Of a DNA stretch of 64,000 bases, positions 1 through 64,000 are shown piece by piece; the stretch's first letter is position 1; each line of letters opens with the position of its first letter. The notes beneath the pieces were generated by a model. The model saw nothing but the letters and a program-made list of their open reading frames with translations. It was not told where the DNA came from and ran no database searches. The translations under genes and the position numbers were made by a program. This DNA is from Gammaproteobacteria bacterium (GTDB lineage: Bacteria > Pseudomonadota > Gammaproteobacteria > Natronospirales > REEB76). Location of the stretch: positions 310,001-374,000 of the forward strand of contig DASVOS010000004.1 of the NCBI GenBank assembly GCA_036383255.1. The letters are read 5' to 3'.

Positions 1-987
1 GTCCTTGCTCTGCACGTTGGAGACGGTGACGAAGTGCGGCAGCAGCTTGCCGGCGGCGCCGCGCAGTGGGAAGTAGCGCTGCTGGCCCTGCAGCACCACC
101 GTGATCACCTCTTCCGGCAGCGCCAGGAACCTGCGGTCGAAGTCGCCGACCAGCGGCACCGGCCATTCGACGAGCGCCGCCACTTCCTCCAGCAGCGCCG
201 CGTCGAGGCGTGCCTTGCCCTTCACCTTGGCGGCGGCTTGGGTCACGAGCTTGCCGATGGCCCCGGCCAGCGAGCCGTCCCGGTCCTCGACCCGCACCTT
301 GCCGGTCTTCTCCAGGAGCTTGCGGTAGTCGGCGGGCTTCTTGATGACGATCGCAGCGGGATGGTGGAAGCGGTGGCCGTGGGTCTTGTTGGAGGCGGCC
401 ACCCCCAGGATGTCGCTCTTCAATACCTTGTCGCCCAGCAGCATCAGCACCCAGTGCACCGGGCGCACGAACTCCGCATCCCCGGCGCCCCAGCGCATGC
501 GCTTGCCGATGGGCAGCTTCGCGAGGGCTTCCTGCACCATGCCGGGCAGCAGCGCCGCGGCGCTCTCGCCCTTCACCTCCAGCATGAACGCCAGGCGCTC
601 GCCCTTGTCGGTCTGCTTGAGGGCGAGCTTGTCCACCGTGGTGTTGCAGGACTTGGCGAAACCTTCAGCCGCCTTGGTGGGCTTGCCTTCGGCGTCGTAG
701 GCCGCCGCCACGGCAGGGCCAAGCTTCTCCTCGCTGCGGTCCGGCTGGCGGGGATAGAGCGCCGGTATGTAGAGGGCGAGACGGCGGGGCGAGAAGAACA
801 CCTCGTCGTGGGTCTTGGCCGGCAGCAGGTTCTTGGCCACCGCCTGGGCCTCGAAGTGCTCCAGGAACGCGAGCGCGAGCTTGCGCAGGCTCTTGGGCGG
901 CAGCTCCTCGGTGCCGATCTCGACGAGGAACGGCAGCGTGGCCGGCTGCTTCGGCGCGGCGGTGGTTTTCTTCTTTGCCGCGCTCAT
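1..987 (-). CDS. glyS: Glycyl-tRNA synthetase beta subunit, N-terminal part (cut by window edge)
   Basis: Beta subunit of the bacterial alpha2beta2 glycyl-tRNA synthetase, which charges tRNA-Gly in the cytoplasm. About 329 of the usual ~690 residues are in the window; the rest lies beyond position 1. The N-terminus (after a short Lys-rich lead) reads [17 protein letters not shown], the family's characteristic opening, followed later by [14 protein letters not shown] and the QRYFPLR motif. The ATG at 985-987 overlaps the glyQ stop in an ATGA, so the two subunits are translationally coupled. No frame breaks are seen in the visible part. Confidence 0.97.
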
Positions 988-1904
988 TTCTTCGCCCCAT
1001 TACGTGTGGGGTGCAGCATCGGGAACCCCAGGGCTTCCCGCGCGTTGTAGTAGGCCTGGGCCACGCCGCGGGCGAGCGTTCGCACTCTCAATATGTAGCG
1101 CTGGCGCTCGGTGACGGAGATGGCGCGGCGCGCATCCAGGAGGTTGAAAGTGTGGGAGGCCTTCAGCACCTGCTCGTAGGCCGGCAGTGCCAGGCCGAGC
1201 TCCAGTAGCCGCGTGCATTCCTGCTCGCAGGTATCGAACCAGCGGAACAGCACCTCGGTGTTGGCCTGCTCGAAGTTGTACTTGGACTGCTCCACCTCGT
1301 TCTGGTGGTAGACGTCGCCGTAAGTGACGCGGCCCAGCGGGCCGTCGGTCCAGGTGAGCTGGTACATGTTCTCCACGCCCTGCAGGTACATGGCGAGGCG
1401 CTCGAGGCCGTAGGTGATCTCGCCGGAGACCGGCTTGCACTCCAGGCCCCCGACCTGCTGGAAGTAGGTGAACTGGCTGATCTCCATGCCGTTCAGCCAC
1501 ACCTCCCAACCCAGGCCCCAGGCGCCCAAGGTCGGGGATTCCCAGTTGTCCTCCACGAAGCGGATGTCGTGCACCAGGGGATCGATGCCGAGCGCCTTGA
1601 GTGAGCCGATGTACAGCTCCTGGAAGTCCGCCGGCGAGGGTTTGATGATCACCTGGAACTGGTAATAGTGCTGGGCCCGGTTAGGGTTCTCGCCATAGCG
1701 CCCGTCGGTCGGGCGGCGGGAGGGCTGCACATAGGCGGCTGACCAGGGCTCGGGACCGATGGCCCGGAGGAAGGTGGAGGGGTGGAAGGTGCCGGCCCCC
1801 ATCTCCATGTCATAGGGCTGCATGAGCACGCAGCCCTGAGCCGACCAATAGGCCTGCAGGGCTAAGATAAGTTCTTGAAAAGAAGCGGGTTTCTTTGAGG
1901 CCAT
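984..1904 (-). CDS. glyQ: Glycyl-tRNA synthetase alpha subunit
   Basis: Catalytic alpha subunit of heterotetrameric glycyl-tRNA synthetase, 306 aa, the normal length. Class II aminoacyl-tRNA synthetase features are clear: [18 protein letters not shown] near residues 20-38, the [18 protein letters not shown] motif 2 region and [19 protein letters not shown]. An open frame continues upstream to 2171, but the family begins at the internal ATG at 1904 ([13 protein letters not shown]), so I use that start. It is first of the glyQ-glyS pair and divergent from glnA across about 220 bp that carries the nitrogen-control elements. Confidence 0.97.
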
Positions 1905-1988
1905 GTTGGTTTTCTTGGGGCCTTGGCAGCCCGCCCGCGCGGAGGACGCAGTATAGCGGCTTCCCCCGGGGCATTCACGGAAACCACG

Positions 1989-2007
1989 TTGCACCATTTT
2001 GGTGCAA
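1989..2007 (+). promoter_or_regulatory. NtrC (NRI) binding site upstream of glnA
   Basis: TTGCACCA-TTT-TGGTGCAA is a perfect inverted repeat with a 3-base centre, matching the established NtrC site (TGCACCA-N3-TGGTGCA). It lies about 80 bp upstream of the sigma-54 promoter at 2070-2086, a normal enhancer distance. Its position also puts it 85 bp before the glyQ start codon on the other strand. Confidence 0.9.
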
Positions 2008-2069
2008 GCGGATGATGGGTTAGTATCCCTGCCTTCTCCTCGCCCCGCGCCGATGCTGAGTCCAGCAAG

Positions 2070-2086
2070 TTGGCACGCGGCGTGCA
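2070..2086 (+). promoter_or_regulatory. Sigma-54 (-24/-12) promoter of glnA
   Basis: TTGGCACGCGGCGTGCA matches the sigma-54 consensus YTGGCACGrNNNTTGCW at nearly every fixed position. The invariant GG (2072-2073) and GC (2084-2085) have the required 10-bp gap. Transcription should start near 2097, giving a leader of about 30 nt before the glnA ATG at 2128. Together with the upstream NtrC site this shows nitrogen-limitation control through the NtrBC pair encoded 3 kb downstream. Confidence 0.9.
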
Positions 2087-2127
2087 TATACATAGGCATC
2101 GCCACCCACCTCTTTCGGAGCACCGAC

Positions 2128-3546
<1,419 letters not shown>

Positions 3547-3572
3547 GCGAGAAGCGTCGAGAGTGAAGAGAA

Positions 3573-3598
3573 GCACGGCCGCAGCGATGCGGCCGTGC
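3573..3598 (+). terminator. Hairpin terminator after glnA
   Basis: Perfect 11-bp GC-rich stem (3573-3583 with 3588-3598) closed by a GCGA tetraloop of the GNRA type, 26 nt after the glnA stop codon. Only three T residues follow, so it may act as a weak intrinsic terminator or as an mRNA 3' end stabiliser. Confidence 0.7.
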
Positions 3599-3691
3599 CA
3601 TTTAAGAGGCGCAGCATAGAACCATCCCTGGCGGGCCGTGCGCCGCATGCGGCACACCCCTCGGGCGGCCGAGTGCTTTGGAGAAACGCTT

Positions 3692-4225
3692 ATGGACATC
3701 AGATTCGCGACCGCAGCGGACGCCGCCGCGGTCAACGCGATCTACCGGCCGAACATCGAGGACAGCAGCGTCTCCTTCGAGCTCACGCCGCCCACGGACA
3801 CCGCGATGGCCGAGCGCATACGCAAGGCGATCGCCTGGCTCGTGTGGGAGGACGAGGACGGTGTCGGCGGCTACGCCTATGCCTCGCGGCATCGCGATCG
3901 CCCCGCGTACCGGTGGTCGGTGGAGACCTCGGTATACGTGCACGTATCCCGCCGGCGCCACGGCGTGGGCCGGGCGCTCTACGCCGAACTCTTCGGGCTC
4001 CTGGTGCAGCAGGGTTATTACACCGCGTTCGCCGGTATCACGCTGCCGAACGCGGCGAGCGTCGGGTTGCACGAAGCCATGGGTTTCGAACCGGTGGGCG
4101 TGTACCGCAAGGCCGGCTTCAAGCTGGGCGCTTGGCGCGACGTGGGCTGGTGGCAGAAAGCTCTGCGCAGCTACGTGGTGCCGGCAGACGCGCCGGAGGG
4201 CTGCTTGGAGAAGTCTCGCGCATGA
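3692..4225 (+). CDS. GNAT-family N-acetyltransferase (phosphinothricin/methionine sulfone type)
   Basis: Acetyl-CoA dependent N-acetyltransferase, 177 aa. MDIRFATAADAAAVNAIYRP at the start, ETSVYVHVSRRRHGVGRALY (acetyl-CoA binding R/Q-x-x-G-x-G/A region) and GFEPVGVYRKAGFKLG with WRDVGWWQ are typical of the PAT/MnaT (YncA-like) subgroup, which acetylates phosphinothricin, methionine sulfoximine or methionine sulfone. Such compounds inhibit glutamine synthetase, so the position directly after glnA may be meaningful, although the exact substrate cannot be read. I chose the ATG at 3692 because GGAG sits 8 bases upstream; an open extension to 3638 lacks this. It is a separate unit, with hairpins on both sides. 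Confidence 0.85.
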   Translation: MDIRFATAADAAAVNAIYRPNIEDSSVSFELTPPTDTAMAERIRKAIAWLVWEDEDGVGGYAYASRHRDRPAYRWSVETSVYVHVSRRRHGVGRALYAELFGLLVQQGYYTAFAGITLPNAASVGLHEAMGFEPVGVYRKAGFKLGAWRDVGWWQKALRSYVVPADAPEGCLEKSRA

Positions 4226-4229
4226 AAAA

Positions 4230-4253
4230 ACCGCCGGCCTTTCGGCCGGCGGT
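4230..4253 (+). terminator. Hairpin terminator after the acetyltransferase gene
   Basis: Perfect 10-bp stem ACCGCCGGCC/GGCCGGCGGT with a TTTC loop, starting 4 nt after the stop codon and preceded by a run of six A. Read on the minus strand the A run becomes a T run, so it fits an intrinsic terminator better in that direction. It is the first of five consecutive hairpins. Confidence 0.6.
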
Positions 4254-4266
4254 CTCGAATAGAAAA

Positions 4267-4386
4267 GCTGGCGGGCCGCGGGGATGGGGTAAAGAACGAC
4301 CCGCCAGCAATAGACCGGGAGTGGGGTAGCTCCCGGGCAGCTCCGCAGGGAGGGCGGAGCTGCGTTTCACGCGCGGGGAGCGCGTG
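4267..4386. repeat. Array of four perfect hairpins in the acetyltransferase-DUF4124 gap
   Basis: Four different perfect inverted repeats follow one another: 4267-4275 with 4300-4308 (9 bp), 4315-4321 with 4330-4336 (7 bp), 4338-4346 with 4354-4362 (9 bp, 7-nt loop) and 4368-4374 with 4380-4386 (7 bp, GGGGA loop). The stems do not share a sequence, so this is not a tandem repeat. It could be a structured RNA, a stacked terminator or a protein-binding region. No reading frame here looks coding. Confidence 0.55.
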
Positions 4387-4416
4387 ATTCTTGAAAACGT
4401 TCTCCAGTTGACAAAG

Positions 4417-4450
4417 TGGACTAGACCGTCTAGTCCATTAATACTATAGT
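4417..4450 (+). promoter_or_regulatory. Candidate operator-promoter upstream of the DUF4124 gene
   Basis: A perfect 21-bp palindrome, TGGACTAGAC-C-GTCTAGTCCA (4417-4437), overlaps a candidate -35 (TAGACC, 4422-4427), which is 17 bp from TATAGT (4445-4450), a 5/6 match to the -10 consensus. The TAGAC/GTCTA core resembles operators of TetR-family repressors such as NemR. No TetR gene is in the window. The regulator is therefore unknown and the promoter assignment is inferred. Confidence 0.5.
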
Positions 4451-4501
4451 CCTCGACTTAGGTATCCGCAAGCCCTGTGACGATAAGTTACCTAAACTTG
4501 T

Positions 4502-4526
4502 GAGTAATCAGGGATTTGGACTACTC
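4502..4526. promoter_or_regulatory. Imperfect palindrome just before the DUF4124 start codon
   Basis: GAGTAnTC-N9-GAnTACTC forms a dyad of seven matching pairs per side, ending 10 bp before the ATG at 4537. The size and position fit a dimeric regulator site (LuxR/NarL-type dyads look similar) or a leader-RNA structure hiding the weak ribosome site. The protein cannot be named. Confidence 0.35.
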
Positions 4527-4536
4527 TCTACCCCAT

Positions 4537-5067
4537 ATGAACCGTATCGCGCTGGTCTTTATTGCGTTGACTGCCATGACTTTCATGGTGGCCGCGGATC
4601 CGCTTTACAAGTGGGTGGATGAGCAGGGGAACGTGCACTACTCGGATAAGCCCCAGCCGGGGGCCAAGAAGATCAAGCTGCCGCCAGCCACCACCTTCAA
4701 GATGCCCGAGCCCGTCACCGTCCCCACTAACGACAGCGACCGTCCGCAGCAGACTGACGAGGACAGGGCCCCGGAACGGGCGCCCTATACCTCGTTCGAG
4801 ATCGCTGTACCCAAGCCGGATGAGGTGTACTGGAACGTCACCAGCGTCACCGTGAGCCTGAACGTCGTCCCCGGGCTCCGTCCTGGCGATAGAGTGACCA
4901 TCACCCTGGACGGACACGTCCAAGGCCCCATGAGCCAGGCTTCCTTCACCTTCGAAGACCTGGACCGGGGAGCCCATACCGTAAGCGCGAACCTGCAGGG
5001 GCAGGACGGCACGGTGATGATCGCCAAGTCCGTCACCTTCTATATTCAGCGGGGCACAAAGCACTGA
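4537..5067 (+). CDS. DUF4124 domain-containing secreted protein
   Basis: Exported protein of 176 aa and unknown function. Residues 1-20 form a signal peptide ending near MVAADP; the DUF4124 motif LYKWVDEQGNVHYSDKPQ follows directly, then a Pro/Asp/Glu-rich linker and a C-terminal beta-rich module (VTVSLNVVPGLRPGDRVTI to the end) resembling an Ig-like fold. DUF4124 genes recur between glnA and ntrBC in related gammaproteobacteria, so it probably belongs to this locus, but its role in nitrogen control is not known. The ATG at 4537 was chosen over a TTG at 4516 because it gives a clean signal peptide. There is no obvious Shine-Dalgarno. It ends 27 bp before ntrB. Confidence 0.85.
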   Translation: MNRIALVFIALTAMTFMVAADPLYKWVDEQGNVHYSDKPQPGAKKIKLPPATTFKMPEPVTVPTNDSDRPQQTDEDRAPERAPYTSFEIAVPKPDEVYWNVTSVTVSLNVVPGLRPGDRVTITLDGHVQGPMSQASFTFEDLDRGAHTVSANLQGQDGTVMIAKSVTFYIQRGTKH

Positions 5068-5078
5068 TTTAGTGCGCG

Positions 5079-5095
5079 TGCACTATAATGGTGCA
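5079..5095 (+). promoter_or_regulatory. NtrC site overlapping the ntrB promoter and start codon
   Basis: TGCACTATAATGGTGCA matches the NtrC half-site pair TGCAC/GTGCA at consensus spacing. It contains a perfect TATAAT -10 box (5084-5089), and its last base is the A of the ntrB ATG (5095). Phospho-NtrC bound here would block RNA polymerase, which fits autorepression as known for the enteric glnL (ntrB) promoter. No convincing -35 is visible. Confidence 0.75.
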
Positions 5096-6171
5096 TGGCC
5101 TCAGGACTGTCCCTACCCGCTATCCTTGAGAACCAGACCACCGCTGTCCTGTGTCTGGATGGCGCGCTCCATCTCACCTACCTGAACCCCGCCGCCGAGA
5201 CCCTGTTGCGGCTCGATGCGCGCCAGGTCCTGGGCCGTCCCATCCGTGAGTGTCTGCCGGAAGCGGAGGAGTTCGCCGCCGCCCTGGAACGCAGTGCCGG
5301 CCGGCGCGAGACCTTCACCCAGCGCGAACTCCGGTTGCCGCTCGCCGAACGGGACACGGTCACGGTGGATTGCACCGCCACGCCGGTGGCGGAACGGGAG
5401 GGCGAGACGCCGCTCTTGGTGGAGCTCGCGCCGCTGGACCGGCACCTGCGCATCAGCCGTGACGACGCGCTCATCGCACAGCATGCGGCGAACCGGGTGC
5501 TGGCCCGCAACCTCGCCCACGAGATCCGCAACCCCTTAGGGGGTCTTCGCGGCGCGGCGCAACTGCTCGAGCGGCGCCTGCCGGACGAGTCCCTGCGCGA
5601 ATACACCGGCGTGATCCTCAAGGAAGCCGACCGGCTCACGGCGCTGGTGGACGCCATGCTCGGCCCCACCAGGCCCGTGCAGCGCAGCGCCGTGAACATC
5701 CACGAACTGCTGGAGCACGTGCTCAAGCTCATCCAGGCCGATGCGCCGGCTGGCGTGAAGCTCCTGCGCGACTATGACCCCAGCCTGCCGGAACTCTCCC
5801 TCGACCGCGACCAGCTGGTGCAGGCGCTGCTCAACATCGCGCGCAACGCACGCGAGGCGCTGGGCGCGCGCGGCAGTATCACCTTCCGCACCCGGGCGCT
5901 GCGCCAGTTCACCATCGGCCAGCGCCGCCATCGCCTCGCCGCCTGCGTCGAGATCGCCGACGACGGCCCCGGCATCCCGCCGGAGCTGCAACCGCGCATC
6001 TTCGCGCCGCTCGTGAGCGGCAAGCCAGGCGGCACCGGCCTCGGGCTCTCCATCGCCCAGGAACTCGTGAACCGCCACGCCGGCCTCATCGAGTGCGTGA
6101 GCGCGCCGGGCGCCACCGTATTCTCCGTGATACTCCCCCTGGAAGAGCAGCATGAACGCGAGCACGCCTGA
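5095..6171 (+). CDS. ntrB: Nitrogen regulation sensor kinase NtrB (NRII)
   Basis: Cytoplasmic histidine kinase/phosphatase of the nitrogen two-component system, 358 aa. A PAS domain spans roughly residues 8-115 (TYLNPAAETLLRLD), the dimerisation/phosphoacceptor helix follows with H142 in ARNLAHEIRNPLGGLRGAAQ, and a HATPase domain has N-box NIARNAREAL, DDGPGIP and GTGLGLSIAQ. Under nitrogen limitation it phosphorylates NtrC; P-II protein switches it to phosphatase. The start aligns with the E. coli protein, but no ribosome site precedes the ATG and a TATAAT box lies 5 bp upstream, so mRNA from that promoter would be leaderless. It overlaps ntrC by 20 bp. Confidence 0.97.
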   Translation: MASGLSLPAILENQTTAVLCLDGALHLTYLNPAAETLLRLDARQVLGRPIRECLPEAEEFAAALERSAGRRETFTQRELRLPLAERDTVTVDCTATPVAEREGETPLLVELAPLDRHLRISRDDALIAQHAANRVLARNLAHEIRNPLGGLRGAAQLLERRLPDESLREYTGVILKEADRLTALVDAMLGPTRPVQRSAVNIHELLEHVLKLIQADAPAGVKLLRDYDPSLPELSLDRDQLVQALLNIARNAREALGARGSITFRTRALRQFTIGQRRHRLAACVEIADDGPGIPPELQPRIFAPLVSGKPGGTGLGLSIAQELVNRHAGLIECVSAPGATVFSVILPLEEQHEREHA

Positions 6172-7540
6172 GGTCTGGGTGGTGGACGACGACCCGGCGC
6201 TGCGCTGGGTCATGGACAAGGCGCTGCAGGAGGCGGGCCACGCGGTGCGCCTGTTCGCCAGCGCGGAAGAAGTGCGGCAGGCCCTCAGCGGCGCGGTGCC
6301 CGCGGCGCTGGTGTCGGACGTGCGCCTGCCCGGCGAAGGCGGTTTCGAACTCCTGAAATCGCTGCGCCGCGACCACCCGCGCCTGCCGGTGATCGTGGTC
6401 ACCGCCCACGCCGACCTGGAGAGCGCGGTCAGCGCCTACCAGGGCGGCGCCTTCGAATACCTGCCCAAGCCTTTCGACGTGGACGAGCTCGCGGCGCTGG
6501 TGCAGCGCGCGCTGCAGGCTCAGCCCGCGGGGCAGGCGAGCGCCGCCGCGGTGGACGAAGACCAGCTCGTCGGCGAGTCGCCGGCCATGCAGGAGGTGTT
6601 CCGCGCCATCGGCCGGCTCACCCGCAGCCACCTCACCGCGCTCATCACCGGCGAATCCGGCACCGGCAAGGAACTGGTGGCCCGCGCGCTGCACCGCCAC
6701 AGCCCGCGCGCGCGCCAGCCCTTCATCGCGCTCAACACCGCCGCCATCCCGGCGGAACTCCTCGAATCCGAGCTCTTCGGCCACGAGCGGGGCGCCTTCA
6801 CCGGCGCCACCGGCCGCCGCCTCGGCCGCTTCGAGCAGGCCCACGGCGGCACCCTGTTCCTGGACGAGATCGGGGACATGTCACCGGCGCTGCAGACCCG
6901 GCTCCTGCGCGTGCTGGCGGAGGGCGAGTTCTTCAGGGTCGGCGGGCACGAGCCCGTGAAGGTGGACGTGCGCATCCTCGCGGCCACCCACCAGGACCTG
7001 CAGGCCCGCGTGGCGCAGGGCGCGTTCCGTGAGGACCTGTTCCACCGGCTCAACGTGGTGCACGTGCACATGCCGGCGCTCAGGGACCGGCGCGGAGACA
7101 TCCCGCTCCTGCTGGAGCACTTCATGAGTGCGGCGGCGCGGGAGCTCAACGTGGCGGGCAAGCGCCTCACCGCCGACGCCCTTGCCGCGTTGAGCGAGCG
7201 TGCCTGGCCCGGCAACGTGCGCGAGCTCAAGAACTTCTGCCGCCGCCTCATGCTGATGGCGCCCGGGCGCATCGTGCACAAGAGCGACCTCGGCGAGGCG
7301 CTGGAGCAGGGCCGCGCACCGAAGGGAGATGCCGACTGGCGCCAGGCGCTGCGCGCCTGGGCTGACGCGGAACTGGACGCAGGCCGCCACGCCGCGCTCG
7401 CGGATGCCGAAGCGGAGTTCGAGCGCATCCTCATGGATGCGGCTCTCGCCCGCACCGGCGGCAGGCGCCAGGACGCGGCCAAGCTCCTGGGCTGGGGCCG
7501 CAACACGCTCACGCGCAAGCTCAAGCCGAAACGCGCCTGA
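6152..7540 (+). CDS. ntrC: Nitrogen regulation response regulator NtrC (NRI)
   Basis: Sigma-54 dependent activator, 462 aa, with the usual three parts: receiver domain (D12-D14, phosphoacceptor D56 in VSDVRLPGEGG), AAA+ ATPase (Walker A GESGTGKE, the sigma-54 contact loop GAFTGA, Walker B GGTLFLDEIGD) and a C-terminal Fis-type helix-turn-helix (GGRRQDAAKLLGWGRNTLTRKL). When phosphorylated by NtrB it should bind the sites at 1989-2007 and 5079-5095, activating glnA and restraining ntrBC. It is translated from an ATG inside the end of ntrB, so the pair is coupled. No clear terminator follows. Confidence 0.97.
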   Translation: MNASTPEVWVVDDDPALRWVMDKALQEAGHAVRLFASAEEVRQALSGAVPAALVSDVRLPGEGGFELLKSLRRDHPRLPVIVVTAHADLESAVSAYQGGAFEYLPKPFDVDELAALVQRALQAQPAGQASAAAVDEDQLVGESPAMQEVFRAIGRLTRSHLTALITGESGTGKELVARALHRHSPRARQPFIALNTAAIPAELLESELFGHERGAFTGATGRRLGRFEQAHGGTLFLDEIGDMSPALQTRLLRVLAEGEFFRVGGHEPVKVDVRILAATHQDLQARVAQGAFREDLFHRLNVVHVHMPALRDRRGDIPLLLEHFMSAAARELNVAGKRLTADALAALSERAWPGNVRELKNFCRRLMLMAPGRIVHKSDLGEALEQGRAPKGDADWRQALRAWADAELDAGRHAALADAEAEFERILMDAALARTGGRRQDAAKLLGWGRNTLTRKLKPKRA

Positions 7541-7634
7541 CATGTCGCGCGCCGCGGCAATACGTTAATCCGGAAAGGGAAGTCGGGACGCCGGGACTAG
7601 AATCGGGCATCACCCCCGCCAGAGGCAGGATGCC

Positions 7635-8054
7635 ATGTTGATCGAAGCTTCCGTGGAGAACTGGGACCAGCACCACGCCGCCGTGGTGGCCACCAACAAC
7701 ATCGCCCGCGAGGTGGCGGTGCCGCCCAGCGGCAGCGGCACCGGTTCTAGCGTCAATGGCTCGGAACTCCTATGCCTCGCGGTGGCGACCAGCTATTGCA
7801 ACGACATCTACCGCGAGGGACGCGAGCGCGGCATCGAGGTGCTGCGGGTGAACGTGGACGTGCAGGCCGACTTCCAAGGCACCGGCGAGCCGCTCCAGGC
7901 GATAAGCTACCGCGCGCGGGTGGCGGCGAAGGGCGATGAGCAGGCGATCCGCGAGCTGATGCTGCACACCGACCAGGTGGCGGAGATCCAGACCACTCTG
8001 CGCAAAGGGATGGACGTGAAGTTCGAGCCGGCGGAGATCATCGTGGAGGGCTAG
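7635..8054 (+). CDS. OsmC family protein
   Basis: Protein of 139 aa with the OsmC/Ohr layout: an N-terminal beta part, a central helix with ELLCLAVATSYCNDIYREG and a C-terminal beta-alpha part ending in VKFEPAEIIVEG. Known family members reduce organic hydroperoxides through two cysteines. Here the cysteines are C47 and C55 on one helix, not the widely separated Ohr pair, so peroxidase activity is uncertain and it may be a YhfA-like OsmC relative. It stands alone; its 3' end overlaps that of the convergent lipoprotein gene by 17 bp. Confidence 0.75.
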   Translation: MLIEASVENWDQHHAAVVATNNIAREVAVPPSGSGTGSSVNGSELLCLAVATSYCNDIYREGRERGIEVLRVNVDVQADFQGTGEPLQAISYRARVAAKGDEQAIRELMLHTDQVAEIQTTLRKGMDVKFEPAEIIVEG

Positions 8055-8637
8055 CCGCCGGGCCCTGGCACCGCACCACCGCCGGTGCGGGGCGGGTCGC
8101 ACCCGCCGGCGCCGCGCTCTGGGCTGCGATGCAGTTCTGGGTCGGGGCCGCCCTCACCGCCTTCAGTACCGGGGCCGGCGCCATCATCGCTGGCATCTTC
8201 CCTTCCTTGAGTTCACGGATCTGCTCCTCCATCTGCCGCCGTGCTTCCTCTTCCTGCCGGTCGGCTTCGGTCATGGTGCGCATGTAGATCACCGGATGCC
8301 TCTGCCAGCCCTCCGGATCCTGATCCCGCCGGCCGGCGGTCTTGAAAGCATCCGCGACGTAGCCCGCCTTGACCAGGTTCATCCTGCTGGCGGGGTTGTG
8401 CATGTTCTGCATCACCCAGTCCGGCGTCTCGAACCTCCCGTCCCGGCCCGTGACGGCTTCGAAGGTCTGGGGAGGCGAGCCCAGGCCTCCGCCCTGCACC
8501 AGCGGGTACGCCTCGATCCTGACCTGCACATCCTCCAAGGGCTGGCCGGTGGCGGCGTCCAGGATCTCCCAGGGTGTGCAGCCGGCCAGCAGGACCAAGG
8601 GGAACAACAGGTAGGCGAGCTTGAAGCGCGAGTCCAT
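8038..8637 (-). CDS. Predicted lipoprotein of unknown function
   Basis: Lipoprotein of 199 aa. A signal peptide ends in the lipobox LLAGC (cysteine about 18 residues in). The next ~110 residues (TPWEILDAATGQPLEDVQVRIEAYP and later DPEGWQRHPVIYMR) resemble carboxypeptidase-regulatory-like beta-sandwich modules, in which a substituent is 'added to' a core structure. A Glu/Arg-rich helical segment (TEADRQEEEARRQMEEQIRELKEG) and an Ala/Pro-rich tail follow. I chose the ATG at 8637 as it starts the signal peptide; an ATG four codons earlier is possible and the open frame runs to 8739. Function is not recognised. Confidence 0.7.
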   Translation of the reverse strand: MDSRFKLAYLLFPLVLLAGCTPWEILDAATGQPLEDVQVRIEAYPLVQGGGLGSPPQTFEAVTGRDGRFETPDWVMQNMHNPASRMNLVKAGYVADAFKTAGRRDQDPEGWQRHPVIYMRTMTEADRQEEEARRQMEEQIRELKEGKMPAMMAPAPVLKAVRAAPTQNCIAAQSAAPAGATRPAPAVVRCQGPAASPPR

Positions 8638-8735
8638 GGAATCATCCATGCAGGTGGATGCATCCATTCTAGGGGTGCAGTCCGGCCGCGTCTCCATTAC
8701 GCGACGAAAGCACTGAAAGACAAGACGACCTAAGT

Positions 8736-9719
8736 TCAACCCGCCGCGCAGGTCTCAGCGGCGACCTTCTTGCCGGGCACGTTGAGCGTGCCGGTGAGCT
8801 CGGAGACGCTCTTCAGGTTGTGGCGCTGCAGGTAATCGGCGATACCGGCGTTCAGCTTCTTGCACACCAGCGGGTCATAGAAGAGCGCGGTGCCCACGCC
8901 GATGGCCGTGGCCCCGGCCAGGAGGAATTCGATGGCGTCGTTCACCGTGGTGACGCCGCCCTGGCCGATGATCGGGATGTTGTGGGCCTTCGCCACCTGG
9001 TACACCTGCTGGGTCTTCAGCAGCGCGATGGGCTTGATGGCCGGGCCCGAGAGGCCGCCCTGGAAGTTGCCGATGACGGCGGAGCGCTTCTCCACGTCCA
9101 CCGCCATGCCCATGAGGGTATTGATGACCGCGAAGCCGTCGGTGCCCGCCTCGATGCAGCGGCGCGCGTTCAGCGCGATGTCGGTCTGGTTCGGCGAGAG
9201 CTTGGTGATGATGGGCTTCTTGGTCACCGCGCGGCAGGCCGCCACCACCCGCGCTGACATGTCCGGGTCGTTGCCGAACTGCACTCCGCCTTCCTTCACG
9301 TTCGGGCAGGAGATGTTGATCTCCATGGCGTCGATGGGCGAGTCGTCGAAGCGGCGCGTGACCTCAGCGTACTCCTCCACCGTGGAACCCGAGACGTTGG
9401 CGATGAAGCGGGTCTCGGAGAAGTCCAGGGTGGGCAGGATGTTCTTCACCACGTGGTCCACGCCCGGGTTCTGCAGGCCGATCGCGTTCAGCATGCCCGA
9501 GGGCGTCTCATATACCCGGTGCGCCGGGTTGCCGAGGCGCGGCTTCAGGGTGGTGCCCTTCAGGCACACGGCGCCGGCATCCCGGTTGGAGAAGCCCGCC
9601 ACCCGCGTGTATTCTTCGCCGAACCCCACGCAGCCCGAGAGCAAGACCAGCGGCGAGTCGAACCGCATGCCGCAGAAGTCGAGCTTGAGGGACGAGGGCA
9701 GGGGAGTGAAGTCCTTCAT
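8736..9719 (-). CDS. pyrD: Dihydroorotate dehydrogenase, class 1B catalytic subunit type
   Basis: FMN-dependent TIM-barrel enzyme, 327 aa, oxidising dihydroorotate to orotate in pyrimidine synthesis. Class 1 features are the active-site cysteine in EINISCPNVKEGGVQFG, the substrate loop ITKLSPNQTDI and the FMN phosphate site IIGQGGVTTVNDA...GATAIGVGTALF. Class 1B enzymes normally work with an iron-sulfur/FAD partner PyrK; none is encoded in this window. Gammaproteobacteria more often use the membrane class 2 enzyme, so this may be an additional or replacing copy. A dihydropyrimidine-dehydrogenase-like role is less likely. Its ATG is 2 bp from the divergent trmL ATG. Confidence 0.85.
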   Translation of the reverse strand: MKDFTPLPSSLKLDFCGMRFDSPLVLLSGCVGFGEEYTRVAGFSNRDAGAVCLKGTTLKPRLGNPAHRVYETPSGMLNAIGLQNPGVDHVVKNILPTLDFSETRFIANVSGSTVEEYAEVTRRFDDSPIDAMEINISCPNVKEGGVQFGNDPDMSARVVAACRAVTKKPIITKLSPNQTDIALNARRCIEAGTDGFAVINTLMGMAVDVEKRSAVIGNFQGGLSGPAIKPIALLKTQQVYQVAKAHNIPIIGQGGVTTVNDAIEFLLAGATAIGVGTALFYDPLVCKKLNAGIADYLQRHNLKSVSELTGTLNVPGKKVAAETCAAG

Positions 9720-9721
9720 AT

Positions 9722-10186
9722 ATGTTCCACGTAATCCTCTATCAGCCTGAGATCCCGCCCAACGCGGGCAACATCATACGCCTGTGCGCCAACAGCGGCG
9801 CCGCGCTGCACCTGGTGCGCCCCCTGGGGTTCGAGCTCAGCGAATCGCGGGTGAAGCGTGCGGGGCTGGACTACCACGAGATGGCGAACGTCACGGAGCA
9901 CGCCGATCTCGAGGCCTGCCTCGCGGCCGTGCGGCCCACACGCGTCTTCGCCCTCTCCACCCGCGGCAGTCGCCGTTACACGGAAGCGGCGTTCCAGCCC
10001 GGAGACGCCTTCCTGTTCGGTCCCGAGACCCGCGGCCTGCCCCAGCCGGTGCTGGATGGCCTGCCCGCGGAGCAGATCTTGCGACTGCCCATGCGCCCCG
10101 GCAACCGCAGCCTGAACCTCTCCAACGCCGTGGCCGTGCTGGTCTTCGAGGCCTGGCGGCAGCAGGATTTCGCGGGAGGGGTGTAA
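9722..10186 (+). CDS. trmL: tRNA (cytidine/uridine-34 2'-O-)-methyltransferase TrmL
   Basis: SPOUT-class methyltransferase, 154 aa, which methylates the wobble ribose of tRNA-Leu isoacceptors using S-adenosylmethionine. The sequence follows E. coli TrmL almost motif by motif: PEIPPNAGNIIRLCANSG at the N-terminus, RAGLDYHEM, FGPETRGLP and the C-terminal knot RLPMRPGNRSLNLSNAVAV. The start matches that of the family. With the opposite pyrD start only 2 bp away, its promoter must lie inside pyrD coding sequence. Confidence 0.95.
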   Translation: MFHVILYQPEIPPNAGNIIRLCANSGAALHLVRPLGFELSESRVKRAGLDYHEMANVTEHADLEACLAAVRPTRVFALSTRGSRRYTEAAFQPGDAFLFGPETRGLPQPVLDGLPAEQILRLPMRPGNRSLNLSNAVAVLVFEAWRQQDFAGGV

Positions 10187-10217
10187 GAACCGTGTGATTC
10201 CCGGGGTTTATACCCTG

Positions 10218-10266
10218 TTGACTCCCGGCCGCATCGGGAGTACTTTACCCAAAGGTTAATTAACCT
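10218..10266 (+). promoter_or_regulatory. Promoter and operator of the ArsR-SRPBCC operon
   Basis: TTGACT (10218-10223) and TACTTT (10241-10246) are 17 bp apart, a good sigma-70 arrangement. The predicted start near 10253 falls on a perfect 14-bp palindrome, AGGTTAATTAACCT (10253-10266). This AT-rich dyad at the start site is a likely binding site for the ArsR-type repressor encoded 15 bp downstream, implying autorepression of the whole operon. Confidence 0.65.
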
Positions 10267-10280
10267 ATCGGTGTAATACT

Positions 10281-10658
10281 ATGCAGCAAGCGGATCACCT
10301 GAGCGCTACCTTCGCTGCCCTGGCGGACCCCACCCGCCGCGCCATCCTGGCCCGGCTCTCACTGGGGGAGATCTCGGTGACCGAGCTCGCCGAGCCCTTC
10401 GACATGAGCCTGCCGGCCGTGACCAAGCACCTCAAGGTGCTGGAGAAGGCGGGGCTCATCACCCGCGGCCGTCACGCCCAGTGGCGTCCCTGCCGCCTCA
10501 AGGCCGCGCCGCTCCAGGACGTGTCCAACTGGGTGGAGCAATACCGCCGCTTCTGGGAAGAGAAGCTGGATCGCCTCGGCGAATACCTGAAGGAACTGCA
10601 GGCCGAAGAAGCCGCTGCTGCCAGCCCTAAGGAGAAGAAACATGGCCCCAAGAAATAG
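10281..10658 (+). CDS. ArsR/SmtB-family transcriptional regulator
   Basis: Winged-helix repressor, 125 aa. FAALADPTRRAILARLSLGEISVTELAEPF leads into the recognition helix MSLPAVTKHLKVLEKAGL and the wing (TRGRHAQWRPCRL). It has a single cysteine and no ELCVCDL-type metal motif, so a classical metal sensor is unlikely. It belongs to the group found next to SRPBCC/AHSA1 proteins, as is the case here. It is the first gene of an eight-gene operon, overlaps the next gene by 17 bp and probably binds the palindrome at 10253-10266. The C-terminal ~30 residues are Ala/Glu/Lys rich. The signal that releases it is unknown. Confidence 0.88.
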   Translation: MQQADHLSATFAALADPTRRAILARLSLGEISVTELAEPFDMSLPAVTKHLKVLEKAGLITRGRHAQWRPCRLKAAPLQDVSNWVEQYRRFWEEKLDRLGEYLKELQAEEAAAASPKEKKHGPKK

Positions 10659-11133
10659 TGATGCTGCGCCTGTGATGGTGCCGGAACTGGTCCTCACCCG
10701 CGTGTTCAACGCCCCCTGTTCGCTGGTGTTCGCCTGCTGGACCGAGGGCCGGCACCTCAAGGAATGGTCGGCGCCCCATGGCTTCACCATCCCGTACTCG
10801 GAGGGCAAGGCCGAACCCGGTGGCCACTGGCGCGCCTGCATGAAGAAACCGGACGGGAGCGAACTGTGGCTCGGCGGCATCTATAAGGAAGTGGAGCTGA
10901 ACAGGAAGCTGGTGATGACCCATGCCTGGCAGCAGGAAGACGGCAAGCTGGGCGGCGAGACCCTCATCACCGTGCTGTTCGAGGACCTGGGCGGCAAGAC
11001 CCGCGTCGTCTTCACCCAGACCGGCTTCACCTCCGCCGCGGACCGCGACGGGCACGCCGGCGGCTGGAGCGAATGCTTCGAGCGCCTGGAGGCGCTGCTG
11101 TCGAAGCTCTCCAACATGGGCATCAGGTCATGA
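10642..11133 (+). CDS. SRPBCC (AHSA1-type) protein 1
   Basis: Small ligand-binding START-like (Bet v 1 fold) protein, 163 aa. The AHSA1/Aha1-C pattern is clear: LVLTRVFNAPCSLVFACWTE at the N-terminus, then WSAPHGFTI, a beta-sheet, GGKTRVVFTQTGF and the C-terminal helix GGWSECFERLEALLSKL. These proteins bind hydrophobic ligands in a central cavity; the ligand here is unknown. AAGGAGAAG lies just ahead of the ATG inside the end of the arsR gene, so translation is coupled. Its own stop overlaps the next start (ATGA). Confidence 0.88.
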   Translation: MAPRNSDAAPVMVPELVLTRVFNAPCSLVFACWTEGRHLKEWSAPHGFTIPYSEGKAEPGGHWRACMKKPDGSELWLGGIYKEVELNRKLVMTHAWQQEDGKLGGETLITVLFEDLGGKTRVVFTQTGFTSAADRDGHAGGWSECFERLEALLSKLSNMGIRS

Positions 11134-11624
11134 GCCAGCACAAGGTCGAGCACGCCAGCTTCACCATAGACCGCCGCTATGACGCGCCGGTGGCCCTGCT
11201 GTTCAAGGCGTTCGCCGACCAGCAAGCCAAGAGCCGCTGGTTCGGCGGCGGCAGCGAGTGGGACATGCAGTCCCGGGTTTTCGACTTCCGCGTGGGCGGC
11301 CGTGAGCATCTCTCCGGAAAGTGGAAGAGCGGCATGGTCTCCACCTTCGACGCCGTGTACCACGACATCGTGCCGGAGCAGCGCATCGTCTATGCCTACG
11401 ACATGCACCTGGACGGCCGGCACATCTCCGTATCGCTAGCGACCATCCTGTTCGCGAAGGACGGCGATGGCTCCAAGCTCACCATCACGGAACAGGGTGC
11501 GTTCCTGGACGGCTATGACGACGCCGGTTCCCGCGAGAAAGGCACCCGCGGCCTGATGGAACGTATCGCCGATTCCCTGGAAGGTGGCGCGGTGCAGGAC
11601 CTGCCCCGGCCGGCGGCCAAGTGA
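11130..11624 (+). CDS. SRPBCC (AHSA1-type) protein 2
   Basis: Second START-like protein in the operon, 164 aa. ASFTIDRRYDAPVALLFKAFAD opens the fold, followed by KSRWFGGGSEW, a VGGREHLSG strand pair, GSKLTITEQGAFLDGYDDAG and the helix REKGTRGLMERIADSL. It is divergent from protein 1 beyond the common fold, so not a recent duplicate. I chose the ATG at 11130 (coupled to the previous stop) over the longer open frame from 11073. The function is not known beyond likely binding of a small hydrophobic molecule. Confidence 0.88.
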   Translation: MSQHKVEHASFTIDRRYDAPVALLFKAFADQQAKSRWFGGGSEWDMQSRVFDFRVGGREHLSGKWKSGMVSTFDAVYHDIVPEQRIVYAYDMHLDGRHISVSLATILFAKDGDGSKLTITEQGAFLDGYDDAGSREKGTRGLMERIADSLEGGAVQDLPRPAAK

Positions 11625-11632
11625 GGCACGCC

Positions 11633-12487
11633 ATGCTGAAGCCCCTGCTGCTCTCGGTCGCGCTGTTGCCCGTTGCGGCTTTCGCAGTCTCGCCTTGCAC
11701 TCCCGCGCAGTCCGAGTGTTCGGGTTACGCGGAGGTGAACGGCCTGCATATGTACTATGAGATCCACGGCCGCGGCCGGCCGCTGGTGCTGATCCACGGC
11801 GGCGGCTCCACCATCGGCACCAGCTTCGGCCGCGTGCTGCCCGCGCTGGCGAAGTCGCAGCAGGTGATCGCGCTGGAGATGCAGGCCCACGGCCACAGCG
11901 GCGACCGGGCCGCTCCCGAGAGCTTCCGGCAGGACGCGGACGACGCGGCGGAGCTGCTCAGGCAGCTCGGGATAGAGAAGGCGGACGTGCTCGGCTTCAG
12001 CAACGGCGGCCAGACCGCCCTCGAACTCGGCATCCGGCACCCCGAGCGGGTGCGCCGGCTGGTGGCGGCCTCGGCGTTCTACGCGCGGGACGGCGCGCCC
12101 GCCGCGTTCTGGGAGGGCATGTCCCACGCGCAATTTTCGGACATGCCGCAGGTCTATAAGGATGCTTACCTTAAGATAAACCCGGACCCGAAGGCGCTGC
12201 ACAACATGTTTCAGAAGGACGCGCAGCGCATGCAGGCCTTCCAGGGCTGGAAGGACGCGGAGATCCGCTCCATCCAGGCACCCACGCTGGTGGTGATCGG
12301 CGACCACGACCTGGTCCAGCCGGAGCACGCGGTGCAGATGTATCGTCTCCTGCCCCGCGGACGCCTCGCGATCCTGCCCGGCAGCCACGGCAGCTACCTG
12401 GGCGAGGCCATGTCGCCGGACCCTGACAGCAAGGTTCCGGAGCTGTTCGTGGCCATGGTGGACGAGTTCCTGGCCGCAGCCGACTGA
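11633..12487 (+). CDS. Secreted alpha/beta hydrolase
   Basis: Alpha/beta-hydrolase fold enzyme, 284 aa, with an N-terminal signal peptide (LLLSVALLPVAAFA), so it probably acts in the periplasm. Catalytic features: oxyanion region LVLIHGGGSTIG, nucleophile serine in LGFSNGGQTALELG, acid in VVIGDHDLVQPE and a histidine in LPGSHGSYLGE. The mature N-terminus has two cysteines (SPCTPAQSECSG) that could form a disulfide. An ester or lactone substrate is typical of the fold but cannot be specified. It sits between the second SRPBCC protein and the exporter. The ATG at 11633 was preferred to a GTG at 11621 because it begins the signal peptide. Confidence 0.85.
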   Translation: MLKPLLLSVALLPVAAFAVSPCTPAQSECSGYAEVNGLHMYYEIHGRGRPLVLIHGGGSTIGTSFGRVLPALAKSQQVIALEMQAHGHSGDRAAPESFRQDADDAAELLRQLGIEKADVLGFSNGGQTALELGIRHPERVRRLVAASAFYARDGAPAAFWEGMSHAQFSDMPQVYKDAYLKINPDPKALHNMFQKDAQRMQAFQGWKDAEIRSIQAPTLVVIGDHDLVQPEHAVQMYRLLPRGRLAILPGSHGSYLGEAMSPDPDSKVPELFVAMVDEFLAAAD

Positions 12488-12528
12488 TCCCAAGAACCAG
12501 AACCAAGAAACACGAAACCGGAGCACAC

Positions 12529-13962
12529 ATGAGCATCGCGAAGCACTACGACAACCGCTGGCTGGCCATGGCTATCCTGTGCGCGGGCGCGCTCATGATC
12601 GTGCTGGACGTGACCATCGTGAACGTGGCCCTGCCGTCCATCCGGGCGGACCTCAGCTTCGACGACGTGTCGCTGGCCTGGGTGGTGAACGCCTACATCC
12701 TCATCTTCGGCGGCTTCCTGCTGCTGGGCGGGCGCCTCGGCGACCTCTACGGCCATCGCCGCATCTTCCTCGTGGGCCTCGTGCTCTTCACGGGTGCATC
12801 GCTGGCCTGCGGCATCGCCGGCTCCCAGTCGTTCCTGATCGTGGCGCGCAGCATCCAGGGCTTGGGGGGAGCCATCGTGGACGCGGTGTCCCTGTCCCTC
12901 ATCCTGAACCTCTTCACCGAGACCCATGACCGCACCAAGGCCATGGGCGTGTACGGCTTCGTCTGCTCCGGCGGCGGCTGCATCGGCGCGTTGCTGGGCG
13001 GCGTGCTCACCGGGGGCTTCAACTGGCATTGGATCTTCCTGGTGAACGTGCCGGTGGGCATCGCCGTGTTCATCCTGTGCTGGAAGCTCCTGCCCAGGCA
13101 CGCCGGCGAGGCGGAAGGGCGGCAGAGCCTGGACGTGGCGGGCGCCGTCACCGTCACCCTCGCGCTGCTGCTCGCGAACTACGCCACCATCAACGGCAAC
13201 CAGAACGGCTGGACCTCGCCGCTGACCCTCGGCATCCTCGCCGCTGCGCTCGTGGTGTTCGGCGTGTTCCTGGGCGTGGAGGCGAAGGTGAAGAAGCCCC
13301 TGGTGCCGCTCGCCATGCTGCGCCTGCGCAACCTCTCGGTGGCGAGCATCTGCGGCATCCTCTGGGCCGCCGCCATGTTCTCCTGGTTCTTCCTGTCGGC
13401 GCTCTACATGCAGCTCGTGCTCGGCTTCACGCCCATGCAGATCGGCATGGCCTTCCTGCCCTCCAACCTCATCATGGCCATCATGTCCCTGGGGTTCTCG
13501 GCCAGGCTGGTGATGCGCTACGGCATCAAGCGGCCGATGTTCGTGGGCCTGCTCCTGGCCGCCGCCGGCCTCCTGCTCTTCGCCCGAGCGCCGGTGGACG
13601 GCACCCTGGTGCGGGACGTGCTGCCGGGCATGCTGCTGCTGGGCCTGGGCGCCGGCGTGGCCTTCAACCCGGTGCTGATGGCGGCCATGGACGGCGTGCC
13701 GGAGCAGGACTCCGGTCTCGCCTCCGGCATCGTCAACACCGCGTTCATGCTGGGCGGAGCGCTCGGCCTCGCGGTGCTGGCGAGCGTGGCGGAAGCCCGC
13801 ACCGGCAGCCTCCTGGACGCCGGCACGGCCCACGCCGAGGCCCTGACCGGAGGCTACCAGGCAGCCTTCCTCTGCGGCGCGGCCTTCGCGCTGCTCTCCG
13901 GCCTCCTGGGCGTGATGTTCCTGCGCACCTCGCGGCCGGCCGCCCTCGCCGCCGCCCACTGA
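12529..13962 (+). CDS. MFS drug exporter, DHA2/EmrB-like (14-TM)
   Basis: Inner-membrane proton-coupled antiporter of 477 aa with about 14 hydrophobic segments. LMIVLDVTIVNVALPSIRADL is the family signature of TM1 (motif D1), GRLGDLYGHRRIFLVG is motif A, and GFVCSGGGCIGALLGGVLT is the antiporter motif C region. DHA2 members expel amphipathic drugs and dyes. No membrane-fusion (EmrA) partner is nearby. Its place inside the ArsR-SRPBCC operon suggests that a hydrophobic compound handled by the SRPBCC proteins, or a hydrolase product, is exported. Confidence 0.92.
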   Translation: MSIAKHYDNRWLAMAILCAGALMIVLDVTIVNVALPSIRADLSFDDVSLAWVVNAYILIFGGFLLLGGRLGDLYGHRRIFLVGLVLFTGASLACGIAGSQSFLIVARSIQGLGGAIVDAVSLSLILNLFTETHDRTKAMGVYGFVCSGGGCIGALLGGVLTGGFNWHWIFLVNVPVGIAVFILCWKLLPRHAGEAEGRQSLDVAGAVTVTLALLLANYATINGNQNGWTSPLTLGILAAALVVFGVFLGVEAKVKKPLVPLAMLRLRNLSVASICGILWAAAMFSWFFLSALYMQLVLGFTPMQIGMAFLPSNLIMAIMSLGFSARLVMRYGIKRPMFVGLLLAAAGLLLFARAPVDGTLVRDVLPGMLLLGLGAGVAFNPVLMAAMDGVPEQDSGLASGIVNTAFMLGGALGLAVLASVAEARTGSLLDAGTAHAEALTGGYQAAFLCGAAFALLSGLLGVMFLRTSRPAALAAAH

Positions 13963-13986
13963 ACACGACATCGAAGGAGTGAACCC

Positions 13987-14493
13987 ATGAACGCATCCGA
14001 AGACTTCGTCACCACCCGCGTGTTCAACGCGCCCCGCGAGCTCGTGTTCGACGTGTGGACCCAGGAGCAGCATCTCAGCAAGTGGTTCGCGCCCAAGGGC
14101 TTCGACATCCTGGGCGGCAAGATGGACCTCAAGGTGGGCGGCACCTACCACTACGGCCTGCGCACGCCGGACGGCATGGAGATGTGGGGCAAGTGGACGT
14201 TCAAGGAGATCAAGCGCCCCGAGAAGCTGGTGGTCATCACATCGTTCTCGGACCGGCAGGGCGGCATCACCGTGCACCCGGGCAACCCCAACTGGCCGCG
14301 CGAGACGCTCGCCACCACCACCTTCGAGCCGCAAGGGCCGCGCACGCTGCTCACGCTGCGCTGGGCGCCCTACAACGCCACCGACCTGGAACGCCGGACC
14401 TTCGCCGAGAACAAGGCGAGCATGGAGCAGGGCTGGGGCGGCACCATGGAGCTGCTCGAGCGCTACCTCGACAGCCTGGAAGGGGACGCCTGA
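13987..14493 (+). CDS. SRPBCC (AHSA1-type) protein 3
   Basis: Third START-like protein, 168 aa: VTTRVFNAPRELVFDVWTQEQH, then LSKWFAPKGFDI, VGGTYHYGLRTPDGMEMWG, an extended loop with a GGITVHPGNPNWPRE segment, LLTLRWAPYNA and the C-terminal helix EQGWGGTMELLERYL. It is closest in style to protein 1 (WSAPHGF versus WFAPKGF) and to protein 4. A GGAGT ribosome site lies 7 bases upstream of the ATG. The stop TGA shares one base with the next ATG (TGATG), consistent with a single translational unit. Confidence 0.88.
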   Translation: MNASEDFVTTRVFNAPRELVFDVWTQEQHLSKWFAPKGFDILGGKMDLKVGGTYHYGLRTPDGMEMWGKWTFKEIKRPEKLVVITSFSDRQGGITVHPGNPNWPRETLATTTFEPQGPRTLLTLRWAPYNATDLERRTFAENKASMEQGWGGTMELLERYLDSLEGDA

Positions 14494-14948
14494 TGCAAGC
14501 CCAGCGCCGCGAGCTCTACATCAGCCGCCTCTACGACGCGCCGCGCAACCAGGTGTTCCGCGCCTGGACCGAGGTGGAGCACATGTGCCGCTGGTGGGGC
14601 CCCAAGGGCTTCACCAACCACAGTTGCGAGATCCAGGCCGGCGTGGGCGGGCGCCTCAGCATCACCATGCGCGGGCCCGACGGGCAGGACTATCCCATGC
14701 GCGGCGTGTTCACCGAATTCAAGGTGCCGGAGCGCCTGGCTTTCGATTTCGAGGCGCTGGACCTGGACGGCAAGGCGGTGCTCACGGGACGCCTCACGCT
14801 GGTGCTGACGGACGAGGGCGGCAAGACGCGCCTCAGCCTCAGCACCTGGGCAGAGGGTGACAGCGAGGACGCCGCCACCAAGCTCGGCGGCATGGAACAG
14901 GGCTGGAACCAGAGCCTGGAACGGCTCGCCGCCTCCCTGAAGGTATGA
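14493..14948 (+). CDS. SRPBCC (AHSA1-type) protein 4
   Basis: Fourth START-like protein of the operon, 151 aa: RELYISRLYDAPRNQVFRAWTE, MCRWWGPKGFTN, VGGRLSITMRGPDGQDYPM, a strand pair around VLTDEGGKTRLSL and the C-terminal helix EQGWNQSLERLAASL. The frame is open from 14055, but the domain begins at the ATG at 14493, which overlaps the previous stop. The ligand is unknown. Tandem proteins 3 and 4 share enough motifs (GPKGF/APKGF, EQGW) to suggest an old duplication. Confidence 0.88.
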   Translation: MQAQRRELYISRLYDAPRNQVFRAWTEVEHMCRWWGPKGFTNHSCEIQAGVGGRLSITMRGPDGQDYPMRGVFTEFKVPERLAFDFEALDLDGKAVLTGRLTLVLTDEGGKTRLSLSTWAEGDSEDAATKLGGMEQGWNQSLERLAASLKV

Positions 14949-14962
14949 ACAAGGAGCCGCAC

Positions 14963-15535
14963 ATGCGTACGTTGATCCTGTCCCTCGCCCTCTTCGCCTC
15001 CACCACCGCCCTCGCCGCACCGGCGGTCTACGACGTGGACCCCGAGCACACCCACCCGCTGTTCGAGGCGGACCACTTCAACGGCGTGTCCGTCTGGCGC
15101 GGCCTGTTCAAGAAGAGCCACGGTACCGTCACGCTCGACAAGGCCGCAGGCGCCGGCACCGTGGATATCTACGTGGACACCGGCAGCGTGGTCACGGGCC
15201 TGGACAAGCTGGACCAGGTGCTGGTGGGCAAGGACTACTTCGACTCGGCGAAGTACCCGGAGGCCCGCTTCACCGGCAAGCTCGGCGGGTTCAAGGACGG
15301 CGCGCCCACGGTCGTGGACGGCCAGTTCACGCTGCGCGGCGTGACCCGGCCCATGCAGTTCAAGATCCTCACCTTCAAGTGCGTGCCGCATCCGCTCTAC
15401 AAGCGTGACTGGTGCGGCGCCGACGTGCTTGGCAGCTTCGACCGCGATGCCTTCGGCATGGACGCGGGCAAGGACTGGGGCTTCAGGATGGGCGTGACGC
15501 TGCGCATCCAGGTGGAAGCGATCGTCGAGAAATGA
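14963..15535 (+). CDS. YceI family periplasmic protein
   Basis: Exported lipocalin-like protein, 190 aa. The signal peptide MRTLILSLALFASTTALAA precedes the YceI fold: VYDVDPEHTHPLFEADHF, GTVTLDKAAGAGTVDIYVDTGSV, DYFDSAKYPEARFTG and the strand ending RMGVTLRIQVEAIV. Family members bind long-chain isoprenoids or lipids in the barrel. I use the ATG at 14963, which has AAGGAG six bases upstream; the ATG at 14945 would add six residues before the signal peptide. Two central cysteines occur (CVPHPLYKRDWC). It is the last gene of the operon and converges on the diguanylate cyclase gene with only 9 bp between stops. Confidence 0.9.
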   Translation: MRTLILSLALFASTTALAAPAVYDVDPEHTHPLFEADHFNGVSVWRGLFKKSHGTVTLDKAAGAGTVDIYVDTGSVVTGLDKLDQVLVGKDYFDSAKYPEARFTGKLGGFKDGAPTVVDGQFTLRGVTRPMQFKILTFKCVPHPLYKRDWCGADVLGSFDRDAFGMDAGKDWGFRMGVTLRIQVEAIVEK

Positions 15536-15544
15536 GGGCGAGCC

Positions 15545-16915
15545 TCAGCCGCCGGAGCTGACGCGGTTGCGGCCGGCGGTCTTGGCGGCATAGAGCGCCC
15601 GGTCCGCGGCTTCCAGCAGCCGTTCGATGGGGCCCTCCGGCTGGCGGTCCTGCACCACGCCGATGCTCACCGTGATCCTGAGCGAATGGTCCGCGTCGGG
15701 CAACCGCAACTCCTGCACCTGGACCCGCACCCGCTCCGCCAGGGCCAGCGCCTGGTCGAGGTCGGTCTCGGGGCAGATCACCGCGAACTCCTCGCCCCCC
15801 ACGCGGCCGAACAGGTCGCTCTCGCGCAGCGTGTCCGCCACGCAGGCGGCGAAGGCCGCCAGCGCGTGGTCGCCGATCGCGTGCCCGTGCCGGTCGTTCA
15901 CTTCCTTGAAGTGGTCGACGTCCAGCATCAGCATGCAGAGCCGGCGTCCGTAGCGGTGCGAGCGTGCGCGCTCGGCGGAGGCGCGCTCCAGGAAGGCGCC
16001 GCGCCGCAGCGCTCCGGTGAGCAGGTCGGTGACCGCGATGTGCCGGATGCGCCTGCCGCGCATGCTCAGCACGTAGGCGAGCACGCTCAGGCTCAGCACC
16101 GCCAGCACCGCCAGCACCAGCAATCCGGCCCTGAACGGAGAGGAGGTTTGCCAGCCGCCGCGGGGATGGGCCGCCACCTGCCAGGATCCGAACGGCAGCC
16201 GCACGGATTCGGTCACGGGCTTGTCGTCGAACACGGTCGCCGGCCCGAAGAACGCCTCGCCGTGCTCGCCGAGCCCGTCCCTCCCGCGCACCGCGAACTC
16301 CATCTCCCGGTTGTCCACGAGCGGCTGCAGGTTCTGCGTGAACCTGTCGTAGTCCACGATCAGCGTGGCGAAACCCCAGAAGCGGCGGCCGCCCATGCCG
16401 TCGCGGAAGATGGGATCGCGTGCCACCAGTCCCACGCCGCCCTGCTTCAAGGCCAGCGGCCCCGCCACGCGGATGCGGCCATCCTGGATGGTCTGCCGCA
16501 CCACGTCCTTCTGCCCCGCGAGCTCCAGCAGGTTCATGCCGCGCACCTGGGCCTCGCCGGAGGAGGGATAGACGTAGCGCACCACGCCCCCGGGAGAGAG
16601 CTGTATCTCCCGCAAGTCAGGCAGGTTGCGGGCGAGGATCGGGCCGATGCGCTGCAAGGCGGCCTCGTCTATCTCACGGTCCATGGCGGTGAGCGCCTCG
16701 ATCGCGAAGAGCGCGCTGAGGTCGAGGTTGATCTGCTGCTCCAGCCGGCCGCGGGCGAGGGCGGCGAACTGCACCACGCGGGCGCGCTGGCGCGCCTGGA
16801 ACGCCACGTCCTCCAGGTGCACGATGTAGGCGGCGAAGCCGCCGGTGATGAGCAGGGTGAGCAGCGCCGCCGAGAGCGGCGCAGAAAAGAGCCTGAACTG
16901 CCATGTCTTCGCCAT
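15545..16915 (-). CDS. CHASE-domain diguanylate cyclase
   Basis: Membrane-anchored sensor enzyme, 456 aa, making cyclic di-GMP from two GTP. A TM helix at about residues 9-31, a periplasmic sensor of ~230 residues with CHASE-like motifs (FAALARGRLEQQINLDL, PLVDNREMEFAV), a second TM helix (LLVLAVLAVLSLSVLAYVL) and a C-terminal GGDEF domain are visible. The active site reads GGEEF and is preceded by RESD five residues upstream, an intact inhibitory I-site (RxxD), so product feedback is expected. The cue for the CHASE domain is unknown. It is transcribed alone. Confidence 0.92.
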   Translation of the reverse strand: MAKTWQFRLFSAPLSAALLTLLITGGFAAYIVHLEDVAFQARQRARVVQFAALARGRLEQQINLDLSALFAIEALTAMDREIDEAALQRIGPILARNLPDLREIQLSPGGVVRYVYPSSGEAQVRGMNLLELAGQKDVVRQTIQDGRIRVAGPLALKQGGVGLVARDPIFRDGMGGRRFWGFATLIVDYDRFTQNLQPLVDNREMEFAVRGRDGLGEHGEAFFGPATVFDDKPVTESVRLPFGSWQVAAHPRGGWQTSSPFRAGLLVLAVLAVLSLSVLAYVLSMRGRRIRHIAVTDLLTGALRRGAFLERASAERARSHRYGRRLCMLMLDVDHFKEVNDRHGHAIGDHALAAFAACVADTLRESDLFGRVGGEEFAVICPETDLDQALALAERVRVQVQELRLPDADHSLRITVSIGVVQDRQPEGPIERLLEAADRALYAAKTAGRNRVSSGG

Positions 16916-16951
16916 GGCTTCCGGTCCATCTGCGGGGGAGGCCTCTAAAAT

Positions 16952-16984
16952 ACCACGGGGCGGGCATGCTGCCCGCCCCGTGGT
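16952..16984 (-). terminator. Strong intrinsic terminator after the M28 peptidase gene
   Basis: Perfect 15-bp GC-rich stem (16952-16966 with 16970-16984) with a TGC loop, 15 bp beyond the peptidase stop. On the minus strand it is followed by ATTTTA. It separates the peptidase from the downstream diguanylate cyclase gene. Confidence 0.8.
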
Positions 16985-16999
16985 GGAGGGCCTGATCCC

Positions 17000-19303
17000 T
17001 TAAGGCTTCAGCAGGGCCGTGGCCTTGTCCAGCTCAGCGCTGTACTTCAGGAGCACGTCGGCGTCGATTCCGATGTACTTGTTGGCGGTGTCCCAGTCCT
17101 CCTGGTCCACCGCCTCGCGCACACCGGGCAGGGTCTTGGCGCCGTAGCCCGTGTACAGGCCCGGCGCATAGATCATGTGCCTGAACCAGGGCCGGCCCGG
17201 CAGGCCGTCCTTGTACTGCAGCATCTGTTCCAGGCCGCGCAGTTGCTTATCCAGTGCTGCGCGCCGGTCCGCCGTGAGCTTGAAGCCGCCGTCCGCCACT
17301 GCCGCGAACGCGGTGTCGTAGGCCGCGGCGCTGGCCTTTAGCTTCACCAGCGCGTTGTCCAGCGGCGCGAAGTTCAGGAACGGCGCCGGCTTGGCCGCCG
17401 GCGGCGGCACGTAGGTCAGGGTCGGGTCCGACGCCAGCGTGAACGCCTTGTCGCCGAGCAGCTTGTTCTGCTGCTCGTTGCGCGCGCGGATCCCCCCTGC
17501 CAGCTTCTGCACCTCGTCCACGTACCGGGCCACGGTGTCGGCGAAGTCGCCGAAGCTGTAGGGCAGCACGTCCGCCTGGGCGAAGCGCAGCACCGTGTGG
17601 CCGGCGGTCTGGGACAAGGCCACGCCGTACTTGAAGCCCGGGTCGCCGAAGCGGTCGTAGTGGTCGAAGGAGTCGTAGATGGAGTGGTAGTCGCCGCCCA
17701 CGCCCTCGCCGTCGTAGCCCATGTCGAGGGAGGCGATGCCGAGGTGGTCGAGGAACGCGGTGTAGTCGGAACCGGAGCCCAGGGGGCCGAGCGGCAGCTC
17801 CTGGTCGGAGGCGGCGATGGCGGCGAGGTCCGCGTCCTCGGAGGAGGCGCTGGGCGAGAAACCCTGCACCCTGAGCGCCGCGCGCTCGCGCGCCATCACG
17901 CTCACGCCGGTCTGCGGGTCGGTGATGCCGTCCTCCACCTGGTTCACGGTGGCCTGCAGCGAATGCGAGCCGAGCGCGAACAGGAAGCCGCGCACGTTGC
18001 CGTCGGTGTTGAGGTAGAGCACCGCCTTCTTCTGCAGCTCGTCCGCGTGGGCCTCGGCCCATTCGGTGGAACCGAGCAGGCCCGGCTCCTCGCCATCCCA
18101 GCTCGCGTATACCAGCGTGCGCTTGGGCCGCCAGCCCTGCTTCACCAGCGCGCCGATGGCCTTGGCCTCGCCGAGCAGCGCCACGTTGCCGGACAGCGGG
18201 TCGGAGGCGCCGAACACCCAGCCGTCATGGTGGTTGCCGCGCACGATCCACTCGTCCGGCAGCTCGCTGCCCTTCATCACCGCGATCACGTCGTAGACGG
18301 GCTTCTGGTCCCAGTTGTTGAGCACCTTGAGGTGCACGCGCGTGGCGCCGGGGCCGATGTGGTAGGTGATGGGCAGCGCGCCGCGCCAGGACTCGGGCGC
18401 CACCTGCCCGCCGAGCGCGGCGAGCAGCGGCTTCGCATCCGCGTAGGAGATCGGCAGCACCGGTATCTTGAGCACGGTCTTCGCGTCAGCCAGGTCGAAA
18501 TGGCCGGGCTTCGAGGGCGAGCCCTTGCCCGGGGTCAGCGGGTCGCCGGGATACACCGGCATGTCCGCCACCGAGCCGCGCTGCACGCCGTCCTCGGGGC
18601 GCCAGGCGCCCTTCGGATACACGTCGCCTTGGCGGTAGCCGTCATCGAAGGGATCGGAGTAGACCAGGCAGCCCACCGCGCCGTGCTGGTATGCCAGCTT
18701 GGGCTTGAGCCCCCGCCAGCCCTGGCCGTAGCGGGCGATCACGATCTTGCCCTTCACGTCCACGCCGTGGCGCGCCAGTTCCTTGTAGTCGTCCGGCATG
18801 CCGTAGTTCACGTACACGAGCTCGGCAGTCACGTCGCCGTCGCCGCCGTAGGCATGGAAGGGCGGCAGCACGTTGTCCGTCAGCCCCGAGGTGCGGTCGC
18901 CTTCCACCGCCGGCTCGTGCAGCTTGGCCTTGTAGTTGGTCGGCCCCACCATCTCCACGAGCTCTTCCTTTGGCGTCGGATAGAGGGTGTAGAAGGTCTC
19001 GATGCGCGCGTCCCAGCCCCAGGACTGGAACATCTTGAGCATGGCTTCGGCGTTGGCCTTGTCGTGGGGCGTGCCCACGTTGTTCGCCGCCGAGGACATG
19101 TCGCGGTCCCACTCCCGCAGCTCGTCGGCGTTCAGCTGCGCGTCGAACTTCTTCTCGAGCGCAGCCTGGGCTGTGGCGTTAGCGCCGGAGAAGCCCAGCA
19201 TCGCGGGCTGGCTGTCATCGGCGGCGAGGGCACTCAAGCTGAGGCCGGCCGCCAGCGCGGAGACCAGCAGGGCAAGGGGTTTCACGGACCATGGACGGCG
19301 CAT
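17000..19303 (-). CDS. Secreted M28 metallopeptidase, glutamate carboxypeptidase II-like
   Basis: Large exported zinc peptidase, 767 aa. Order: signal peptide (LALLVSALAAGLSLSALAA), a protease-associated (PA) insert around VKGKIVIARYGQGWRGLKPK, the M28 catalytic core and a C-terminal transferrin-receptor-like dimerisation domain. Zinc ligands and catalytic residues can be seen in RGNHHDGWVFGASDPLSGN, SWDGEEPGLLGSTEW, GSGSDYTAFLDHLG and GGDYHSIYDSFDHY. The family (PSMA/GCPII) releases C-terminal acidic residues from peptides, so nutrient scavenging is likely. Start: of two in-frame ATGs (19309, 19303) the second has GAGG seven bases upstream. The open frame runs to 19375. A terminator follows. 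Confidence 0.92.
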   Translation of the reverse strand: MRRPWSVKPLALLVSALAAGLSLSALAADDSQPAMLGFSGANATAQAALEKKFDAQLNADELREWDRDMSSAANNVGTPHDKANAEAMLKMFQSWGWDARIETFYTLYPTPKEELVEMVGPTNYKAKLHEPAVEGDRTSGLTDNVLPPFHAYGGDGDVTAELVYVNYGMPDDYKELARHGVDVKGKIVIARYGQGWRGLKPKLAYQHGAVGCLVYSDPFDDGYRQGDVYPKGAWRPEDGVQRGSVADMPVYPGDPLTPGKGSPSKPGHFDLADAKTVLKIPVLPISYADAKPLLAALGGQVAPESWRGALPITYHIGPGATRVHLKVLNNWDQKPVYDVIAVMKGSELPDEWIVRGNHHDGWVFGASDPLSGNVALLGEAKAIGALVKQGWRPKRTLVYASWDGEEPGLLGSTEWAEAHADELQKKAVLYLNTDGNVRGFLFALGSHSLQATVNQVEDGITDPQTGVSVMARERAALRVQGFSPSASSEDADLAAIAASDQELPLGPLGSGSDYTAFLDHLGIASLDMGYDGEGVGGDYHSIYDSFDHYDRFGDPGFKYGVALSQTAGHTVLRFAQADVLPYSFGDFADTVARYVDEVQKLAGGIRARNEQQNKLLGDKAFTLASDPTLTYVPPPAAKPAPFLNFAPLDNALVKLKASAAAYDTAFAAVADGGFKLTADRRAALDKQLRGLEQMLQYKDGLPGRPWFRHMIYAPGLYTGYGAKTLPGVREAVDQEDWDTANKYIGIDADVLLKYSAELDKATALLKP

Positions 19304-19401
19304 GGGCATACCTCGTGATACGGCAAGGGGGTAAAGAGGTTTAGATGATACGGCCAGAGTAAGGTTCCAGCCCAACCAACAGATTCTTATAGAGAAAGAA
19401 A

Positions 19402-19530
19402 GCTTAAAGCGTCACGAGCGAAGGCAGGGCTAGGCGCGCGAGGCGAGCAGGAGGGAGTGCACTCTGGGTGTGCATGACCGACTGCGAGCCGGAGCGCAAC
19501 AACGCACTGCCGAGCGCAGTAGCTTTAAGC
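19402..19530. repeat. Inverted-repeat-bounded element after gpsA
   Basis: GCTTAAAGC (19402-19410) and its exact complement GCTTTAAGC (19522-19530) bound a 129-bp segment that is itself partly self-complementary (GGCAG near 19423 with CTGCC near 19507). The right arm contains the gpsA stop codon (19525-19527). It may be a miniature repeat element or a large mRNA-end hairpin. I see no second copy in the window and no coding frame in it. Confidence 0.5.
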
Positions 19531-20529
19531 GTTTTCCTGTTTGAGCGCGCGGCCCATCAGGGCTTCGACTGCAGTGCGCGGGTCCTGGCCTTCATAGAGG
19601 ATGCGGTAGATCTGCTCGCAGATGGGCATCTCCACGCCCAGGCGCTTGGCCAGCACGTGCACCGCCTCGGCGGCGTAGAAGCCCTCCACCACCTGGCCGA
19701 TGTCCTTCTGCACCTGTTCGCGGCTCTTGCCGGAGGCCAACCCTAAGCCCATGCGCCGGTTGCGGGACTGGTCGTCGGTGCAGGTGAGGACGAGGTCGCC
19801 CAGGCCCGCGAGGCCCTGGAAGGTCTCGGGCCGCGCGCCGAGTTTGAGCCCCAGGCGCGTGATCTCGGCGAGGCCGCGGGTGATGAGCGCGGCACGGGCG
19901 TTGGCGCCGAACCCAAGGCCGTCGCTGATGCCGGTGCCGATGGCCACGATGTTCTTGACGGTGCCGCCCACCTCGACGCCCGTGAGGTCCTCAGAGGTGT
20001 AGGCGCGGAACGTGGGGCTCGCCACCGCCTGGGCCAGGTCCCCGGCGAAGCGCTTGTCGTTGGAGGCGATGGTCACGGCGGTGGGCATGCCGCGCGCGAC
20101 TTCTTTCGCGAAGGTGGGGCCCGAGAGCACCGCGAAGGGGATGCCGTCGAACACCTCGCTCGCCACCTCGTGCAGGAGCTTGCCGCTCTCGATCTCGAAA
20201 CCCTTGGTGGCCCAGGCGAGCCGCAGCGTCTTGGGCTTGCAGGCGGCGATCTGCTTCAGCGTGCTGCGGAAGCCATGGCTCGGCACCACCACCAGGAGGT
20301 CATCGCAGTCCGTCACCAGCTTGGGCAACTCGAACTCGATGGCGAGGGACTCGGGAAACGGGCAGCCGGGCAGGAAGCGCTTGTTCTCGCGGTCCTTCGG
20401 CAGCGGTTCGAGCTCGCTCTTGTCCACGGACCACAGGCGCACCGCGCGGCCGTTGCGCGCGAGGCAGATGGCGAGCGCGGTGCCCCAGGAGCCGGCGCCG
20501 ACGATGCCGATGGGCCGCGTGCCGGACAC
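19525..20529 (-). CDS. gpsA: Glycerol-3-phosphate dehydrogenase [NAD(P)+]
   Basis: Cytoplasmic enzyme, 334 aa, reducing dihydroxyacetone phosphate to sn-glycerol 3-phosphate for phospholipid synthesis. The N-terminal Rossmann motif GIVGAGSWGTALA, the signature GVEVGGTVKNIVAIGTGISDGLGFG with the catalytic lysine, and GLAGLGDLVLTC are all intact, and the length is standard. It is the last gene of the rhodanese-grxC-secB-gpsA operon, the same order as in E. coli, 9 bp after secB. Its last codons lie in the inverted-repeat element at 19402-19530. Confidence 0.97.
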   Translation of the reverse strand: MSGTRPIGIVGAGSWGTALAICLARNGRAVRLWSVDKSELEPLPKDRENKRFLPGCPFPESLAIEFELPKLVTDCDDLLVVVPSHGFRSTLKQIAACKPKTLRLAWATKGFEIESGKLLHEVASEVFDGIPFAVLSGPTFAKEVARGMPTAVTIASNDKRFAGDLAQAVASPTFRAYTSEDLTGVEVGGTVKNIVAIGTGISDGLGFGANARAALITRGLAEITRLGLKLGARPETFQGLAGLGDLVLTCTDDQSRNRRMGLGLASGKSREQVQKDIGQVVEGFYAAEAVHVLAKRLGVEMPICEQIYRILYEGQDPRTAVEALMGRALKQENA

Positions 20530-20538
20530 GGGCTGCGC

Positions 20539-20988
20539 TTACTTCGCCGCCCCGGCTTCCGCCAGGCTCTGGGCGTAGACCGCGTCGAAGTTGACGGGCT
20601 GCAAGAGCAGCGCGGGCATGCCGCCCTTCATCACCAGGTCCGAGACCACCTCGCGGGCGTAGGGGAACAGGATGCCCGGGCAGTAGCTGCCGAGGATGGC
20701 CTTCTCCTCCGCTTCGGCGAAGCCGGACACGGTGAACAGGCCCGCCTGGTGCACCTCGATGAGGAACAGGCTGCGGCCGTCGCTGGTGGCTTCCACGGTG
20801 ACGGTGAGCACCACCTCGACCTCGCTGCCCGAGATCTTCTTGCTGGCGGTGCGCATGTTCACGTCAAGCTGGGGGCTCATGGGGGAGGCGAACACCTCCG
20901 GCGAGCGCGGCGACTCGAAGGAGCAGTCCTTCACGTAGATGCGGTTCAGCAGCACGGTCTTCTGCTGGAGGTTGTCGTTCTCGGCCAT
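20539..20988 (-). CDS. secB: Protein-export chaperone SecB
   Basis: Homotetrameric cytosolic chaperone, 149 aa, holding preproteins unfolded and passing them to SecA. Family landmarks are LLNRIYVKDCSFESPRSPEVF, EVVLTVTVEATSDGRSLFLIEVHQAGLF and the conserved C-terminal CPGILFPYAREVVSDLVMKGGMP stretch. The ATG at 20988 has a GAGGGAG ribosome site; the frame upstream to 21258 overlaps grxC and is not used. Neighbours grxC and gpsA match the enteric arrangement. Confidence 0.97.
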   Translation of the reverse strand: MAENDNLQQKTVLLNRIYVKDCSFESPRSPEVFASPMSPQLDVNMRTASKKISGSEVEVVLTVTVEATSDGRSLFLIEVHQAGLFTVSGFAEAEEKAILGSYCPGILFPYAREVVSDLVMKGGMPALLLQPVNFDAVYAQSLAEAGAAK

Positions 20989-21006
20989 GGGCTCCCTCGG
21001 ATTGGT

Positions 21007-21018
21007 CTTATATATAAG
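21007..21018 (-). promoter_or_regulatory. AT palindrome with possible -10 upstream of secB
   Basis: CTTATATATAAG is a perfect 12-bp palindrome in the 44-bp grxC-secB gap, about 20 bp before the secB ATG. In this GC-rich setting it could supply a -10 box (TATATA/TATAAG) for an internal secB promoter. No good -35 is seen. Confidence 0.3.
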
Positions 21019-21032
21019 GTTATCGGAAAACT

Positions 21033-21290
21033 TCAGCTGCCGGACAGGAGCGGGTCCAGCCCGCCGCTGCGCTCCAGCATGTACAGCTCGTCGAAGCCGC
21101 CCACGTGGTGCCCGCCGACGAAGATCTGCGGCACCGTGCGCCGGCCGCTCTTCTGCATCATCTCCGCCATCTTGTCCGGGTCCAGGTCCACGCGCACCTC
21201 GGTGTAAGGCACGTGCTTGGCGTCCAGGAGCGCCTTGGCACGCACGCAATAGCCGCAATATTGGGTGGAGTAGACCGTCACCGGCGCCAT
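21033..21290 (-). CDS. grxC: Glutaredoxin 3
   Basis: Small thioredoxin-fold glutathione-dependent oxidoreductase, 85 aa. The active site reads CGYC (C12-C15) where the class normally has CPYC; the cis-proline TVPQIFV and the glutathione-binding GGFDELYMLE are present. The Pro to Gly change in the CxxC motif may shift its redox potential but both cysteines remain. It sits 4 bp after the rhodanese gene and before secB, as in many gammaproteobacteria. Confidence 0.94.
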   Translation of the reverse strand: MAPVTVYSTQYCGYCVRAKALLDAKHVPYTEVRVDLDPDKMAEMMQKSGRRTVPQIFVGGHHVGGFDELYMLERSGGLDPLLSGS

Positions 21291-21294
21291 GGCT

Positions 21295-21717
21295 TCAGCC
21301 GCGCTCCAGCGGGAACTGTTCCTGCTGCCAGGCGGCGACGCCGCCCTTGAGCACGCTCACCGGTCCCAAGCCCAGCTTCGAGAGGCGCGCGGCGGCGCTG
21401 CCGGCCTCGCGGCCATCCTTGCAGCAGAGCAGCAGTGGCTGGCCTTTCAGTTTGTCGAGTTCGCCCGCCCGCGCGTCCAGTTCCGGCAGGGGCAGGTTGC
21501 GGGCGTGGATGATGTGGCCGGCGGAGAACTCGGCGGGGGAGCGCAGATCAAGCACCGCGGCGCCCTTGTTGATGAGCAGCACGCCCTGGGCGGCGCTCAC
21601 TTCCTGGTACTTGCGCATGCGCCGCAACGCCTCGTCCACGGCGAGCGCGGCGAGCGCCAGCGCGGCAAGGCCGGCGAGGTAGTAGTGGTGCTGGATGAAC
21701 TCGAGGAGGCGTGGCAT
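21295..21717 (-). CDS. Membrane-anchored rhodanese-domain protein (YibN-like)
   Basis: Protein of 140 aa with one N-terminal TM helix (YYLAGLAALALAALAVDEAL) and a rhodanese domain: VLLINKGAAVLDLRSPAEFSAGHI, and an active-site loop CKDGRE whose nucleophile is C99. Rhodaneses carry sulfane sulfur as a cysteine persulfide. Matching E. coli YibN, it heads the grxC-secB-gpsA operon; a recent view links YibN to membrane protein insertion, but that cannot be tested here. The ATG at 21717 is the only start that gives the TM anchor; the frame upstream to 22188 is a shadow of envC. Confidence 0.9.
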   Translation of the reverse strand: MPRLLEFIQHHYYLAGLAALALAALAVDEALRRMRKYQEVSAAQGVLLINKGAAVLDLRSPAEFSAGHIIHARNLPLPELDARAGELDKLKGQPLLLCCKDGREAGSAAARLSKLGLGPVSVLKGGVAAWQQEQFPLERG

Positions 21718-21884
21718 GTTCGGTATATGTGGCCGGGTGCGGCGTAAAAAAGGCTGCGTAGTATAACAGCTCGCTTCCCAAGCCCTTGAAACACGGGGTA
21801 AAACGCCCTCATCCGGGCGGAATTGTTTAGAATCGGCCTCATCCCTGCCGCCGGGCCCCTGATTTGCCAGCCGTTCCGCACCGT

Positions 21885-23048
21885 ATGCGTTCTCCGCTCC
21901 GCCTGAGGCGGCTATGGCTTGTGCTGCCGCTCCTGGCCCTGGCCGCCGCGGCCCACGGGGCCACGGACAGCGCCGCCAAGCAGAAGCAGCTCGATGCCCT
22001 GCGCGCGCGCTTGAGCAGGGTGCAGCAGGACCAGGAGGCGGCGCTGCAGAAGCGCGACGCGCTGCAAGTGCAGCTGCGCCAGAGCGAGCGCGCCATCGCC
22101 GCCGCCCAGCGCGAGTACCAGGACCTGGACCGGCAGGTGGACGCGGCCGAGCGCCAGCTCGCCGACCTCGAGCGCCAGAAGGCGGCACGCCAGGCGGCGC
22201 TGGACGCGCAGAAGCGCGCGCTGGCCGAGCAGCTGCAGGCCGCCTACCGTGAGGGCCAGGATTCGCAGCTCAGGCTGCTGCTGGACGCGCAGGACCCGGA
22301 GACGGTCGGGCGCCTGCTCGCCTACTACGACTACGTGAACCGCGCGCGCGCCGCGCGCATCGGTGCGGTGCGCAAGGAGATCGCGGCGCTGGATGAGGTG
22401 GACGCGCGCATCCAGGACCAGCTCGGCTCCCTCAAGAGCCTGCGCGACGGGCGCGCCAGGATGCTCGCGGAGCTGCAGTCGCGCGGCAAGGCGCGGCGCG
22501 AGCTCCTGGCGAGCCTCGACGCCGGCATCAAGAGCCGCGGCGCCGAGATCGCGCGCCTGAAGCGCGACCAGCAGGCGATGCAGTCCCTGGTGGACAGCCT
22601 GCGCAAGGCGCTGGGCGACGTGCCGCCGGAGCTCATGCAGGGCAAGCGCTTCGCCTCCCTCAAGGGCCGCCTGCTGTGGCCGGTGGCGGGCAAGGTGCTG
22701 GACCGCTACGGCGAACCGCGCGCCGGCGGCCACCTGCGCTGGGACGGTGATCTCATCGCCGCGCCCCTCGGCACGCCGGTGCGGGCCGTGTCCCAGGGAC
22801 GCGTGGTGTATGCGGACTGGATGCCGCACTTCGGCCTGCTGGTGATCCTCGACCACGGCGACGGCTACCTCAGCATCTACGCCCACAACCAGAACGCCGC
22901 CCGCCAGGTGGGCGACTTCGTGAAGGCCGGCGAGACCATCGCCGCCCTCGGCGACACCGGCGGCGAGGACCAGCCCGCCCTCTACTTCGAGCTGCGCCAC
23001 GGCAACGACACCCTCGACCCGCGCCGCTGGTGCCGCGGCAGCCCCTGA
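21885..23048 (+). CDS. envC: Murein hydrolase activator EnvC-like
   Basis: Periplasmic activator of cell-division amidases (AmiA/AmiB), 387 aa. A signal peptide (LVLPLLALAAAAHGA) is followed by a long coiled coil (about residues 27-245, Arg/Gln/Ala-rich heptads) and a C-terminal LytM/M23 domain beginning GRLLWPVAGKVLDRYG. The metal site is degenerate: LYFELRHG replaces the usual HLHFE motif, as in EnvC, which activates amidases and does not cut murein itself. The ATG at 21885 was preferred to a TTG at 21864. It is the first gene of the envC-ctp-yibQ unit, divergent from the rhodanese gene. Confidence 0.93.
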   Translation: MRSPLRLRRLWLVLPLLALAAAAHGATDSAAKQKQLDALRARLSRVQQDQEAALQKRDALQVQLRQSERAIAAAQREYQDLDRQVDAAERQLADLERQKAARQAALDAQKRALAEQLQAAYREGQDSQLRLLLDAQDPETVGRLLAYYDYVNRARAARIGAVRKEIAALDEVDARIQDQLGSLKSLRDGRARMLAELQSRGKARRELLASLDAGIKSRGAEIARLKRDQQAMQSLVDSLRKALGDVPPELMQGKRFASLKGRLLWPVAGKVLDRYGEPRAGGHLRWDGDLIAAPLGTPVRAVSQGRVVYADWMPHFGLLVILDHGDGYLSIYAHNQNAARQVGDFVKAGETIAALGDTGGEDQPALYFELRHGNDTLDPRRWCRGSP

Positions 23049-23109
23049 GGCACCGGGTGTACCATCAACCGCTTCCCACGCCGCGCCAGCGCGGCATGCA
23101 AGGACCGAC

Positions 23110-24405
23110 ATGAACACGCGCCTGCTCCCGCTGATCCTACTCACCGCCTCGACTGCCGCTGCCGCCGCGCCCGCGGTGCCGGCGCCCTCCGCCGCCACCC
23201 GCGCCGCGCTGCCCTGGGATGAGGTGCGCCAGCTCGCGGACGTGATGCAGCTCGTCAAGGAGCAATACGTGATCCCGGTGGACGATGCCACGCTGCTGCA
23301 CGGGGCGCTGAAGGGCATGCTCGGCAACCTGGACCCGCACTCGGACTTCCTGGAGAAGACCGAGTACAGCGACATGCAGGACTTCACCAGCGGCGCCTAC
23401 AACGGCATCGGCATCGACGTCGGCGTGGACGAGGATGGCGGCATCATCGTGGTCACGCCCATCGACGGCTCGCCGGCGGCCAAGGCCGGCGTGCAGGCGG
23501 GTGACGCGATACTGTCGGTGGACGGCACCTCCACCGACGGCCTGGACATCGACCAGGCCGGTGACCTCCTGCGCGGCAAGCCCGGCAGCAAGGTCACGCT
23601 GGAGCTGCAGGGCGCGGACCAGGACCGGCCCTACACCGTGACGCTCACCCGCGAGCAGGTGCGCGTGGCCTCGGCCCGCGGCGAACTCCTGCAGAAGGAT
23701 TACGGCTACCTGCGCATCGCGGACTTCGGCGACGACACCGTCGCCGCCGTGCACGCGACCCTCAAGGACCTCGCCAAGAAGAACGGCGGACCGCTCCGGG
23801 GCCTCGTCATGGACCTGCGCCAGAACCCGGGTGGGTTGCTCGATGCCGCGGTGGCCGTGTCCGACGACTTCCTGGACAGCGGCGTGATCGTGACGGCCAA
23901 GGGCCGCGCCCCGGACGCGAACTTGAGCCGCAGCGCCGCCCCAGGCGATCTCCTGGCCGGCGCGCCCATGGTGGTGCTGGTGGACTACGGCACCGCCTCC
24001 GCCGCGGAGATCGTGGCGGGCGCGCTCAAGGACGATCGGCGCGCGCTGGTGGTGGGCACCCAGACCTTCGGCAAGGGCTCGGTGCAGACCGTGATCCCGC
24101 TGCCCCAGGGCGACGCCATCAAGCTCACCACCGCGCTCTACTACACGCCCTCGGGCCGCTCCATCCAGGCCCAGGGCATCGTGCCGGACGTGGAAGTGGA
24201 CCAGCTCAAGCTCGCGGACGACGACGGACAGGGCGGTGCGCCCGAGAAGGAGTCGAGCCTGCGCAGCCACCTGCCGAACCCGGCGCCCGCACCGGCCACC
24301 GGCGCCGCTGCGGCGAAGGCGCTGCAGGCCCTGGCGGGCCGGGACTTCCAGCTCTACCAGGCGCTCAACCTATTGAAGGGATTGAGCGCGACCCGCGCCA
24401 GATGA
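23110..24405 (+). CDS. C-terminal processing peptidase (S41 family)
   Basis: Periplasmic serine protease of 431 aa. Signal peptide (residues 1-20), N-terminal helical part (LVKEQYVIPVDDATLLHGALKGM), PDZ domain around IIVVTPIDGSPAAKAGVQAGD and the S41 core with the nucleophile serine in YGTASAAEIVAGALKD and the general base lysine in TFGKGSVQT. CTPs trim the C-termini of envelope proteins and often regulate murein hydrolases, consistent with the envC neighbour. A Pro/Ala-rich linker precedes a short C-terminal helix. Its stop overlaps the next start by 4 bp (ATGA). Confidence 0.94.
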   Translation: MNTRLLPLILLTASTAAAAAPAVPAPSAATRAALPWDEVRQLADVMQLVKEQYVIPVDDATLLHGALKGMLGNLDPHSDFLEKTEYSDMQDFTSGAYNGIGIDVGVDEDGGIIVVTPIDGSPAAKAGVQAGDAILSVDGTSTDGLDIDQAGDLLRGKPGSKVTLELQGADQDRPYTVTLTREQVRVASARGELLQKDYGYLRIADFGDDTVAAVHATLKDLAKKNGGPLRGLVMDLRQNPGGLLDAAVAVSDDFLDSGVIVTAKGRAPDANLSRSAAPGDLLAGAPMVVLVDYGTASAAEIVAGALKDDRRALVVGTQTFGKGSVQTVIPLPQGDAIKLTTALYYTPSGRSIQAQGIVPDVEVDQLKLADDDGQGGAPEKESSLRSHLPNPAPAPATGAAAAKALQALAGRDFQLYQALNLLKGLSATRAR

Positions 24406-25187
24406 GATCCGCCGCGCTCGTCCTGCTCGGGAGCCTGTGCACCGCCGCCGTCGCGGCGGACATCCCGCCGTCCGCGCCGCCGCCGTCACTACCGCCCGTG
24501 TACATCGCGGTGGTCATCGACGATCTCGGCAACAGCTGGGAGGAGGGCCGGCGCACGGTGGCGCTGCCGGGACCGGTGGCCTGCTCCATCCTGCCCCACA
24601 CCGAGCGCGCCGAGGACATCGCAAACCTGGCCTACGCCGCCCGCAAGGAAGTGCTGCTGCACCTGCCCATGCAGTCCGTGGGCGAGCACCGCCTGGGTTC
24701 CGGCGCCGTGACGCTCGACATGAAGGAGCGGGACATCCGCGCCACCGTGGCGGACGACCTCGTCTCCATCCCGCACGTGGTGGGCATGAACAACCACGAG
24801 GGCAGCCTCATGACCCAGCATCCGGGCGACATGGCCTGGGTGATGCAGGCCCTGCGCGAGGCCGGGCCGTACTTCTATATAGACAGCTTCACTTCGGCAG
24901 ACAGCGTCGCCTACCAGATCGCGCGGGAGCAGCATGTGCCGGCGGCGCGCCGCAACGTGTTCCTGGATGACGACAACGACGAGGCCTCGGTCAGATTACA
25001 GTGGAACCGCCTGCTTAAGCTCGCCCGCCGCCACGGCTTCGCGCTGGCCATCGGCCATCCGCGGCCAGCGACGCTGGCGGTGCTGGAGCAGGAGTTGCCG
25101 AAGCTCGCGGCGCAGGGCGTGGTGCTGGTGGCGCCGTCGAAGATCGTGGAGCTGCAGGAAAAGAATCCTCTATCAACTTCGAATTGA
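24402..25187 (+). CDS. Divergent polysaccharide deacetylase family protein (YibQ-like)
   Basis: Exported protein, 261 aa, of the divergent polysaccharide deacetylase group (DUF610, E. coli YibQ). After a signal peptide and a Pro-rich linker, YIAVVIDDLGNS starts the NodB-like barrel, followed by VLLHLPMQ, GMNNHEGS (metal-site region), FYIDSFTSADSVA and ALAIGHPRPATLAVLE. The metal-binding Asp and His are plausibly kept, but the activity of this group is not established. It is coupled to the CTP gene. The last ~10 codons (after IVELQE) are AT rich, at the border of the foreign islet that follows. Confidence 0.88.
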   Translation: MRSAALVLLGSLCTAAVAADIPPSAPPPSLPPVYIAVVIDDLGNSWEEGRRTVALPGPVACSILPHTERAEDIANLAYAARKEVLLHLPMQSVGEHRLGSGAVTLDMKERDIRATVADDLVSIPHVVGMNNHEGSLMTQHPGDMAWVMQALREAGPYFYIDSFTSADSVAYQIAREQHVPAARRNVFLDDDNDEASVRLQWNRLLKLARRHGFALAIGHPRPATLAVLEQELPKLAAQGVVLVAPSKIVELQEKNPLSTSN

Positions 25188-25190
25188 TAA

Positions 25191-25823
25191 TCAACTGAGA
25201 TGCATCACCCAACCGCCGTAATCCTCAGGATTAAAATCTCTAAAATCGATGTCCTCTCTTGGATATAGCGTAGAAAGAACATCTTCAAAAGGCGGATGTG
25301 CAGGAGTTAACGAGAAAATCCGAGCAAATTTAGGTCGACTTTTATAGCAGTAATAACTCACTAGATGTTTAGTGTTATCGTCCAGTCTGAACTTGTAATT
25401 TGTGTTGTACAAAAGTAGAACAATGGGTAAGTGTCCTCGATATTTTTCTGATTTCTTGATTATTTCTTCATGGATAAATGCACTTCTCTGCAAAGGATCG
25501 TAGCCTTTAGGCGCCTCTTCATGTGTTGTTTTATAGAAAGCTAGAGGGGCGACCTCCATCAGTTCCAAAAAGGCATCCCCATAAGGCGTCGAAACCAAGA
25601 AATCTAAATCATCTTGTTTGTTTATCCGCAAATTAGAAAAGAAAGGGTTTAGGTTTTCTTTTATGAACGCTTTCGCGTCAGCCTCCATAAATCTAGTAGC
25701 GATAAACTTTTCTATCTCTTCTTTGGTCCCAGGAAAAGAAACCCTTTCGAAATTTCCATGCGCGACACCGTGCTCGTCTATATAGACATGATCATTTCCA
25801 ATGATTCCAGTGGGCTTTTTCAT
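25191..25823 (-). CDS. Orphan protein in AT-rich islet
   Basis: Soluble protein of 210 aa that I do not recognise. Base composition is far more AT rich than its neighbours (a 60-base sample at 25261-25320 is 42% GC), pointing to horizontal transfer. It is rich in Lys, Phe, Tyr and Asp, with FPGTKEEIEKFIATRFMEADAKAFI near the start, a QDDLDFLVSTPYGDAFLELMEV stretch, HLPIVLLLYNTNYKFRL and a C-terminus VMHLS. The acidic-strand-acidic pattern faintly recalls nuclease-type folds, but this is only a guess. The ATG at 25823 is chosen (GGTGAT upstream); a TTG at 25934 would add 37 residues. No partner toxin, antitoxin or transposase gene is adjacent. Confidence 0.7.
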   Translation of the reverse strand: MKKPTGIIGNDHVYIDEHGVAHGNFERVSFPGTKEEIEKFIATRFMEADAKAFIKENLNPFFSNLRINKQDDLDFLVSTPYGDAFLELMEVAPLAFYKTTHEEAPKGYDPLQRSAFIHEEIIKKSEKYRGHLPIVLLLYNTNYKFRLDDNTKHLVSYYCYKSRPKFARIFSLTPAHPPFEDVLSTLYPREDIDFRDFNPEDYGGWVMHLS

Positions 25824-25939
25824 ATTGATATCACCACACGATTTCGGCCTCTGCTTTGCCTCATGGAGGAGAAATACGGGACAGACCACGTCTAATTGCA
25901 ATCCCCCTCCTCTTGTCACAAAAGATTCATACAAGGTGA

Positions 25940-26014
25940 CCCCCGATGATTCGATCGGGGGAGGGGCTATCCAGTTTGGTCTTGCCTGTTTAGCATCCGG
26001 CTAAAAAAGACAGG
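25940..26014. terminator. Two hairpins at the right border of the AT-rich islet
   Basis: CCCCCGAT/ATCGGGGG (25940-25947 with 25954-25961) forms an 8-bp stem with a 6-nt loop. TTTAGC/GCTAAA (25989-25994 with 26000-26005), extended by CCTG/CAGG, forms a second hairpin followed on the plus strand by an A run. They lie between the orphan gene and the stop of the DUF2846 lipoprotein gene and may terminate the latter on the minus strand. Confidence 0.45.
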
Positions 26015-26015
26015 G

Positions 26016-26459
26016 TCAGGGATGGTCCGTCAGACGCAGGTCGGCCATGTCGGACTGGGCATCTACAGCCTCCACTCGTTCGAACGCCACTTCCATCAGG
26101 ACCAACTTGGGGTCGAACTTCTTGAACACCAGTTTCAAGTAGTAGCTGTGGCCCGCTTCGAAGTCGCCGGTATATTCGGTGCCGCCTATGTCCCAGGCGT
26201 ATGAAGCCAGCGTGTGCTTCCCAGGTGCGAGGTAGGCATAGGAGACGCTGCCGTTGGGGATGAGCCATAGGCTCTTGCCCCCTTCCTGTATCAGGACCTT
26301 CTTGCTGTCAAACGCAAGGAGATCCTCGCGGTAGACGAACACCAGGGCTTGGTCCGGCCTGACCGTCGGGGCAGCATGGTTCTTGAACTTCTCGGCGTCA
26401 GGCACGCTGGCGCAAGCGCCGATAAGGACGAATAAGAGCAGGCTCGTCAGGCGGCGCAT
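26016..26459 (-). CDS. DUF2846-type lipoprotein
   Basis: Predicted lipoprotein, 147 aa, with a signal peptide ending in the lipobox LIGAC. The mature part, ALVFVYREDL...SLWLIPNGSVSYAYLAPGKHTLASYAW...YTGDFEAGHSYYLKLVFKKF, follows the DUF2846 beta-sandwich pattern found in small envelope lipoproteins of unknown function. It is 14 bp downstream of the large sensor cyclase and on the same strand, so co-transcription is likely. Confidence 0.82.
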   Translation of the reverse strand: MRRLTSLLLFVLIGACASVPDAEKFKNHAAPTVRPDQALVFVYREDLLAFDSKKVLIQEGGKSLWLIPNGSVSYAYLAPGKHTLASYAWDIGGTEYTGDFEAGHSYYLKLVFKKFDPKLVLMEVAFERVEAVDAQSDMADLRLTDHP

Positions 26460-26473
26460 AGACAGTTCCTTGT

Positions 26474-29400
26474 TTAGCTGGATACCACGACCCGGTTACG
26501 GCCCTTCTGCTTCGCTTCGTACAGAGCCCGGTCCGCGGCGTTGATGAGCGCGCTGATGCTGGTGGTGGCGCGGTTGTAGGTGGCGATGCCGATGCTGACC
26601 GTCACCTTCACCGGGCCCTGGGGCGAGTCCACCGTGAGCGTCTCCACCGCGTGACGCAACCGCTCCGCGGCGTCCAGCGCCAGGTCCGCCGCCGTCTCCG
26701 GCAGGAACGCCACGAACTCCTCGCCGCCGTAGCGGCCGATCACGTCCTGCTGGCGCAGGCAGGCGCGGCAGCTGTCCGCCAGCACCCGCAGCACCCGGTC
26801 GCCGGTCTCGTGGCCATAGCTGTCGTTGACGCGCTTGAAGTGGTCCACGTCCAGCATCAGCACCGAGAGCTCCCGCTGGTAGCGGCGGCTGCGGTCGAAC
26901 TCCGCCTCGGCCCGCTGCAGGAAGCTGCGGCGGATGGCCAGGCGTGTCAGGCCGTCGGTGGTGGCGAGCCGCTCCAGGTCCTTGATCAGCAGCGCGCGGT
27001 CCAGGGCCACGCTCACCTGCTTGGCCATGGCAGCGGCGATGTCCAGGCCCTGGGCCTGGATGGTCTTGGCCGCGCGTCCCACCAGCAGCAACCTGTAGGG
27101 CCTGTTGCCGGAGACCAGCGGTACCGCGAGGTAATGGCGCGGTGCCTGGCCGGCGGGCTCCAGCGTCGCCGCCTCCGCGTCCGTGAGCAGGCGCGGCAGC
27201 GGATCCTTGCGCAGCGCTGCCGCTACCTGCGCATGCGCGCTCGGCCAGCGCTCGTGGTAGAGCTGCTCCACCGCGTCGCCGCCGCGGCAGCCGATGAGCG
27301 TGAGACCGGCTTCCCGCTCCACGTAGAACAGCGCCCGGTCGTACTCGATGAACTTCATCAGGCTGTCCAGGAGGCAGGCGGCGATGGCGTTCTCGTCCTC
27401 CAGCGCGGTGACGGACTGGATGAGCTGGTGCAGCGCCTCGGCCCAGCGGCGGCGGTTGCGCTCCTCGGCATAGGCCTGGCGCCGCTTCAGGGAGCGGGCG
27501 AACAGGTAGAACCCGCCGCCGCCCACCAGCAGCGCCGCGAGCGCGTATCCCAGGTAAGCCCACCAGCTGCGCCAGGGCGGCGGCAGCACATCGATGGCGA
27601 GCGTCGCCTCGCGCCCGGACCAGGTGATGCCGTCGTTGGAGCCCTTCACATGCAGCACGTAGTGCCCGGGGTCGAGGTTGGTGTAGGTCACGGCGCGCTC
27701 GCCGGCGATGCTGTGCCACTCCTCGTCGAAGCCTTCCAGCGTGTAGCGGAAGCGGTTGCGGACGGGCTGGGCGTAGTCGAAGGCGGCGAACTCGAAGCCC
27801 AGGATGTTGTCCCGGTAGCGCAGCGCCGGCGTCTCGCCCGGTGCTGTCGGCGCCTGCGGCTTGCCCAGCACCGTGAAGCGCGTGATGGCCACGTCCGGCG
27901 CGGGCGAGACACCGTCCAGCGCGGCAGGATGGAAACTGGTGAGGCCGTTGCCGCCGCCGAAGAACAGCTCGCCGTCGGCGGCGGCATAAGCGGCGCCTTC
28001 GTTGAAGCCACCCTTCTGCAGCCCGTCCGGCTCGGCGTAGTTGCGGCGCACCGCACCGTCCGGCGCGAAGCGCGTGACGCCTTTGCCGGTGGCGAGCCAG
28101 AGGTCGCCATCCTGTTCCAGCATCCCGTCGATGCCGAGGTCCGGCAGGCCCTGCGCGAGGCCGTAGTGGCGCACCGCACCGTCCTTGGGGTCGATGGCGT
28201 CGAGTCCGTTGTCGGTGCCGGCCCACACCCGTCCATCGCGGGTGGCGAGGCAGCTCAGCACCGAATCGCTGGCGATGCCGTGGCGCGCGTCGCCCGCCTC
28301 GCTGTACACCTCGAAGCTGTCATGCACGCCGTCGAAGCGCGCCAGGCCCGCCGGGGTCGCCACCCACAGCGCGCCGTCGCGGCTCTGGCACAGGCCCCCG
28401 GCCAAGCCATGCGGCAGCGCGTCGGCGCGCCTGGGGTCCGGCATGAAGCGGCGCAGCACCTTGCCGGCGGCGGGATCGAACTGCACCAGCCCGGACTCGG
28501 TGCCGACCCACAGGCGGCCCTGGGCATCCTCGAATATGGAGTTCACGCTGTTCTGGTAAGGGTCGCCACCCGCGCCCGCCAGCGGGTGGAACGCGAAGCT
28601 GTCGCTCGCCGGCAGGTAGCGCGCGATGCCGTAGTCGGTGCCGAACCACAGGCGCCCCTCCCGGTCGCCATGGATCGCGTTCACTGCCTTGTCGTCCGGC
28701 GTGGAGGCCGGCCGCCCCGGCAGGATGTACTGCCGGTAATGGCGGCGCGTGGGATCGAGGCGCGTGAGGCCCTTGAGGGTGCCCACCCACAGCGTGCCGT
28801 CCGCTTGCTTGTAGATGGAGGTGACGAAGTCGCCGGCGAGTCCGTCGGCGGAACCCGGGTGTGAATGGTAATAGCCGAACACCTGGGTGCGCGGGTTGTA
28901 GATGTCGATGCCGCTGTAGTAGCCGCCGATCCAGTACAGGCCGGTGCGGTCCTGGTAGAGCGTGTGCAGGTCGTCGTCCCTCAGGCTCGCGGGGTCCGTG
29001 GGATCGTGCCGGTAGCTCGTGAAGCAGCCGCTCTTGGGATCGAAGCGGGCGAGGCCGCCGTGCAGGAGCGTGATCCACAGGTCGCCTTCCGCGTCCTGCA
29101 CCATGCCGCGCACGTGGTCGCTGTAGAGCGCGCACTCCAGGCCGGGCTGCATGACGTGGAACGCCGTGAGCACGTCGCCCGCATCCACCACGCCGATGCC
29201 GTGCTCGCTGCCGATCCACAGCCGGCCGGCGCGGTCAGCGTAGAGCCGGCTGATGGGCGCCACGTCCAGCACCGGTTGCGCCCGGGCGAGCAGCGCGGGC
29301 GCACCCTTGAGCGCGAGGCGCACCAGCGTGTCGCGCTGCTCGTCGTACCAGAACACGCCATGGTCCGAACCCACCCAGAGGCGGCCGCGCGCATCCTCCT

Positions 29401-29995
29401 GCAGCGAGAGGATGCGTTCACCGTTCGGCAGCGTGGAATGCGTGGCGTAGTGGCGGAAGTCGGCGCCGCCGCCGTCGAGCCGGTCCACGCCGTGGTCCGT
29501 GCCGACCCACAGCCGGCCCTTATGGTCGAACAAGAGCGCGAACACCCTGTCGTCAGCGAGGCTGCCGGTCCGGTCCGCGGCATGGGTGTGGTGCACGAAG
29601 CGCGCCTCGCCGGGCGCGAGGCTGTCGAGTCCCGCGCCCTCGGTGCCGGCCCAGAGCGTGCCGTCCGGCGCGAAGGCCAGCGTGGTGACGATGTTCTGTG
29701 CCAGGGAGTCCGGCTCATGCGGGTCATGCAGGTAGGTGACGAAGCGGTAGCCGTCGTAGCGCTGCAGACCGTTGTCGGTGGCGATCCACATGTAGCCCAC
29801 CTTGTCCTGCAGCAGCGCCTGCACGTTGCCGCTGGCGAGGCCGTCCTCGGTGTCGAAGTGGCGGAAGTGGGGCGTGGAACCGGGCGGGTAGGGGACGGCG
29901 GGTGCGGGGTGAGCAGCTGGGACCGGCATGAGCCAGGCAGCCAGCATGAGGCCCGGCAGGGAGAGACGGCCGACGGAGCGCTTTGGGCTCGGCAT
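26474..29995 (-). CDS. Propeller-sensor GAF-GGDEF diguanylate cyclase
   Basis: Very large membrane sensor, 1173 aa. Signal peptide, then about 700 residues of Reg_prop repeats (GTLWAGTEGAGLDSL, GRLWVGTDHGVDRL and many similar) expected to fold as two beta-propellers, a Y_Y_Y domain (LEGFDEEWHSIAGER...LDPGHYVLHVKGSN), one TM helix (LGYALAALLVGGGGFYLFA), a GAF domain (~residues 850-1000) and a C-terminal GGDEF domain. The active site is GGEEF with an intact I-site RQQD. The usual TDxLTGLxNRR turn reads TDGLTRLAIRR. The architecture parallels hybrid two-component sensors for glycans, with c-di-GMP as output. The ligand is unknown. Confidence 0.92.
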   Translation of the reverse strand: MPSPKRSVGRLSLPGLMLAAWLMPVPAAHPAPAVPYPPGSTPHFRHFDTEDGLASGNVQALLQDKVGYMWIATDNGLQRYDGYRFVTYLHDPHEPDSLAQNIVTTLAFAPDGTLWAGTEGAGLDSLAPGEARFVHHTHAADRTGSLADDRVFALLFDHKGRLWVGTDHGVDRLDGGGADFRHYATHSTLPNGERILSLQEDARGRLWVGSDHGVFWYDEQRDTLVRLALKGAPALLARAQPVLDVAPISRLYADRAGRLWIGSEHGIGVVDAGDVLTAFHVMQPGLECALYSDHVRGMVQDAEGDLWITLLHGGLARFDPKSGCFTSYRHDPTDPASLRDDDLHTLYQDRTGLYWIGGYYSGIDIYNPRTQVFGYYHSHPGSADGLAGDFVTSIYKQADGTLWVGTLKGLTRLDPTRRHYRQYILPGRPASTPDDKAVNAIHGDREGRLWFGTDYGIARYLPASDSFAFHPLAGAGGDPYQNSVNSIFEDAQGRLWVGTESGLVQFDPAAGKVLRRFMPDPRRADALPHGLAGGLCQSRDGALWVATPAGLARFDGVHDSFEVYSEAGDARHGIASDSVLSCLATRDGRVWAGTDNGLDAIDPKDGAVRHYGLAQGLPDLGIDGMLEQDGDLWLATGKGVTRFAPDGAVRRNYAEPDGLQKGGFNEGAAYAAADGELFFGGGNGLTSFHPAALDGVSPAPDVAITRFTVLGKPQAPTAPGETPALRYRDNILGFEFAAFDYAQPVRNRFRYTLEGFDEEWHSIAGERAVTYTNLDPGHYVLHVKGSNDGITWSGREATLAIDVLPPPWRSWWAYLGYALAALLVGGGGFYLFARSLKRRQAYAEERNRRRWAEALHQLIQSVTALEDENAIAACLLDSLMKFIEYDRALFYVEREAGLTLIGCRGGDAVEQLYHERWPSAHAQVAAALRKDPLPRLLTDAEAATLEPAGQAPRHYLAVPLVSGNRPYRLLLVGRAAKTIQAQGLDIAAAMAKQVSVALDRALLIKDLERLATTDGLTRLAIRRSFLQRAEAEFDRSRRYQRELSVLMLDVDHFKRVNDSYGHETGDRVLRVLADSCRACLRQQDVIGRYGGEEFVAFLPETAADLALDAAERLRHAVETLTVDSPQGPVKVTVSIGIATYNRATTSISALINAADRALYEAKQKGRNRVVVSS

Positions 29996-30081
29996 GGAGG
30001 CTACCGGTTCTGTCCCTATGAGATCGGGTCGCGCCCGCTCTTATTTGACAGATTGTTCCCGGATTGGCGGCGCCCGTCCAG

Positions 30082-31722
30082 CTAGGCCGTGAGGAAGCCC
30101 CACAGCAGCAGCGCGGCGCCGGCCACGGCCAGCGCGCCCGCGGGCCAAGCGGGTCCGCCGCCCAGGCCCAGCAGCACCAGCCCGCCCAGGAGCAGTGCCC
30201 CGCCCCCGGCGGCCCGGTAGCGGTGCCGGCTCATGGCCTCCAGGGCCGCTTCCCGCTGCAGCTCCCGCGCGGCGTCAGCACGGATCGGGTCTTCTTCCGC
30301 GAGGCGCCGCAGGATCGTGTGGAGGCGGCCCGGCGCTTCCAGCAGGAGCTCGCGCACCACCGGCAGGCCGTCCAGCACGCGCTTCAGGGTGGCGCGGGGT
30401 CCCATGCGCTCGCGGGTCCAGTCCTCCAGGAAGGGCTTGGCGGTCTGCCACAGGTCGAGCTCCGGGTAGAGCTCGCGGCCCAGGCCCTCGATGTTGAACA
30501 GCGTCTTCTGCAGCAGCACCAGCTGCGGCTGCACTTCCATGTTGAAGCGGCGCGCGGTCTGGAACAGGCGCAGCAGCACCTGGGCGAAGGAGATGTCCTT
30601 GAGCGGCTTGTTGAAGATCGGCTCGCACACCGAGCGGATCGCCATCTCGAACTCGTCGGCGCGGGTGCCCGGCGGCACCCAGGATGATTCCACGTGCAGT
30701 TCCGCCACGCGCCGGTAGTCGCGCTGGAAGAACGCCAGGAAGTTCTCGGCCAGATAGTACTGGTCGCGGCGGCTTAGGGTGCCGATGATGCCGAAGTCCA
30801 CGGCCATGTAGATGGGCCGCTGCGGGTCCTCGACGCCGACGAAGATGTTGCCGGGGTGCATGTCGGCGTGGAAGAAGTTGTGCTTGAACACCTGCGTGAA
30901 GAAGATGGTCACGCCGTTCTCGGCCAGGCGCTTCATGTCCGTGCCGCGGGCGCGCAGCGTGGCGAGGTCGCTCACCGGCACGCCGTGGATGCGCTCCATG
31001 ACCATCACGTCGCGCCGGGTCAGGTCCCAGAACACCTCGGGCACGTACAAGAGGTCCGAGCCCTCGAAGTTGCGCTTGAGCTGGGTGGCGTTGGCCGCCT
31101 CGCGCACCAGGTCGAGCTCGTCCAGCACGGTCTTCTCGTACTCCGCCACCACCTCCAGCGGGCGCAGGCGGCGGCCGTCGCTGGAATAGGCCTCCGCCAG
31201 GCGCGCGATGAAGTAGAGGACGTCCAGGTCCGCACGCACCAGCCTCTCCACGCCGGGCCGCAGCACCTTCACCACCACCTCGCGGCCGTCCTTGAGCTTC
31301 GCCGCGTGCACCTGGGCGATGGAGGCGGAGGCCAACGGCGTCTCGTCGAATGCGGCAAAGAGCTCCGTCACCGGCTGGCCGAGGGAGCGCTCCACGATGA
31401 TGCGTGCCTCGCGGCCCGGGAACGGCGGCACCTGGTCCTGCAGCTTCGCCAGCTCGTCGGCGATGTCCAGCGACAGGAGGTCGCGGCGCGTGGAGAGCAC
31501 CTGGCCGAACTTGACGAAGACGGGGCCGAGTTCCTCCAGCGACAGGCGGATGCGCTCGCCGCGGGTGATGGCCTTGCTGCGGGTCCAGTAGAAGGGGTTG
31601 AAGTAGACGATGAAGCGCATGGGCCGGAAGAGGTGCGTGGCGAGCACGATCTCCCCGAGGCCGTGGCGCATCAGGACCCAGTTCACGCGCCACAGGCGCA
31701 AGGCCTGGCGGGCGGTGATCAT
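30082..31722 (-). CDS. ubiB: Ubiquinone biosynthesis kinase-like protein UbiB
   Basis: Membrane-associated atypical (ADCK/ABC1) kinase-like protein, 546 aa, required for ubiquinone biosynthesis. Landmarks: the KxGQ motif in [15 protein letters not shown], the Ala-rich nucleotide loop [10 protein letters not shown], the catalytic-loop equivalent HADMHPGN and the metal-binding DFG in VDFGIIGTL. Two C-terminal TM helices ([16 protein letters not shown] and [18 protein letters not shown]) anchor it. Its start overlaps the ubiJ stop by 4 bp; the ubiE-ubiJ-ubiB order is the standard gammaproteobacterial one. Confidence 0.96.
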
Positions 31723-32342
31723 GTGGGCCGCCTCAGGCGCGACTCGGCGCGCTTCACCCGCGCTGTGAGGCGCTCGGCGTCATCGCGCAGCCGGTCCACG
31801 CCGGCGAGGAAACCCTCCACCTCGTGGCGCGGCGGCAGCTCGCGGGACTCGTAGTGAAGGTAGTCGGCCACGTCCCGGCCGAGGCGGCTGCCCGCGTCGC
31901 GGCCCCAGCCGAGGAAACCGTGCACGGCGTTGCCCACCTGGCGCGCCGCCACGTCGCCGATGCGCCGTGCCAGGAGTTCCTCCCAGTCCAGGTCGGCGTT
32001 CTTCAGCAGGCGCGAGAACACCTGCGCCGTCTCCGCCTCGCCGCTGATGGTCATGCCCTTGGGGATCGCCTCGCCGTCGCGCTTCAGGGCCGCCGCGGCG
32101 AGGGAGGCGGCGGGCGCGCGCACCGTGATGTCCGCCGCGCCGTGGTAGTCCGCCGCCACGGTCATGCGGCCGCCCTGGGGCAGGAAGTGCAGCGTGAGCG
32201 GCAGGCCGATGAGTTCCAGGCGGATGACCTTGCCCTCGAGCTTCGCGAGGTCCGCGCGCGCCGCGCTGGAGCCCTGCAGCGAGGTCTCTAGCGCCTTCTC
32301 GACTCCCGCGGCAATCAGGTCGCCGAAGGGCAGCGCGCTCAC
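31719..32342 (-). CDS. ubiJ: Ubiquinone biosynthesis accessory factor UbiJ (SCP2 domain)
   Basis: Cytosolic lipid-binding accessory protein of the Ubi complex, 207 aa. The SCP2 sterol-carrier-like domain occupies about residues 18-120 ([43 protein letters not shown]), and a C-terminal coiled segment ([27 protein letters not shown]) is typical. It is thought to hold the hydrophobic ubiquinone intermediates. It is coupled to both ubiE and ubiB by 4-bp overlaps. Confidence 0.93.
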
Positions 32343-33097
32343 AGCTTGTGGCCCCGGTGCAGGGCGACGATTCCGCCCGAGAGGTTGAAGTAGTCGCAGC
32401 GCTCGAAGCCCGCGGACTGCATCATGCCCTTGAGCGTCTCCTGGTCCGGGTGCATGCGGATGGATTCGGCCAGGTAGCGGTAGCTCGCTTCATCCTTGGC
32501 CACGTACTTGCCGAGCTTCGGCAGTATGTTGAAGGAATAGCTGTCGTAGATCGGCTTAAGGCCGGGCGCCGTGGGATGCGAGAACTCCAGCACCAGCAGC
32601 CGGCCGCCGGGCTTCAGTACCCGGTACATGCTGGCGAGCGCCTCCTGCTTGCGGGTGACGTTGCGCAAGCCGAAGCCGATGGTGACGCAGTGGAAAGAGT
32701 TCGTCGCTAACGGCAGCTTCTCGGCATCGGCGATCGCGTACTGCACGTTGGACGATTCGCCCGCGTCCACCAGCTTGGCGCGGCCGTGGGCCAGCATGGC
32801 GGGGTTGATGTCCGTGAGCAGCACCGAGCCGCTCTCGCCCACCTGCCGAGCCATGCCGCGGGCCAGGTCGCCGCTGCCGCCGGCCACGTCCAGCGCCTGC
32901 TGGCCGGGTTTCAATCCCGTCTGACCCAAGGCGAAGCGCTTCCAGAGGCGGTGCACGCCGAACGACATGAGGTCGTTCATGAGGTCGTAGTTGTCCGCCA
33001 CCGACTCGAACACCCGGCGCACCCGCGCGGCTTTCTCGCCCACGGCGACGCGCTGGTAACCGAAATCGGTGGTGTTGTCGCCGGCGGGCTTGTTCAT
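32339..33097 (-). CDS. ubiE: Ubiquinone/menaquinone C-methyltransferase UbiE
   Basis: SAM-dependent C-methyltransferase, 252 aa, methylating the benzoquinone ring (or demethylmenaquinone). [27 protein letters not shown] and the SAM motif [15 protein letters not shown] are family signatures, as is [25 protein letters not shown]. It is the first of the ubiE-ubiJ-ubiB operon. The 233-bp gap upstream contains the ketosynthase remnant and hairpins that end the pigment cluster. Confidence 0.96.
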
Positions 33098-33174
33098 GTT
33101 CTGGAGGTAGGTTCGGGACGGCCCATTCTAGCAGCCGCGCCGGGGAGGCCGAAAACCCAGGGAAAGACCGGGTG

Positions 33175-33213
33175 TTAAACCCGTTTGAAGATGAGACTGG
33201 TGTTTATCCCGCC
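33175..33213 (-). pseudogene. Remnant 3' end of a second FabF-type ketosynthase gene
   Basis: Read on the minus strand this encodes GGINTSLIFKRV followed by a TAA stop, the same 12 C-terminal residues as the intact ketosynthase ending at 33331. The DNA differs at several positions (for example ACCGGTG-type codon changes), so it is an older copy and not an assembly echo. Just upstream the frame runs into a 20-bp palindrome and loses any similarity. It is a vestige of a duplicated or replaced ketosynthase gene. Confidence 0.85.
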
Positions 33214-33214
33214 G

Positions 33215-33255
33215 GTTCGCCGCATGCGGCGAACGGGCAGGCAGGATGCCTGCCC
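33215..33255. terminator. Paired hairpins between the KS gene and ubiE
   Basis: A perfect 20-bp palindrome (33215-33234, GTTCGCCGCA and complement) abuts a second hairpin with a 9-bp stem, GGGCAGGCA/TGCCTGCCC (33235-33243 with 33247-33255), and a GGA loop. They lie 75-115 bp beyond the ketosynthase stop and probably end pigment-cluster transcription. The second resembles the stem at 16952-16984 in composition, so a dispersed hairpin family is possible. Confidence 0.55.
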
Positions 33256-33330
33256 CGTGCCGCGCACGTAGCAGGGCGAGAAACACTGTTTCGAGCAAGC
33301 GCGGAAGGCCGTCAGGCCCGGCTTCTTCTC

Positions 33331-34557
33331 TTACACGCGTTTGAAGATAAGGCTGGTATTAATTCCGCCAAACGCGAAGTTGTTGCTGATGATGCAGTCG
33401 GTCTCGAGCTTGCGCACGCCGCCCGTGATGTAGTCCAGCTCGGCGCAGGCCGGATCCAGCTCGTCCAGGTTCAGGGTGGGGGCGAACCAGCCCTCCAGCA
33501 TCATGCGGATGCTGAGCCAGGCCTCGAGGGAGCCGCAGGCGCCCAGGGTGTGGCCGAAGTGCCCCTTGAGGGAGCTGAAAGGCATCTTGCTGCCGAACAC
33601 CTGCTGCGTCGCCACCGACTCCGCGATGTCGCCGCGGTCGGTGGCGGTGCCGTGCGCGTTCACGTAGCCGACCGCGCCCGCCGGCAGGCCCGCGTCCTGC
33701 AGCGCCAGTTCCATGACCTTCGCCATGGTCTCGGCCTGGGGCTGGGTGATGTGCGCGCCGTCGCTGTTAGTGCCGAAGCCCACCACCTCGGCGTAGATCC
33801 TCGCGCCGCGCGCCTTGGCGCGGTCCAGGTCCTCGAGAACCACGCTCGCGGCGCCCTCGCCGATCACGAGGCCGTCGCGGTGCTTGTCGAAGGGGCGCGG
33901 CGCCGTGGCCGGCGCGTCGTTGCGGCGGCTCGCCGCGAACAGCGTGTCGAACACCGCGGTCGGGCCCATGCTGAGCTCCTCCGCGCCGCCGGCGATCATC
34001 ACGTCCTGCTGGCCGTGCTTGATCGCCTCGTAGGCGAAGCCGATGCCCTGGCTGCCGGAGGTGCAGGCGCTGGTGGAGGGGATGACGCGGCCGGTGATGC
34101 CGAAGAACAGGCCGATGTTCACCGCGCCCGTGTGGCTCATCATCTGCACGTAGGTGTTGGAGGTGAGTCCCCTGAGGCTCCTGTGCTCGCCCATGCGGCC
34201 GAAGGCCATGGTGGCCTCGGCGCCGCCGGCACAGGCGCCATAGGCGATGCCGGTTCGGCCGGATTTCAGGATGGGGTCGCCGATGAGCCCCGCCTGCTCG
34301 AGCGCGAGCTCGCTGGCGCGGGTGGACATCACCGCCACCGGCGCCATGCTGCGCAGGATCTTGCGGTCGTAGTGCGGCGGCAGCTGGTAGGGGGCGACCG
34401 GGGCCGCCAGCTTGCTGCCGAGGTCGTCGAGCTTGTCCCACTCCGCCATGCGCACCACGCCGGAGCGGCCCTCGCGCAACGCGCCGGAGATGGTCTCCCA
34501 GTCGTGGCCGAGCGCGGTGACGCCGCCGAAGCCGGTGATTACGACGCGGCGCGGCAC
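33331..34557 (-). CDS. apeR: Beta-ketoacyl-ACP synthase II-like (ApeR type) of the aryl polyene cluster
   Basis: Ketosynthase, 408 aa, extending the growing chain by decarboxylative condensation with malonyl-ACP. The catalytic triad is intact: C165 in STSACTSGSQ, one histidine in NAHGTATDRGD and the second in GHFGHTLGACGS; the C-terminus is FGGINTSLIFKRV. In the characterised E. coli system ApeR is the second KS, acting with ApeO/ApeC. It starts with GTG (overall MPRRVVITGFGG) and lies 89 bp after a small ACP gene. Its 3' end has a decayed twin at 33175-33213. Confidence 0.88.
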   Translation of the reverse strand: MPRRVVITGFGGVTALGHDWETISGALREGRSGVVRMAEWDKLDDLGSKLAAPVAPYQLPPHYDRKILRSMAPVAVMSTRASELALEQAGLIGDPILKSGRTGIAYGACAGGAEATMAFGRMGEHRSLRGLTSNTYVQMMSHTGAVNIGLFFGITGRVIPSTSACTSGSQGIGFAYEAIKHGQQDVMIAGGAEELSMGPTAVFDTLFAASRRNDAPATAPRPFDKHRDGLVIGEGAASVVLEDLDRAKARGARIYAEVVGFGTNSDGAHITQPQAETMAKVMELALQDAGLPAGAVGYVNAHGTATDRGDIAESVATQQVFGSKMPFSSLKGHFGHTLGACGSLEAWLSIRMMLEGWFAPTLNLDELDPACAELDYITGGVRKLETDCIISNNFAFGGINTSLIFKRV

Positions 34558-34612
34558 GGGGAGATTCCAGTGTGGGCGAGGGAGGGCATCGGGGTGATGA
34601 TATATCCAAACG

Positions 34613-34631
34613 CCGGGACTTTAGGTCCCGG
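34613..34631 (-). terminator. Hairpin between the ACP and KS genes
   Basis: CCGGGAC/GTCCCGG (34613-34619 with 34625-34631), perfect 7-bp stem, 5-nt loop, in the 89-bp gap after the ACP stop. No long T run follows on the minus strand, so partial attenuation or RNA processing between a highly expressed ACP and the KS is possible. Confidence 0.45.
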
Positions 34632-34646
34632 CCGGGCCGCGGGGCC

Positions 34647-34907
34647 TCAGGGGCTGGGTTGGGAAGGTACCAGCATCTGCTCGATGATGCGCTGCACGTC
34701 GGCCACGGTGCGCACGCCCTTGAAATCCTCGGGGCTGACCTTGCGGCCGGTCATCTCCTGCAGCTTGATGACCATGTCCACGGCGTCGATGCTGTCCAGG
34801 TCCAGGTCCTCGTAGAGGCGGGCCTCGGGGGTGATCTTCGCGGGGTCGAGGTCGAACTGCTCCACAAGGGTGTCCTTGAGGGTCTTGAAGACGTCCTGTG
34901 GGAGCAT
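34647..34907 (-). CDS. Acyl carrier protein 1 of the aryl polyene cluster
   Basis: Acidic acyl carrier protein, 86 aa. The phosphopantetheine attachment serine is S39 in EDLDLDSIDAVDMVIKLQE, with an FDLDPAKITPEARL lead that is typical of ACPs. It should be primed by the phosphopantetheinyl transferase encoded at 35886-36608. The ATG at 34907 matches ACP length; the open frame runs further to 34967. A 16-bp AT palindrome lies 14 bp upstream of the start. Whether it matches ApeE or ApeF cannot be decided from sequence alone. Confidence 0.9.
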   Translation of the reverse strand: MLPQDVFKTLKDTLVEQFDLDPAKITPEARLYEDLDLDSIDAVDMVIKLQEMTGRKVSPEDFKGVRTVADVQRIIEQMLVPSQPSP

Positions 34908-34920
34908 TACGCGGCTCTCT

Positions 34921-34936
34921 ATATATCTGGATATAT
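34921..34936 (-). promoter_or_regulatory. AT-rich palindrome upstream of ACP gene 1
   Basis: ATATATC-TG-GATATAT is a perfect inverted repeat in otherwise GC-rich DNA, 14 bp before the ACP ATG. It could be an operator, or provide the -10 of a promoter for the ACP-KS pair, which would otherwise depend on read-through from the deacetylase gene. Confidence 0.35.
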
Positions 34937-34999
34937 GGTTATCGAGCGCCGGAAGTCCGGCTCCCATGTCGGCCGCTCATCGGGTGGCGACCGTGGCCG

Positions 35000-35860
35000 C
35001 TATGTTAACGCTTCTGGACGCCCGGGCAAGGGCTCGGACTCCGCTTCAGGGCCGATGCCGAGGAGTTCCGGCAGCGTGACGCACTCCAGGCCCCGTTCCC
35101 GCAGGCCCTCCAGGATGATGCTCACGGCCTCGGCGCATCCCCCGCGGTGCCGGCCCGGCAGATGGTGGCCGTCGTGCAGCAGCACGATGTCGCCGCCGCG
35201 GATCCGCTTCAGCACCCGCTGCGCCATGCGTCCAGGGTCCGCGTCCAGGGTGTCCCGGCTGTGCACCGACCAGGCCACCAGGGTCAGTCCCTTCTTCCAG
35301 AGCGCATGCCCGAGCTCGCCGCTCTTGATGCCTACCGGCGGCCGGTACAGGGGCAGCGGCCGGCGCCCGGTCGCCGCCGCGATGGCCTCTTCGCAGCGGG
35401 TGAGCTCCTGCACGTGGCGGCCGGTCATGTAGAAGTTCTGCAGGAAGGAATGCTGCCAGGAGTGGTTCGCGAGCACGTGACCCTCCGCGGCCATGCGCCG
35501 GCCGAGCTCCGGCTGCGCGGCGAGTGCGCGGCCCACCACGAAGAAGGTGGCGCGGGCACCGTGGCGCTTGAGCACGTCCAGCACCTGGGGCGTCACCTCC
35601 GGGTCCGGGCCGTCGTCGAAGCTGAGCGCGACCTTGCGGCTCGTCCGGTCGCCGTGGCTTACCGCCGGATGGAAGAGGCTCGAGCCCGGGCGGAACATGC
35701 CGTCCGCCGACACCAGCACCAGCAGCGCCGTCAGCAACAGGAACCAGGCCGGCAGCGCGCCGGGGAACAGCGCCCCGCCGAGCGCCACCAGCGCGCACAG
35801 CACTGCGGCGCGGTGGATGTTCCAGCGCAGGAGGTCCGTGAGTCGGGGGCGGCGTGCCAT
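35000..35860 (-). CDS. Polysaccharide deacetylase (NodB homology) in the pigment cluster
   Basis: Carbohydrate esterase family 4-like enzyme, 286 aa. Two N-terminal hydrophobic helices (AAVLCALVALGGALFPGALP, AWFLLLTALLVLVSA) anchor it in the inner membrane. The catalytic domain has motif 1 LSFDDGPDPEV, motif 2 HSWQHSF (metal histidines: NHSWQH), motif 3 RPPVG and motif 5 IVLLHDGHH, all looking active. The family removes N-acetyl (or other acyl) groups from glycans. Its place between the PPTase and ACP genes suggests it modifies the sugar part or anchor of the pigment, as NodB-like genes do in some xanthomonadin loci. The ATG at 35860 starts the first TM region. Confidence 0.85.
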   Translation of the reverse strand: MARRPRLTDLLRWNIHRAAVLCALVALGGALFPGALPAWFLLLTALLVLVSADGMFRPGSSLFHPAVSHGDRTSRKVALSFDDGPDPEVTPQVLDVLKRHGARATFFVVGRALAAQPELGRRMAAEGHVLANHSWQHSFLQNFYMTGRHVQELTRCEEAIAAATGRRPLPLYRPPVGIKSGELGHALWKKGLTLVAWSVHSRDTLDADPGRMAQRVLKRIRGGDIVLLHDGHHLPGRHRGGCAEAVSIILEGLRERGLECVTLPELLGIGPEAESEPLPGRPEALT

Positions 35861-35885
35861 CGCCGATATGATAATGCGCGGGGCC

Positions 35886-36608
35886 CTAGCCCTGCAGGAA
35901 ACCCGCGTCTGCGAGCGGCAGTTCCGTCCAGCCGTCCTGCGGCGTGCGGCGCCGGCAGCGCCACTCCGGGCTGGCGCCGCGTAGCGCCGCTGCCAGCTGC
36001 CAGTGGGACGGGAACGCGACGTGCAGGAAGTGCCATTCTTCCGGCGGGAACGGGCCTTCCAGCCGCGCGCGGCCCGCGTCCATGTCGAAGCAGGCATGGC
36101 GCAGCCCGTCCCAGACCGAGAGCTGCGCGGCCTTGCAGGCGGCTTCCTTGAGAGTCCAGAGCCGGTAGAACGCCTGAAGCTGCGTGTCTCCGCTGAGCTC
36201 AGCTAGCCGCGCCGCTTCCCGGGCGCAGAACAGCCGCGCCGCCTGCCCGGCCACTGCGCGTGGGCGACAGCGCTCCAGGTCCACGCCCACCGGCAGCGGC
36301 GCCAGCGCTACCGCGAAGAACTCGCCGCTGTGACTGAGGTTGAGGTGCACATCCGCGGCCAGGTAGCGCACCCCGCCTTCGTCGGCGGTGACGAGCGCCG
36401 CCGGGTCCGCTTCCCCCAGCACCGCCTCCAGCGCATCCAGCAGCAGTGCGCGGCCGCCGAGCCAGCTCAGGCGGCGGGCCGTCGCGGTGAAAGCGTGGTA
36501 ACGCGCCCGTTCTTCGGAGCGCAGGCGCGGCAAGAGCGTCTTCTCCCGCGCCCCATGGCCGGCGGTGTCCGCTTCCGCCAGCATGATGTCGACCCGGATG
36601 GCGGCCAC
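35886..36608 (-). CDS. 4'-phosphopantetheinyl transferase (ApeB/Sfp type)
   Basis: Converts apo-ACP to holo-ACP by transferring phosphopantetheine from CoA, 240 aa from the start chosen. Sfp-type motifs: HLNLSHSGEFFAVAL (P2), GVDLERCRPR (the Mg-binding D-x-E) and YRLWTLKEAACKA (W-x-x-K-E-x-x-x-K). It probably activates both ACPs of the cluster. The start is uncertain: I use GTG at 36608 (VAAIRVDIMLAEA); an ATG at 36584 or a GTG at 36650 are alternatives. It is divergent from the halogenase-like gene over about 100 bp and 25 bp ahead of the deacetylase gene. Confidence 0.88.
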   Translation of the reverse strand: MAAIRVDIMLAEADTAGHGAREKTLLPRLRSEERARYHAFTATARRLSWLGGRALLLDALEAVLGEADPAALVTADEGGVRYLAADVHLNLSHSGEFFAVALAPLPVGVDLERCRPRAVAGQAARLFCAREAARLAELSGDTQLQAFYRLWTLKEAACKAAQLSVWDGLRHACFDMDAGRARLEGPFPPEEWHFLHVAFPSHWQLAAALRGASPEWRCRRRTPQDGWTELPLADAGFLQG

Positions 36609-36711
36609 GTTATGCCCGTGCTGACCCCGTGATTCCCCGCACCATAGCACGGCCGCCGCGCGATGGCGGAAGACATGCTAGATTGCTCGGACCTCTGGCT
36701 GGAGCGTGCCC

Positions 36712-38040
36712 ATGGATAACCATACCGAACAATGCGACGTGCTGGTGATCGGCGGCGGTCCCGGTGGCAGCACCGCCGCGGGCCTGCTCGCACGCAAGGG
36801 CCACAAGGTCATCCAGCTCGAGAAGGACCACCATCCGCGTTTCCACATCGGCGAGTCGCTGCTGCCCATGAACATGCCGGTGTTCGAGCGCCTCGGCGTC
36901 ATGGACAAGATCCGCGCCATGGGCGTCCACAAGCCCGGCGCCGACTTCGAGGCCAATAACGAGCGCGGCTACAACACCTACCTGTTCGCCCGCGCCCTCG
37001 GCGACAGCCCGCCGAATGCCTACCAGGTGTGGCGCCAGGACTTCGACAAGATGCTGTTCGACCACGCCCGCGAGTGCGGCGCCGACGGCCGCGAAGGCGC
37101 CGAGGTGGTGGCGGTGGAGCAGCGCGGCCCGCGCGATACCCTCGTGGACGTGAAGACAGATGACGGCCGGATCTACCGGATCCAGGCGCGCTACCTGCTT
37201 GATGCCAGCGGACGCGACGCCTTCATGGCCAGCAAGAAGAAGATCCGCAAGAAGAACCCGCAGCACCAGAGCGCGGCGATCTTCGGCCACTTCCGCGGCG
37301 CGGAGTTCCGTCCCGGCGCCGATGCCGGTAACATCAGCATCTACAACTTCCCGCACGGCTGGATGTGGATGATCCCGCTGCCCAACGGCGTGATGAGCGT
37401 GGGCGCGGTGTGCCGCCCCGACTACCTCAAGCAGCGCCGCGGCCGCACCCGCGAGTTCCTGTTCGACACGCTCAAGACGAGCGAGGGCCTCTGGAAGCGC
37501 ATGGAGAAGGCCGAGCTCATCGGCGACGAGGTGCGTGTCACGGGCAACTATTCCTACGAGGCCACCCATATCGGCGGTCCGGGCTGGATGCTGGTGGGCG
37601 ACGCGTTCGTGTTCCTGGACCCGGTGTTCTCCTCGGGCGTCTACCTCGCCACCAGCGGCGCCGAGCAGACCGTGGCCCTGGTGGAGGAGGCGCTGGCGCA
37701 CCCGGAGCGCGAGGTGCGGCTGCAGCGCAAGCTGGAACGGCGCCTGCGCAAGGGCATGAGCCGCTTCGCGTTCTTCATCTACCGCTTCAACTCGCCGGTG
37801 ATGCAGCACCTGTTCCAGAATCCGCGCAACGACTGGCAGATCGAGCAGGGTGTGATCTCGATGCTGGCAGGGGACCTGTTCGACTCCTGGAAGGTGCAGC
37901 TTAGGCTGTACCTGTTCAAGGTCATCTACGCGGCCTATGCCCTGCGCCATTGGCGCCTATGGTACGGCGAGCACCGCTACCGCATGGTCCAGGCCCGCGC
38001 CGAGTTCACCGGCGGGAATACGCCGGTGGATAAGGTCTAA
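36712..38040 (+). CDS. FAD-dependent halogenase-like oxidoreductase
   Basis: Flavoprotein of 442 aa in the tryptophan/phenol halogenase superfamily. The dinucleotide motif GGGPGGSTAAGLLARKGH opens the protein, HIGESLLP follows, K74 in GVHKPGADF matches the lysine that halogenases use to deliver hypohalous acid, and GWMWMIPLP supplies the WxWxIP motif; a second FAD motif is GDAFVFLDPVFSSG. Xanthomonadins are brominated aryl polyenes and their loci carry this type of gene, so ring halogenation is the leading role; a plain monooxygenase remains possible. The ATG at 36712 has GGAG 8 bases upstream. It is the only plus-strand gene in the cluster. Confidence 0.85.
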   Translation: MDNHTEQCDVLVIGGGPGGSTAAGLLARKGHKVIQLEKDHHPRFHIGESLLPMNMPVFERLGVMDKIRAMGVHKPGADFEANNERGYNTYLFARALGDSPPNAYQVWRQDFDKMLFDHARECGADGREGAEVVAVEQRGPRDTLVDVKTDDGRIYRIQARYLLDASGRDAFMASKKKIRKKNPQHQSAAIFGHFRGAEFRPGADAGNISIYNFPHGWMWMIPLPNGVMSVGAVCRPDYLKQRRGRTREFLFDTLKTSEGLWKRMEKAELIGDEVRVTGNYSYEATHIGGPGWMLVGDAFVFLDPVFSSGVYLATSGAEQTVALVEEALAHPEREVRLQRKLERRLRKGMSRFAFFIYRFNSPVMQHLFQNPRNDWQIEQGVISMLAGDLFDSWKVQLRLYLFKVIYAAYALRHWRLWYGEHRYRMVQARAEFTGGNTPVDKV

Positions 38041-38062
38041 ATCTAGCTGAAAAATCCGGACT

Positions 38063-38122
38063 CGCCTCCGCCGCATCGAGCGCGGAGGCGCTTGATGCGC
38101 GTGCGGTGCATTCCGCACCGCA
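38063..38122. terminator. Bidirectional terminator pair between convergent halogenase and ketoreductase genes
   Basis: Two perfect hairpins in a 101-bp convergent gap: CGCCTCCGC/GCGGAGGCG (38063-38071 with 38082-38090) and TGCGGTGC/GCACCGCA (38102-38109 with 38115-38122, ATTCC loop). Neither has a T run; the placement suits protection of converging transcripts. Confidence 0.6.
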
Positions 38123-38141
38123 TCTCTCCAGACAGGTACGC

Positions 38142-38861
38142 CTAGAACATCCCGCCGTTTATGGAGAGCACCTGCCGCGTGACATATGCGGCGGGCTCCG
38201 AGAACAGGTAGGCCACCAGCGCCGCCACTTCTTCCGGCTTGCCGGCGCGTCCCAGCGGGATCTGCTTGAGGATCTCCTCCACCGGCAGGTCCTGCACCAT
38301 GTCGGTCTCGATGAAACCCGGCGCCACGCAGTTCACGGTAATGCGCCGGCTCGCGAGCTCCACCGCCAGCGCCTTGGAGGCGCCGATGAGCCCGGCCTTG
38401 GCCGCGCTGTAGTTGGTCTGGCCGCGGTTGCCCATGAGCCCGGACACCGAGGCGACGGTCACGATGCGCCCGCCATCCCGCAGCCGCACCAGCGGCATCA
38501 CCAGGGGATGCAGCAGGTTGTAGAAGCCGTCGAGGTTGGTGGCGATCACCCGGTCCCAATCCGCGCCCGGCATGGCGGCGAAGGTGTTGTCGGCGTGCAT
38601 GCCGGCGTTGCACACCACGCCCCAGTAGGCGCCGTGCGCTTCCAGGTCCTGCTCCAGCGCCGCGCGGGTGGCGTCGCGGTCCGTGAGGTCGAAGGCGAGG
38701 GTGCGAGCCCCGCCGAGCTCCTTCGCCAGCGCCACCGCCTTGGCGGCGTTGCTGCGGTAGTGCAGTGTGAGCGCGAAGCCTTGCCGCGCCAGGGCGCGGG
38801 CGATGGCCGCGCCGATGCCGCCGCTCGCCCCTGTCACCAATACGCGTCGCTGCGTGCTCAC
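38142..38861 (-). CDS. apeQ: 3-oxoacyl-ACP reductase (ApeQ type)
   Basis: Short-chain dehydrogenase, 239 aa, reducing the beta-keto group of each extension product with NADPH. The Rossmann motif VTGASGGIGAAIA, the NAG motif in VVCNAGM, and catalytic Ser-Tyr-Lys in VASVSGLMGNRGQTNYSAAKAG are intact; the C-terminus is VLSINGGMF. The start is a GTG at 38861 that overlaps the dehydratase stop (GTGA); the frame upstream to 39323 is not coding. It is the last gene of the long minus-strand operon running down from 51036. Confidence 0.9.
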   Translation of the reverse strand: MSTQRRVLVTGASGGIGAAIARALARQGFALTLHYRSNAAKAVALAKELGGARTLAFDLTDRDATRAALEQDLEAHGAYWGVVCNAGMHADNTFAAMPGADWDRVIATNLDGFYNLLHPLVMPLVRLRDGGRIVTVASVSGLMGNRGQTNYSAAKAGLIGASKALAVELASRRITVNCVAPGFIETDMVQDLPVEEILKQIPLGRAGKPEEVAALVAYLFSEPAAYVTRQVLSINGGMF

Positions 38862-39298
38862 GGCATCTTCTCCCCGTCCAGTTCCACCACGATGAGCGTG
38901 GCCGTCACCAGGGTGCGGCCCTCCGCCAGTATGCGGCAGGCGCAGGCGGCCACGCCGCCGCTCTCGCCGAACTCCCGGTCCGCCGTCACCTCCAGTTGCA
39001 TGCCGGCAGGGAAATAGGCGGTCTCGGCCTGGTAGCGGCGCGTGCCGAGAAGCATGCCCGCGTTCGGCGCCTTCTGGGCGCGGCGCGCTTCCAGGCCCGC
39101 ATGGGCGGCGATGGCCTGGGCCATGATCTCGATGCCGACCCAGGCCGGCACACCGGCGCCGTCCACGAAGTAGGGATGTTCGGAAGTGATGCGCGTGGTC
39201 GCGCGGATGCCGTCGGCATGGTCTTCCAGCACCGCGTCCAGCAGCACCGCCGGACCGCGGTGCGGCAAGAGTTCCTGTACCGGCGGGAACGCGTCCAT
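38858..39298 (-). CDS. apeP: Hotdog-fold 3-hydroxyacyl-ACP dehydratase subunit (ApeP type)
   Basis: FabA/FabZ-like protein, 146 aa: ELLPHRGPAVLLDAVLEDHADG, PYFVDGAGVPAWVGIEIMAQAIAAHAG, RRYQAETAYFPAG. The PHRGP loop supplies the catalytic histidine and GIEIMAQ the acidic residue position. In the E. coli aryl polyene system ApeP works as a heterodimer with ApeI; the matching ApeI-like gene lies 9 kb upstream in the same operon. It shares overlaps with the KS and KR genes. Confidence 0.88.
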   Translation of the reverse strand: MDAFPPVQELLPHRGPAVLLDAVLEDHADGIRATTRITSEHPYFVDGAGVPAWVGIEIMAQAIAAHAGLEARRAQKAPNAGMLLGTRRYQAETAYFPAGMQLEVTADREFGESGGVAACACRILAEGRTLVTATLIVVELDGEKMP

Positions 39299-40464
39299 CA
39301 GTTACCCAGCACCAGGCAGGCATTGTTGCCGCCGAAGGCGAAGGAGTTGCTGGCTACCACGCGGCAGGCGCGCGGTGCGTAGCCCACGCTGCAGAGGTTG
39401 AGCCGCGCCAGCGCGGGGTCGGCGACGCCGTCCCATACGTGGGGCGGCAGGCCCGCTGCTCCCTCGCCGGTGAGCAGCATCCAGCAGAATGCCGCCTCGG
39501 TGGCGCCGGCCGCGCCCAGGGTGTGGCCGACGAGCGGCTTCGTGGAACTGCACGGCACCTCGCCCAGCACCCGCGCCACCACCTGGCTCTCCATGGCGTC
39601 GTTCAGCACGGTCGCCGTGCCGTGCAGGTTGAGGTAGTCCACCTGCGTGACGCCCGCCTGGTCCAGCGCCTGGCGCAACGCCGTCTCGGCGCCCTTGCCT
39701 TCCGGATCGGGCCCCGAGATGTGGTACGCGTCGGAGGACTCGCCCATGCCCAGGAGCGCCACCGGTCCGGGCTCGCGGCTCATGAGGAAGATCGCCGCAC
39801 CCTCGCCGATGTTGATGCCGTCGCGGTTCCTGCTGAAGGGGTTGCACAGACCCTGGGACACCGACTCAAGCGCCGCGAAGCCGTTGAGCGTGAGCCGGCA
39901 GAGGGAATCCACGCCGCCGGTGATCACCGCGTCGCAGAGGCCGCTCCGGATCAGGCGGCGCGCCGAGGCGAACACCTTGGCGCTGGAGGTGCAGGCGGTG
40001 GAGACGGTCCAGGCAGGCCCGCGCACGCCCAGCGCGCGACGCAGGTACTCGGACGGGCTGCTGATCTCCTGCTGCCGGTAGTCGTAGCCGGCGGAGAGCG
40101 CGCCCTGCGCGAGCAGTGCCGCCAGCGCGCGCTCGCCTTCGGCGATGCCGGAAGTGCTGGTGCCGAGCACGATTCCCACCCGCGCGGCGCCGTGGCGCGA
40201 GAGCGCCGCGTCCACCGCGGGACGAATCTGCGCCAGCGCGGCGGCCAGCAGGCGGTTGTTGCGCGAGTCGTAGGCGCCGGACTCCGGCGCCAGCGCCGGC
40301 AGCTCAGCACGCACCGTGCCGGCGCGCACCGCGCGCGCGGGGATGAGGTCGTCGCGCCGCAGCATGCCGGCGCTGGAACCCGCGAGCAGGCCGGCGCGCA
40401 CGGTGTCCACGTCGCCGCCCAGGGCATTCAGGATGCCGAGGGCGTTGAGGTAGACGCGCGTCAC
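39298..40464 (-). CDS. apeO: Ketosynthase ApeO type
   Basis: Beta-ketoacyl synthase, 388 aa, main elongating KS of the type II polyene synthase. The catalytic triad C158 (VSTACTSSAKVF), His in NLHGTATVLNDA and His in KPLVGHTLGAAGA is intact; the C-terminus FAFGGNNACLVLG is KS-like. In the known system ApeO pairs with ApeC, which lacks the cysteine and acts as a chain-length factor; ApeC is encoded at 50305-51036. It is fused by overlap to the dehydratase gene and, by 4 bp, to the DUF3261 lipoprotein gene. Confidence 0.88.
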   Translation of the reverse strand: MTRVYLNALGILNALGGDVDTVRAGLLAGSSAGMLRRDDLIPARAVRAGTVRAELPALAPESGAYDSRNNRLLAAALAQIRPAVDAALSRHGAARVGIVLGTSTSGIAEGERALAALLAQGALSAGYDYRQQEISSPSEYLRRALGVRGPAWTVSTACTSSAKVFASARRLIRSGLCDAVITGGVDSLCRLTLNGFAALESVSQGLCNPFSRNRDGINIGEGAAIFLMSREPGPVALLGMGESSDAYHISGPDPEGKGAETALRQALDQAGVTQVDYLNLHGTATVLNDAMESQVVARVLGEVPCSSTKPLVGHTLGAAGATEAAFCWMLLTGEGAAGLPPHVWDGVADPALARLNLCSVGYAPRACRVVASNSFAFGGNNACLVLGN

Positions 40465-41030
40465 GGACCCGCTTCCAACGGCTTCATGTCCACCGTGAGT
40501 CCGAGCGGCGGCACTTCGATGCGCATGCTCTGCCGGTCCAGCGGCGCGGCGTCCTTCTCTATCAGTGCGATCATGTGGCCATGCTCCGCGATCTCGCGGC
40601 GCTCGCCCTGGTCCGTGTCGGTCACCGTGAGCGTGAGGTCATGCAGCCTGGGCTTGAGCTCGGCGGGATCGGCGAGCGCGAGCTCCAGCATCACCAGCAG
40701 CTTGTCGGTGGGGAGCTCGGGAGCGTCCGGCTCGACGCTGAGCGTCCGGCCGTCGTACTGCATCAGGAACAGGCCGGTGCCGAACAGGCTGGAGCCCGCG
40801 AGGCGCAACCCGCCGGCGTCGATGTGGAGCTGGCCCATGAAGCTGTCCTGCCGGCCCTCGCGGGTCACGGTCACGAGCCGGCTGCCGTCCATCGCCGGCA
40901 GCGCCGCGGGCGGCAACGGGCAGACCTGGCCGCTGCGGCCGAAGCGGGTGCAGTCCGGCATGAGTGGCGTGATGCAGCCCGCCAGCGGCAGCGCCAGGAG
41001 CGCCCAGGCGGCGAGGCGTGCGCGTCTCAC
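40461..41030 (-). CDS. DUF3261 lipoprotein of the aryl polyene cluster
   Basis: Lipoprotein, 189 aa. From the GTG at 41030 (coupled to the exporter stop, GTGA) a short positively charged lead and LAAWALLALPLAGC give a lipobox. The rest, rich in beta strands (SRLVTVTREGRQDSFMGQLHIDAGGLRLAGSSLFG), fits DUF3261, a family seen almost only in aryl polyene loci. It is thought to act with the LolA-like protein and MMPL exporter in moving the pigment to the outer membrane; the direct role is inferred from context. Confidence 0.82.
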   Translation of the reverse strand: MRRARLAAWALLALPLAGCITPLMPDCTRFGRSGQVCPLPPAALPAMDGSRLVTVTREGRQDSFMGQLHIDAGGLRLAGSSLFGTGLFLMQYDGRTLSVEPDAPELPTDKLLVMLELALADPAELKPRLHDLTLTVTDTDQGERREIAEHGHMIALIEKDAAPLDRQSMRIEVPPLGLTVDMKPLEAGP

Positions 41031-43333
41031 GCGGACTCCGGCGGCAACGACAGGGGCGCGCTGAGGAAGCTCGCCAGGATGCCGATCAGGGTGGCGACTC
41101 CGAACACGTGCAGCGCCGGGATATGGCTGAGCGCCAGCAGGCCGAAGGAGAACAGCATGGTCATGGCGGAGAGGCTCACCGCCAGCGCCGGTGAGCGCCG
41201 TGTGGCGCCGCCCTCCCGCAGGAACACCGCATAGTCGCGGCCGAGACCCAGGATCAGGATCAGCGCCACCACGCCGAACAGGTTGAGCGGCTCGCCCAGC
41301 CAGCCCATCACGCCGAGCGTCAGGCCCAGCGCCAGCAGCGGCGGATACAGCATGCGCAGCGCCTCGCGCCGGCCGTAGCGCCACACCAACAGCGCCGAGA
41401 TGAGGCCGTAACCCAGGATCACGAGCCAGGTGGTGCGCACGCGGATACGCTCGAAGGTCGCGGCGATGCGCGCCAGCGGATCCACGAATGCCACGCCCGG
41501 CACCGCCGCCGCGTCCTTCGCCAGCAGCGCGGGGTCCACGTCGCTGCTGCCGGTCACGGTCGCGATCAGCGCCACCTGCTCGCCGTCCTCCAGCACGAAG
41601 CGCTTGAGCGCCGGCGCCGCGTCGAACAGCGTCTCGGGCGCGAAGGTGTCAGGGTAGGCGTCCCGCCATTCGGCCACGTTGCGGTCCGCGAGTTTCGCCG
41701 GCAACCCGAGGCGGGTGAAGCCGGCGCGCAGTGCGGCCGGATCGCCGAACACATGCTTCCAGGCAGCGAGGCTTGCCTTCTGGTCGGCGATGGAGGGCAG
41801 GAAGCGCGAGAGGCCAAGGGTCGCGAGGCCGGGCGAATCGGCGCCGATGCGCTTGAACAGGGCGGTCTCGCGCTGCAGCGCCTCCTCCAGGCTCGGCGCC
41901 TCGATCAGGAAGAAGCCGGGGGGCGGCACCTGGTTCAGGGTGCTGCGCACCGCCGCGTCGGTCGCCAGCAGGTCCGGCGGCAGGTTCTGCAGGGTGCGCA
42001 CGTCGTCGCTGGTACGCAGCCAATACCAGCCCGGTGCCGCCAGCACCAGCGCCAGGAGCGGCAGCAGCCAGCGCCACCGCGAGGCGCGGCAGGCACGCTG
42101 GATGAAGCGCTGCGGCCACAGCACTCCCGCGTGCACCGGCACCTCCGCGGGACGCGTGAGGCTCACGGGGAACACCAGCACCACCAGCAGGCCCGCTTCC
42201 AGCAGGCCCGCCACCGAGAACACAGCGAACTGGGTCAGCGCCGGGAAGCCGGCCAACAGCAGGAACGCGAAGGCCAGCACGCCGGTGGTGAGCCCGAGGT
42301 AGAGGCCCGGCCGCACCGCGCGCATCACGTCCTTGGGCTCGACGCCGCCGAACCAGTACTCGGCGAAGTAGAGGAACGCGTAGTCGATGGCGATGCCGAG
42401 CAGCGTGGTGCCGAACACCAGCGTGATCACCTGGATCGAGCCGAAGCAGAGGATCACCGCGGCGGTGGCGGCGAGCACGCTCGCCACGAGCTGCAGGCCG
42501 GCGAGCACGTGCGGCGCGAAGCTGCGGAACACCCAGGCGATCAGGACCATGATGAGCAGGGTCGAAGCCACGCTCAGCACCACGCTCTCCCGCTGCGCTT
42601 CGCGGCGCGCGGCGTCGGCGAACAGCGGCGCGCCGGTGGCGGTGAAGCGGCAGTCCGGACAGGTCGCGGCCACCGCGGCACGCGCGGTGTCCACCGCCGT
42701 CACCGCCTGCTTGCTGCCTTCCTCGCCGAAGGCTTCACCTGGCAGTACGGCGCGCAAGAGATAGGTGCGCTGGCCGTCCTGGAGCGCGGAGAAGAACGGC
42801 CCGTCCGGCAGGAAGCCGGGATAGGGCTGCGGCAACGCCGTCAGGAACGACGCCAGGTGGCCGCCCGGGTCGCTGCCGAACGCGCTCACCATGCCGGCGG
42901 GGCTCGCCAGCGACACCGCCACGTCGGTGGCGAGTGCCGGGGCGCCGCCCGTCACGAGGCGCTGTGCCTGCGCCTGGTCGAGGAGCGTGTAATGGTGTTC
43001 CCGGTACAGCTCGAGCAGATCGTCCAGGGACTCGCCGCTCTGGTCCGCTGCGAGCCCGCCGGCCTCGGCGGCTTGCAGCATCGCCTGGGCCCCGGCGCGG
43101 GTCGCATCCGCGTCGGGACCGCGCACCAGCATCAGCACCTCGCCCACGAAGGCGTCGCGGCTCTTCTCGGTGGCGGCCTGCAGCGCCGGGGCATCCTGCT
43201 GTGCCGGCAACATCGCCAGGATGTCGGTGTTGATGAAGTGCTTGGGGTCGAGGCGCATGGCCGCCGCGCCGCAGAGCAGCGCCAAGGAGGCCAGCCAGAT
43301 GGCCCACCTGGCGCGGGCGGAGAGCGGACGCAT
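41027..43333 (-). CDS. RND/MMPL-family exporter of the aryl polyene cluster
   Basis: Inner-membrane transporter, 768 aa, with the two-times-six TM layout of MMPL/HpnN proteins: TM1 (AIWLASLALLCGAAAM), a ~200-residue periplasmic loop, five TM helices around 240-400, a second loop and five more (VILGYGLISALLVW to the end). GIAIDYAFLYFAEYWFGG and LGLGRDYAVFLREGG carry the paired Asp residues used for proton coupling. It probably lifts the aryl polyene or its lipid conjugate out of the inner membrane. Start: ATG at 43333, sharing a base with the LolA stop; the frame upstream to 43849 is a shadow. Confidence 0.9.
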   Translation of the reverse strand: MRPLSARARWAIWLASLALLCGAAAMRLDPKHFINTDILAMLPAQQDAPALQAATEKSRDAFVGEVLMLVRGPDADATRAGAQAMLQAAEAGGLAADQSGESLDDLLELYREHHYTLLDQAQAQRLVTGGAPALATDVAVSLASPAGMVSAFGSDPGGHLASFLTALPQPYPGFLPDGPFFSALQDGQRTYLLRAVLPGEAFGEEGSKQAVTAVDTARAAVAATCPDCRFTATGAPLFADAARREAQRESVVLSVASTLLIMVLIAWVFRSFAPHVLAGLQLVASVLAATAAVILCFGSIQVITLVFGTTLLGIAIDYAFLYFAEYWFGGVEPKDVMRAVRPGLYLGLTTGVLAFAFLLLAGFPALTQFAVFSVAGLLEAGLLVVLVFPVSLTRPAEVPVHAGVLWPQRFIQRACRASRWRWLLPLLALVLAAPGWYWLRTSDDVRTLQNLPPDLLATDAAVRSTLNQVPPPGFFLIEAPSLEEALQRETALFKRIGADSPGLATLGLSRFLPSIADQKASLAAWKHVFGDPAALRAGFTRLGLPAKLADRNVAEWRDAYPDTFAPETLFDAAPALKRFVLEDGEQVALIATVTGSSDVDPALLAKDAAAVPGVAFVDPLARIAATFERIRVRTTWLVILGYGLISALLVWRYGRREALRMLYPPLLALGLTLGVMGWLGEPLNLFGVVALILILGLGRDYAVFLREGGATRRSPALAVSLSAMTMLFSFGLLALSHIPALHVFGVATLIGILASFLSAPLSLPPESA

Positions 43334-43884
43334 CAGGGCGCGGCCGCGGCGCGCGGCGTGAAGCGGATGTCCATGTGGCCGCCGGAGGTCTCGAAGATCT
43401 CCAGGTGCTCGGGCCGGCCGGGGCCGGACTCGGTCACCTCGATGCGGCTGATGGCGTTCGCGATGGCGCCCGGCTTGGGCGTCAGCGTCACCTGCCGGCT
43501 GTCGCCGACGGGCTTCACCGCCACCTGGAAGTAGGCCGCGAGCTCGGCCTGGTCGCCGGACAGGGCGCTCACGAAGATATGCTGCACCGCCGCGAGCCAC
43601 GGCGTCTGCGCCGGGTCCAGCGCGCGCTGGCTGCCGTCCGGCAGCTCCTCGCGCGCCTTGCCCCCGTTCATCTCGAACAGATAGTGGTAGGGGGAGGTGA
43701 TCTCCCAGTGGAAGCCGCGGACCTTGTCGTAGCTCAGGTTGCCCCGGCTGGTGAGCGCGGTGTCGAAGCCCGGCAGGTTGCGCGTCTGCACGAAGTCGGC
43801 GGCGTAGCTCGCCGGCGGCGCGTCGCCGGCCCGTGCGGCCGTCGCACACAGGAAGAGCAGGGACAGTATCACTCGCAGTCTCAT
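43333..43884 (-). CDS. LolA-like outer-membrane lipoprotein carrier homologue
   Basis: Periplasmic protein, 183 aa, with a signal peptide (VILSLLFLCATAARA) and the LolA half-barrel pattern: YAADFVQTRNLPGFDTALTSRGNLSYDKVRGFHWEITSP is split between strands, followed by a PDGSQRALD strand and a C-terminal FETSGGHMDIRF. LolA carries hydrophobic cargo across the periplasm. Its place next to the MMPL exporter and DUF3261 lipoprotein suggests a dedicated carrier for the polyene. It overlaps the thioesterase gene by 4 bp. Confidence 0.85.
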   Translation of the reverse strand: MRLRVILSLLFLCATAARAGDAPPASYAADFVQTRNLPGFDTALTSRGNLSYDKVRGFHWEITSPYHYLFEMNGGKAREELPDGSQRALDPAQTPWLAAVQHIFVSALSGDQAELAAYFQVAVKPVGDSRQVTLTPKPGAIANAISRIEVTESGPGRPEHLEIFETSGGHMDIRFTPRAAAAP

Positions 43885-44300
43885 AGCCGGTCCTTCAGTC
43901 GTTGCAGCAGCGCCGGCGGGCTCACGAGTTGCAGCTCACCGCTGCCCACCGCGACGGCGCACTGGATGGTGTAGCCGGTGGTGAGGCGCCGGCCGTCGGC
44001 CGTATCCTCCACCAGGTAATCCATCTTCAGGCGGTTCTCCCACTCGGTGAGGCCCGCCTTCACCCGGATCACCTGGCCGTAGCGCAGCGCCTGCACGAAG
44101 CGCACGTGCGCCTCGATCAGCGGCCACTCGTAGCCCGAGGCCCGCATGGCTGGGTAGTCGTAATCGATCATGCGCAGCAGCTTGACGCGCGCCGCCTCGA
44201 AGTAGCGGAAGTAGTTGCCGTGCCATGCGATCTGCATGGGGTCGAGGTCCTGGAACGGGACCTCCAGTTCGGTCTCGGCCGTGAGCAGGGCGCCGCGCAT
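43881..44300 (-). CDS. Acyl-CoA/ACP thioesterase, 4-hydroxybenzoyl-CoA type
   Basis: Hotdog thioesterase, 139 aa. VPFQDLDPMQIAWHGNYFRYFEAARV is the 4HBT signature with the catalytic aspartate (here in DLDPM) and the WHGNY turn; the C-terminal part continues the hotdog fold. It could release the finished aryl polyene from the ACP or edit stalled chains; ApeK in the E. coli cluster is of this kind. It lies 4 bp after the ammonia-lyase gene and overlaps the LolA-like gene. Confidence 0.85.
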   Translation of the reverse strand: MRGALLTAETELEVPFQDLDPMQIAWHGNYFRYFEAARVKLLRMIDYDYPAMRASGYEWPLIEAHVRFVQALRYGQVIRVKAGLTEWENRLKMDYLVEDTADGRRLTTGYTIQCAVAVGSGELQLVSPPALLQRLKDRL

Positions 44301-44304
44301 GCCT

Positions 44305-45864
44305 TTAGGTCCCGTACAGCTTCCAACGCCGCTCGCCGATCGCGGTGCACAGGGCGCGCAACTCGTGTTCCAGCGGCCGGTCCTCCTCCACGAAGGCGCA
44401 GACCTTGAACACGTCGTCGTGCATCGCGCTGACGTTGGGTTGCATGCGGTTGGGCGGGCGCGCGCCCTTGCGGCGGCGGATCTCCAGGGCCTGGGCCGCG
44501 GCGGCGAGACAGGCGGCCGCCACCTGCTCGCTCAGCTCCAGCACGCGGATGCAGTCGCGCGCCGCGATGGTGCCCATGCTCACCTTGTCCTGGTTGTGGC
44601 ACTCGGTGGAGCGGGAGAAGACGCTGGCGGGCATGCTTAGCTTGAGCGCCTCGGCGGTCCAGGCGGACACCGCGATCTGCACCGCCTTGAAACCGTGGTT
44701 TAGCGGCGCGCGCTCGCCCTCGGCGCCCGAGAGGTTGCTGGGCAGGCCGTTGTTGAAGCGCGTGTCGACGAGCAGGGCGAGCTGCCGGTCGAGCAGGTCG
44801 GCCACGTTCGCCACCGCGTTCTTGAGGCTGTCCGCCACGAACGCCACGTGGCCGCCGTAGAAGTGGCCGCCGTGGTAGATGTCGCCGGTGTCCGGATCGA
44901 TGATCGGGTTGTCGTTGGCGCTGTTGAGCTCGTTCTCCAGGTCGCGGCGCATCCAGGGCAGCGCGTCCTCCAGCACTCCGATCACGTGCGGCGAGCAGCG
45001 GATCGAATAGCGGTCCTGGATGCGGATCGGGCTCTCCCGGTCCGAGGCACCCATGTCGGCGAAGATGCGCGCCGCCACCCGCTGCTGGCCGGCGTGCGGC
45101 TTCACGGCGAAGAGGCCCGGCGCGAAGTGCTTGGGGTTGCTGCCGAGCGCGATGCTCACCATCGAGGTGATGCGGGTGGCGAGGCGCGAGAGGTATTCGG
45201 CGCGCTCCCAGGCGAGGCAGGCGAGCGCGGTCATGACGGAGGTGCCGTTCATGAGCGCCAGGCCTTCCTTGGGGAAGAGCGTGATGGGCGCCATGCCGCT
45301 GGCCTTGAGGGCCTCGGCGGCGGGCATCTCGCGGCCACGGTGCACGACGCGCCGGTCCCCGACCAGCGCCGAAGCCACGTAGGAGAGGGGCGTGAGGTCG
45401 CCGCTCGCGCCCACCGAGCCCTCCTCGGGGATGAGCGGCGCGATGCGGTGGCGGATCAGGCCCTCGAGCTGCGTGAGCACGTCCGGACGCACGCCGGAGA
45501 AGCCGGCGGCAAGGGAGTTAAGGCGCGTCACCAGGATCGCGACGGTGGTGGGCTCGTCGAAGTAGTCGCCCAGGCCGCAACCGTGGTAGCGCACCAGGTG
45601 CGCCGGCAGCTGGTTCACCACCTCGGGCGGGATGCTGACGGTGCAGGAGTCGCCGTAGCCGGTGTTGACCCCGTACACGTCGCGGCCGGAGGCGATGGCC
45701 TCCGCCAGCACGCGCGCGCCGCGCTCGATGCGCTCGCGGTAGGCCTTGCCGTCCTCGAGCTTGAGGGGCGCGCCGCGGGAGACGGCGCAGACCTCTTCCA
45801 GGGTCAGGTGCCGGTCGCCCACAACGACGGGCTTCTCGGAGATGTCGGGTGCCATGTTGCGCAT
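44305..45864 (-). CDS. MIO-dependent aromatic ammonia-lyase (HAL/TAL family)
   Basis: Homotetrameric ammonia-lyase, 519 aa. The self-forming MIO cofactor triad A153-S154-G155 is present in VGASGDLTPLSY, and the catalytic tyrosine in VYGVNTGYGD (Y64). NSANDNPIIDPDTG, GHFYGGHVAF and STECHNQDKVSMGT complete the active site. The substrate-selectivity pair is Y93-H94 (VRYHGCG): histidine lyases have Ser-His and Rhodobacter tyrosine lyase His-Leu at this place. In pigment clusters such enzymes can supply an aryl acrylate (coumarate-type) starter, as in flexirubin synthesis. Histidine catabolism is unlikely, as no hut genes are near. Confidence 0.88.
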   Translation of the reverse strand: MRNMAPDISEKPVVVGDRHLTLEEVCAVSRGAPLKLEDGKAYRERIERGARVLAEAIASGRDVYGVNTGYGDSCTVSIPPEVVNQLPAHLVRYHGCGLGDYFDEPTTVAILVTRLNSLAAGFSGVRPDVLTQLEGLIRHRIAPLIPEEGSVGASGDLTPLSYVASALVGDRRVVHRGREMPAAEALKASGMAPITLFPKEGLALMNGTSVMTALACLAWERAEYLSRLATRITSMVSIALGSNPKHFAPGLFAVKPHAGQQRVAARIFADMGASDRESPIRIQDRYSIRCSPHVIGVLEDALPWMRRDLENELNSANDNPIIDPDTGDIYHGGHFYGGHVAFVADSLKNAVANVADLLDRQLALLVDTRFNNGLPSNLSGAEGERAPLNHGFKAVQIAVSAWTAEALKLSMPASVFSRSTECHNQDKVSMGTIAARDCIRVLELSEQVAAACLAAAAQALEIRRRKGARPPNRMQPNVSAMHDDVFKVCAFVEEDRPLEHELRALCTAIGERRWKLYGT

Positions 45865-45870
45865 CGGTCT

Positions 45871-47571
45871 TTAGTTCCGCCGGGACGGCGGAGGCACGGC
45901 GGCGCCGTCTCCCTCGCCCCAGAAATCGTAGAAGTTGTACCACTGTAACGGAAAACGGGACGCGTAATCGGCCAGCCGCGCGGCGTAGCGGCCGGCCCAG
46001 GCCGCCGCCGCCTCGGTGCGGCCCTGGCGCGGCAGCCGGATCACGTCGGCGAAGGGCTCGAGGTACAGCCGGTAGCGGTCGCCCTCCCGCATGCAGAGGA
46101 ACAGCAGCACCGGGCACTCCAGCACGTGGGCCAGCACGTAGGGCCCCACCGCGAACGGTGCCGGCGTGCCCAGGAACTCCGCGGGCACGGTCGAGCCAGG
46201 GCTCCGCCCGGCGGCAGCCCCACCGGCCTCGACCGGCACCCGGTCGCCAACGATCACCACCACCTCGCCCGCAGCGATCTTCTCGCGCAGCAGCACCGCC
46301 GTGTCGGCGCCGATCTCCTGCACGAAGATGAGGCGCAGCGAGTATTTCTCGTTCTGCTCCTGCAGCATGGCGTTGAGCTTCTCGGCGTTCTGCGTGTAGA
46401 CCAGCGCGTTCACCTTGACGCCGGGGATGAGCGTGGCGATGGCGCGGGCGAGCTCGAGGTTGCCTAAGTGCGCGCTCAGGAGCAGCAGGCCGCGGCGCTG
46501 CGCCACCGAGCTCAGGAAGAGATCGCGAGCTGCCTCCGGCAGCTCCACCTTCACCCGTTCCGGGTCGTGCCAGGCGGCCACCTTGTCGAGGATGGTGAGG
46601 GAGAAGGACAGGAAGTGGCGGAAGCTCATGGCGAGCGTAGCCGGCTGCCCGGCGGCGGCCAGGAAGCGGCGCGAGGCGCGCCGCGCCTGGGCATGGGTCA
46701 GGAAGAAGTAGGCCGTCACCGGGTAGAGCACCGCCCGGCTCACCAAGCGTGGCAGCAGCCGGTCCAGCGCGCCCAGGAAGCGCAGGCCCGTGAGGCTGCC
46801 GCGCTCGGCGATGCGCGACCAGTGCCGCTGGCGCCGGCGCGCGCGGCTGCGGGCGATGAGCCAGGGCGCGCGCGGCAGCATCCCGAGCAGGAGGCGGGTA
46901 TGCAGCCAGGTCATGCGCGCGTTGTCGCGCAGCATGCGGTAGTGGGAGATGCCGTCCTCCGGGTAGCGCACCGCGGTGGGCAGGAACAGGCTCTCGGTGC
47001 CGGCCCAGTACAGGCGCACCATCACGTCGGTGTCGAAGTCCATGCGCGCGCCGATGCGCACACGGGCTGCGAGCGCCAGGGTGGGAGCGATGGGATAGAC
47101 GCGGAAGCCGCACATGCTGTCGCGCAGCGTGAGTGAGAGCGTCGAAGCCCACACCAGCGAGTGGGTGAGGTAGCGGCCGTAGAAGCGCACCTTGGGCACC
47201 GATTCGTCGTAGCGCGGCGTGCCGGAGATGAGGTGAGCGGGGTTCTCTTCGGAAAGCTTGAGCAGCGCCCGCGCGTCGGCGATCTCATGCTGGCCGTCCG
47301 CGTCCACCTGCAGCGCGTGGCTGTAGCCTAGCTTGCCCGCGAGCGCGATGCCTGCCATCACCGCCGCGCCCTTGCCGCCGTTGTGTGCCTGGGTCAGCAG
47401 TTCCACGCCGGGGCGCCGGGCGAGTTCTGCGAGCACCGCCTTGGTGGCGGCATCGCTGCCGTCATCCACCAGGATCACCGGCAGGCCTTCGGCCGTCAGC
47501 GCGGCCACCAGGCGGGGCAGCGCCGTATGATGGTTGTAGACCGGGATCAGCGCGCAGGGTTTGAAGCTCAT
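45871..47571 (-). CDS. Glycosyltransferase (GT2)-acyltransferase (LpxL-like) fusion
   Basis: Two-domain protein, 566 aa. The N-terminal ~240 residues are a family 2 glycosyltransferase (CALIPVYNHHTALPRLVAAL, ILVDDGSDAAT, GGKGAAVMAG, the DADGQHE metal motif). The C-terminal ~300 residues are a lysophospholipid/lipid A acyltransferase domain with the H-x4-E motif in LLSAHLGNLELA. Such fusions are standard in aryl polyene clusters and are thought to build the glycolipid to which the polyene is attached. The ATG at 47571 starts the GT domain; the frame upstream to 47973 is not coding. It overlaps the ApeI-like gene by 4 bp. Confidence 0.88.
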   Translation of the reverse strand: MSFKPCALIPVYNHHTALPRLVAALTAEGLPVILVDDGSDAATKAVLAELARRPGVELLTQAHNGGKGAAVMAGIALAGKLGYSHALQVDADGQHEIADARALLKLSEENPAHLISGTPRYDESVPKVRFYGRYLTHSLVWASTLSLTLRDSMCGFRVYPIAPTLALAARVRIGARMDFDTDVMVRLYWAGTESLFLPTAVRYPEDGISHYRMLRDNARMTWLHTRLLLGMLPRAPWLIARSRARRRQRHWSRIAERGSLTGLRFLGALDRLLPRLVSRAVLYPVTAYFFLTHAQARRASRRFLAAAGQPATLAMSFRHFLSFSLTILDKVAAWHDPERVKVELPEAARDLFLSSVAQRRGLLLLSAHLGNLELARAIATLIPGVKVNALVYTQNAEKLNAMLQEQNEKYSLRLIFVQEIGADTAVLLREKIAAGEVVVIVGDRVPVEAGGAAAGRSPGSTVPAEFLGTPAPFAVGPYVLAHVLECPVLLFLCMREGDRYRLYLEPFADVIRLPRQGRTEAAAAWAGRYAARLADYASRFPLQWYNFYDFWGEGDGAAVPPPSRRN

Positions 47572-47918
47572 GTCGTCCCGCCGAACACCAGGGTGCCGCT
47601 GGAACAACTCTCGCCACCGGCGCGGTACTCGTAGCGCAGGCGGCCCTTGGCCGCATCGGGCTTCAGCTCCAGCGTCACGCGCGCGCCCGGCAGGATCGGG
47701 CGCCTGAACTTCACCTGTTCCATGGCCGTCACGCCGGGGCCGAGGCCGTGCAGCGCATGGGCGAAGTGAGCGGCCCAGCCGATCTGCACCACGCCCGGCA
47801 GGATCGCCATGGCGGGAAAATGGCCCTCGAACCAGGGGTTGCCGGCGCCGACCTCGAGTTCGAGCTCGGTGCGCCCGTCGGCGTCGCGGCGCGCGAGGAT
47901 CGTGGGCAGGCCCTTCAC
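47568..47918 (-). CDS. apeI: Hotdog dehydratase subunit (ApeI type)
   Basis: FabZ-like dehydratase, 116 aa. NPWFEGHFPAMAILPGVVQIGWAAHFA carries the catalytic histidine in the GHFP motif; VKFRRPILPGARVTLEL completes the hotdog. It is the partner expected for the ApeP-like protein at 38858-39298. The start is GTG at 47918, overlapping the ligase stop (GTGA); the frame upstream to 48044 is a shadow of the ligase gene. Confidence 0.88.
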   Translation of the reverse strand: MKGLPTILARRDADGRTELELEVGAGNPWFEGHFPAMAILPGVVQIGWAAHFAHALHGLGPGVTAMEQVKFRRPILPGARVTLELKPDAAKGRLRYEYRAGGESCSSGTLVFGGTT

Positions 47919-49261
47919 GGCTCGTCCCCGAACAGCGCGAGCAGCTTGGCCTGCTCCAGCTTGCCCATGGCATTGGCGGGCAGCGCTTCCGGGAACCGCC
48001 ACTTGCGCGGGATCAGCAGCGGCTCGTAACTCTGGCGCAGCCATGCACGCAGGCTCTCGTTCACGGCGAACTTGCCGGAGGCTTCGAGCGCGCCGCAGCC
48101 CGCGCCGTTCAGCACCACCACCGCGCCCAGGAGTGCACGCCGGCCCGGCAACAGCAGGAGCCGCGCGTCTGCCACCCAGGCATGCTCGACGAGCCGCGCA
48201 CGCATCTCGCTCAAGGAGACGCGCTTGTCCTCGAACTTGAGCACGTCGTCGGCGCGGCCCGCGAGCGCGAAGCGCGTGCCGTCGGCGCGGGCGAGGTCGC
48301 CGGTGGCGGCCCAGTCACCGCCGCTCCAGGCGGAGCGGGTCCACAGGCGCGTGCCCGTGTCCTCTGCACGGAGCTCGGCCTCCACTCCCGCGATGGGCCG
48401 CCACCAGGGCCTTGAGGCGGTGCCGTCCCAGGCGCGCCAGGCCACGCCGCCGGTCTCGGTGCTGCCGTAGACCTCGACGGCGGGCTTGCCCCAGTCCTCG
48501 CCCAGCGCGCGGGCGGCCTCGTCCGGCAGCGGCGCACCGGAGCTGAACAGCGCCGCGACGCGGGAAGCGGGCGGCAGCTCGTCCAGGGGCACGCGGCTCA
48601 GGAACGCCGGACTGCTGGCGATGACGCAGGGTCCCAGTGCCGCTGCGTCCCGCAGGTCCGCAGGCTGCGCGCACATGCGCGCGAGGAAGGTACGGCCCGT
48701 GAGCAGCGGCCAGAGGATGCGGAACAAGAGTCCATATAAGTGGTAGTGGGGCACGGTGCCGGTCACCACCGCATCGCCGAGCGTCGCACCCCACTGCCGC
48801 TCCAGCGCCTCCACCTCCAGGCGCAGCTGCGCGAAGGTCTTGGGCACGCACTTCGGCGCGCCGGAGGAGCCGGAGGTGTAGAACTCGATGGGCGAAGCGT
48901 CATCCGGCAACGCCATCTCGCTGCCGCCCGCGGCGGGCTGCGACAGCGCCAGGGTCGTGAAGCCGGGGAACTCCTCGGGCCGGTCCGTGAGCACCGCGTC
49001 CACCTGTACGCCTGCCGCCTTCAGGCTGCCGGCCTGGGGCGCCTGGGGCAGCACCACGGTGCGGCGGGGATCGGCGAGTGCCAGCAGCCCCGCGGCGAAG
49101 CCGCCGCCATCCTCTGAGACGAGCGCCCAGCGCCGCGCTGGGTGGGCTGCGAGCGCCGCGCGCAGCGCCCGTACCCGGGCCTGGAACGCCGCGCGCGCGA
49201 GCGGGCCGCCGCGCTCGATGAGCAGCGGACGCGCGTCGGCATCCGTCGGCAAACCCGGCAT
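47915..49261 (-). CDS. apeH: Acyl-AMP ligase activating the aryl starter (ApeH type)
   Basis: ANL-superfamily adenylating enzyme, 448 aa, thought to activate the aryl acid and load it on ACP. IEFYTSGSSGAPKCVPKTFAQL is the A3 phosphate loop, EVYGSTETGG is A5, WAATGDLAR is A7, and FALAGRADDVLKFEDKRVSL is A8; the C-terminal A10 lysine is in ANAMGKLEQAKL. In E. coli ApeH loads 4-hydroxybenzoate. I chose the ATG at 49261 (GGA seven bases upstream); a GTG two codons earlier is possible. It follows the ACP gene by 24 bp. Confidence 0.9.
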   Translation of the reverse strand: MPGLPTDADARPLLIERGGPLARAAFQARVRALRAALAAHPARRWALVSEDGGGFAAGLLALADPRRTVVLPQAPQAGSLKAAGVQVDAVLTDRPEEFPGFTTLALSQPAAGGSEMALPDDASPIEFYTSGSSGAPKCVPKTFAQLRLEVEALERQWGATLGDAVVTGTVPHYHLYGLLFRILWPLLTGRTFLARMCAQPADLRDAAALGPCVIASSPAFLSRVPLDELPPASRVAALFSSGAPLPDEAARALGEDWGKPAVEVYGSTETGGVAWRAWDGTASRPWWRPIAGVEAELRAEDTGTRLWTRSAWSGGDWAATGDLARADGTRFALAGRADDVLKFEDKRVSLSEMRARLVEHAWVADARLLLLPGRRALLGAVVVLNGAGCGALEASGKFAVNESLRAWLRQSYEPLLIPRKWRFPEALPANAMGKLEQAKLLALFGDEP

Positions 49262-49285
49262 CGTCACGTCCCGCTGCGCCGCGGC

Positions 49286-49543
49286 TCAGCCGCGCTGCGC
49301 GGCGATGAACTTCGCCAGGTTCTCGACCGAGTGGAAGTGCTGGCGCGTGTCGGCGGAGTTGGCGTCCAGCTTCACGTGGTAGCGCTTCTGCACCGCCACG
49401 CCGAGTTCCAGCGCGTCGATGGAGTCGAGCCCAAGGCCGTCGCCGAACAGCGGCGCCCTGGGGTCGATATCCGCCGGCGTGACGTCCTCAAGATCGAGCG
49501 AGTCGATGATGAGCTGCTTCAGTTCTTCGATCAGTTCGTTCAT
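49286..49543 (-). CDS. Acyl carrier protein 2 of the aryl polyene cluster
   Basis: Acidic ACP, 85 aa, with the phosphopantetheine serine S41 in FGDGLGLDSIDALELGVAVQ. It precedes the AMP ligase gene and probably receives the activated aryl starter, with ACP 1 carrying extender or chain. Its 5' end lies inside the last 56 bp of the acyltransferase gene in a different frame. The C-terminal helix (SVENLAKFIAAQRG) is typical. Confidence 0.9.
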   Translation of the reverse strand: MNELIEELKQLIIDSLDLEDVTPADIDPRAPLFGDGLGLDSIDALELGVAVQKRYHVKLDANSADTRQHFHSVENLAKFIAAQRG

Positions 49544-50312
49544 GGTTGGCGAGCTGCTGCGTGAAGAAATCTTCGAGGCCGCGGTTCAGGCGCCGCGCGG
49601 CGACGCCGTGCGGCAGGCCGTGGCCGGCGCCGAGTGCGGCGGCCTCCTGCGGCGGGTAGAAGCGCACGGTGAGGCGCCAGGGGCGCACCGGCACCTGCCA
49701 CCAGGCGAGCTGCTTGGTGAGGGCCGGCGGATCGCAGTGGATCATCACCGGCAGGATCTGCGAGCCGCCGCGCACCGCCACCTGCGCCGCGCCGCGGCGG
49801 AACCTGAGCGGCGCGCCGGGCACCGAGCGCGTGCCCTCCGGGAACAGTACCAGGGTGCGGCCGCGCCTGAGCGATCCCACGCAGTCTTCCACCAGCTGGG
49901 CCGAGTCGGCGTTGCTGATGTAGCCGGCGGCCCGGGTGAAGTGGCGGTAGAAGGGGTTCTCGAGCATCGCGCTCTTCACCACGCAGTCGGCGTAGGGCAT
50001 CAGCATCAGGAGCGCCACCACGTCGAGGTACATGGGGTGCGTCGCCACCACCAGCTTGCCTCTGGACTGGGCCAGCCACTCGCGGCCCTCCACCTCTATG
50101 CGCCCCAGGCCGAGCAGCTCGATGCAGCCCAGCAGCAGGCGGAAAGTGAGGCTCACGAACAGGCGGATGCGCCGTTCGCGCGCCGCCGCGTCGCCGGGCA
50201 GGACCAGCAGCAGCGGCAGCAGCGTGAGGCTGAACAGGAGGCTCAAGCCCCCGTAGGCCAGGAAGCAGAATCCGGTGCCGACGGCACGCCAGGCGCGGCT
50301 GAGCTTAGTCAT
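49488..50312 (-). CDS. 1-acylglycerol-3-phosphate acyltransferase-like protein (ApeD type)
   Basis: PlsC-family membrane acyltransferase, 274 aa. Two N-terminal hydrophobic segments (VGTGFCFLAYGGLSLLF, LTLLPLLLVLP) precede the catalytic H-x4-D motif in ATHPMYLDVVAL and the FPEGTRS block. It may transfer the polyene to a glycerolipid or build its lipid anchor. The ATG at 50312 overlaps the ApeC-like stop by 8 bp. The last ~18 codons run through the start of the ACP gene (56-bp overlap), which is unusually long even for this locus. Confidence 0.85.
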   Translation of the reverse strand: MTKLSRAWRAVGTGFCFLAYGGLSLLFSLTLLPLLLVLPGDAAARERRIRLFVSLTFRLLLGCIELLGLGRIEVEGREWLAQSRGKLVVATHPMYLDVVALLMLMPYADCVVKSAMLENPFYRHFTRAAGYISNADSAQLVEDCVGSLRRGRTLVLFPEGTRSVPGAPLRFRRGAAQVAVRGGSQILPVMIHCDPPALTKQLAWWQVPVRPWRLTVRFYPPQEAAALGAGHGLPHGVAARRLNRGLEDFFTQQLANHERTDRRTEAAHHRLARS

Positions 50313-51036
50313 GGGCAGCACGCTCCAGCCGCCAGGGCTGGCCGGTGCCGAGGGTGGCATCGGTCTCGTCCACCAGGAAGCGCATCAGCGCCGCCTCCGG
50401 TGTCTCGTCGGCGCCGGTCTCGCCGCGCACCAGGCGGCAGCGCAGCGGCGCCTCGGCGGCGGGCGTCAGCAGCAACGACACCGCGAACGGGTGGCGGGTG
50501 CTCTCGGCCTCCACGGACGCGGCGTAGGGCGGCGGCACCTTCTCGTCGGCGTAGCAGACCAGCACGCCGGGTGCGCCCTCCGCGACCATGTTCGCGCCTT
50601 CCAGGAGGCTCATGCCCAGGGTGTCGGCGCCGGCGGCCATGGCGGTGGCGGCACCGCGGTCGCCGCGGGCGATGGAGAAGAGCCCGGCGGTGCTGTTGTG
50701 CACCGAGAGGCTGAAGCTCGTGGGCGAGAGCGGCTCGCTCTTGGCGAGCGCAGTGAGGAGTTCCAGGGTGCGCTCGAGGGCGCCATGGCGGGAGGCGAAG
50801 ATGGACTGCACCGAGTCGAAGCCTGTGGTGCAGGCCCACGCGGTGTGCAGCGCCATGCGCCCGCAGTGGTCCAGCCGGCGGCGCAGGAGGCCGGGCAGCT
50901 GGCTCACGTCCGGCTGGGCCTCGGGTTCCGGGCACTCGCCGGCTTCGACCCAGCGGCGCCAGGCCTCGGTCCCCGTCACCCCCGGCGCCCAGGCCTGCCA
51001 GCGGGCTATGCCAAAATATTCAGTTTTGTCAGACAC
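50305..51036 (-). CDS. apeC: Ketosynthase-like chain-length factor (ApeC type)
   Basis: Truncated beta-ketoacyl-synthase-like protein, 243 aa, with the ketoacyl-synt_2 pattern: LHTAWACTTGFDSVQSIFASRHGALERTLELL, SLSVHNSTAGLFSIARGD. Where a KS has its active cysteine this reads HNSTAG, so it cannot condense by itself. In the characterised system ApeC forms a heterodimer with ApeO and sets chain length. It is the first gene of the long operon, starting with GTG; TACTATAA lies just upstream of that codon on the minus strand. Confidence 0.87.
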   Translation of the reverse strand: MSDKTEYFGIARWQAWAPGVTGTEAWRRWVEAGECPEPEAQPDVSQLPGLLRRRLDHCGRMALHTAWACTTGFDSVQSIFASRHGALERTLELLTALAKSEPLSPTSFSLSVHNSTAGLFSIARGDRGAATAMAAGADTLGMSLLEGANMVAEGAPGVLVCYADEKVPPPYAASVEAESTRHPFAVSLLLTPAAEAPLRCRLVRGETGADETPEAALMRFLVDETDATLGTGQPWRLERAAHD

Positions 51037-51093
51037 TTATAGTATTAAGCGCAGGGATGCGCCCCCGGGGGGATTCTAGCCGTTTTTGGGCTG

Positions 51094-51765
51094 CTAGGCC
51101 CGGGGCAAGGCGGGGGTGAGGGCCAGGCTGGACTGGAACCGGGTCACCGCAAGACCCATGGCTGCGCCGGCGTAGAGGTCCAGGGCCACGTGCTGCTTGG
51201 TGGAGAGGGTGGAGTAGAGGATCCCCAGGCACCAGAGCAGGCTCGCCGCCCGCAGCCAGGCGCGCGCACCCAGGTGCCTCAGCAGCCGGTCCAGCCACAC
51301 CGCGGCCTGCACCGCGAACGCCACGTGCAGGGAGGGACAGGCATTGCCGGCGGCGTCCACCGATTTCAGGAAGGCCACCGAGGGATACGCGTGCCAATCG
51401 AAGTAGGTCTGGGGTACCGCGGTGGGCCAGAACAGGAAGATGACGAACCCCCCCACGCTGAGTGCCAGCACCTCCTTGAGGTACGCGCCCATCTCGCGCC
51501 AGTCCGCCAGCAGGGTAGGCACGAGGGAGATGTAGATCCACAGCGTGATGTACAGCCACACGCTCCAGGGCTGGTAGCCGATGAGGCGGTCCAGCCAGGT
51601 GAGGGGCATGAGCGTGACGGGGAACAGGGGATGCCGCAGCAGGCTGAAGTACACCACCATGAAGGCGGTCATGCCGACGCTGATGCCGAGCACCTTGAGC
51701 CACCAGCGCGTCTTGAAGCGCAGCCAGAGTTCGCGCAGGCCGCTGCCGGGGTGGGGTGCATCCAT
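51094..51765 (-). CDS. PAP2-family phosphatase/inositolphosphotransferase-like membrane protein
   Basis: Integral membrane protein, 223 aa, with about six TM segments. The PAP2_3 (Aur1-like) phosphatase motifs are CPSLHVAFAVQAAVWLD (equivalent of PSGH) and TLSTKQHVALDLYAGA (equivalent of SRxxxxxHxxxD). It could hydrolyse or exchange a lipid phosphate, possibly when the polyene is joined to its anchor. It is 57 bp upstream of the ApeC gene on the same strand, so it may belong to the pigment operon. The ATG at 51765 is preferred to 51816 because TM spacing is normal. Confidence 0.82.
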   Translation of the reverse strand: MDAPHPGSGLRELWLRFKTRWWLKVLGISVGMTAFMVVYFSLLRHPLFPVTLMPLTWLDRLIGYQPWSVWLYITLWIYISLVPTLLADWREMGAYLKEVLALSVGGFVIFLFWPTAVPQTYFDWHAYPSVAFLKSVDAAGNACPSLHVAFAVQAAVWLDRLLRHLGARAWLRAASLLWCLGILYSTLSTKQHVALDLYAGAAMGLAVTRFQSSLALTPALPRA

Positions 51766-51860
51766 GGCCGGATTGTAAGGTATCCGCCCCGTGGCCGTTT
51801 GCGACGCGGGACACATCCGCCGCCTAAGCTAGAATGCCGGGAGCGCAACGGGAGTCCCGC

Positions 51861-53060
51861 GTGATCGTAAAACCCAGGATCTGGGGCTTCATCTGCACCA
51901 CCGCCCATCCCCAGGGCTGCGAGCTGAACGTGCGCGAACAGGTCGCCGTGGCCCGTGCGGCGGGCAAGGGCCTGGCTCTCCCCGGCCCGAAGCGGGTCTT
52001 GGTCATCGGCGCCTCCACCGGCTATGGCCTCGCCGCCCGCATCACCGCCGCCTTCGGCTTCGGTGCCGCGACCCTCGGCGTGTTCTTCGAGAAGCCGGGC
52101 AAGCCCAACAAGACCGGCACCGCCGGCTGGTACAACTCCGCCGCCTTCGACCGCGCCGCCCGCGAGGCGGGGCTGGTGAGCCTGTCCATCAACGGCGACG
52201 CATTCTCGGCGGCCGCGCGGGAGCGCGCCATCGCCCTCATCCGCGAGAAGCTCGGCGGTCCGGTGGACCTCGTCATCTACTCGCTGGCCTCGCCGCTCAA
52301 GCGCCTGCCGGACGGCGGCACCGCCCATACCGCGCTCAAGCCCGTCGGTGCGCCCTACGCCGGCCGCACCATCGACACCGACAAGGACCAGCTCGCTGAG
52401 GTGCGGGTCGAGCCCGCCACGCAGCAGGAGATAGACGAGACCGTCGCGGTCATGGGCGGCACCGACTGGGCGCTGTGGCTGGATGCCTTATATAAGGCGG
52501 GCGTGATGGCGGAAGGGGCGCGCAGCGTGGCGTTCAGCTACGTCGGCCCCGAGGTCACCTGGCCCATCTACTGGCACGGCACCATCGGCCATGCCAAGCA
52601 GCACCTGGAGCGGACCGCCGCGGAGCTGCGCGCGCGGCACCCGGGACTGGAGGCGCGGGTCGCGATCCTCAAGTCCATCGTGACCCAGGCCAGCGCCGCG
52701 ATCCCGGTGATCCCGCTGTACGTGTCCATCGTGTTCAAGGTGATGAAGCGGATGGGCCTGCACGAGGGCGCGATAGAGCAGATGCAACGGCTGTTCCACG
52801 ACGTGCTGTACCGGGCGGACGGCACGCTCCCCACAGACGCGGAAGGACGCCTCAGGCTCGACGACAGGGAACTGCGCGCGGACGTGCAGGAGGCCTGCAA
52901 GCAGCTCTGGCCGCAGGTGACGGACGCGAACCTGATGCAGCTCACCGACTACGCGGGCTACAAGCACGACTTCCTCAAGCAGTTCGGCTTCGAGCGCGGC
53001 GACGTGGACTACGAGGCGGACGTGCAGCCGCAAGTGGACTTCGATTGCGCCACGCCCTGA
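51861..53060 (+). CDS. fabV: Trans-2-enoyl-ACP reductase FabV
   Basis: Monomeric NADH-dependent enoyl reductase of fatty acid synthesis, 399 aa. MIVKPR-type start (GTG at 51861, GGGAG six bases upstream), [13 protein letters not shown], the extended Rossmann motif [16 protein letters not shown] and the active-site Y-x8-K in [16 protein letters not shown] are all present. FabV enzymes are insensitive to triclosan. It is divergent from the pigment cluster with 95 bp between starts. Aryl polyene synthesis needs no enoyl reduction, so it is more likely part of ordinary lipid synthesis. Confidence 0.95.
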
Positions 53061-53893
53061 CGCGCCTCGCTTTCCCGCTCCTGATCGGCCTCGCGCCCCT
53101 CTCCGCCGGCGCAGACGACGCCGTGTCGCCGCCGCCGCCCCAGGAGACGCGTTACGAGCTCGGCATCGGCCTGGGGGCCGTGGACTTCCCGGTGTACAGC
53201 GGCGCTGCGGAGCGACGCACGCTGGTGCTTCCCTTCCCCTACTTCACGCTACGCAGCCGCTTCCTGGATGCGGACCGCGGCGAGGTGCGCGGCAAGCTGT
53301 TCCGCGACGAGCGCTGGGCGCTGGACGTGGACTTCGGCGGCAACATCGGGGTGAACTCCTCCGACACGCGGGAACGGCAGGGCATGCCGGACCTGGAGTG
53401 GCTGGGGGAGGTGGGCCCGGCGCTGCGCTACCACATCTGGCATGGCGGGCGCGGCGACCACGTGGACTTCGTGCTGCCCGCGCGGGTCGCCACCAGCGTG
53501 CACGCGCTGACCTTCCACCGCCGCGGCTACGACAGCGATCCGCGCGTGGAACTGGACGCCACCTGGTTCCAGCCCGGGGATGACCGCGTCACCGTCGATG
53601 CGAACCTCGCTGCCCGCTTCGTGGACCGCGCCTTCGCGGACTACTACTACAGCGTGGCGCCGCAGTACGCGACGGCCGAGCGGCAGGCTTACTCCGCTCC
53701 CGGCGGCTATGCCGGCTGGAGCACGCAGTTGGGCGTGAGCTGGCACCGGGGCGCCATGGTGTACGGCGCGTTCGTCGAGCACAGCAGCCTGCACGGCGCG
53801 GCGTTCCAGGCGAGCCCGCTGGTGGGTTCCGCCGACGGCTGGTCCTTCGGCCTGGCCGTCGCCTGGGTGATCCACCGCAAGGACGACGACTGA
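53045..53893 (+). CDS. MipA/OmpV family outer-membrane protein
   Basis: Predicted beta-barrel protein, 282 aa. Signal peptide ([14 protein letters not shown]), a Pro-rich spacer, then [43 protein letters not shown] and a C-terminal strand [16 protein letters not shown]. The family includes the scaffold MipA and the porin-like OmpV; which role applies here is open. The start is a TTG at 53045, overlapping the fabV end by 16 bp; no better start exists before the signal peptide. It is convergent with the DUF971 gene, with one base between stop codons. Confidence 0.85.
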
Positions 53894-53894
53894 C

Positions 53895-54251
53895 TCAGGG
53901 CTTGCGCTGGTAGCCCGCGTCGGCGAGGCGCTTGAGGTAGCGCGCCCAGTTCTGCTCCTGATCCTTCCCCAGCTCATGCAGCACCGGCCAGGAATAGAGG
54001 CCGGTGTCGTGGCCGTCGTCGAACTTCAGGCGCACCGCGTAGTTGCCCACGGGCTCGATGGCCGTGACCTTCACGTTCTCCTTCCCGACCTGCAGGATCT
54101 CGGTGCCGTGGCCCCGCACCTCCGCCGAGGGGGAGAACACCCTGAGGTACTCGAAAGGCAGCTCGTAGTGCTCGCCGCTGTCGAAGCTGACGGCGACGAT
54201 GCCCGCGGACTTGCGCAGGCGGATCTCGGTGGGGCGGGGGATGCTGTTCAT
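53895..54251 (-). CDS. DUF971 (GBBH-like N-terminal) protein
   Basis: Small protein of 118 aa: MNSIPRPTEIRLRKSAGIVAVSF, LPFEYLRVFSPSAEVRGHG, IEPVGNYAVRLKFDDGHDTGLYSW. This is the DUF971/gamma-butyrobetaine-hydroxylase-like N-terminal fold, a zinc-ribbon-like or strand-rich domain; role unknown, linked by some to iron-sulfur cluster delivery. In relatives it lies after hslVU and before ubiE; here it directly follows xerC, and ubiE is 20 kb away across the pigment cluster. Confidence 0.88.
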   Translation of the reverse strand: MNSIPRPTEIRLRKSAGIVAVSFDSGEHYELPFEYLRVFSPSAEVRGHGTEILQVGKENVKVTAIEPVGNYAVRLKFDDGHDTGLYSWPVLHELGKDQEQNWARYLKRLADAGYQRKP

Positions 54252-54257
54252 CAGGTC

Positions 54258-55166
54258 TCAGGCTTTGGAGGATTTCTTCTTCGCCCGCGGATGCGCCGCG
54301 TCGTAGGTCTTGGCCAGGTGCTGGAAGTCCAGGTGCGTGTAGATCTGGGTGGTGCTGATGTTGGCATGGCCCAAAAGTTCCTGCACCGCGCGCAGGTCGC
54401 CGCTGGACTCCAGCACGTGGCTGGCGAAGGAGTGGCGGAAGAGGTGCGGGTACACGCCCTGCTGCACGCCCTGCTTGATGCCCCACTGCTTCACCCGCGC
54501 CTGCACGCTGCGGGGCGAGAGCCGGCCGCCGCGCACGCTCACGAACAGCGTGCTGTCCTCCGCCTTGGCGAGCTCGCCGCGGCGCTTGAGCCAGGCCTGC
54601 ACGGCGGCGAGCGCCTCGCGCCCGACCGGCACGATGCGCGTCTTGTTGCCCTTGCCGGTGACGGTGACCAGGCCCTGCGACAGGTCGAGGTCGGTCATGC
54701 GGATGGAGATGAGTTCGGCGAGGCGCAGGCCGGAGGAATAGAGCAGCTCCATGATGGCCCGGTCCCGCACCGTCTCGGCGTCGTCGCCCTCGATCTGCAG
54801 GAGCCGCGCCATCTGGTCCGCGTCCAGGGTGTCGGGGAGGCGCTTGGCCACCTTCGGCGGGCGCACGCCCTCCGCCGGGTTCTGCTTCACCTCGCCTTCG
54901 TCCGCCAGGAACCGGTAGAAGGAGCGGATGGAGGCCAAGAGGCGCTGCAGGCTCTTGGGCGCGAGGCCCTGGCGGTGGCGGGTGGCGACGAAGGCCCGGA
55001 CGTGGTGCACGTCCAGCGCGGTCCAGTCCTTGAGACCCTGCTTCACGCACCAGGCGTGCAGGCTCTCCAGGTCACGGGCGTAGTTGGCGGCGGTGTGAGG
55101 GGAAAAGTTGCGTTGTGCGATGTGCTCGGTGAAGCGCCGGATCCCGTCCTGGAAGGGATCGCTCAT
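54258..55166 (-). CDS. xerC: Tyrosine recombinase XerC
   Basis: Site-specific recombinase, 302 aa, resolving chromosome dimers at dif with XerD. The N-terminal SAM-like core-binding domain occupies residues 1-90, and the catalytic domain keeps Arg (SSGLRLAEL), Lys (GKGNKTR), His-x-x-Arg (HLFRHSFASH), His (LLGHANIST) and the nucleophile Tyr (TQIYTHLD). It overlaps DUF484 by 4 bp, the usual dapF-DUF484-xerC arrangement. Confidence 0.95.
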   Translation of the reverse strand: MSDPFQDGIRRFTEHIAQRNFSPHTAANYARDLESLHAWCVKQGLKDWTALDVHHVRAFVATRHRQGLAPKSLQRLLASIRSFYRFLADEGEVKQNPAEGVRPPKVAKRLPDTLDADQMARLLQIEGDDAETVRDRAIMELLYSSGLRLAELISIRMTDLDLSQGLVTVTGKGNKTRIVPVGREALAAVQAWLKRRGELAKAEDSTLFVSVRGGRLSPRSVQARVKQWGIKQGVQQGVYPHLFRHSFASHVLESSGDLRAVQELLGHANISTTQIYTHLDFQHLAKTYDAAHPRAKKKSSKA

Positions 55167-55867
55167 TTGGGCATGAGCGGGTGCACGGCGGCGGTGACGA
55201 GCTCGCTGATGCGGGTCAGGAACGCGGTGCCCAGCGTCGGGCTGAAGCGTTCCGCGTCGTGGCTGCCCACGGCCAAGAGGCCTAGGCTGCCCTTGTCCCC
55301 CAGCGGCACCAGCGCCGAGGAGGCGATGCGCTCGGCCTGCTCGCCGAACAGGAACTCGAGCTGGGGCGGGCGCAGGCGGCCCACGTGGGGCTTGCCGGAA
55401 CGCAGGAGTTCGCGGAACTGCTCGAGGCCCGCGTCGTCGGGCTTGAGCCAGCGCGCCGGGCCGGCGTCGGCCTTCTGCGCGTCGGCGTGGACCAGGAACA
55501 GGCTCACCTCATCGGCGCCGAAGCGCTCGCGCAACTCTTCCTGCAGCGCATAGAGACGGTCGGGCAAGGCGGCGCCTTCCAGCAGCGCCAACGCCAGGCG
55601 GTGGATGCGTTCGATGAGCGTGTCGTTGGCGCGTGCCACCTCGATGAGGTCCACGAGCTTGCGCTCCAGCTGGCGGTGCTGGCCGCGCAGCACCTCCACC
55701 TGCCGCTCGATCAGCGACACGGCGGTGCCGGAAGGGTGGGGCACCTTGAGCTTGCCGAGGAGCTCGGGGTGGGCCTCGAAGAACTCGGGGTGGCCGAGCA
55801 GGTAGTCGACGACGTCGGCGGCGAGCGGCGCCTCGCCGCTCAAGCCCTGCTTGTGTTCGATGCTCAT
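55163..55867 (-). CDS. DUF484 family protein
   Basis: Cytoplasmic protein of 234 aa with a GAF-like domain: ADVVDYLLGHPEFFEAHPELLGKL at the N-terminus, then a coiled segment (SLIERQVEVLRGQHRQLERKL), and a C-terminal GAF fold (ASSALVPLGDKGSLGLLAVGSHDAERFSP). Function unknown; it always lies between dapF and xerC. The ATG at 55867 overlaps the dapF stop (ATGA); the upstream frame to 56473 is a shadow of dapF. Confidence 0.92.
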   Translation of the reverse strand: MSIEHKQGLSGEAPLAADVVDYLLGHPEFFEAHPELLGKLKVPHPSGTAVSLIERQVEVLRGQHRQLERKLVDLIEVARANDTLIERIHRLALALLEGAALPDRLYALQEELRERFGADEVSLFLVHADAQKADAGPARWLKPDDAGLEQFRELLRSGKPHVGRLRPPQLEFLFGEQAERIASSALVPLGDKGSLGLLAVGSHDAERFSPTLGTAFLTRISELVTAAVHPLMPK

Positions 55868-56694
55868 AGCTCTATCTGCCCCTCGTAGACGGTGACCGCC
55901 GGTCCCGTCATCCACACCGGTCCGCCTTCGCCATCCCAGCTTACCACCAGCCGCCCGCCGCGGAGCTGCACCTCCACCTCCGGGTCGAGCCAGCCCAGGA
56001 GGCGCCCCCACACCACCGCCGCGCAGGCGCCGGTGCCGCAGGCCAGGGTCTCGCCGGTGCCGCGCTCCCAGACCCGCAGGCGCATGGACTTGCGGCCCTG
56101 CCAGGAAGCGAAGCCCACGTTGGCGCGCTTGGGGAAGCGCGGATGGTGCTCGATGCGCGGCCCGAGCTCGGCCACCGGTGCCGAGTCCACGTCCGGCACG
56201 TCCAGGATGGCATGGGGATTGCCCATGGAGACGGCGCCGATCTTCAGCGTGCGGCCGTCCACCTCCAGGTCGTACTCCATGGCGCGGGCGCCGGCGATGA
56301 AAGGTATGTCGGATGGTTCCAGGCGCGGCACGCCCATGTTGGCGCGCACGTCGCCGTCGCGCTTCAGTTCCGCCTGGACGGGTCCGGCGATGGTCCCTAA
56401 GCGCACCTCGCCGTCCTTCACCACGCCGTGGTTCGCGAGGTAGCGCGCCACGCAGCGCACGCCGTTGCCGCACTGCTCCACCTCGCCGCCGTCGGCGTTG
56501 AAGATGCGGTAGTTGGCATGGAACTGCCCGCCCTTGGGGGCCTCCAGCAACAGGAGCTGGTCGAAGCCGATGCCGGTGCGCCGGTCGGCGAGCTCGCGCA
56601 CGCGCACGTCGCTCAGCCTCACGCCGGAGGCGAGCGCATCCAGCACCATGAAGTCGTTGCCCAAGCCGTGCATCTTGGCGAAGTTGAATTTCAC
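55864..56694 (-). CDS. dapF: Diaminopimelate epimerase
   Basis: Converts LL- to meso-diaminopimelate for lysine and peptidoglycan, 276 aa. The two catalytic cysteines are seen in EQCGNGVRC and LACGTGACA; KMHGLGNDFMVLD is the N-terminal signature and SMGNPHAILDV the core. Cofactor-free two-domain fold of normal length. It overlaps the CoA-binding protein gene by 4 bp and DUF484 by 4 bp. Confidence 0.97.
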   Translation of the reverse strand: MKFNFAKMHGLGNDFMVLDALASGVRLSDVRVRELADRRTGIGFDQLLLLEAPKGGQFHANYRIFNADGGEVEQCGNGVRCVARYLANHGVVKDGEVRLGTIAGPVQAELKRDGDVRANMGVPRLEPSDIPFIAGARAMEYDLEVDGRTLKIGAVSMGNPHAILDVPDVDSAPVAELGPRIEHHPRFPKRANVGFASWQGRKSMRLRVWERGTGETLACGTGACAAVVWGRLLGWLDPEVEVQLRGGRLVVSWDGEGGPVWMTGPAVTVYEGQIEL

Positions 56695-57119
56695 TGTGGC
56701 GCCTGGTTCATGTACAGCAGATAGTCTTTGTAGATGCAGCGGTCCATCACCACCAGCATGCCCGCGGCACGGGCCTTCTCAGCCGCTGCCTCGTTCACCA
56801 CGCCCTCCTGCAGCCAGATCGCCCGGAAGCCGCGGGCGATGCACTGGTCCACCACCTCGTCCACGTGCTCCGGCGAGCGGAACACGTCCACGAGGTCGAT
56901 GGGGCCGGGCACGCTCATGAGATCAGGATAGACCTTCTCACCGAGGAGTTCGCTCTGGCCCGGGTTCACCGGGACGATCCTGTAGCCGAAATGCTGCAGG
57001 CCGCGGGCGACGCCGTTGCTGGGCCGGTCGTGCTTGGGCGAGAGGCCCACTACCGCGATGGTCTTGGCGGTCTCGAGCAGGTGCTTGATGTCGGCGCCGG
57101 GCGGGTTCTGGAAATTCAT
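56691..57119 (-). CDS. CoA-binding domain protein (YccU-like)
   Basis: Small Rossmann-fold protein of 142 aa. KTIAVVGLSPKHDRPSNGVARGLQHFGYRIVPVNPG is split between the strand and loop of the CoA-binding domain also found in succinyl-CoA synthetase; PIDLVDVFRSPEHVDEVVDQCIARG and IWLQEGVVNEAAAEKARAAG follow. Function unknown in this context. The ATG at 57119 fits the family; the open frame to 57182 has no domain. Confidence 0.88.
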   Translation of the reverse strand: MNFQNPPGADIKHLLETAKTIAVVGLSPKHDRPSNGVARGLQHFGYRIVPVNPGQSELLGEKVYPDLMSVPGPIDLVDVFRSPEHVDEVVDQCIARGFRAIWLQEGVVNEAAAEKARAAGMLVVMDRCIYKDYLLYMNQAPQ

Positions 57120-57193
57120 GTGCTTATTATAAGCGCCGTACCAGGGTGCAGCGCATGCGCTGCCTGGCAGGAGCGAGGGCACCAGGGATGGCG

Positions 57194-58423
57194 TCAGTTC
57201 TTGACGATGCGACGCGGCCTGGGCTTGGCGGGTCTATACCGTTTGACCTTGTGGCCGAGGGCCACCGCCAGGCCGTCGCTGTAGGCGCGCAGCGCGTCCT
57301 CGCCCTCGTCCAGCTGCGTGAGCAGCTTGCCGAGTTCCTCGTAGGCCTCGGGCCGGCCGCCCAGCACGATGCTGGACTCGAAGTAGCCGCGGGCCTTGCC
57401 CCAGAGCTTCGCCACCGTGCACAGGCGCCCCGCGGTGAGCAAGAGCGCCGCGCTCTCGCCGCGCTCCGCCAGCCAATCCTCGACCCGGCCCAGCTGGCGC
57501 TTGGGATGCTCGCCGACGGCGAGGCCGTAGAGCGCGAGCAGCTCCTCGTCCCAATTGGAACGCAATGCGTCACGCAACGCCGCCTCGGCGGCGATGAGTT
57601 CGCCGGCGCGGATCAGGGCGCGGGCATAGGCGCGGTTCAGCTCCACGTCACCGCGCAGGCGGCGCGGCAGCGAGTCCCACAGCGCGGCGACGCCGTCCGC
57701 GGCGCCGGCCTGGTCCAGCAGCGCGGTGACCGCGCGCAGCTCGAGCCGGTCCACTTCCTTCTTGGACAAGACGCGGTTGTCGCGCAGCTTCGCCACCAGT
57801 TCGCGCAGCGACTTCCAGTCGCCGAGCTTGCGGTAGAGGTTCGCCAGGAGCTTGAGGCCGAACGCGTGGTCCGGGTCCACTTCCTGCAGCCGGCGCAGCG
57901 TGGCGAGCGCCTGCTCAAGCTGCTTGTGGGCGATCTGCAGCTCCGCTTGGGTCAGGAGCACCGCCACGTGCGCCTCGGGGATCTGCTCGAAGGCCATGCG
58001 CAGGTAGATGTCGCGCCGCTCGTGCTCGCCCTGCAGCTGGGCGGCGCGGGCCGCGGCGATGTAGGTGACCAGCGGCATCTCGCTGTCCACGGCATGCAGC
58101 ATGAGGTTGCGCTCGCTCTCGGCCCACCGCCCCTCGGCGAAGTCGATGAGTCCCTGCTTGGTGGCGCGGCGCGCGCGCAGCTCGCGCTTGCGGGCGAGCG
58201 CTTCGCGCAGCTGGCGCGGATAAGTCCACAGCTTCACGGCGAGGGTGGTGAGCAGGTACAGACCGAAGAACGTCACCAGCACCAGGGCCACCAGGGTGCC
58301 GAGCGACATCTCCACGCTGGTGCCGCCGTAGGCGAGCAGCGCATAGCCGTTGCTGACGTGCAGCAGCCCCGCCGCCACCACTGCGGCCAGCAGCGTCAGC
58401 AGCAGGTAGAAGGCATACTTCAC
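57194..58423 (-). CDS. hemY: HemY protein (heme biosynthesis-associated TPR protein)
   Basis: Inner-membrane protein, 409 aa, with two N-terminal TM helices (FYLLLTLLAAVVAAGLL, LGTLVALVLVTFFGLYLLTTL) and TPR-like helical repeats in the rest (PEAHVAVLLTQAELQ, AEAALRDALRS and PEAYEELGKLLTQ). It is not the oxygen-dependent oxidase also called HemY; its role in late heme synthesis is unclear. GTG at 58423 overlaps the hemX stop. Confidence 0.9.
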   Translation of the reverse strand: MKYAFYLLLTLLAAVVAAGLLHVSNGYALLAYGGTSVEMSLGTLVALVLVTFFGLYLLTTLAVKLWTYPRQLREALARKRELRARRATKQGLIDFAEGRWAESERNLMLHAVDSEMPLVTYIAAARAAQLQGEHERRDIYLRMAFEQIPEAHVAVLLTQAELQIAHKQLEQALATLRRLQEVDPDHAFGLKLLANLYRKLGDWKSLRELVAKLRDNRVLSKKEVDRLELRAVTALLDQAGAADGVAALWDSLPRRLRGDVELNRAYARALIRAGELIAAEAALRDALRSNWDEELLALYGLAVGEHPKRQLGRVEDWLAERGESAALLLTAGRLCTVAKLWGKARGYFESSIVLGGRPEAYEELGKLLTQLDEGEDALRAYSDGLAVALGHKVKRYRPAKPRPRRIVKN

Positions 58424-59433
58424 GGGGCGGCGCCCGCGGGCAGCTCCAGCCGGCGCAGCAGCGTGAGCGAGGCGGACACGTCCGGCAGCTTGGGCGAGAT
58501 GGCTTGGCCCTGCATGCCCTGCAGCAGGGTCAGCGAAGCCTTCACGGCGGCGTCGCGGGTATCGAAGTAATCCTGCATCCACACCGCGGCGGAACGGACG
58601 CTGGCCTGGAACGCCGCGCCCTGCCGCTCCAGCAGCGCGCTGCGGGCCGTCTCGAGCCTGAGCTCCAGGTTGCGCCGCAGCAGGAACTCTTCCTTGGGCG
58701 TCAGCAGCGGTTCCACCGGCAGGCCGTGGCGGCGCACCGTGAACAGGCTCGAGCCGACACGGGCGGCGGCGGACCTGAGCCGGCTCCAGAATCCGGTGGC
58801 GGCCGCGGCCGGCGCCTCGCCCAGCTCGCCGCCGGGCTGGTAGTGCTCCGGGACCCCGCGCTTGAGCGGCAGCGCATCCACCTGGCCGGCGAGCTCGGTG
58901 AGCGTGAGCGTCATGCCCTCGAGGTCGGCGCGCGGCAGGGCGCGCAACGCTGCGCTCTCCTTCGCGATCTCCTGGCGCACCGCGATGAGGCGGGGGTCGG
59001 AGAGGAGTTTCAAGCGTGCGTCCGCCTGCTCCAGGGCCTTGAGCGCGAGCGCCGGGTCGGCGCGCAGCTGCAGGTCCTCGTCCGCCGCCACCAGCAGCGA
59101 GGCGGCCTCGGCCTTGATCCAGGCATCGCGGCCCTCCTGGGAGTGCTTGCGCAGGTCGCTGAAGGCGGCGTCGAGCTGGTCCACCCGCTGGCCCATGGCC
59201 TTGAGGGAGCTGTCGGTGTCGGCGGCGTCCGCGGCGAGTGCATCGCGGGTGGCCGCGTTCTGCTGCAGGTCGGCCACGCGCTGCTGCAGCACCGCCTGCA
59301 TCTCCTCGGATTCGCGCAACCGGTACCAGTTGACCGCGGCGAACAGCAGCGCCGCCACCGCCAGCAGCAGGCTGAAGGAGATGAACGGCGAGCGCGGGCC
59401 GGCGGCGCGGCGGCCTTCAGGCGCTGCGCTCAT
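58420..59433 (-). CDS. hemX: HemX protein (uroporphyrinogen III C-methyltransferase-like)
   Basis: Membrane-anchored protein, 337 aa, with a single N-terminal TM (ISFSLLLAVAALLFAAVNWY) and a coiled coil (EMQAVLQQRVADLQQ), then an all-helical domain. Despite the database name it has no methyltransferase motif; it is a HemX family scaffold. It overlaps hemD by 17 bp and hemY by 4 bp, as in Pseudomonas. Confidence 0.9.
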   Translation of the reverse strand: MSAAPEGRRAAGPRSPFISFSLLLAVAALLFAAVNWYRLRESEEMQAVLQQRVADLQQNAATRDALAADAADTDSSLKAMGQRVDQLDAAFSDLRKHSQEGRDAWIKAEAASLLVAADEDLQLRADPALALKALEQADARLKLLSDPRLIAVRQEIAKESAALRALPRADLEGMTLTLTELAGQVDALPLKRGVPEHYQPGGELGEAPAAAATGFWSRLRSAAARVGSSLFTVRRHGLPVEPLLTPKEEFLLRRNLELRLETARSALLERQGAAFQASVRSAAVWMQDYFDTRDAAVKASLTLLQGMQGQAISPKLPDVSASLTLLRRLELPAGAAP

Positions 59434-60244
59434 GTTCCCTCCGGTGCTTGCGCTGCTCGCGGCCGTGGGCCTTCCACCAGTTGACGGTGGCGTTCACGAT
59501 CGCTGTGTCGGTGGCCTCTCCGGCGATCACCGGGCGGCGCCGCACGCCGAGGGCGGTGGCGAGCTTCACCATGCGCGCGCTCGGCACCACCAACTGGGCG
59601 GACTTGAAGTAGGGGGTGAGGCCGGGGCTCAGCATGCGCTCCAGGTTCAGGAGCGCGTCGCGGCTCGTCACGATGATGGCGTCGAGCCGGCCCTGGCGGA
59701 ACCAGCGGGTGAGCTCGACCTGGTCGATGCGCGGCACGTTGCGCCGGTACACCTCGGCGTAGTCCACGTAGGCGCCGCGCTCTTCCAGCGTCTCGGCCAG
59801 GAGCTCGCGGCCGCCGAGGCCGCGCACGATCAATATGCGCTTGCCCGCGACCTTGTTCAGGGTCTTGAGGCGCAGCAGCGCCTCGCTGTTGGCGCCGTCG
59901 CGGGGCAGGATGTCTGGCTTGCGGCCGCGCGCGGTCAGCGCGCGCGCCGTGCCGGGGCCGATGGCCGCGACCTTGAGCTTGGGCGGCAGCGCGGCGAGAT
60001 CCACGAACTCTGCGGCGTACTCCACCGCGTTCGGGCTGATGAAGATCGCGTAGTGATAGCTGCCGAGCGGTTCCAGGCTGCGCTCGAGCTCGGGCGAGCG
60101 CGCCACCGGCGCGATCTCGATGGTCGGGAAGTGCAGCACCTCGGCGCCCTTGGCCTCGAAGCGGGCGGTGAGCGCCTCGCCCTGGCCTACCGGCCGGGTG
60201 ATGAGGATTCCGGCGTCCTTAAGCGGTCGCGCGGCCACGGTCAC
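59417..60244 (-). CDS. hemD: Uroporphyrinogen III synthase
   Basis: Closes and inverts ring D of hydroxymethylbilane to give uroporphyrinogen III, 275 aa. Two-domain fold: ILITRPVGQGEALTARFEAKG, ISPNAVEYAAEF, AIGPGTARALTARG, then IVRGLGGRELLAETLEERG and a C-terminal IIVTSRDALLNL strand. A Lys/Arg/His-rich tail extends the usual end. GTG at 60244 overlaps hemC (GTGA). Confidence 0.93.
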   Translation of the reverse strand: MTVAARPLKDAGILITRPVGQGEALTARFEAKGAEVLHFPTIEIAPVARSPELERSLEPLGSYHYAIFISPNAVEYAAEFVDLAALPPKLKVAAIGPGTARALTARGRKPDILPRDGANSEALLRLKTLNKVAGKRILIVRGLGGRELLAETLEERGAYVDYAEVYRRNVPRIDQVELTRWFRQGRLDAIIVTSRDALLNLERMLSPGLTPYFKSAQLVVPSARMVKLATALGVRRRPVIAGEATDTAIVNATVNWWKAHGREQRKHRREHERSA

Positions 60245-61173
60245 ACCTTGCTCTCGACATCCCTCAACACCTCTCCCGCGCCTTGCGCCAAGAGCGCCTG
60301 CGCGAGCTTCAGTCCCAGTGATTCCGCCTCCACGGCCGGGCCGCTCAACGCGGCTTCCAGGAGGCGCTTGCCATCGGGCGAACCCACGCGCCCGGCGAGT
60401 GAAAGCATACCGCCTTCGAGCGCCGCGTGGCCGGCCAGCGGCAGGTTGCAGCTGCCGGAGAGGCCGCGCGAGAGCGCCCGCTCCGCCAGCGCCTGAGTCC
60501 AGGTGGGACCGTGGTTGAGCCGCGCCGCGAGGGCGAGGGTCTGCGCATCACCGGCGCGGCACTCCAGGGCGATGATGCCTTGGGTGATGGCCGGCAGGCA
60601 CACGGCCGGGTCCAGCACCGCGGTGATGTGGGCGGCGAGGCCGAGGCGCTTCAGGCCCGCCACCGCCAGCACGATGGCGTCGTACCGACCCTCCTCGAGC
60701 TTGCGCAGGCGCGTATCCACGTTGCCGCGCAGGGGCTCGACCGTAAGGTCCGGCCGCCGGTGCAGGAGCTGGGCCTGGCGCCTGAGGCTCGAACTCCCCA
60801 CCCGGGCTCCCTGGGGCAGGGCGTCGAAGCTCCCATGCTTCACCGAGAGGAAGGCGTCGCGCGGGTCCTCCCGCTCCAGCGCCGCCGCGAGGGTGAACTC
60901 CGACGCCAGCAGCACCGGCACATCCTTCATGGAATGCACCGCCAGGTCCGCGCGGCCCTCCGCCAGCGCCACCTCCAGCTCCTTCACGAACAGCCCCTTG
61001 CCGCCGGAGGCGGCGAGGGAGGCGCCCAGGTTGCGGTCACCCTCGGTGGTCATGGGCACCAGCTCCACCGGGCGTTCGGGTTCAAGTGCGCGCAGGCGCG
61101 CGGCCACGTGCTCCGCCTGCCAGAGGGCGAGGGCGCTCTTGCGGGTAGCGATGCGGATCGGGCTCGGGCTCAT
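60241..61173 (-). CDS. hemC: Porphobilinogen deaminase
   Basis: Condenses four porphobilinogens into hydroxymethylbilane, 310 aa. IRIATRKSALALWQAEHVA opens it; the catalytic Asp is in AVHSMKDVP; SSLRRQAQLL and LRGNVDTRLRKL line the active site; the cysteine carrying the dipyrromethane cofactor is in GLSGSCNLPL. The ATG at 61173 matches the family; an ATG 18 codons upstream is less likely. It is first of hemC-hemD-hemX-hemY, 74 bp from algR. Confidence 0.96.
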   Translation of the reverse strand: MSPSPIRIATRKSALALWQAEHVAARLRALEPERPVELVPMTTEGDRNLGASLAASGGKGLFVKELEVALAEGRADLAVHSMKDVPVLLASEFTLAAALEREDPRDAFLSVKHGSFDALPQGARVGSSSLRRQAQLLHRRPDLTVEPLRGNVDTRLRKLEEGRYDAIVLAVAGLKRLGLAAHITAVLDPAVCLPAITQGIIALECRAGDAQTLALAARLNHGPTWTQALAERALSRGLSGSCNLPLAGHAALEGGMLSLAGRVGSPDGKRLLEAALSGPAVEAESLGLKLAQALLAQGAGEVLRDVESKV

Positions 61174-61247
61174 GTTCTTCTTAAGGAGGCGGGGGCGGTA
61201 TTCTCGGCCCTCCGGCGCCGTTTTCATAGCCCGCGGCCGACGCGTAT

Positions 61248-61982
61248 TCAGCGGCCCGTGCGCAGACGCTCGCGCACCTCGGCGACCAGCCGCCGGCTCA
61301 CTTCCACCGGTTCGGCGCGGCCGTTCAGGTGCACGTGGAAGTGCCCGGTCTCATCCTTCTCCAGATGGGTGACCCGCGCCAGCGCCACCAGCGCGTTGCG
61401 GTGCACGCGGATGAAGCCGGCCGCGAACTCCTCTTCCAGGTCCTTGAGCGACTCGTCGATGAGCAACTCGCCGCCGGTGTGGCACACGGTCACGTACTTC
61501 TGGTCGGCGATGAAGCAGGCGATGGTCTCCACCGGCACCACGTGCAGCTTGTCGCGCACCCGCGCCGCGATGTGGCGCCGCGCCGTGGCGGGCGGCTCGG
61601 CCGCAAGCCGGGTGAGCTGCACGCGGTTGAGCTGGCCGGCGGCGGCGAGCGCCGCGGCCAGCTTCTCGGCCCGCACCGGCTTCAGCAGGTAGGCGATGGC
61701 ATGGGTCTCGAAGGCCTCGACCGCGAACTCGTTGTAGGCGGTGGTGAACACCACCGCCGGCGGGTCCTCCAGCGTCGCCAGGTGGCGCGCGGTCTCGAGG
61801 CCCTCCATCACCGGCATGCGGATGTCCAACAGCACCACGTCCACCGGCGCGCGCTCCCACAGCTCCAGCGCCTCGCGGCCGTTGCCGGCTTCGCCCGCCA
61901 CTTCCACGCCGGGTATCGCCGCGAGCAGGCCCTTGAGGCGCTCACGCGCCGGCATCTCGTCGTCCACCACCATCACTTTCAT
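61248..61982 (-). CDS. algR: LytTR response regulator AlgR
   Basis: DNA-binding response regulator, 244 aa. Receiver domain with phosphoacceptor D53 (VLLDIRMPVMEGLE) and a C-terminal LytTR domain (KLHVVPVETIACFIADQKYVTV, AGFIRVHRNALVALARV). In Pseudomonas it controls alginate and type IV pili with the sensor AlgZ; the same gene order algZ-algR-hemC is kept here. It overlaps algZ by 4 bp. Confidence 0.92.
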   Translation of the reverse strand: MKVMVVDDEMPARERLKGLLAAIPGVEVAGEAGNGREALELWERAPVDVVLLDIRMPVMEGLETARHLATLEDPPAVVFTTAYNEFAVEAFETHAIAYLLKPVRAEKLAAALAAAGQLNRVQLTRLAAEPPATARRHIAARVRDKLHVVPVETIACFIADQKYVTVCHTGGELLIDESLKDLEEEFAAGFIRVHRNALVALARVTHLEKDETGHFHVHLNGRAEPVEVSRRLVAEVRERLRTGR

Positions 61983-63064
61983 TGGGCAGCCGCCGGAGCG
62001 CTGGACTCATAAGGGAAGCGCAGACGCACGCGGTATCCCCCGTCCTCGCGGCCGTGCTCGAGGGTCGCGCGTCCGGGCCAGGCTAGCTCCAAGCGCTCGC
62101 GCACGTTCTCCAGCGCCATCTGGCGGCCGGGCCGCGCGGCGCCACCCGACTCCGGCAGCGGATTGTGGATCTCAAGCTCCACCACCCCGTCCGTGAGCCG
62201 GCCCGATACGCTCACGGTGCCGCCTTCGGCGCGGGGCTCGACGCCGTGGTAGATCGCGTTCTCGACCAGCGGCTGCAGGGTGAGGCGCGGCAGGCGCGCA
62301 TCTTCCGGCACGCCGTCCAGCCGCCACTCGAGCTTCAGGCGCTCGCCGAGCCGCAGCGCCTCGATGCCCGCGTACTGGCGCGCCACCGCCAGCTCCTCCG
62401 CCAGCGCCACCCGCGCCGAGGAGTCCGCCAGGCTCGCGCGGAACAGGTCCGAGAGGTCTTCCACCGCGCGCTCCGCGAGCTCGGGCTTGCCGCGGATCAA
62501 TGCCGCGATGGTGTTCATGCTGTTGAACAGGAAGTGGGGCCGGATGCGCGCCTGCAGCACTTCGAAGCGGGTGCTGGCCTCGCGCCGCACGTTGCTCTTC
62601 CACTGATGCAGTACGTAGAAGTAGCGCAGCACCAGCGCACTCACGATGGCGCAGATCATGAGGTTGCGCAGCACGAAGCCGGAATGGCTGGCGGGCAAGA
62701 GTTCCTGGCCGATGCCGGTGTTCTGGGTGAGCTGGTAGGCGATCTCGCTCATCACGCCGGTGACCACGAGCAGCAGGGCGTAGCTCAGCGCCGCCGCCCG
62801 CTGCAGCGGCATGCGCATCAGGCGCGGCCGAACCGCACACAGGAGGCCGCTGGAGGTGAGCGCGATCCACTGCAGGAACAGCGAGATGCGGGCGAGATCC
62901 AGCCACAGCGGCACGCCTTCGCCGGGCAGGTGCTTGGCGATGGCCAGCACCAGCGCGGTGAGTTCGGCGATCAGCACCACCACCAACACCACCGAACCGG
63001 TGCAGAGTTCGGGCAGGAAGAAGTCGTCGGACGGCGCCGGCGTGGTAGGGGTGATCGCGGCCAT
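61979..63064 (-). CDS. algZ: LytS-like sensor histidine kinase AlgZ (FimS)
   Basis: Membrane sensor, 361 aa, with four TM helices (VVLVVVLIAELTALVLAIA, LARISLFLQWIALTSSGLL, AALSYALLLVVTGVMSE, LMICAIVSALVLRYFY) and a HisKA_7TM-type kinase. The His_kinase motif ARIRPHFLFNSMNTIAALI carries H177, followed by the ATPase N-box QPLVENAIYHG. It is expected to phosphorylate AlgR and control motility or envelope polysaccharide genes. Confidence 0.93.
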   Translation of the reverse strand: MAAITPTTPAPSDDFFLPELCTGSVVLVVVLIAELTALVLAIAKHLPGEGVPLWLDLARISLFLQWIALTSSGLLCAVRPRLMRMPLQRAAALSYALLLVVTGVMSEIAYQLTQNTGIGQELLPASHSGFVLRNLMICAIVSALVLRYFYVLHQWKSNVRREASTRFEVLQARIRPHFLFNSMNTIAALIRGKPELAERAVEDLSDLFRASLADSSARVALAEELAVARQYAGIEALRLGERLKLEWRLDGVPEDARLPRLTLQPLVENAIYHGVEPRAEGGTVSVSGRLTDGVVELEIHNPLPESGGAARPGRQMALENVRERLELAWPGRATLEHGREDGGYRVRLRFPYESSAPAAAQ

Positions 63065-63111
63065 GCAAAAAGTGTCGGCGCTTCCGCGCCGGGTTGCAAT
63101 AGCGGGCGCGC

Positions 63112-64000
63112 TCAGCCGCGGGCGCTGCGGCGCCGGGCGAAGGTGGCGAGCAGAGCGAGGGTGAAGAGGTCCAGCGCGCCGCCGCCGTTGCTCGACTGGG
63201 GATCGTGGGTGCCGCCGATGCGGTGCACCTGGCTGCTCGGCGGCTTGCTGCTGGCATGGACGGCGCTGCCTGCGGGCGTCACCACCACCACGCCGGCGTC
63301 CAGGTTGGCGCTGACGAGCTGCGGTTTGCCGCCGATGTTCATGATCAGGGTGCCGTAGGAGCCGTAGTCCAGGAACAGCTGCTGTGGCGCTTCGAACGCG
63401 CCCGCACCCTGGTTCGCGAACAGGCTGACGCTGCCGTCGCTGTAGTTGTCGGTGACGAGGTCGGCGAGCCCGTCGCCGTCCAGGTCCGCGCTGCCGATCC
63501 AGCCTGGCTGCGATCCGGTGGGGTGGAACGCCGGCGCGGCGAAGCTGCCGTCGCCCAGGCCCATGAGCACGCCCACGCTGTCGTCGTCCCGGTCCGCCAC
63601 CAAGAGGTCCTGGAAGCCGTCGCCGTCGATGTCACTCGCCGTGAGCGCCACCGGTCCCGCACCCACGGTGAACGCAAGCGGCGCGCCGAAGCTGCCGTCA
63701 CCGGCGCCGGACAGGGACAGGATGCTGTCGCGGGCTGTGTCGGAGGCCACGAGGTCGGGAATGCCGTCGCCGTTGAAATCCGCCACCGCCACCGCGGTGA
63801 CGTCGCCGCCCACGGTGTAGCTCACGGGCGCCGCGAAGCTGCCGTCGCCGCGGTTGAGCAGCACGCTCACGGTGCCCGCGCTGCCGCCGGCGGTGACGAT
63901 GTCCACGAAGCCGTCGCCGTTGAGGTCGGCCGCGGTGAGCGAGGCCGGGCCTGGGCCCGCCTCGCCGCTGGCATAAGCCACGTCTGCCGCCAGCGTGGCT
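63112..64000 (-). CDS. FG-GAP/VCBS repeat protein with GlyGly-CTERM-like tail (5' end beyond window)
   Basis: C-terminal part (at least 296 codons) of a surface or secreted repeat protein. At least four FG-GAP/VCBS units are visible with calcium-binding DxDGDG loops (ADLNGDGFVDIVTAGG, ADFNGDGIPDLVASD, SDIDGDGFQDLLVAD, ADLDGDGLADLVTDN). The end, SSNGGGALDLFTLALLATFARRR, is a Gly-rich motif, TM helix and basic patch as in GlyGly-CTERM sorting signals recognised by rhombosortase. The frame is open to the window end, so the start is outside. Confidence 0.88.
   Translation of the reverse strand, partial: ATLAADVAYASGEAGPGPASLTAADLNGDGFVDIVTAGGSAGTVSVLLNRGDGSFAAPVSYTVGGDVTAVAVADFNGDGIPDLVASDTARDSILSLSGAGDGSFGAPLAFTVGAGPVALTASDIDGDGFQDLLVADRDDDSVGVLMGLGDGSFAAPAFHPTGSQPGWIGSADLDGDGLADLVTDNYSDGSVSLFANQGAGAFEAPQQLFLDYGSYGTLIMNIGGKPQLVSANLDAGVVVVTPAGSAVHASSKPPSSQVHRIGGTHDPQSSNGGGALDLFTLALLATFARRRSARG

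Follow-up and report, generated by a model that had tools for sequence, protein, structure and literature searches.

The window analyzed here, a stretch of 64,000 nucleotides from a gammaproteobacterial assembly (GCA_036383255.1, contig DASVOS010000004.1), contains an intact ketosynthase (KS) gene and, beyond its stop codon, the end of a KS gene for a second time. The questions that this locus raises are where the supernumerary end came from and which of the two is the native one. A preliminary description took the arrangement for the scar of a tandem KS duplication, or of a KS replaced by recombination at a conserved 3′ end. The reading that we favor, and consider probable, is another: a mobile unit, in which a hairpin element follows a KS tail and a spacer, entered the KS gene, the tail carried by the unit now completes that gene, and the native tail lies stranded on the far side as a fossil.

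The second tail and an empty site

The two tails (Table 1) encode the same 12 residues and a stop codon. Read by codons on the minus strand, the tail in use is GGC GGA ATT AAT ACC AGC CTT ATC TTC AAA CGC GTG TAA, and the fossil is GGC GGG ATA AAC ACC AGT CTC ATC TTC AAA CGG GTT TAA. They differ at 7 of 39 nucleotides, and all 7 differences fall at codon position 3 (P = 4.6e-4 under equal positions), so the sequence bears out the preliminary claim of an exact C-terminal match with synonymous changes. The pair came up as the first direct-repeat family in the repeat search (39 nt, 82%, spacing of 156), and its alignment score of 43 compares with a maximum of 29 at other positions of the same stretch. 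When the stretch was searched against its own genome, the 39-nt tail turned up nowhere else, and the middle part, between the two tails, came back as many partial copies. The possibility that the 39-mer is a conserved noncoding element occurring without a KS gene does not agree with this pattern: the 39-mer is confined to KS, and it is the adjoining DNA that is dispersed.

Table 1. Features of the KS locus, and a second copy of the element, by position in the window.
Feature	Position	Strand	Evidence or remark
Intact FabF-type ketosynthase (KS), PRK09116 type, 408 aa	33331–34557	−	NF006587, 669 bits vs. cutoff of 470
KS tail in present use, GGINTSLIFKRV and stop	33331–33369	−	Probably arrived with the inserted unit, by analogy with G003/G010
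Fossil KS tail, GGINTSLIFKRV and stop	33175–33213	−	Probably the native 3′ end, displaced; the G003 equivalent is the native tail
ubiE, next gene downstream of KS (context only)	32339–33097	−	NF001240, 383 bits vs. cutoff of 378
DNA between the tails: spacer plus dispersed hairpin element	33214–33330	−	Left limit is a reading; the element may start at ~33322 if the upstream hairpins are included
Element core, match to covariance model R1	33214–33277	−	63.7 bits, E = 7.7e-11 in the window, as one of the 11 copies from which R1 was built; dispersed by plain BLAST too
Hairpin 1 of core, GGGCAGGC ATCCT GCCTGCCC	33235–33255	−	Loop motif conserved among copies
Hairpin 2, 20-bp palindrome GTTCGCCGCATGCGGCGAAC	33215–33234	−	CC after the palindrome abuts the fossil tail
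Second, weaker element copy	3597–3658	+	36.3 bits, E = 1.8e-5

Evidence on the order of the two tails comes from relatives of the window genome (which is designated G000). Genomes G003 and G010 are ~93% identical along KS and collinear downstream, and their alignment contains a single gap, of 110 bp, placed between G and CC. What G003 has gained there is a KS tail, a spacer, and an element core, with no loss of target sequence, and its fossil tail and all of the DNA beyond correspond to G010, where the empty site has no core. G008 has the same two-tail arrangement as G003, and in both the fossil runs into DNA that is the native downstream sequence in G010. Judged from these alignments, then, the fossil in G003 and G008 is the displaced native tail. 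Comparison of the tails with the gene bodies adds a further point. In the final 600 nt of the KS body, the distances among G003, G008, and G010 are much alike (41, 41, and 46 differences), whereas the 39-nt tails of G003 and G008 are separated by 3 differences, against 8 between either of them and the tail of G010; recoded tail positions are thus common to G003 and G008 despite the similar distances between the bodies. For the window, whose genome has no congener among those compared, the fossil is by analogy most likely the KS gene's own former 3′ end, displaced in the same way.

It is against this result that the older interpretation has to be weighed. A lost tandem KS, or replacement of the whole gene by a divergent allele, would leave one KS cut down to its last 12 codons, the hairpin repeat being later or coincidental. 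The fossil is in frame to its stop and has only third-position changes, as would be expected of a recently functional homologous end. However, the unit gained by G003 is 110 bp long and holds no KS remnant other than the tail, the empty site excludes such a history for G003 and G008, and none of the 12 relatives examined showed a tandem KS of this type at the locus, 10 of them also lacking a second KS tail. The same layout, moreover, recurs with the same element at dozens of unrelated genes, at tRNA genes, and at a 5S gene. We regard a tandem or replacement scar as very improbable; of the preliminary interpretation, the fossil tail and an insertion or recombination at a conserved 3′ end survive, and the tandem second KS does not. 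As a separate observation, G004 alone among the relatives examined has 2 KS genes of this type, each on its own contig (G004:C38:23589-24809 and G004:C125:52527-53741), with 71% and 66% identity to the KS of the window.

The hairpin element and the gene ends beside it

The palindrome and second hairpin that had been noticed beside the fossil are both there, and folding of the interval as single-stranded DNA beats 200 of 200 shuffles (z = −2.9). They are not mere neighbors of the fossil, as the preliminary description implied, but parts of an inserted element that is present at dozens of unrelated genes. Copies of the element have three hairpins in common; loops of the RTCCNT type cap the first and the second, and the stems are of widely different sequence. 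Stem covariation is 0.534, versus 0.156 after shuffling, and 91.4% of cells are paired, versus at most 44% for slid versions; these pair counts, taken from an alignment (A2) fitted to the model, lean towards structure. Right ends are mostly CTCACC, CTCGCC, CGAACC, or CGAGCC, and three longer copies (L006, L369, and L370) have an extra hairpin ahead of hairpin 1. In the loci searched against Rfam, no family reached its gathering score over the core. On the opposite strand of the cores (for example, window positions 33235–33255), the conserved loops become ANGGAT hexaloops closed by C-G, which resemble the hairpins bound by CsrA/RsmA. Some cores without gene-end duplication (L126 and L135 in G000; L073 and L074 in G003 and G008) have a second repeated motif, of the type TTTTGGCGCGCCAAAAGTAACCAAAA or TTTCTTTG..GCAAAGAAAGTCACCAAAGAAA, immediately upstream.

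The element is abundant in one family of bacteria and scarce outside it. Model R1 has 59 matches in G000 and 70, 54, 43, and 35 in G003, G008, G010, and G004, which belong to the same family; most family members have 10 to 70, and there are few elsewhere. Three genomes from another family of the order have 4 to 5 matches each, and under stricter filters a class-wide sample gave matches in 8 of 185 genomes. The phages, plasmids, and viral contigs searched yielded no convincing carrier, the sole plasmid match being a tandem hairpin array on a 508-kb replicon of Xanthomonas sacchari. This array (L382, NZ_CP010410.1, about 11730–12110) has a 228-bp repeat and the RTCC loop motif of the element; it adjoins a sugar transporter gene, and no duplicated gene tail is present there. 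A further locus, L376 (G159:C110:1-1500), consists of long nested repeats with the element's hairpin motifs, in which no gene end was recognized.

Many copies have on their left a gene whose end occurs a second time in the DNA on their right. In an anchored test, a duplicated gene end was detected at 50 of 105 cores, versus 3.5% when right flanks were swapped between loci; about half of the cores showed no duplication in this test. To the right of the element, the duplication starts at a CC. The distance from the start of the duplication to the core, which it precedes, is 37 to 53 nt in 35 of the 50 duplicated cases. In the window it is 93 nt, outside this main cluster, and would become ~47 nt on a reading in which the hairpins up to ~33322 count as part of the element.

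The range of genes involved is wide. Protein 3′ ends are duplicated at KS (in the window, G003, and G008), at L045, which from its C-terminus is presumably uppP-like, at L122 (ending in PSIETFAELMP and a stop), and at L124, L121, L151/L156, and L003. Among tRNA genes, the 3′ ends of Lys, Thr, Gly, Pro, Arg, Leu, and Glu are duplicated, starting 16 nt from the CCA end, and this constant position in the T-arm argues for some site preference; 5′ parts (the D-arm) of Gln, Ser, Thr, Met, Arg, and Trp are duplicated on the opposite strand. The end of a 5S rRNA gene, recognized by eye, is duplicated at L146, and at least one protein 5′ end, at L340. Some duplications are identical, such as one of 40 nt at L375, which extends beyond the tRNA into nongenic spacer, and one of 18 nt at L003. 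In tandem arrays at tRNA genes, gene ends outnumber cores by one. Another family of the class has an expanded array (L368, G037:C1:1015894-1016860), where seven tandem units of ~145 bp, each with a piece of the tRNA-Met 5′ part, lie upstream of tRNA-Met.

The synonymous character of the KS differences extends to other genes. Ten protein-end loci together show 63 differences between the end in use and the fossil, and 46 of these are at codon position 3 (P = 1.4e-10 on the assumption of equal positions). Both copies must then have been coding while they diverged, and the fossil is young relative to the split between them. Plain duplication of the target is alone no account of tails that had already diverged; units must either carry a gene end along with them or stem from a duplicating insertion that lineages exchanged at a later time. 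Two other sources of recoded tails were considered. A diversity-generating retroelement was set aside, the differences being at third positions and not adenine-specific. A self-targeting gene drive, with the fossil as guide and the recoded tail as escape, was set aside as well, because tRNA ends are duplicated unchanged and the two ends at L003 are identical.

Possible routes of insertion

The sequence of events that we propose for the window would run as follows. A small mobile unit, composed of KS tail, short spacer, and a dispersed hairpin element of about 65 to 110 nt, would have inserted into KS some 13 codons ahead of the stop, so that the gene now ends in the unit-borne tail and the native one lies beyond the element. 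A trans-acting factor may recognize the hairpins and join them, through the CC at hairpin 2's foot, to a CC of the target; a founding insertion would duplicate ~40 to 48 nt of target. Such a duplicate would regenerate the gene end, and an insertion within that distance of the end would be harmless; units of tail plus element could then pass between lineages and give rise to the diverged copies. The data directly show the anatomy and covarying structure of the element, the duplication statistics, and one clean empty site; that a dedicated factor moves the element, that events came in this order, and that units crossed lineages is what we infer from them. Since the duplicate would restore the end of whichever gene is hit, a wide target range would call for no special targeting, and since the unit brings a copy of the gene end that it enters, the gene would stay unbroken.

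The enzyme that moves the elements was not found among the families searched. The Y1 (RAYT) transposase (PF01797) has no match in G000, G004, or G008 and is present in some other relatives. TnpB (PF07282) was found neither in G000 nor in other copy-rich genomes. Cas1 (PF01867) is absent from G000, G003, G004, G005, G008, G010, G037, and G098, and the DEDD transposase of IS110/IS1111 (PF01548) from G000, G003, G004, and G010. Reverse transcriptase (PF00078) is absent from G003, G008, G010, and G037 and below threshold in G000, and so is not common to carriers. A dedicated integrase was rejected, the non-Xer integrases of G000 and G003 being unlike each other and having no core in the 12 to 14 kb fetched around them; in all, eight stretches fetched around extra integrases held no core. 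The best non-Xer integrases of these two genomes score below the cutoff of the integron-integrase model TIGR02249. XerC and XerD are present. The candidates that remain are an enzyme outside the families listed, XerC/XerD, or a replication-based route.

In favor of the second of these, tRNA T-arms and gene 3′ ends are classic targets of integrases, and phages and islands use tRNA 3′ ends and icd. Units might excise as small circles and integrate at homologous gene ends by means of a tyrosine recombinase, possibly the host's XerC/XerD, and this would agree with the way in which the gene end is restored by a diverged, element-borne copy. But the integrases just described do not resemble each other and have no core around them, no dif-like site has been demonstrated, and a single type of core stands at many target sequences, versus the single att site of an integrase. 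We consider site-specific recombination unlikely.

The third candidate is replication. By slippage or template switching, the new strand could leave the foot of hairpin 2 and re-anneal by its CC ~40 to 50 nt upstream, so that the gene end is copied twice. CC at the junctions, tandem arrays of identical units, and the failure to find a dedicated enzyme would all be in keeping with such a process. Slippage from a resident core predicts as many gene ends as cores, however, and the arrays have one gene end more; the empty site in G010 has no core from which to slip, and the arrival of the core at dozens of sites would be left unexplained. This route we rate as improbable, below site-specific recombination, and the insertion of a unit that brings the gene end with it remains the reading we prefer.

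Insertions normally avoid or destroy essential genes. Members of the family described here lie within protein, tRNA, and 5S gene ends at dozens of places without apparent loss, as would follow if every insertion makes good the end that it pushes aside. If true, this would be a further way for mobile DNA and genes to coexist, and it would give rise to recoded C-termini as well as to long leaders and trailers on tRNAs. It would also be a lead to an insertion machinery with an unusually long duplication, outside the transposase families tested.

Comparison with known systems

Several known systems share parts of this picture. Integrative elements, such as e14 at icd and islands at tRNA genes, bring a diverged gene end and leave the native end on the far side. 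Unlike these, the present unit is ~110 bp long and noncoding, has one type of core at many genes, and has no linked integrase that we could find. In integron attC sites, too, hairpins with a conserved structure but varying sequence stand in tandem arrays; the cores, however, end mostly in CTCACC, CTCGCC, or CGAACC, not in GTTRRRY, and no gene cassettes were seen.

REP sequences and REPINs of the GTAG and CGTC superfamilies are single short palindromes, abundant and mostly extragenic, and the CGTC type has also been reported without a dedicated transposase (PMC3733652; PMC2817692). The element is likewise short, palindromic, abundant, and mostly extragenic, but has three hairpins, a length of about 65 to 110 nt, and gene-end duplications. 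In PMC3733652, gene-end duplication does not figure, the string "duplicat" having no occurrence. A GTAG or CGTC tag on a single short palindrome is not what the three-hairpin core presents (left ends were judged by eye), and identity with the REP/RAYT system was rejected on the finding that several copy-rich genomes have no Y1 transposase. In the literature searched, with partial coverage, no description of gene-end duplication by such elements was found.

tRNA repeats that bear gene tails have long been known. In Escherichia coli, the 178-bp repeats of tyrT/tyrV (rttR/tpr) form three units that separate four tRNA-Tyr 3′ ends, each starting in the T-arm, and this arrangement of n units and n + 1 gene ends from the T-arm is common to E. 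coli tyrV and the element; four single-unit tRNA cases (L133, L139, L155, and L375) show the tyrT-type layout. The E. coli core is different and longer (178-bp period), with no RTCCNT hairpins by eye, and the tyrT repeats are known from one locus, versus dozens per genome for the element. More tentatively, and with a little less than even confidence, we suggest that the element represents a class of miniature elements that either make target duplications of ~40 to 48 nt or arrive as units already bearing a homologous gene end, that can thereby settle near the ends of protein, tRNA, and rRNA genes and keep them intact, and that have spread between species, with recoded gene ends and displaced native ends as their traces and tyrT as an isolated example. 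If so, the same mode of insertion might also account for the E. coli tyrT repeats.
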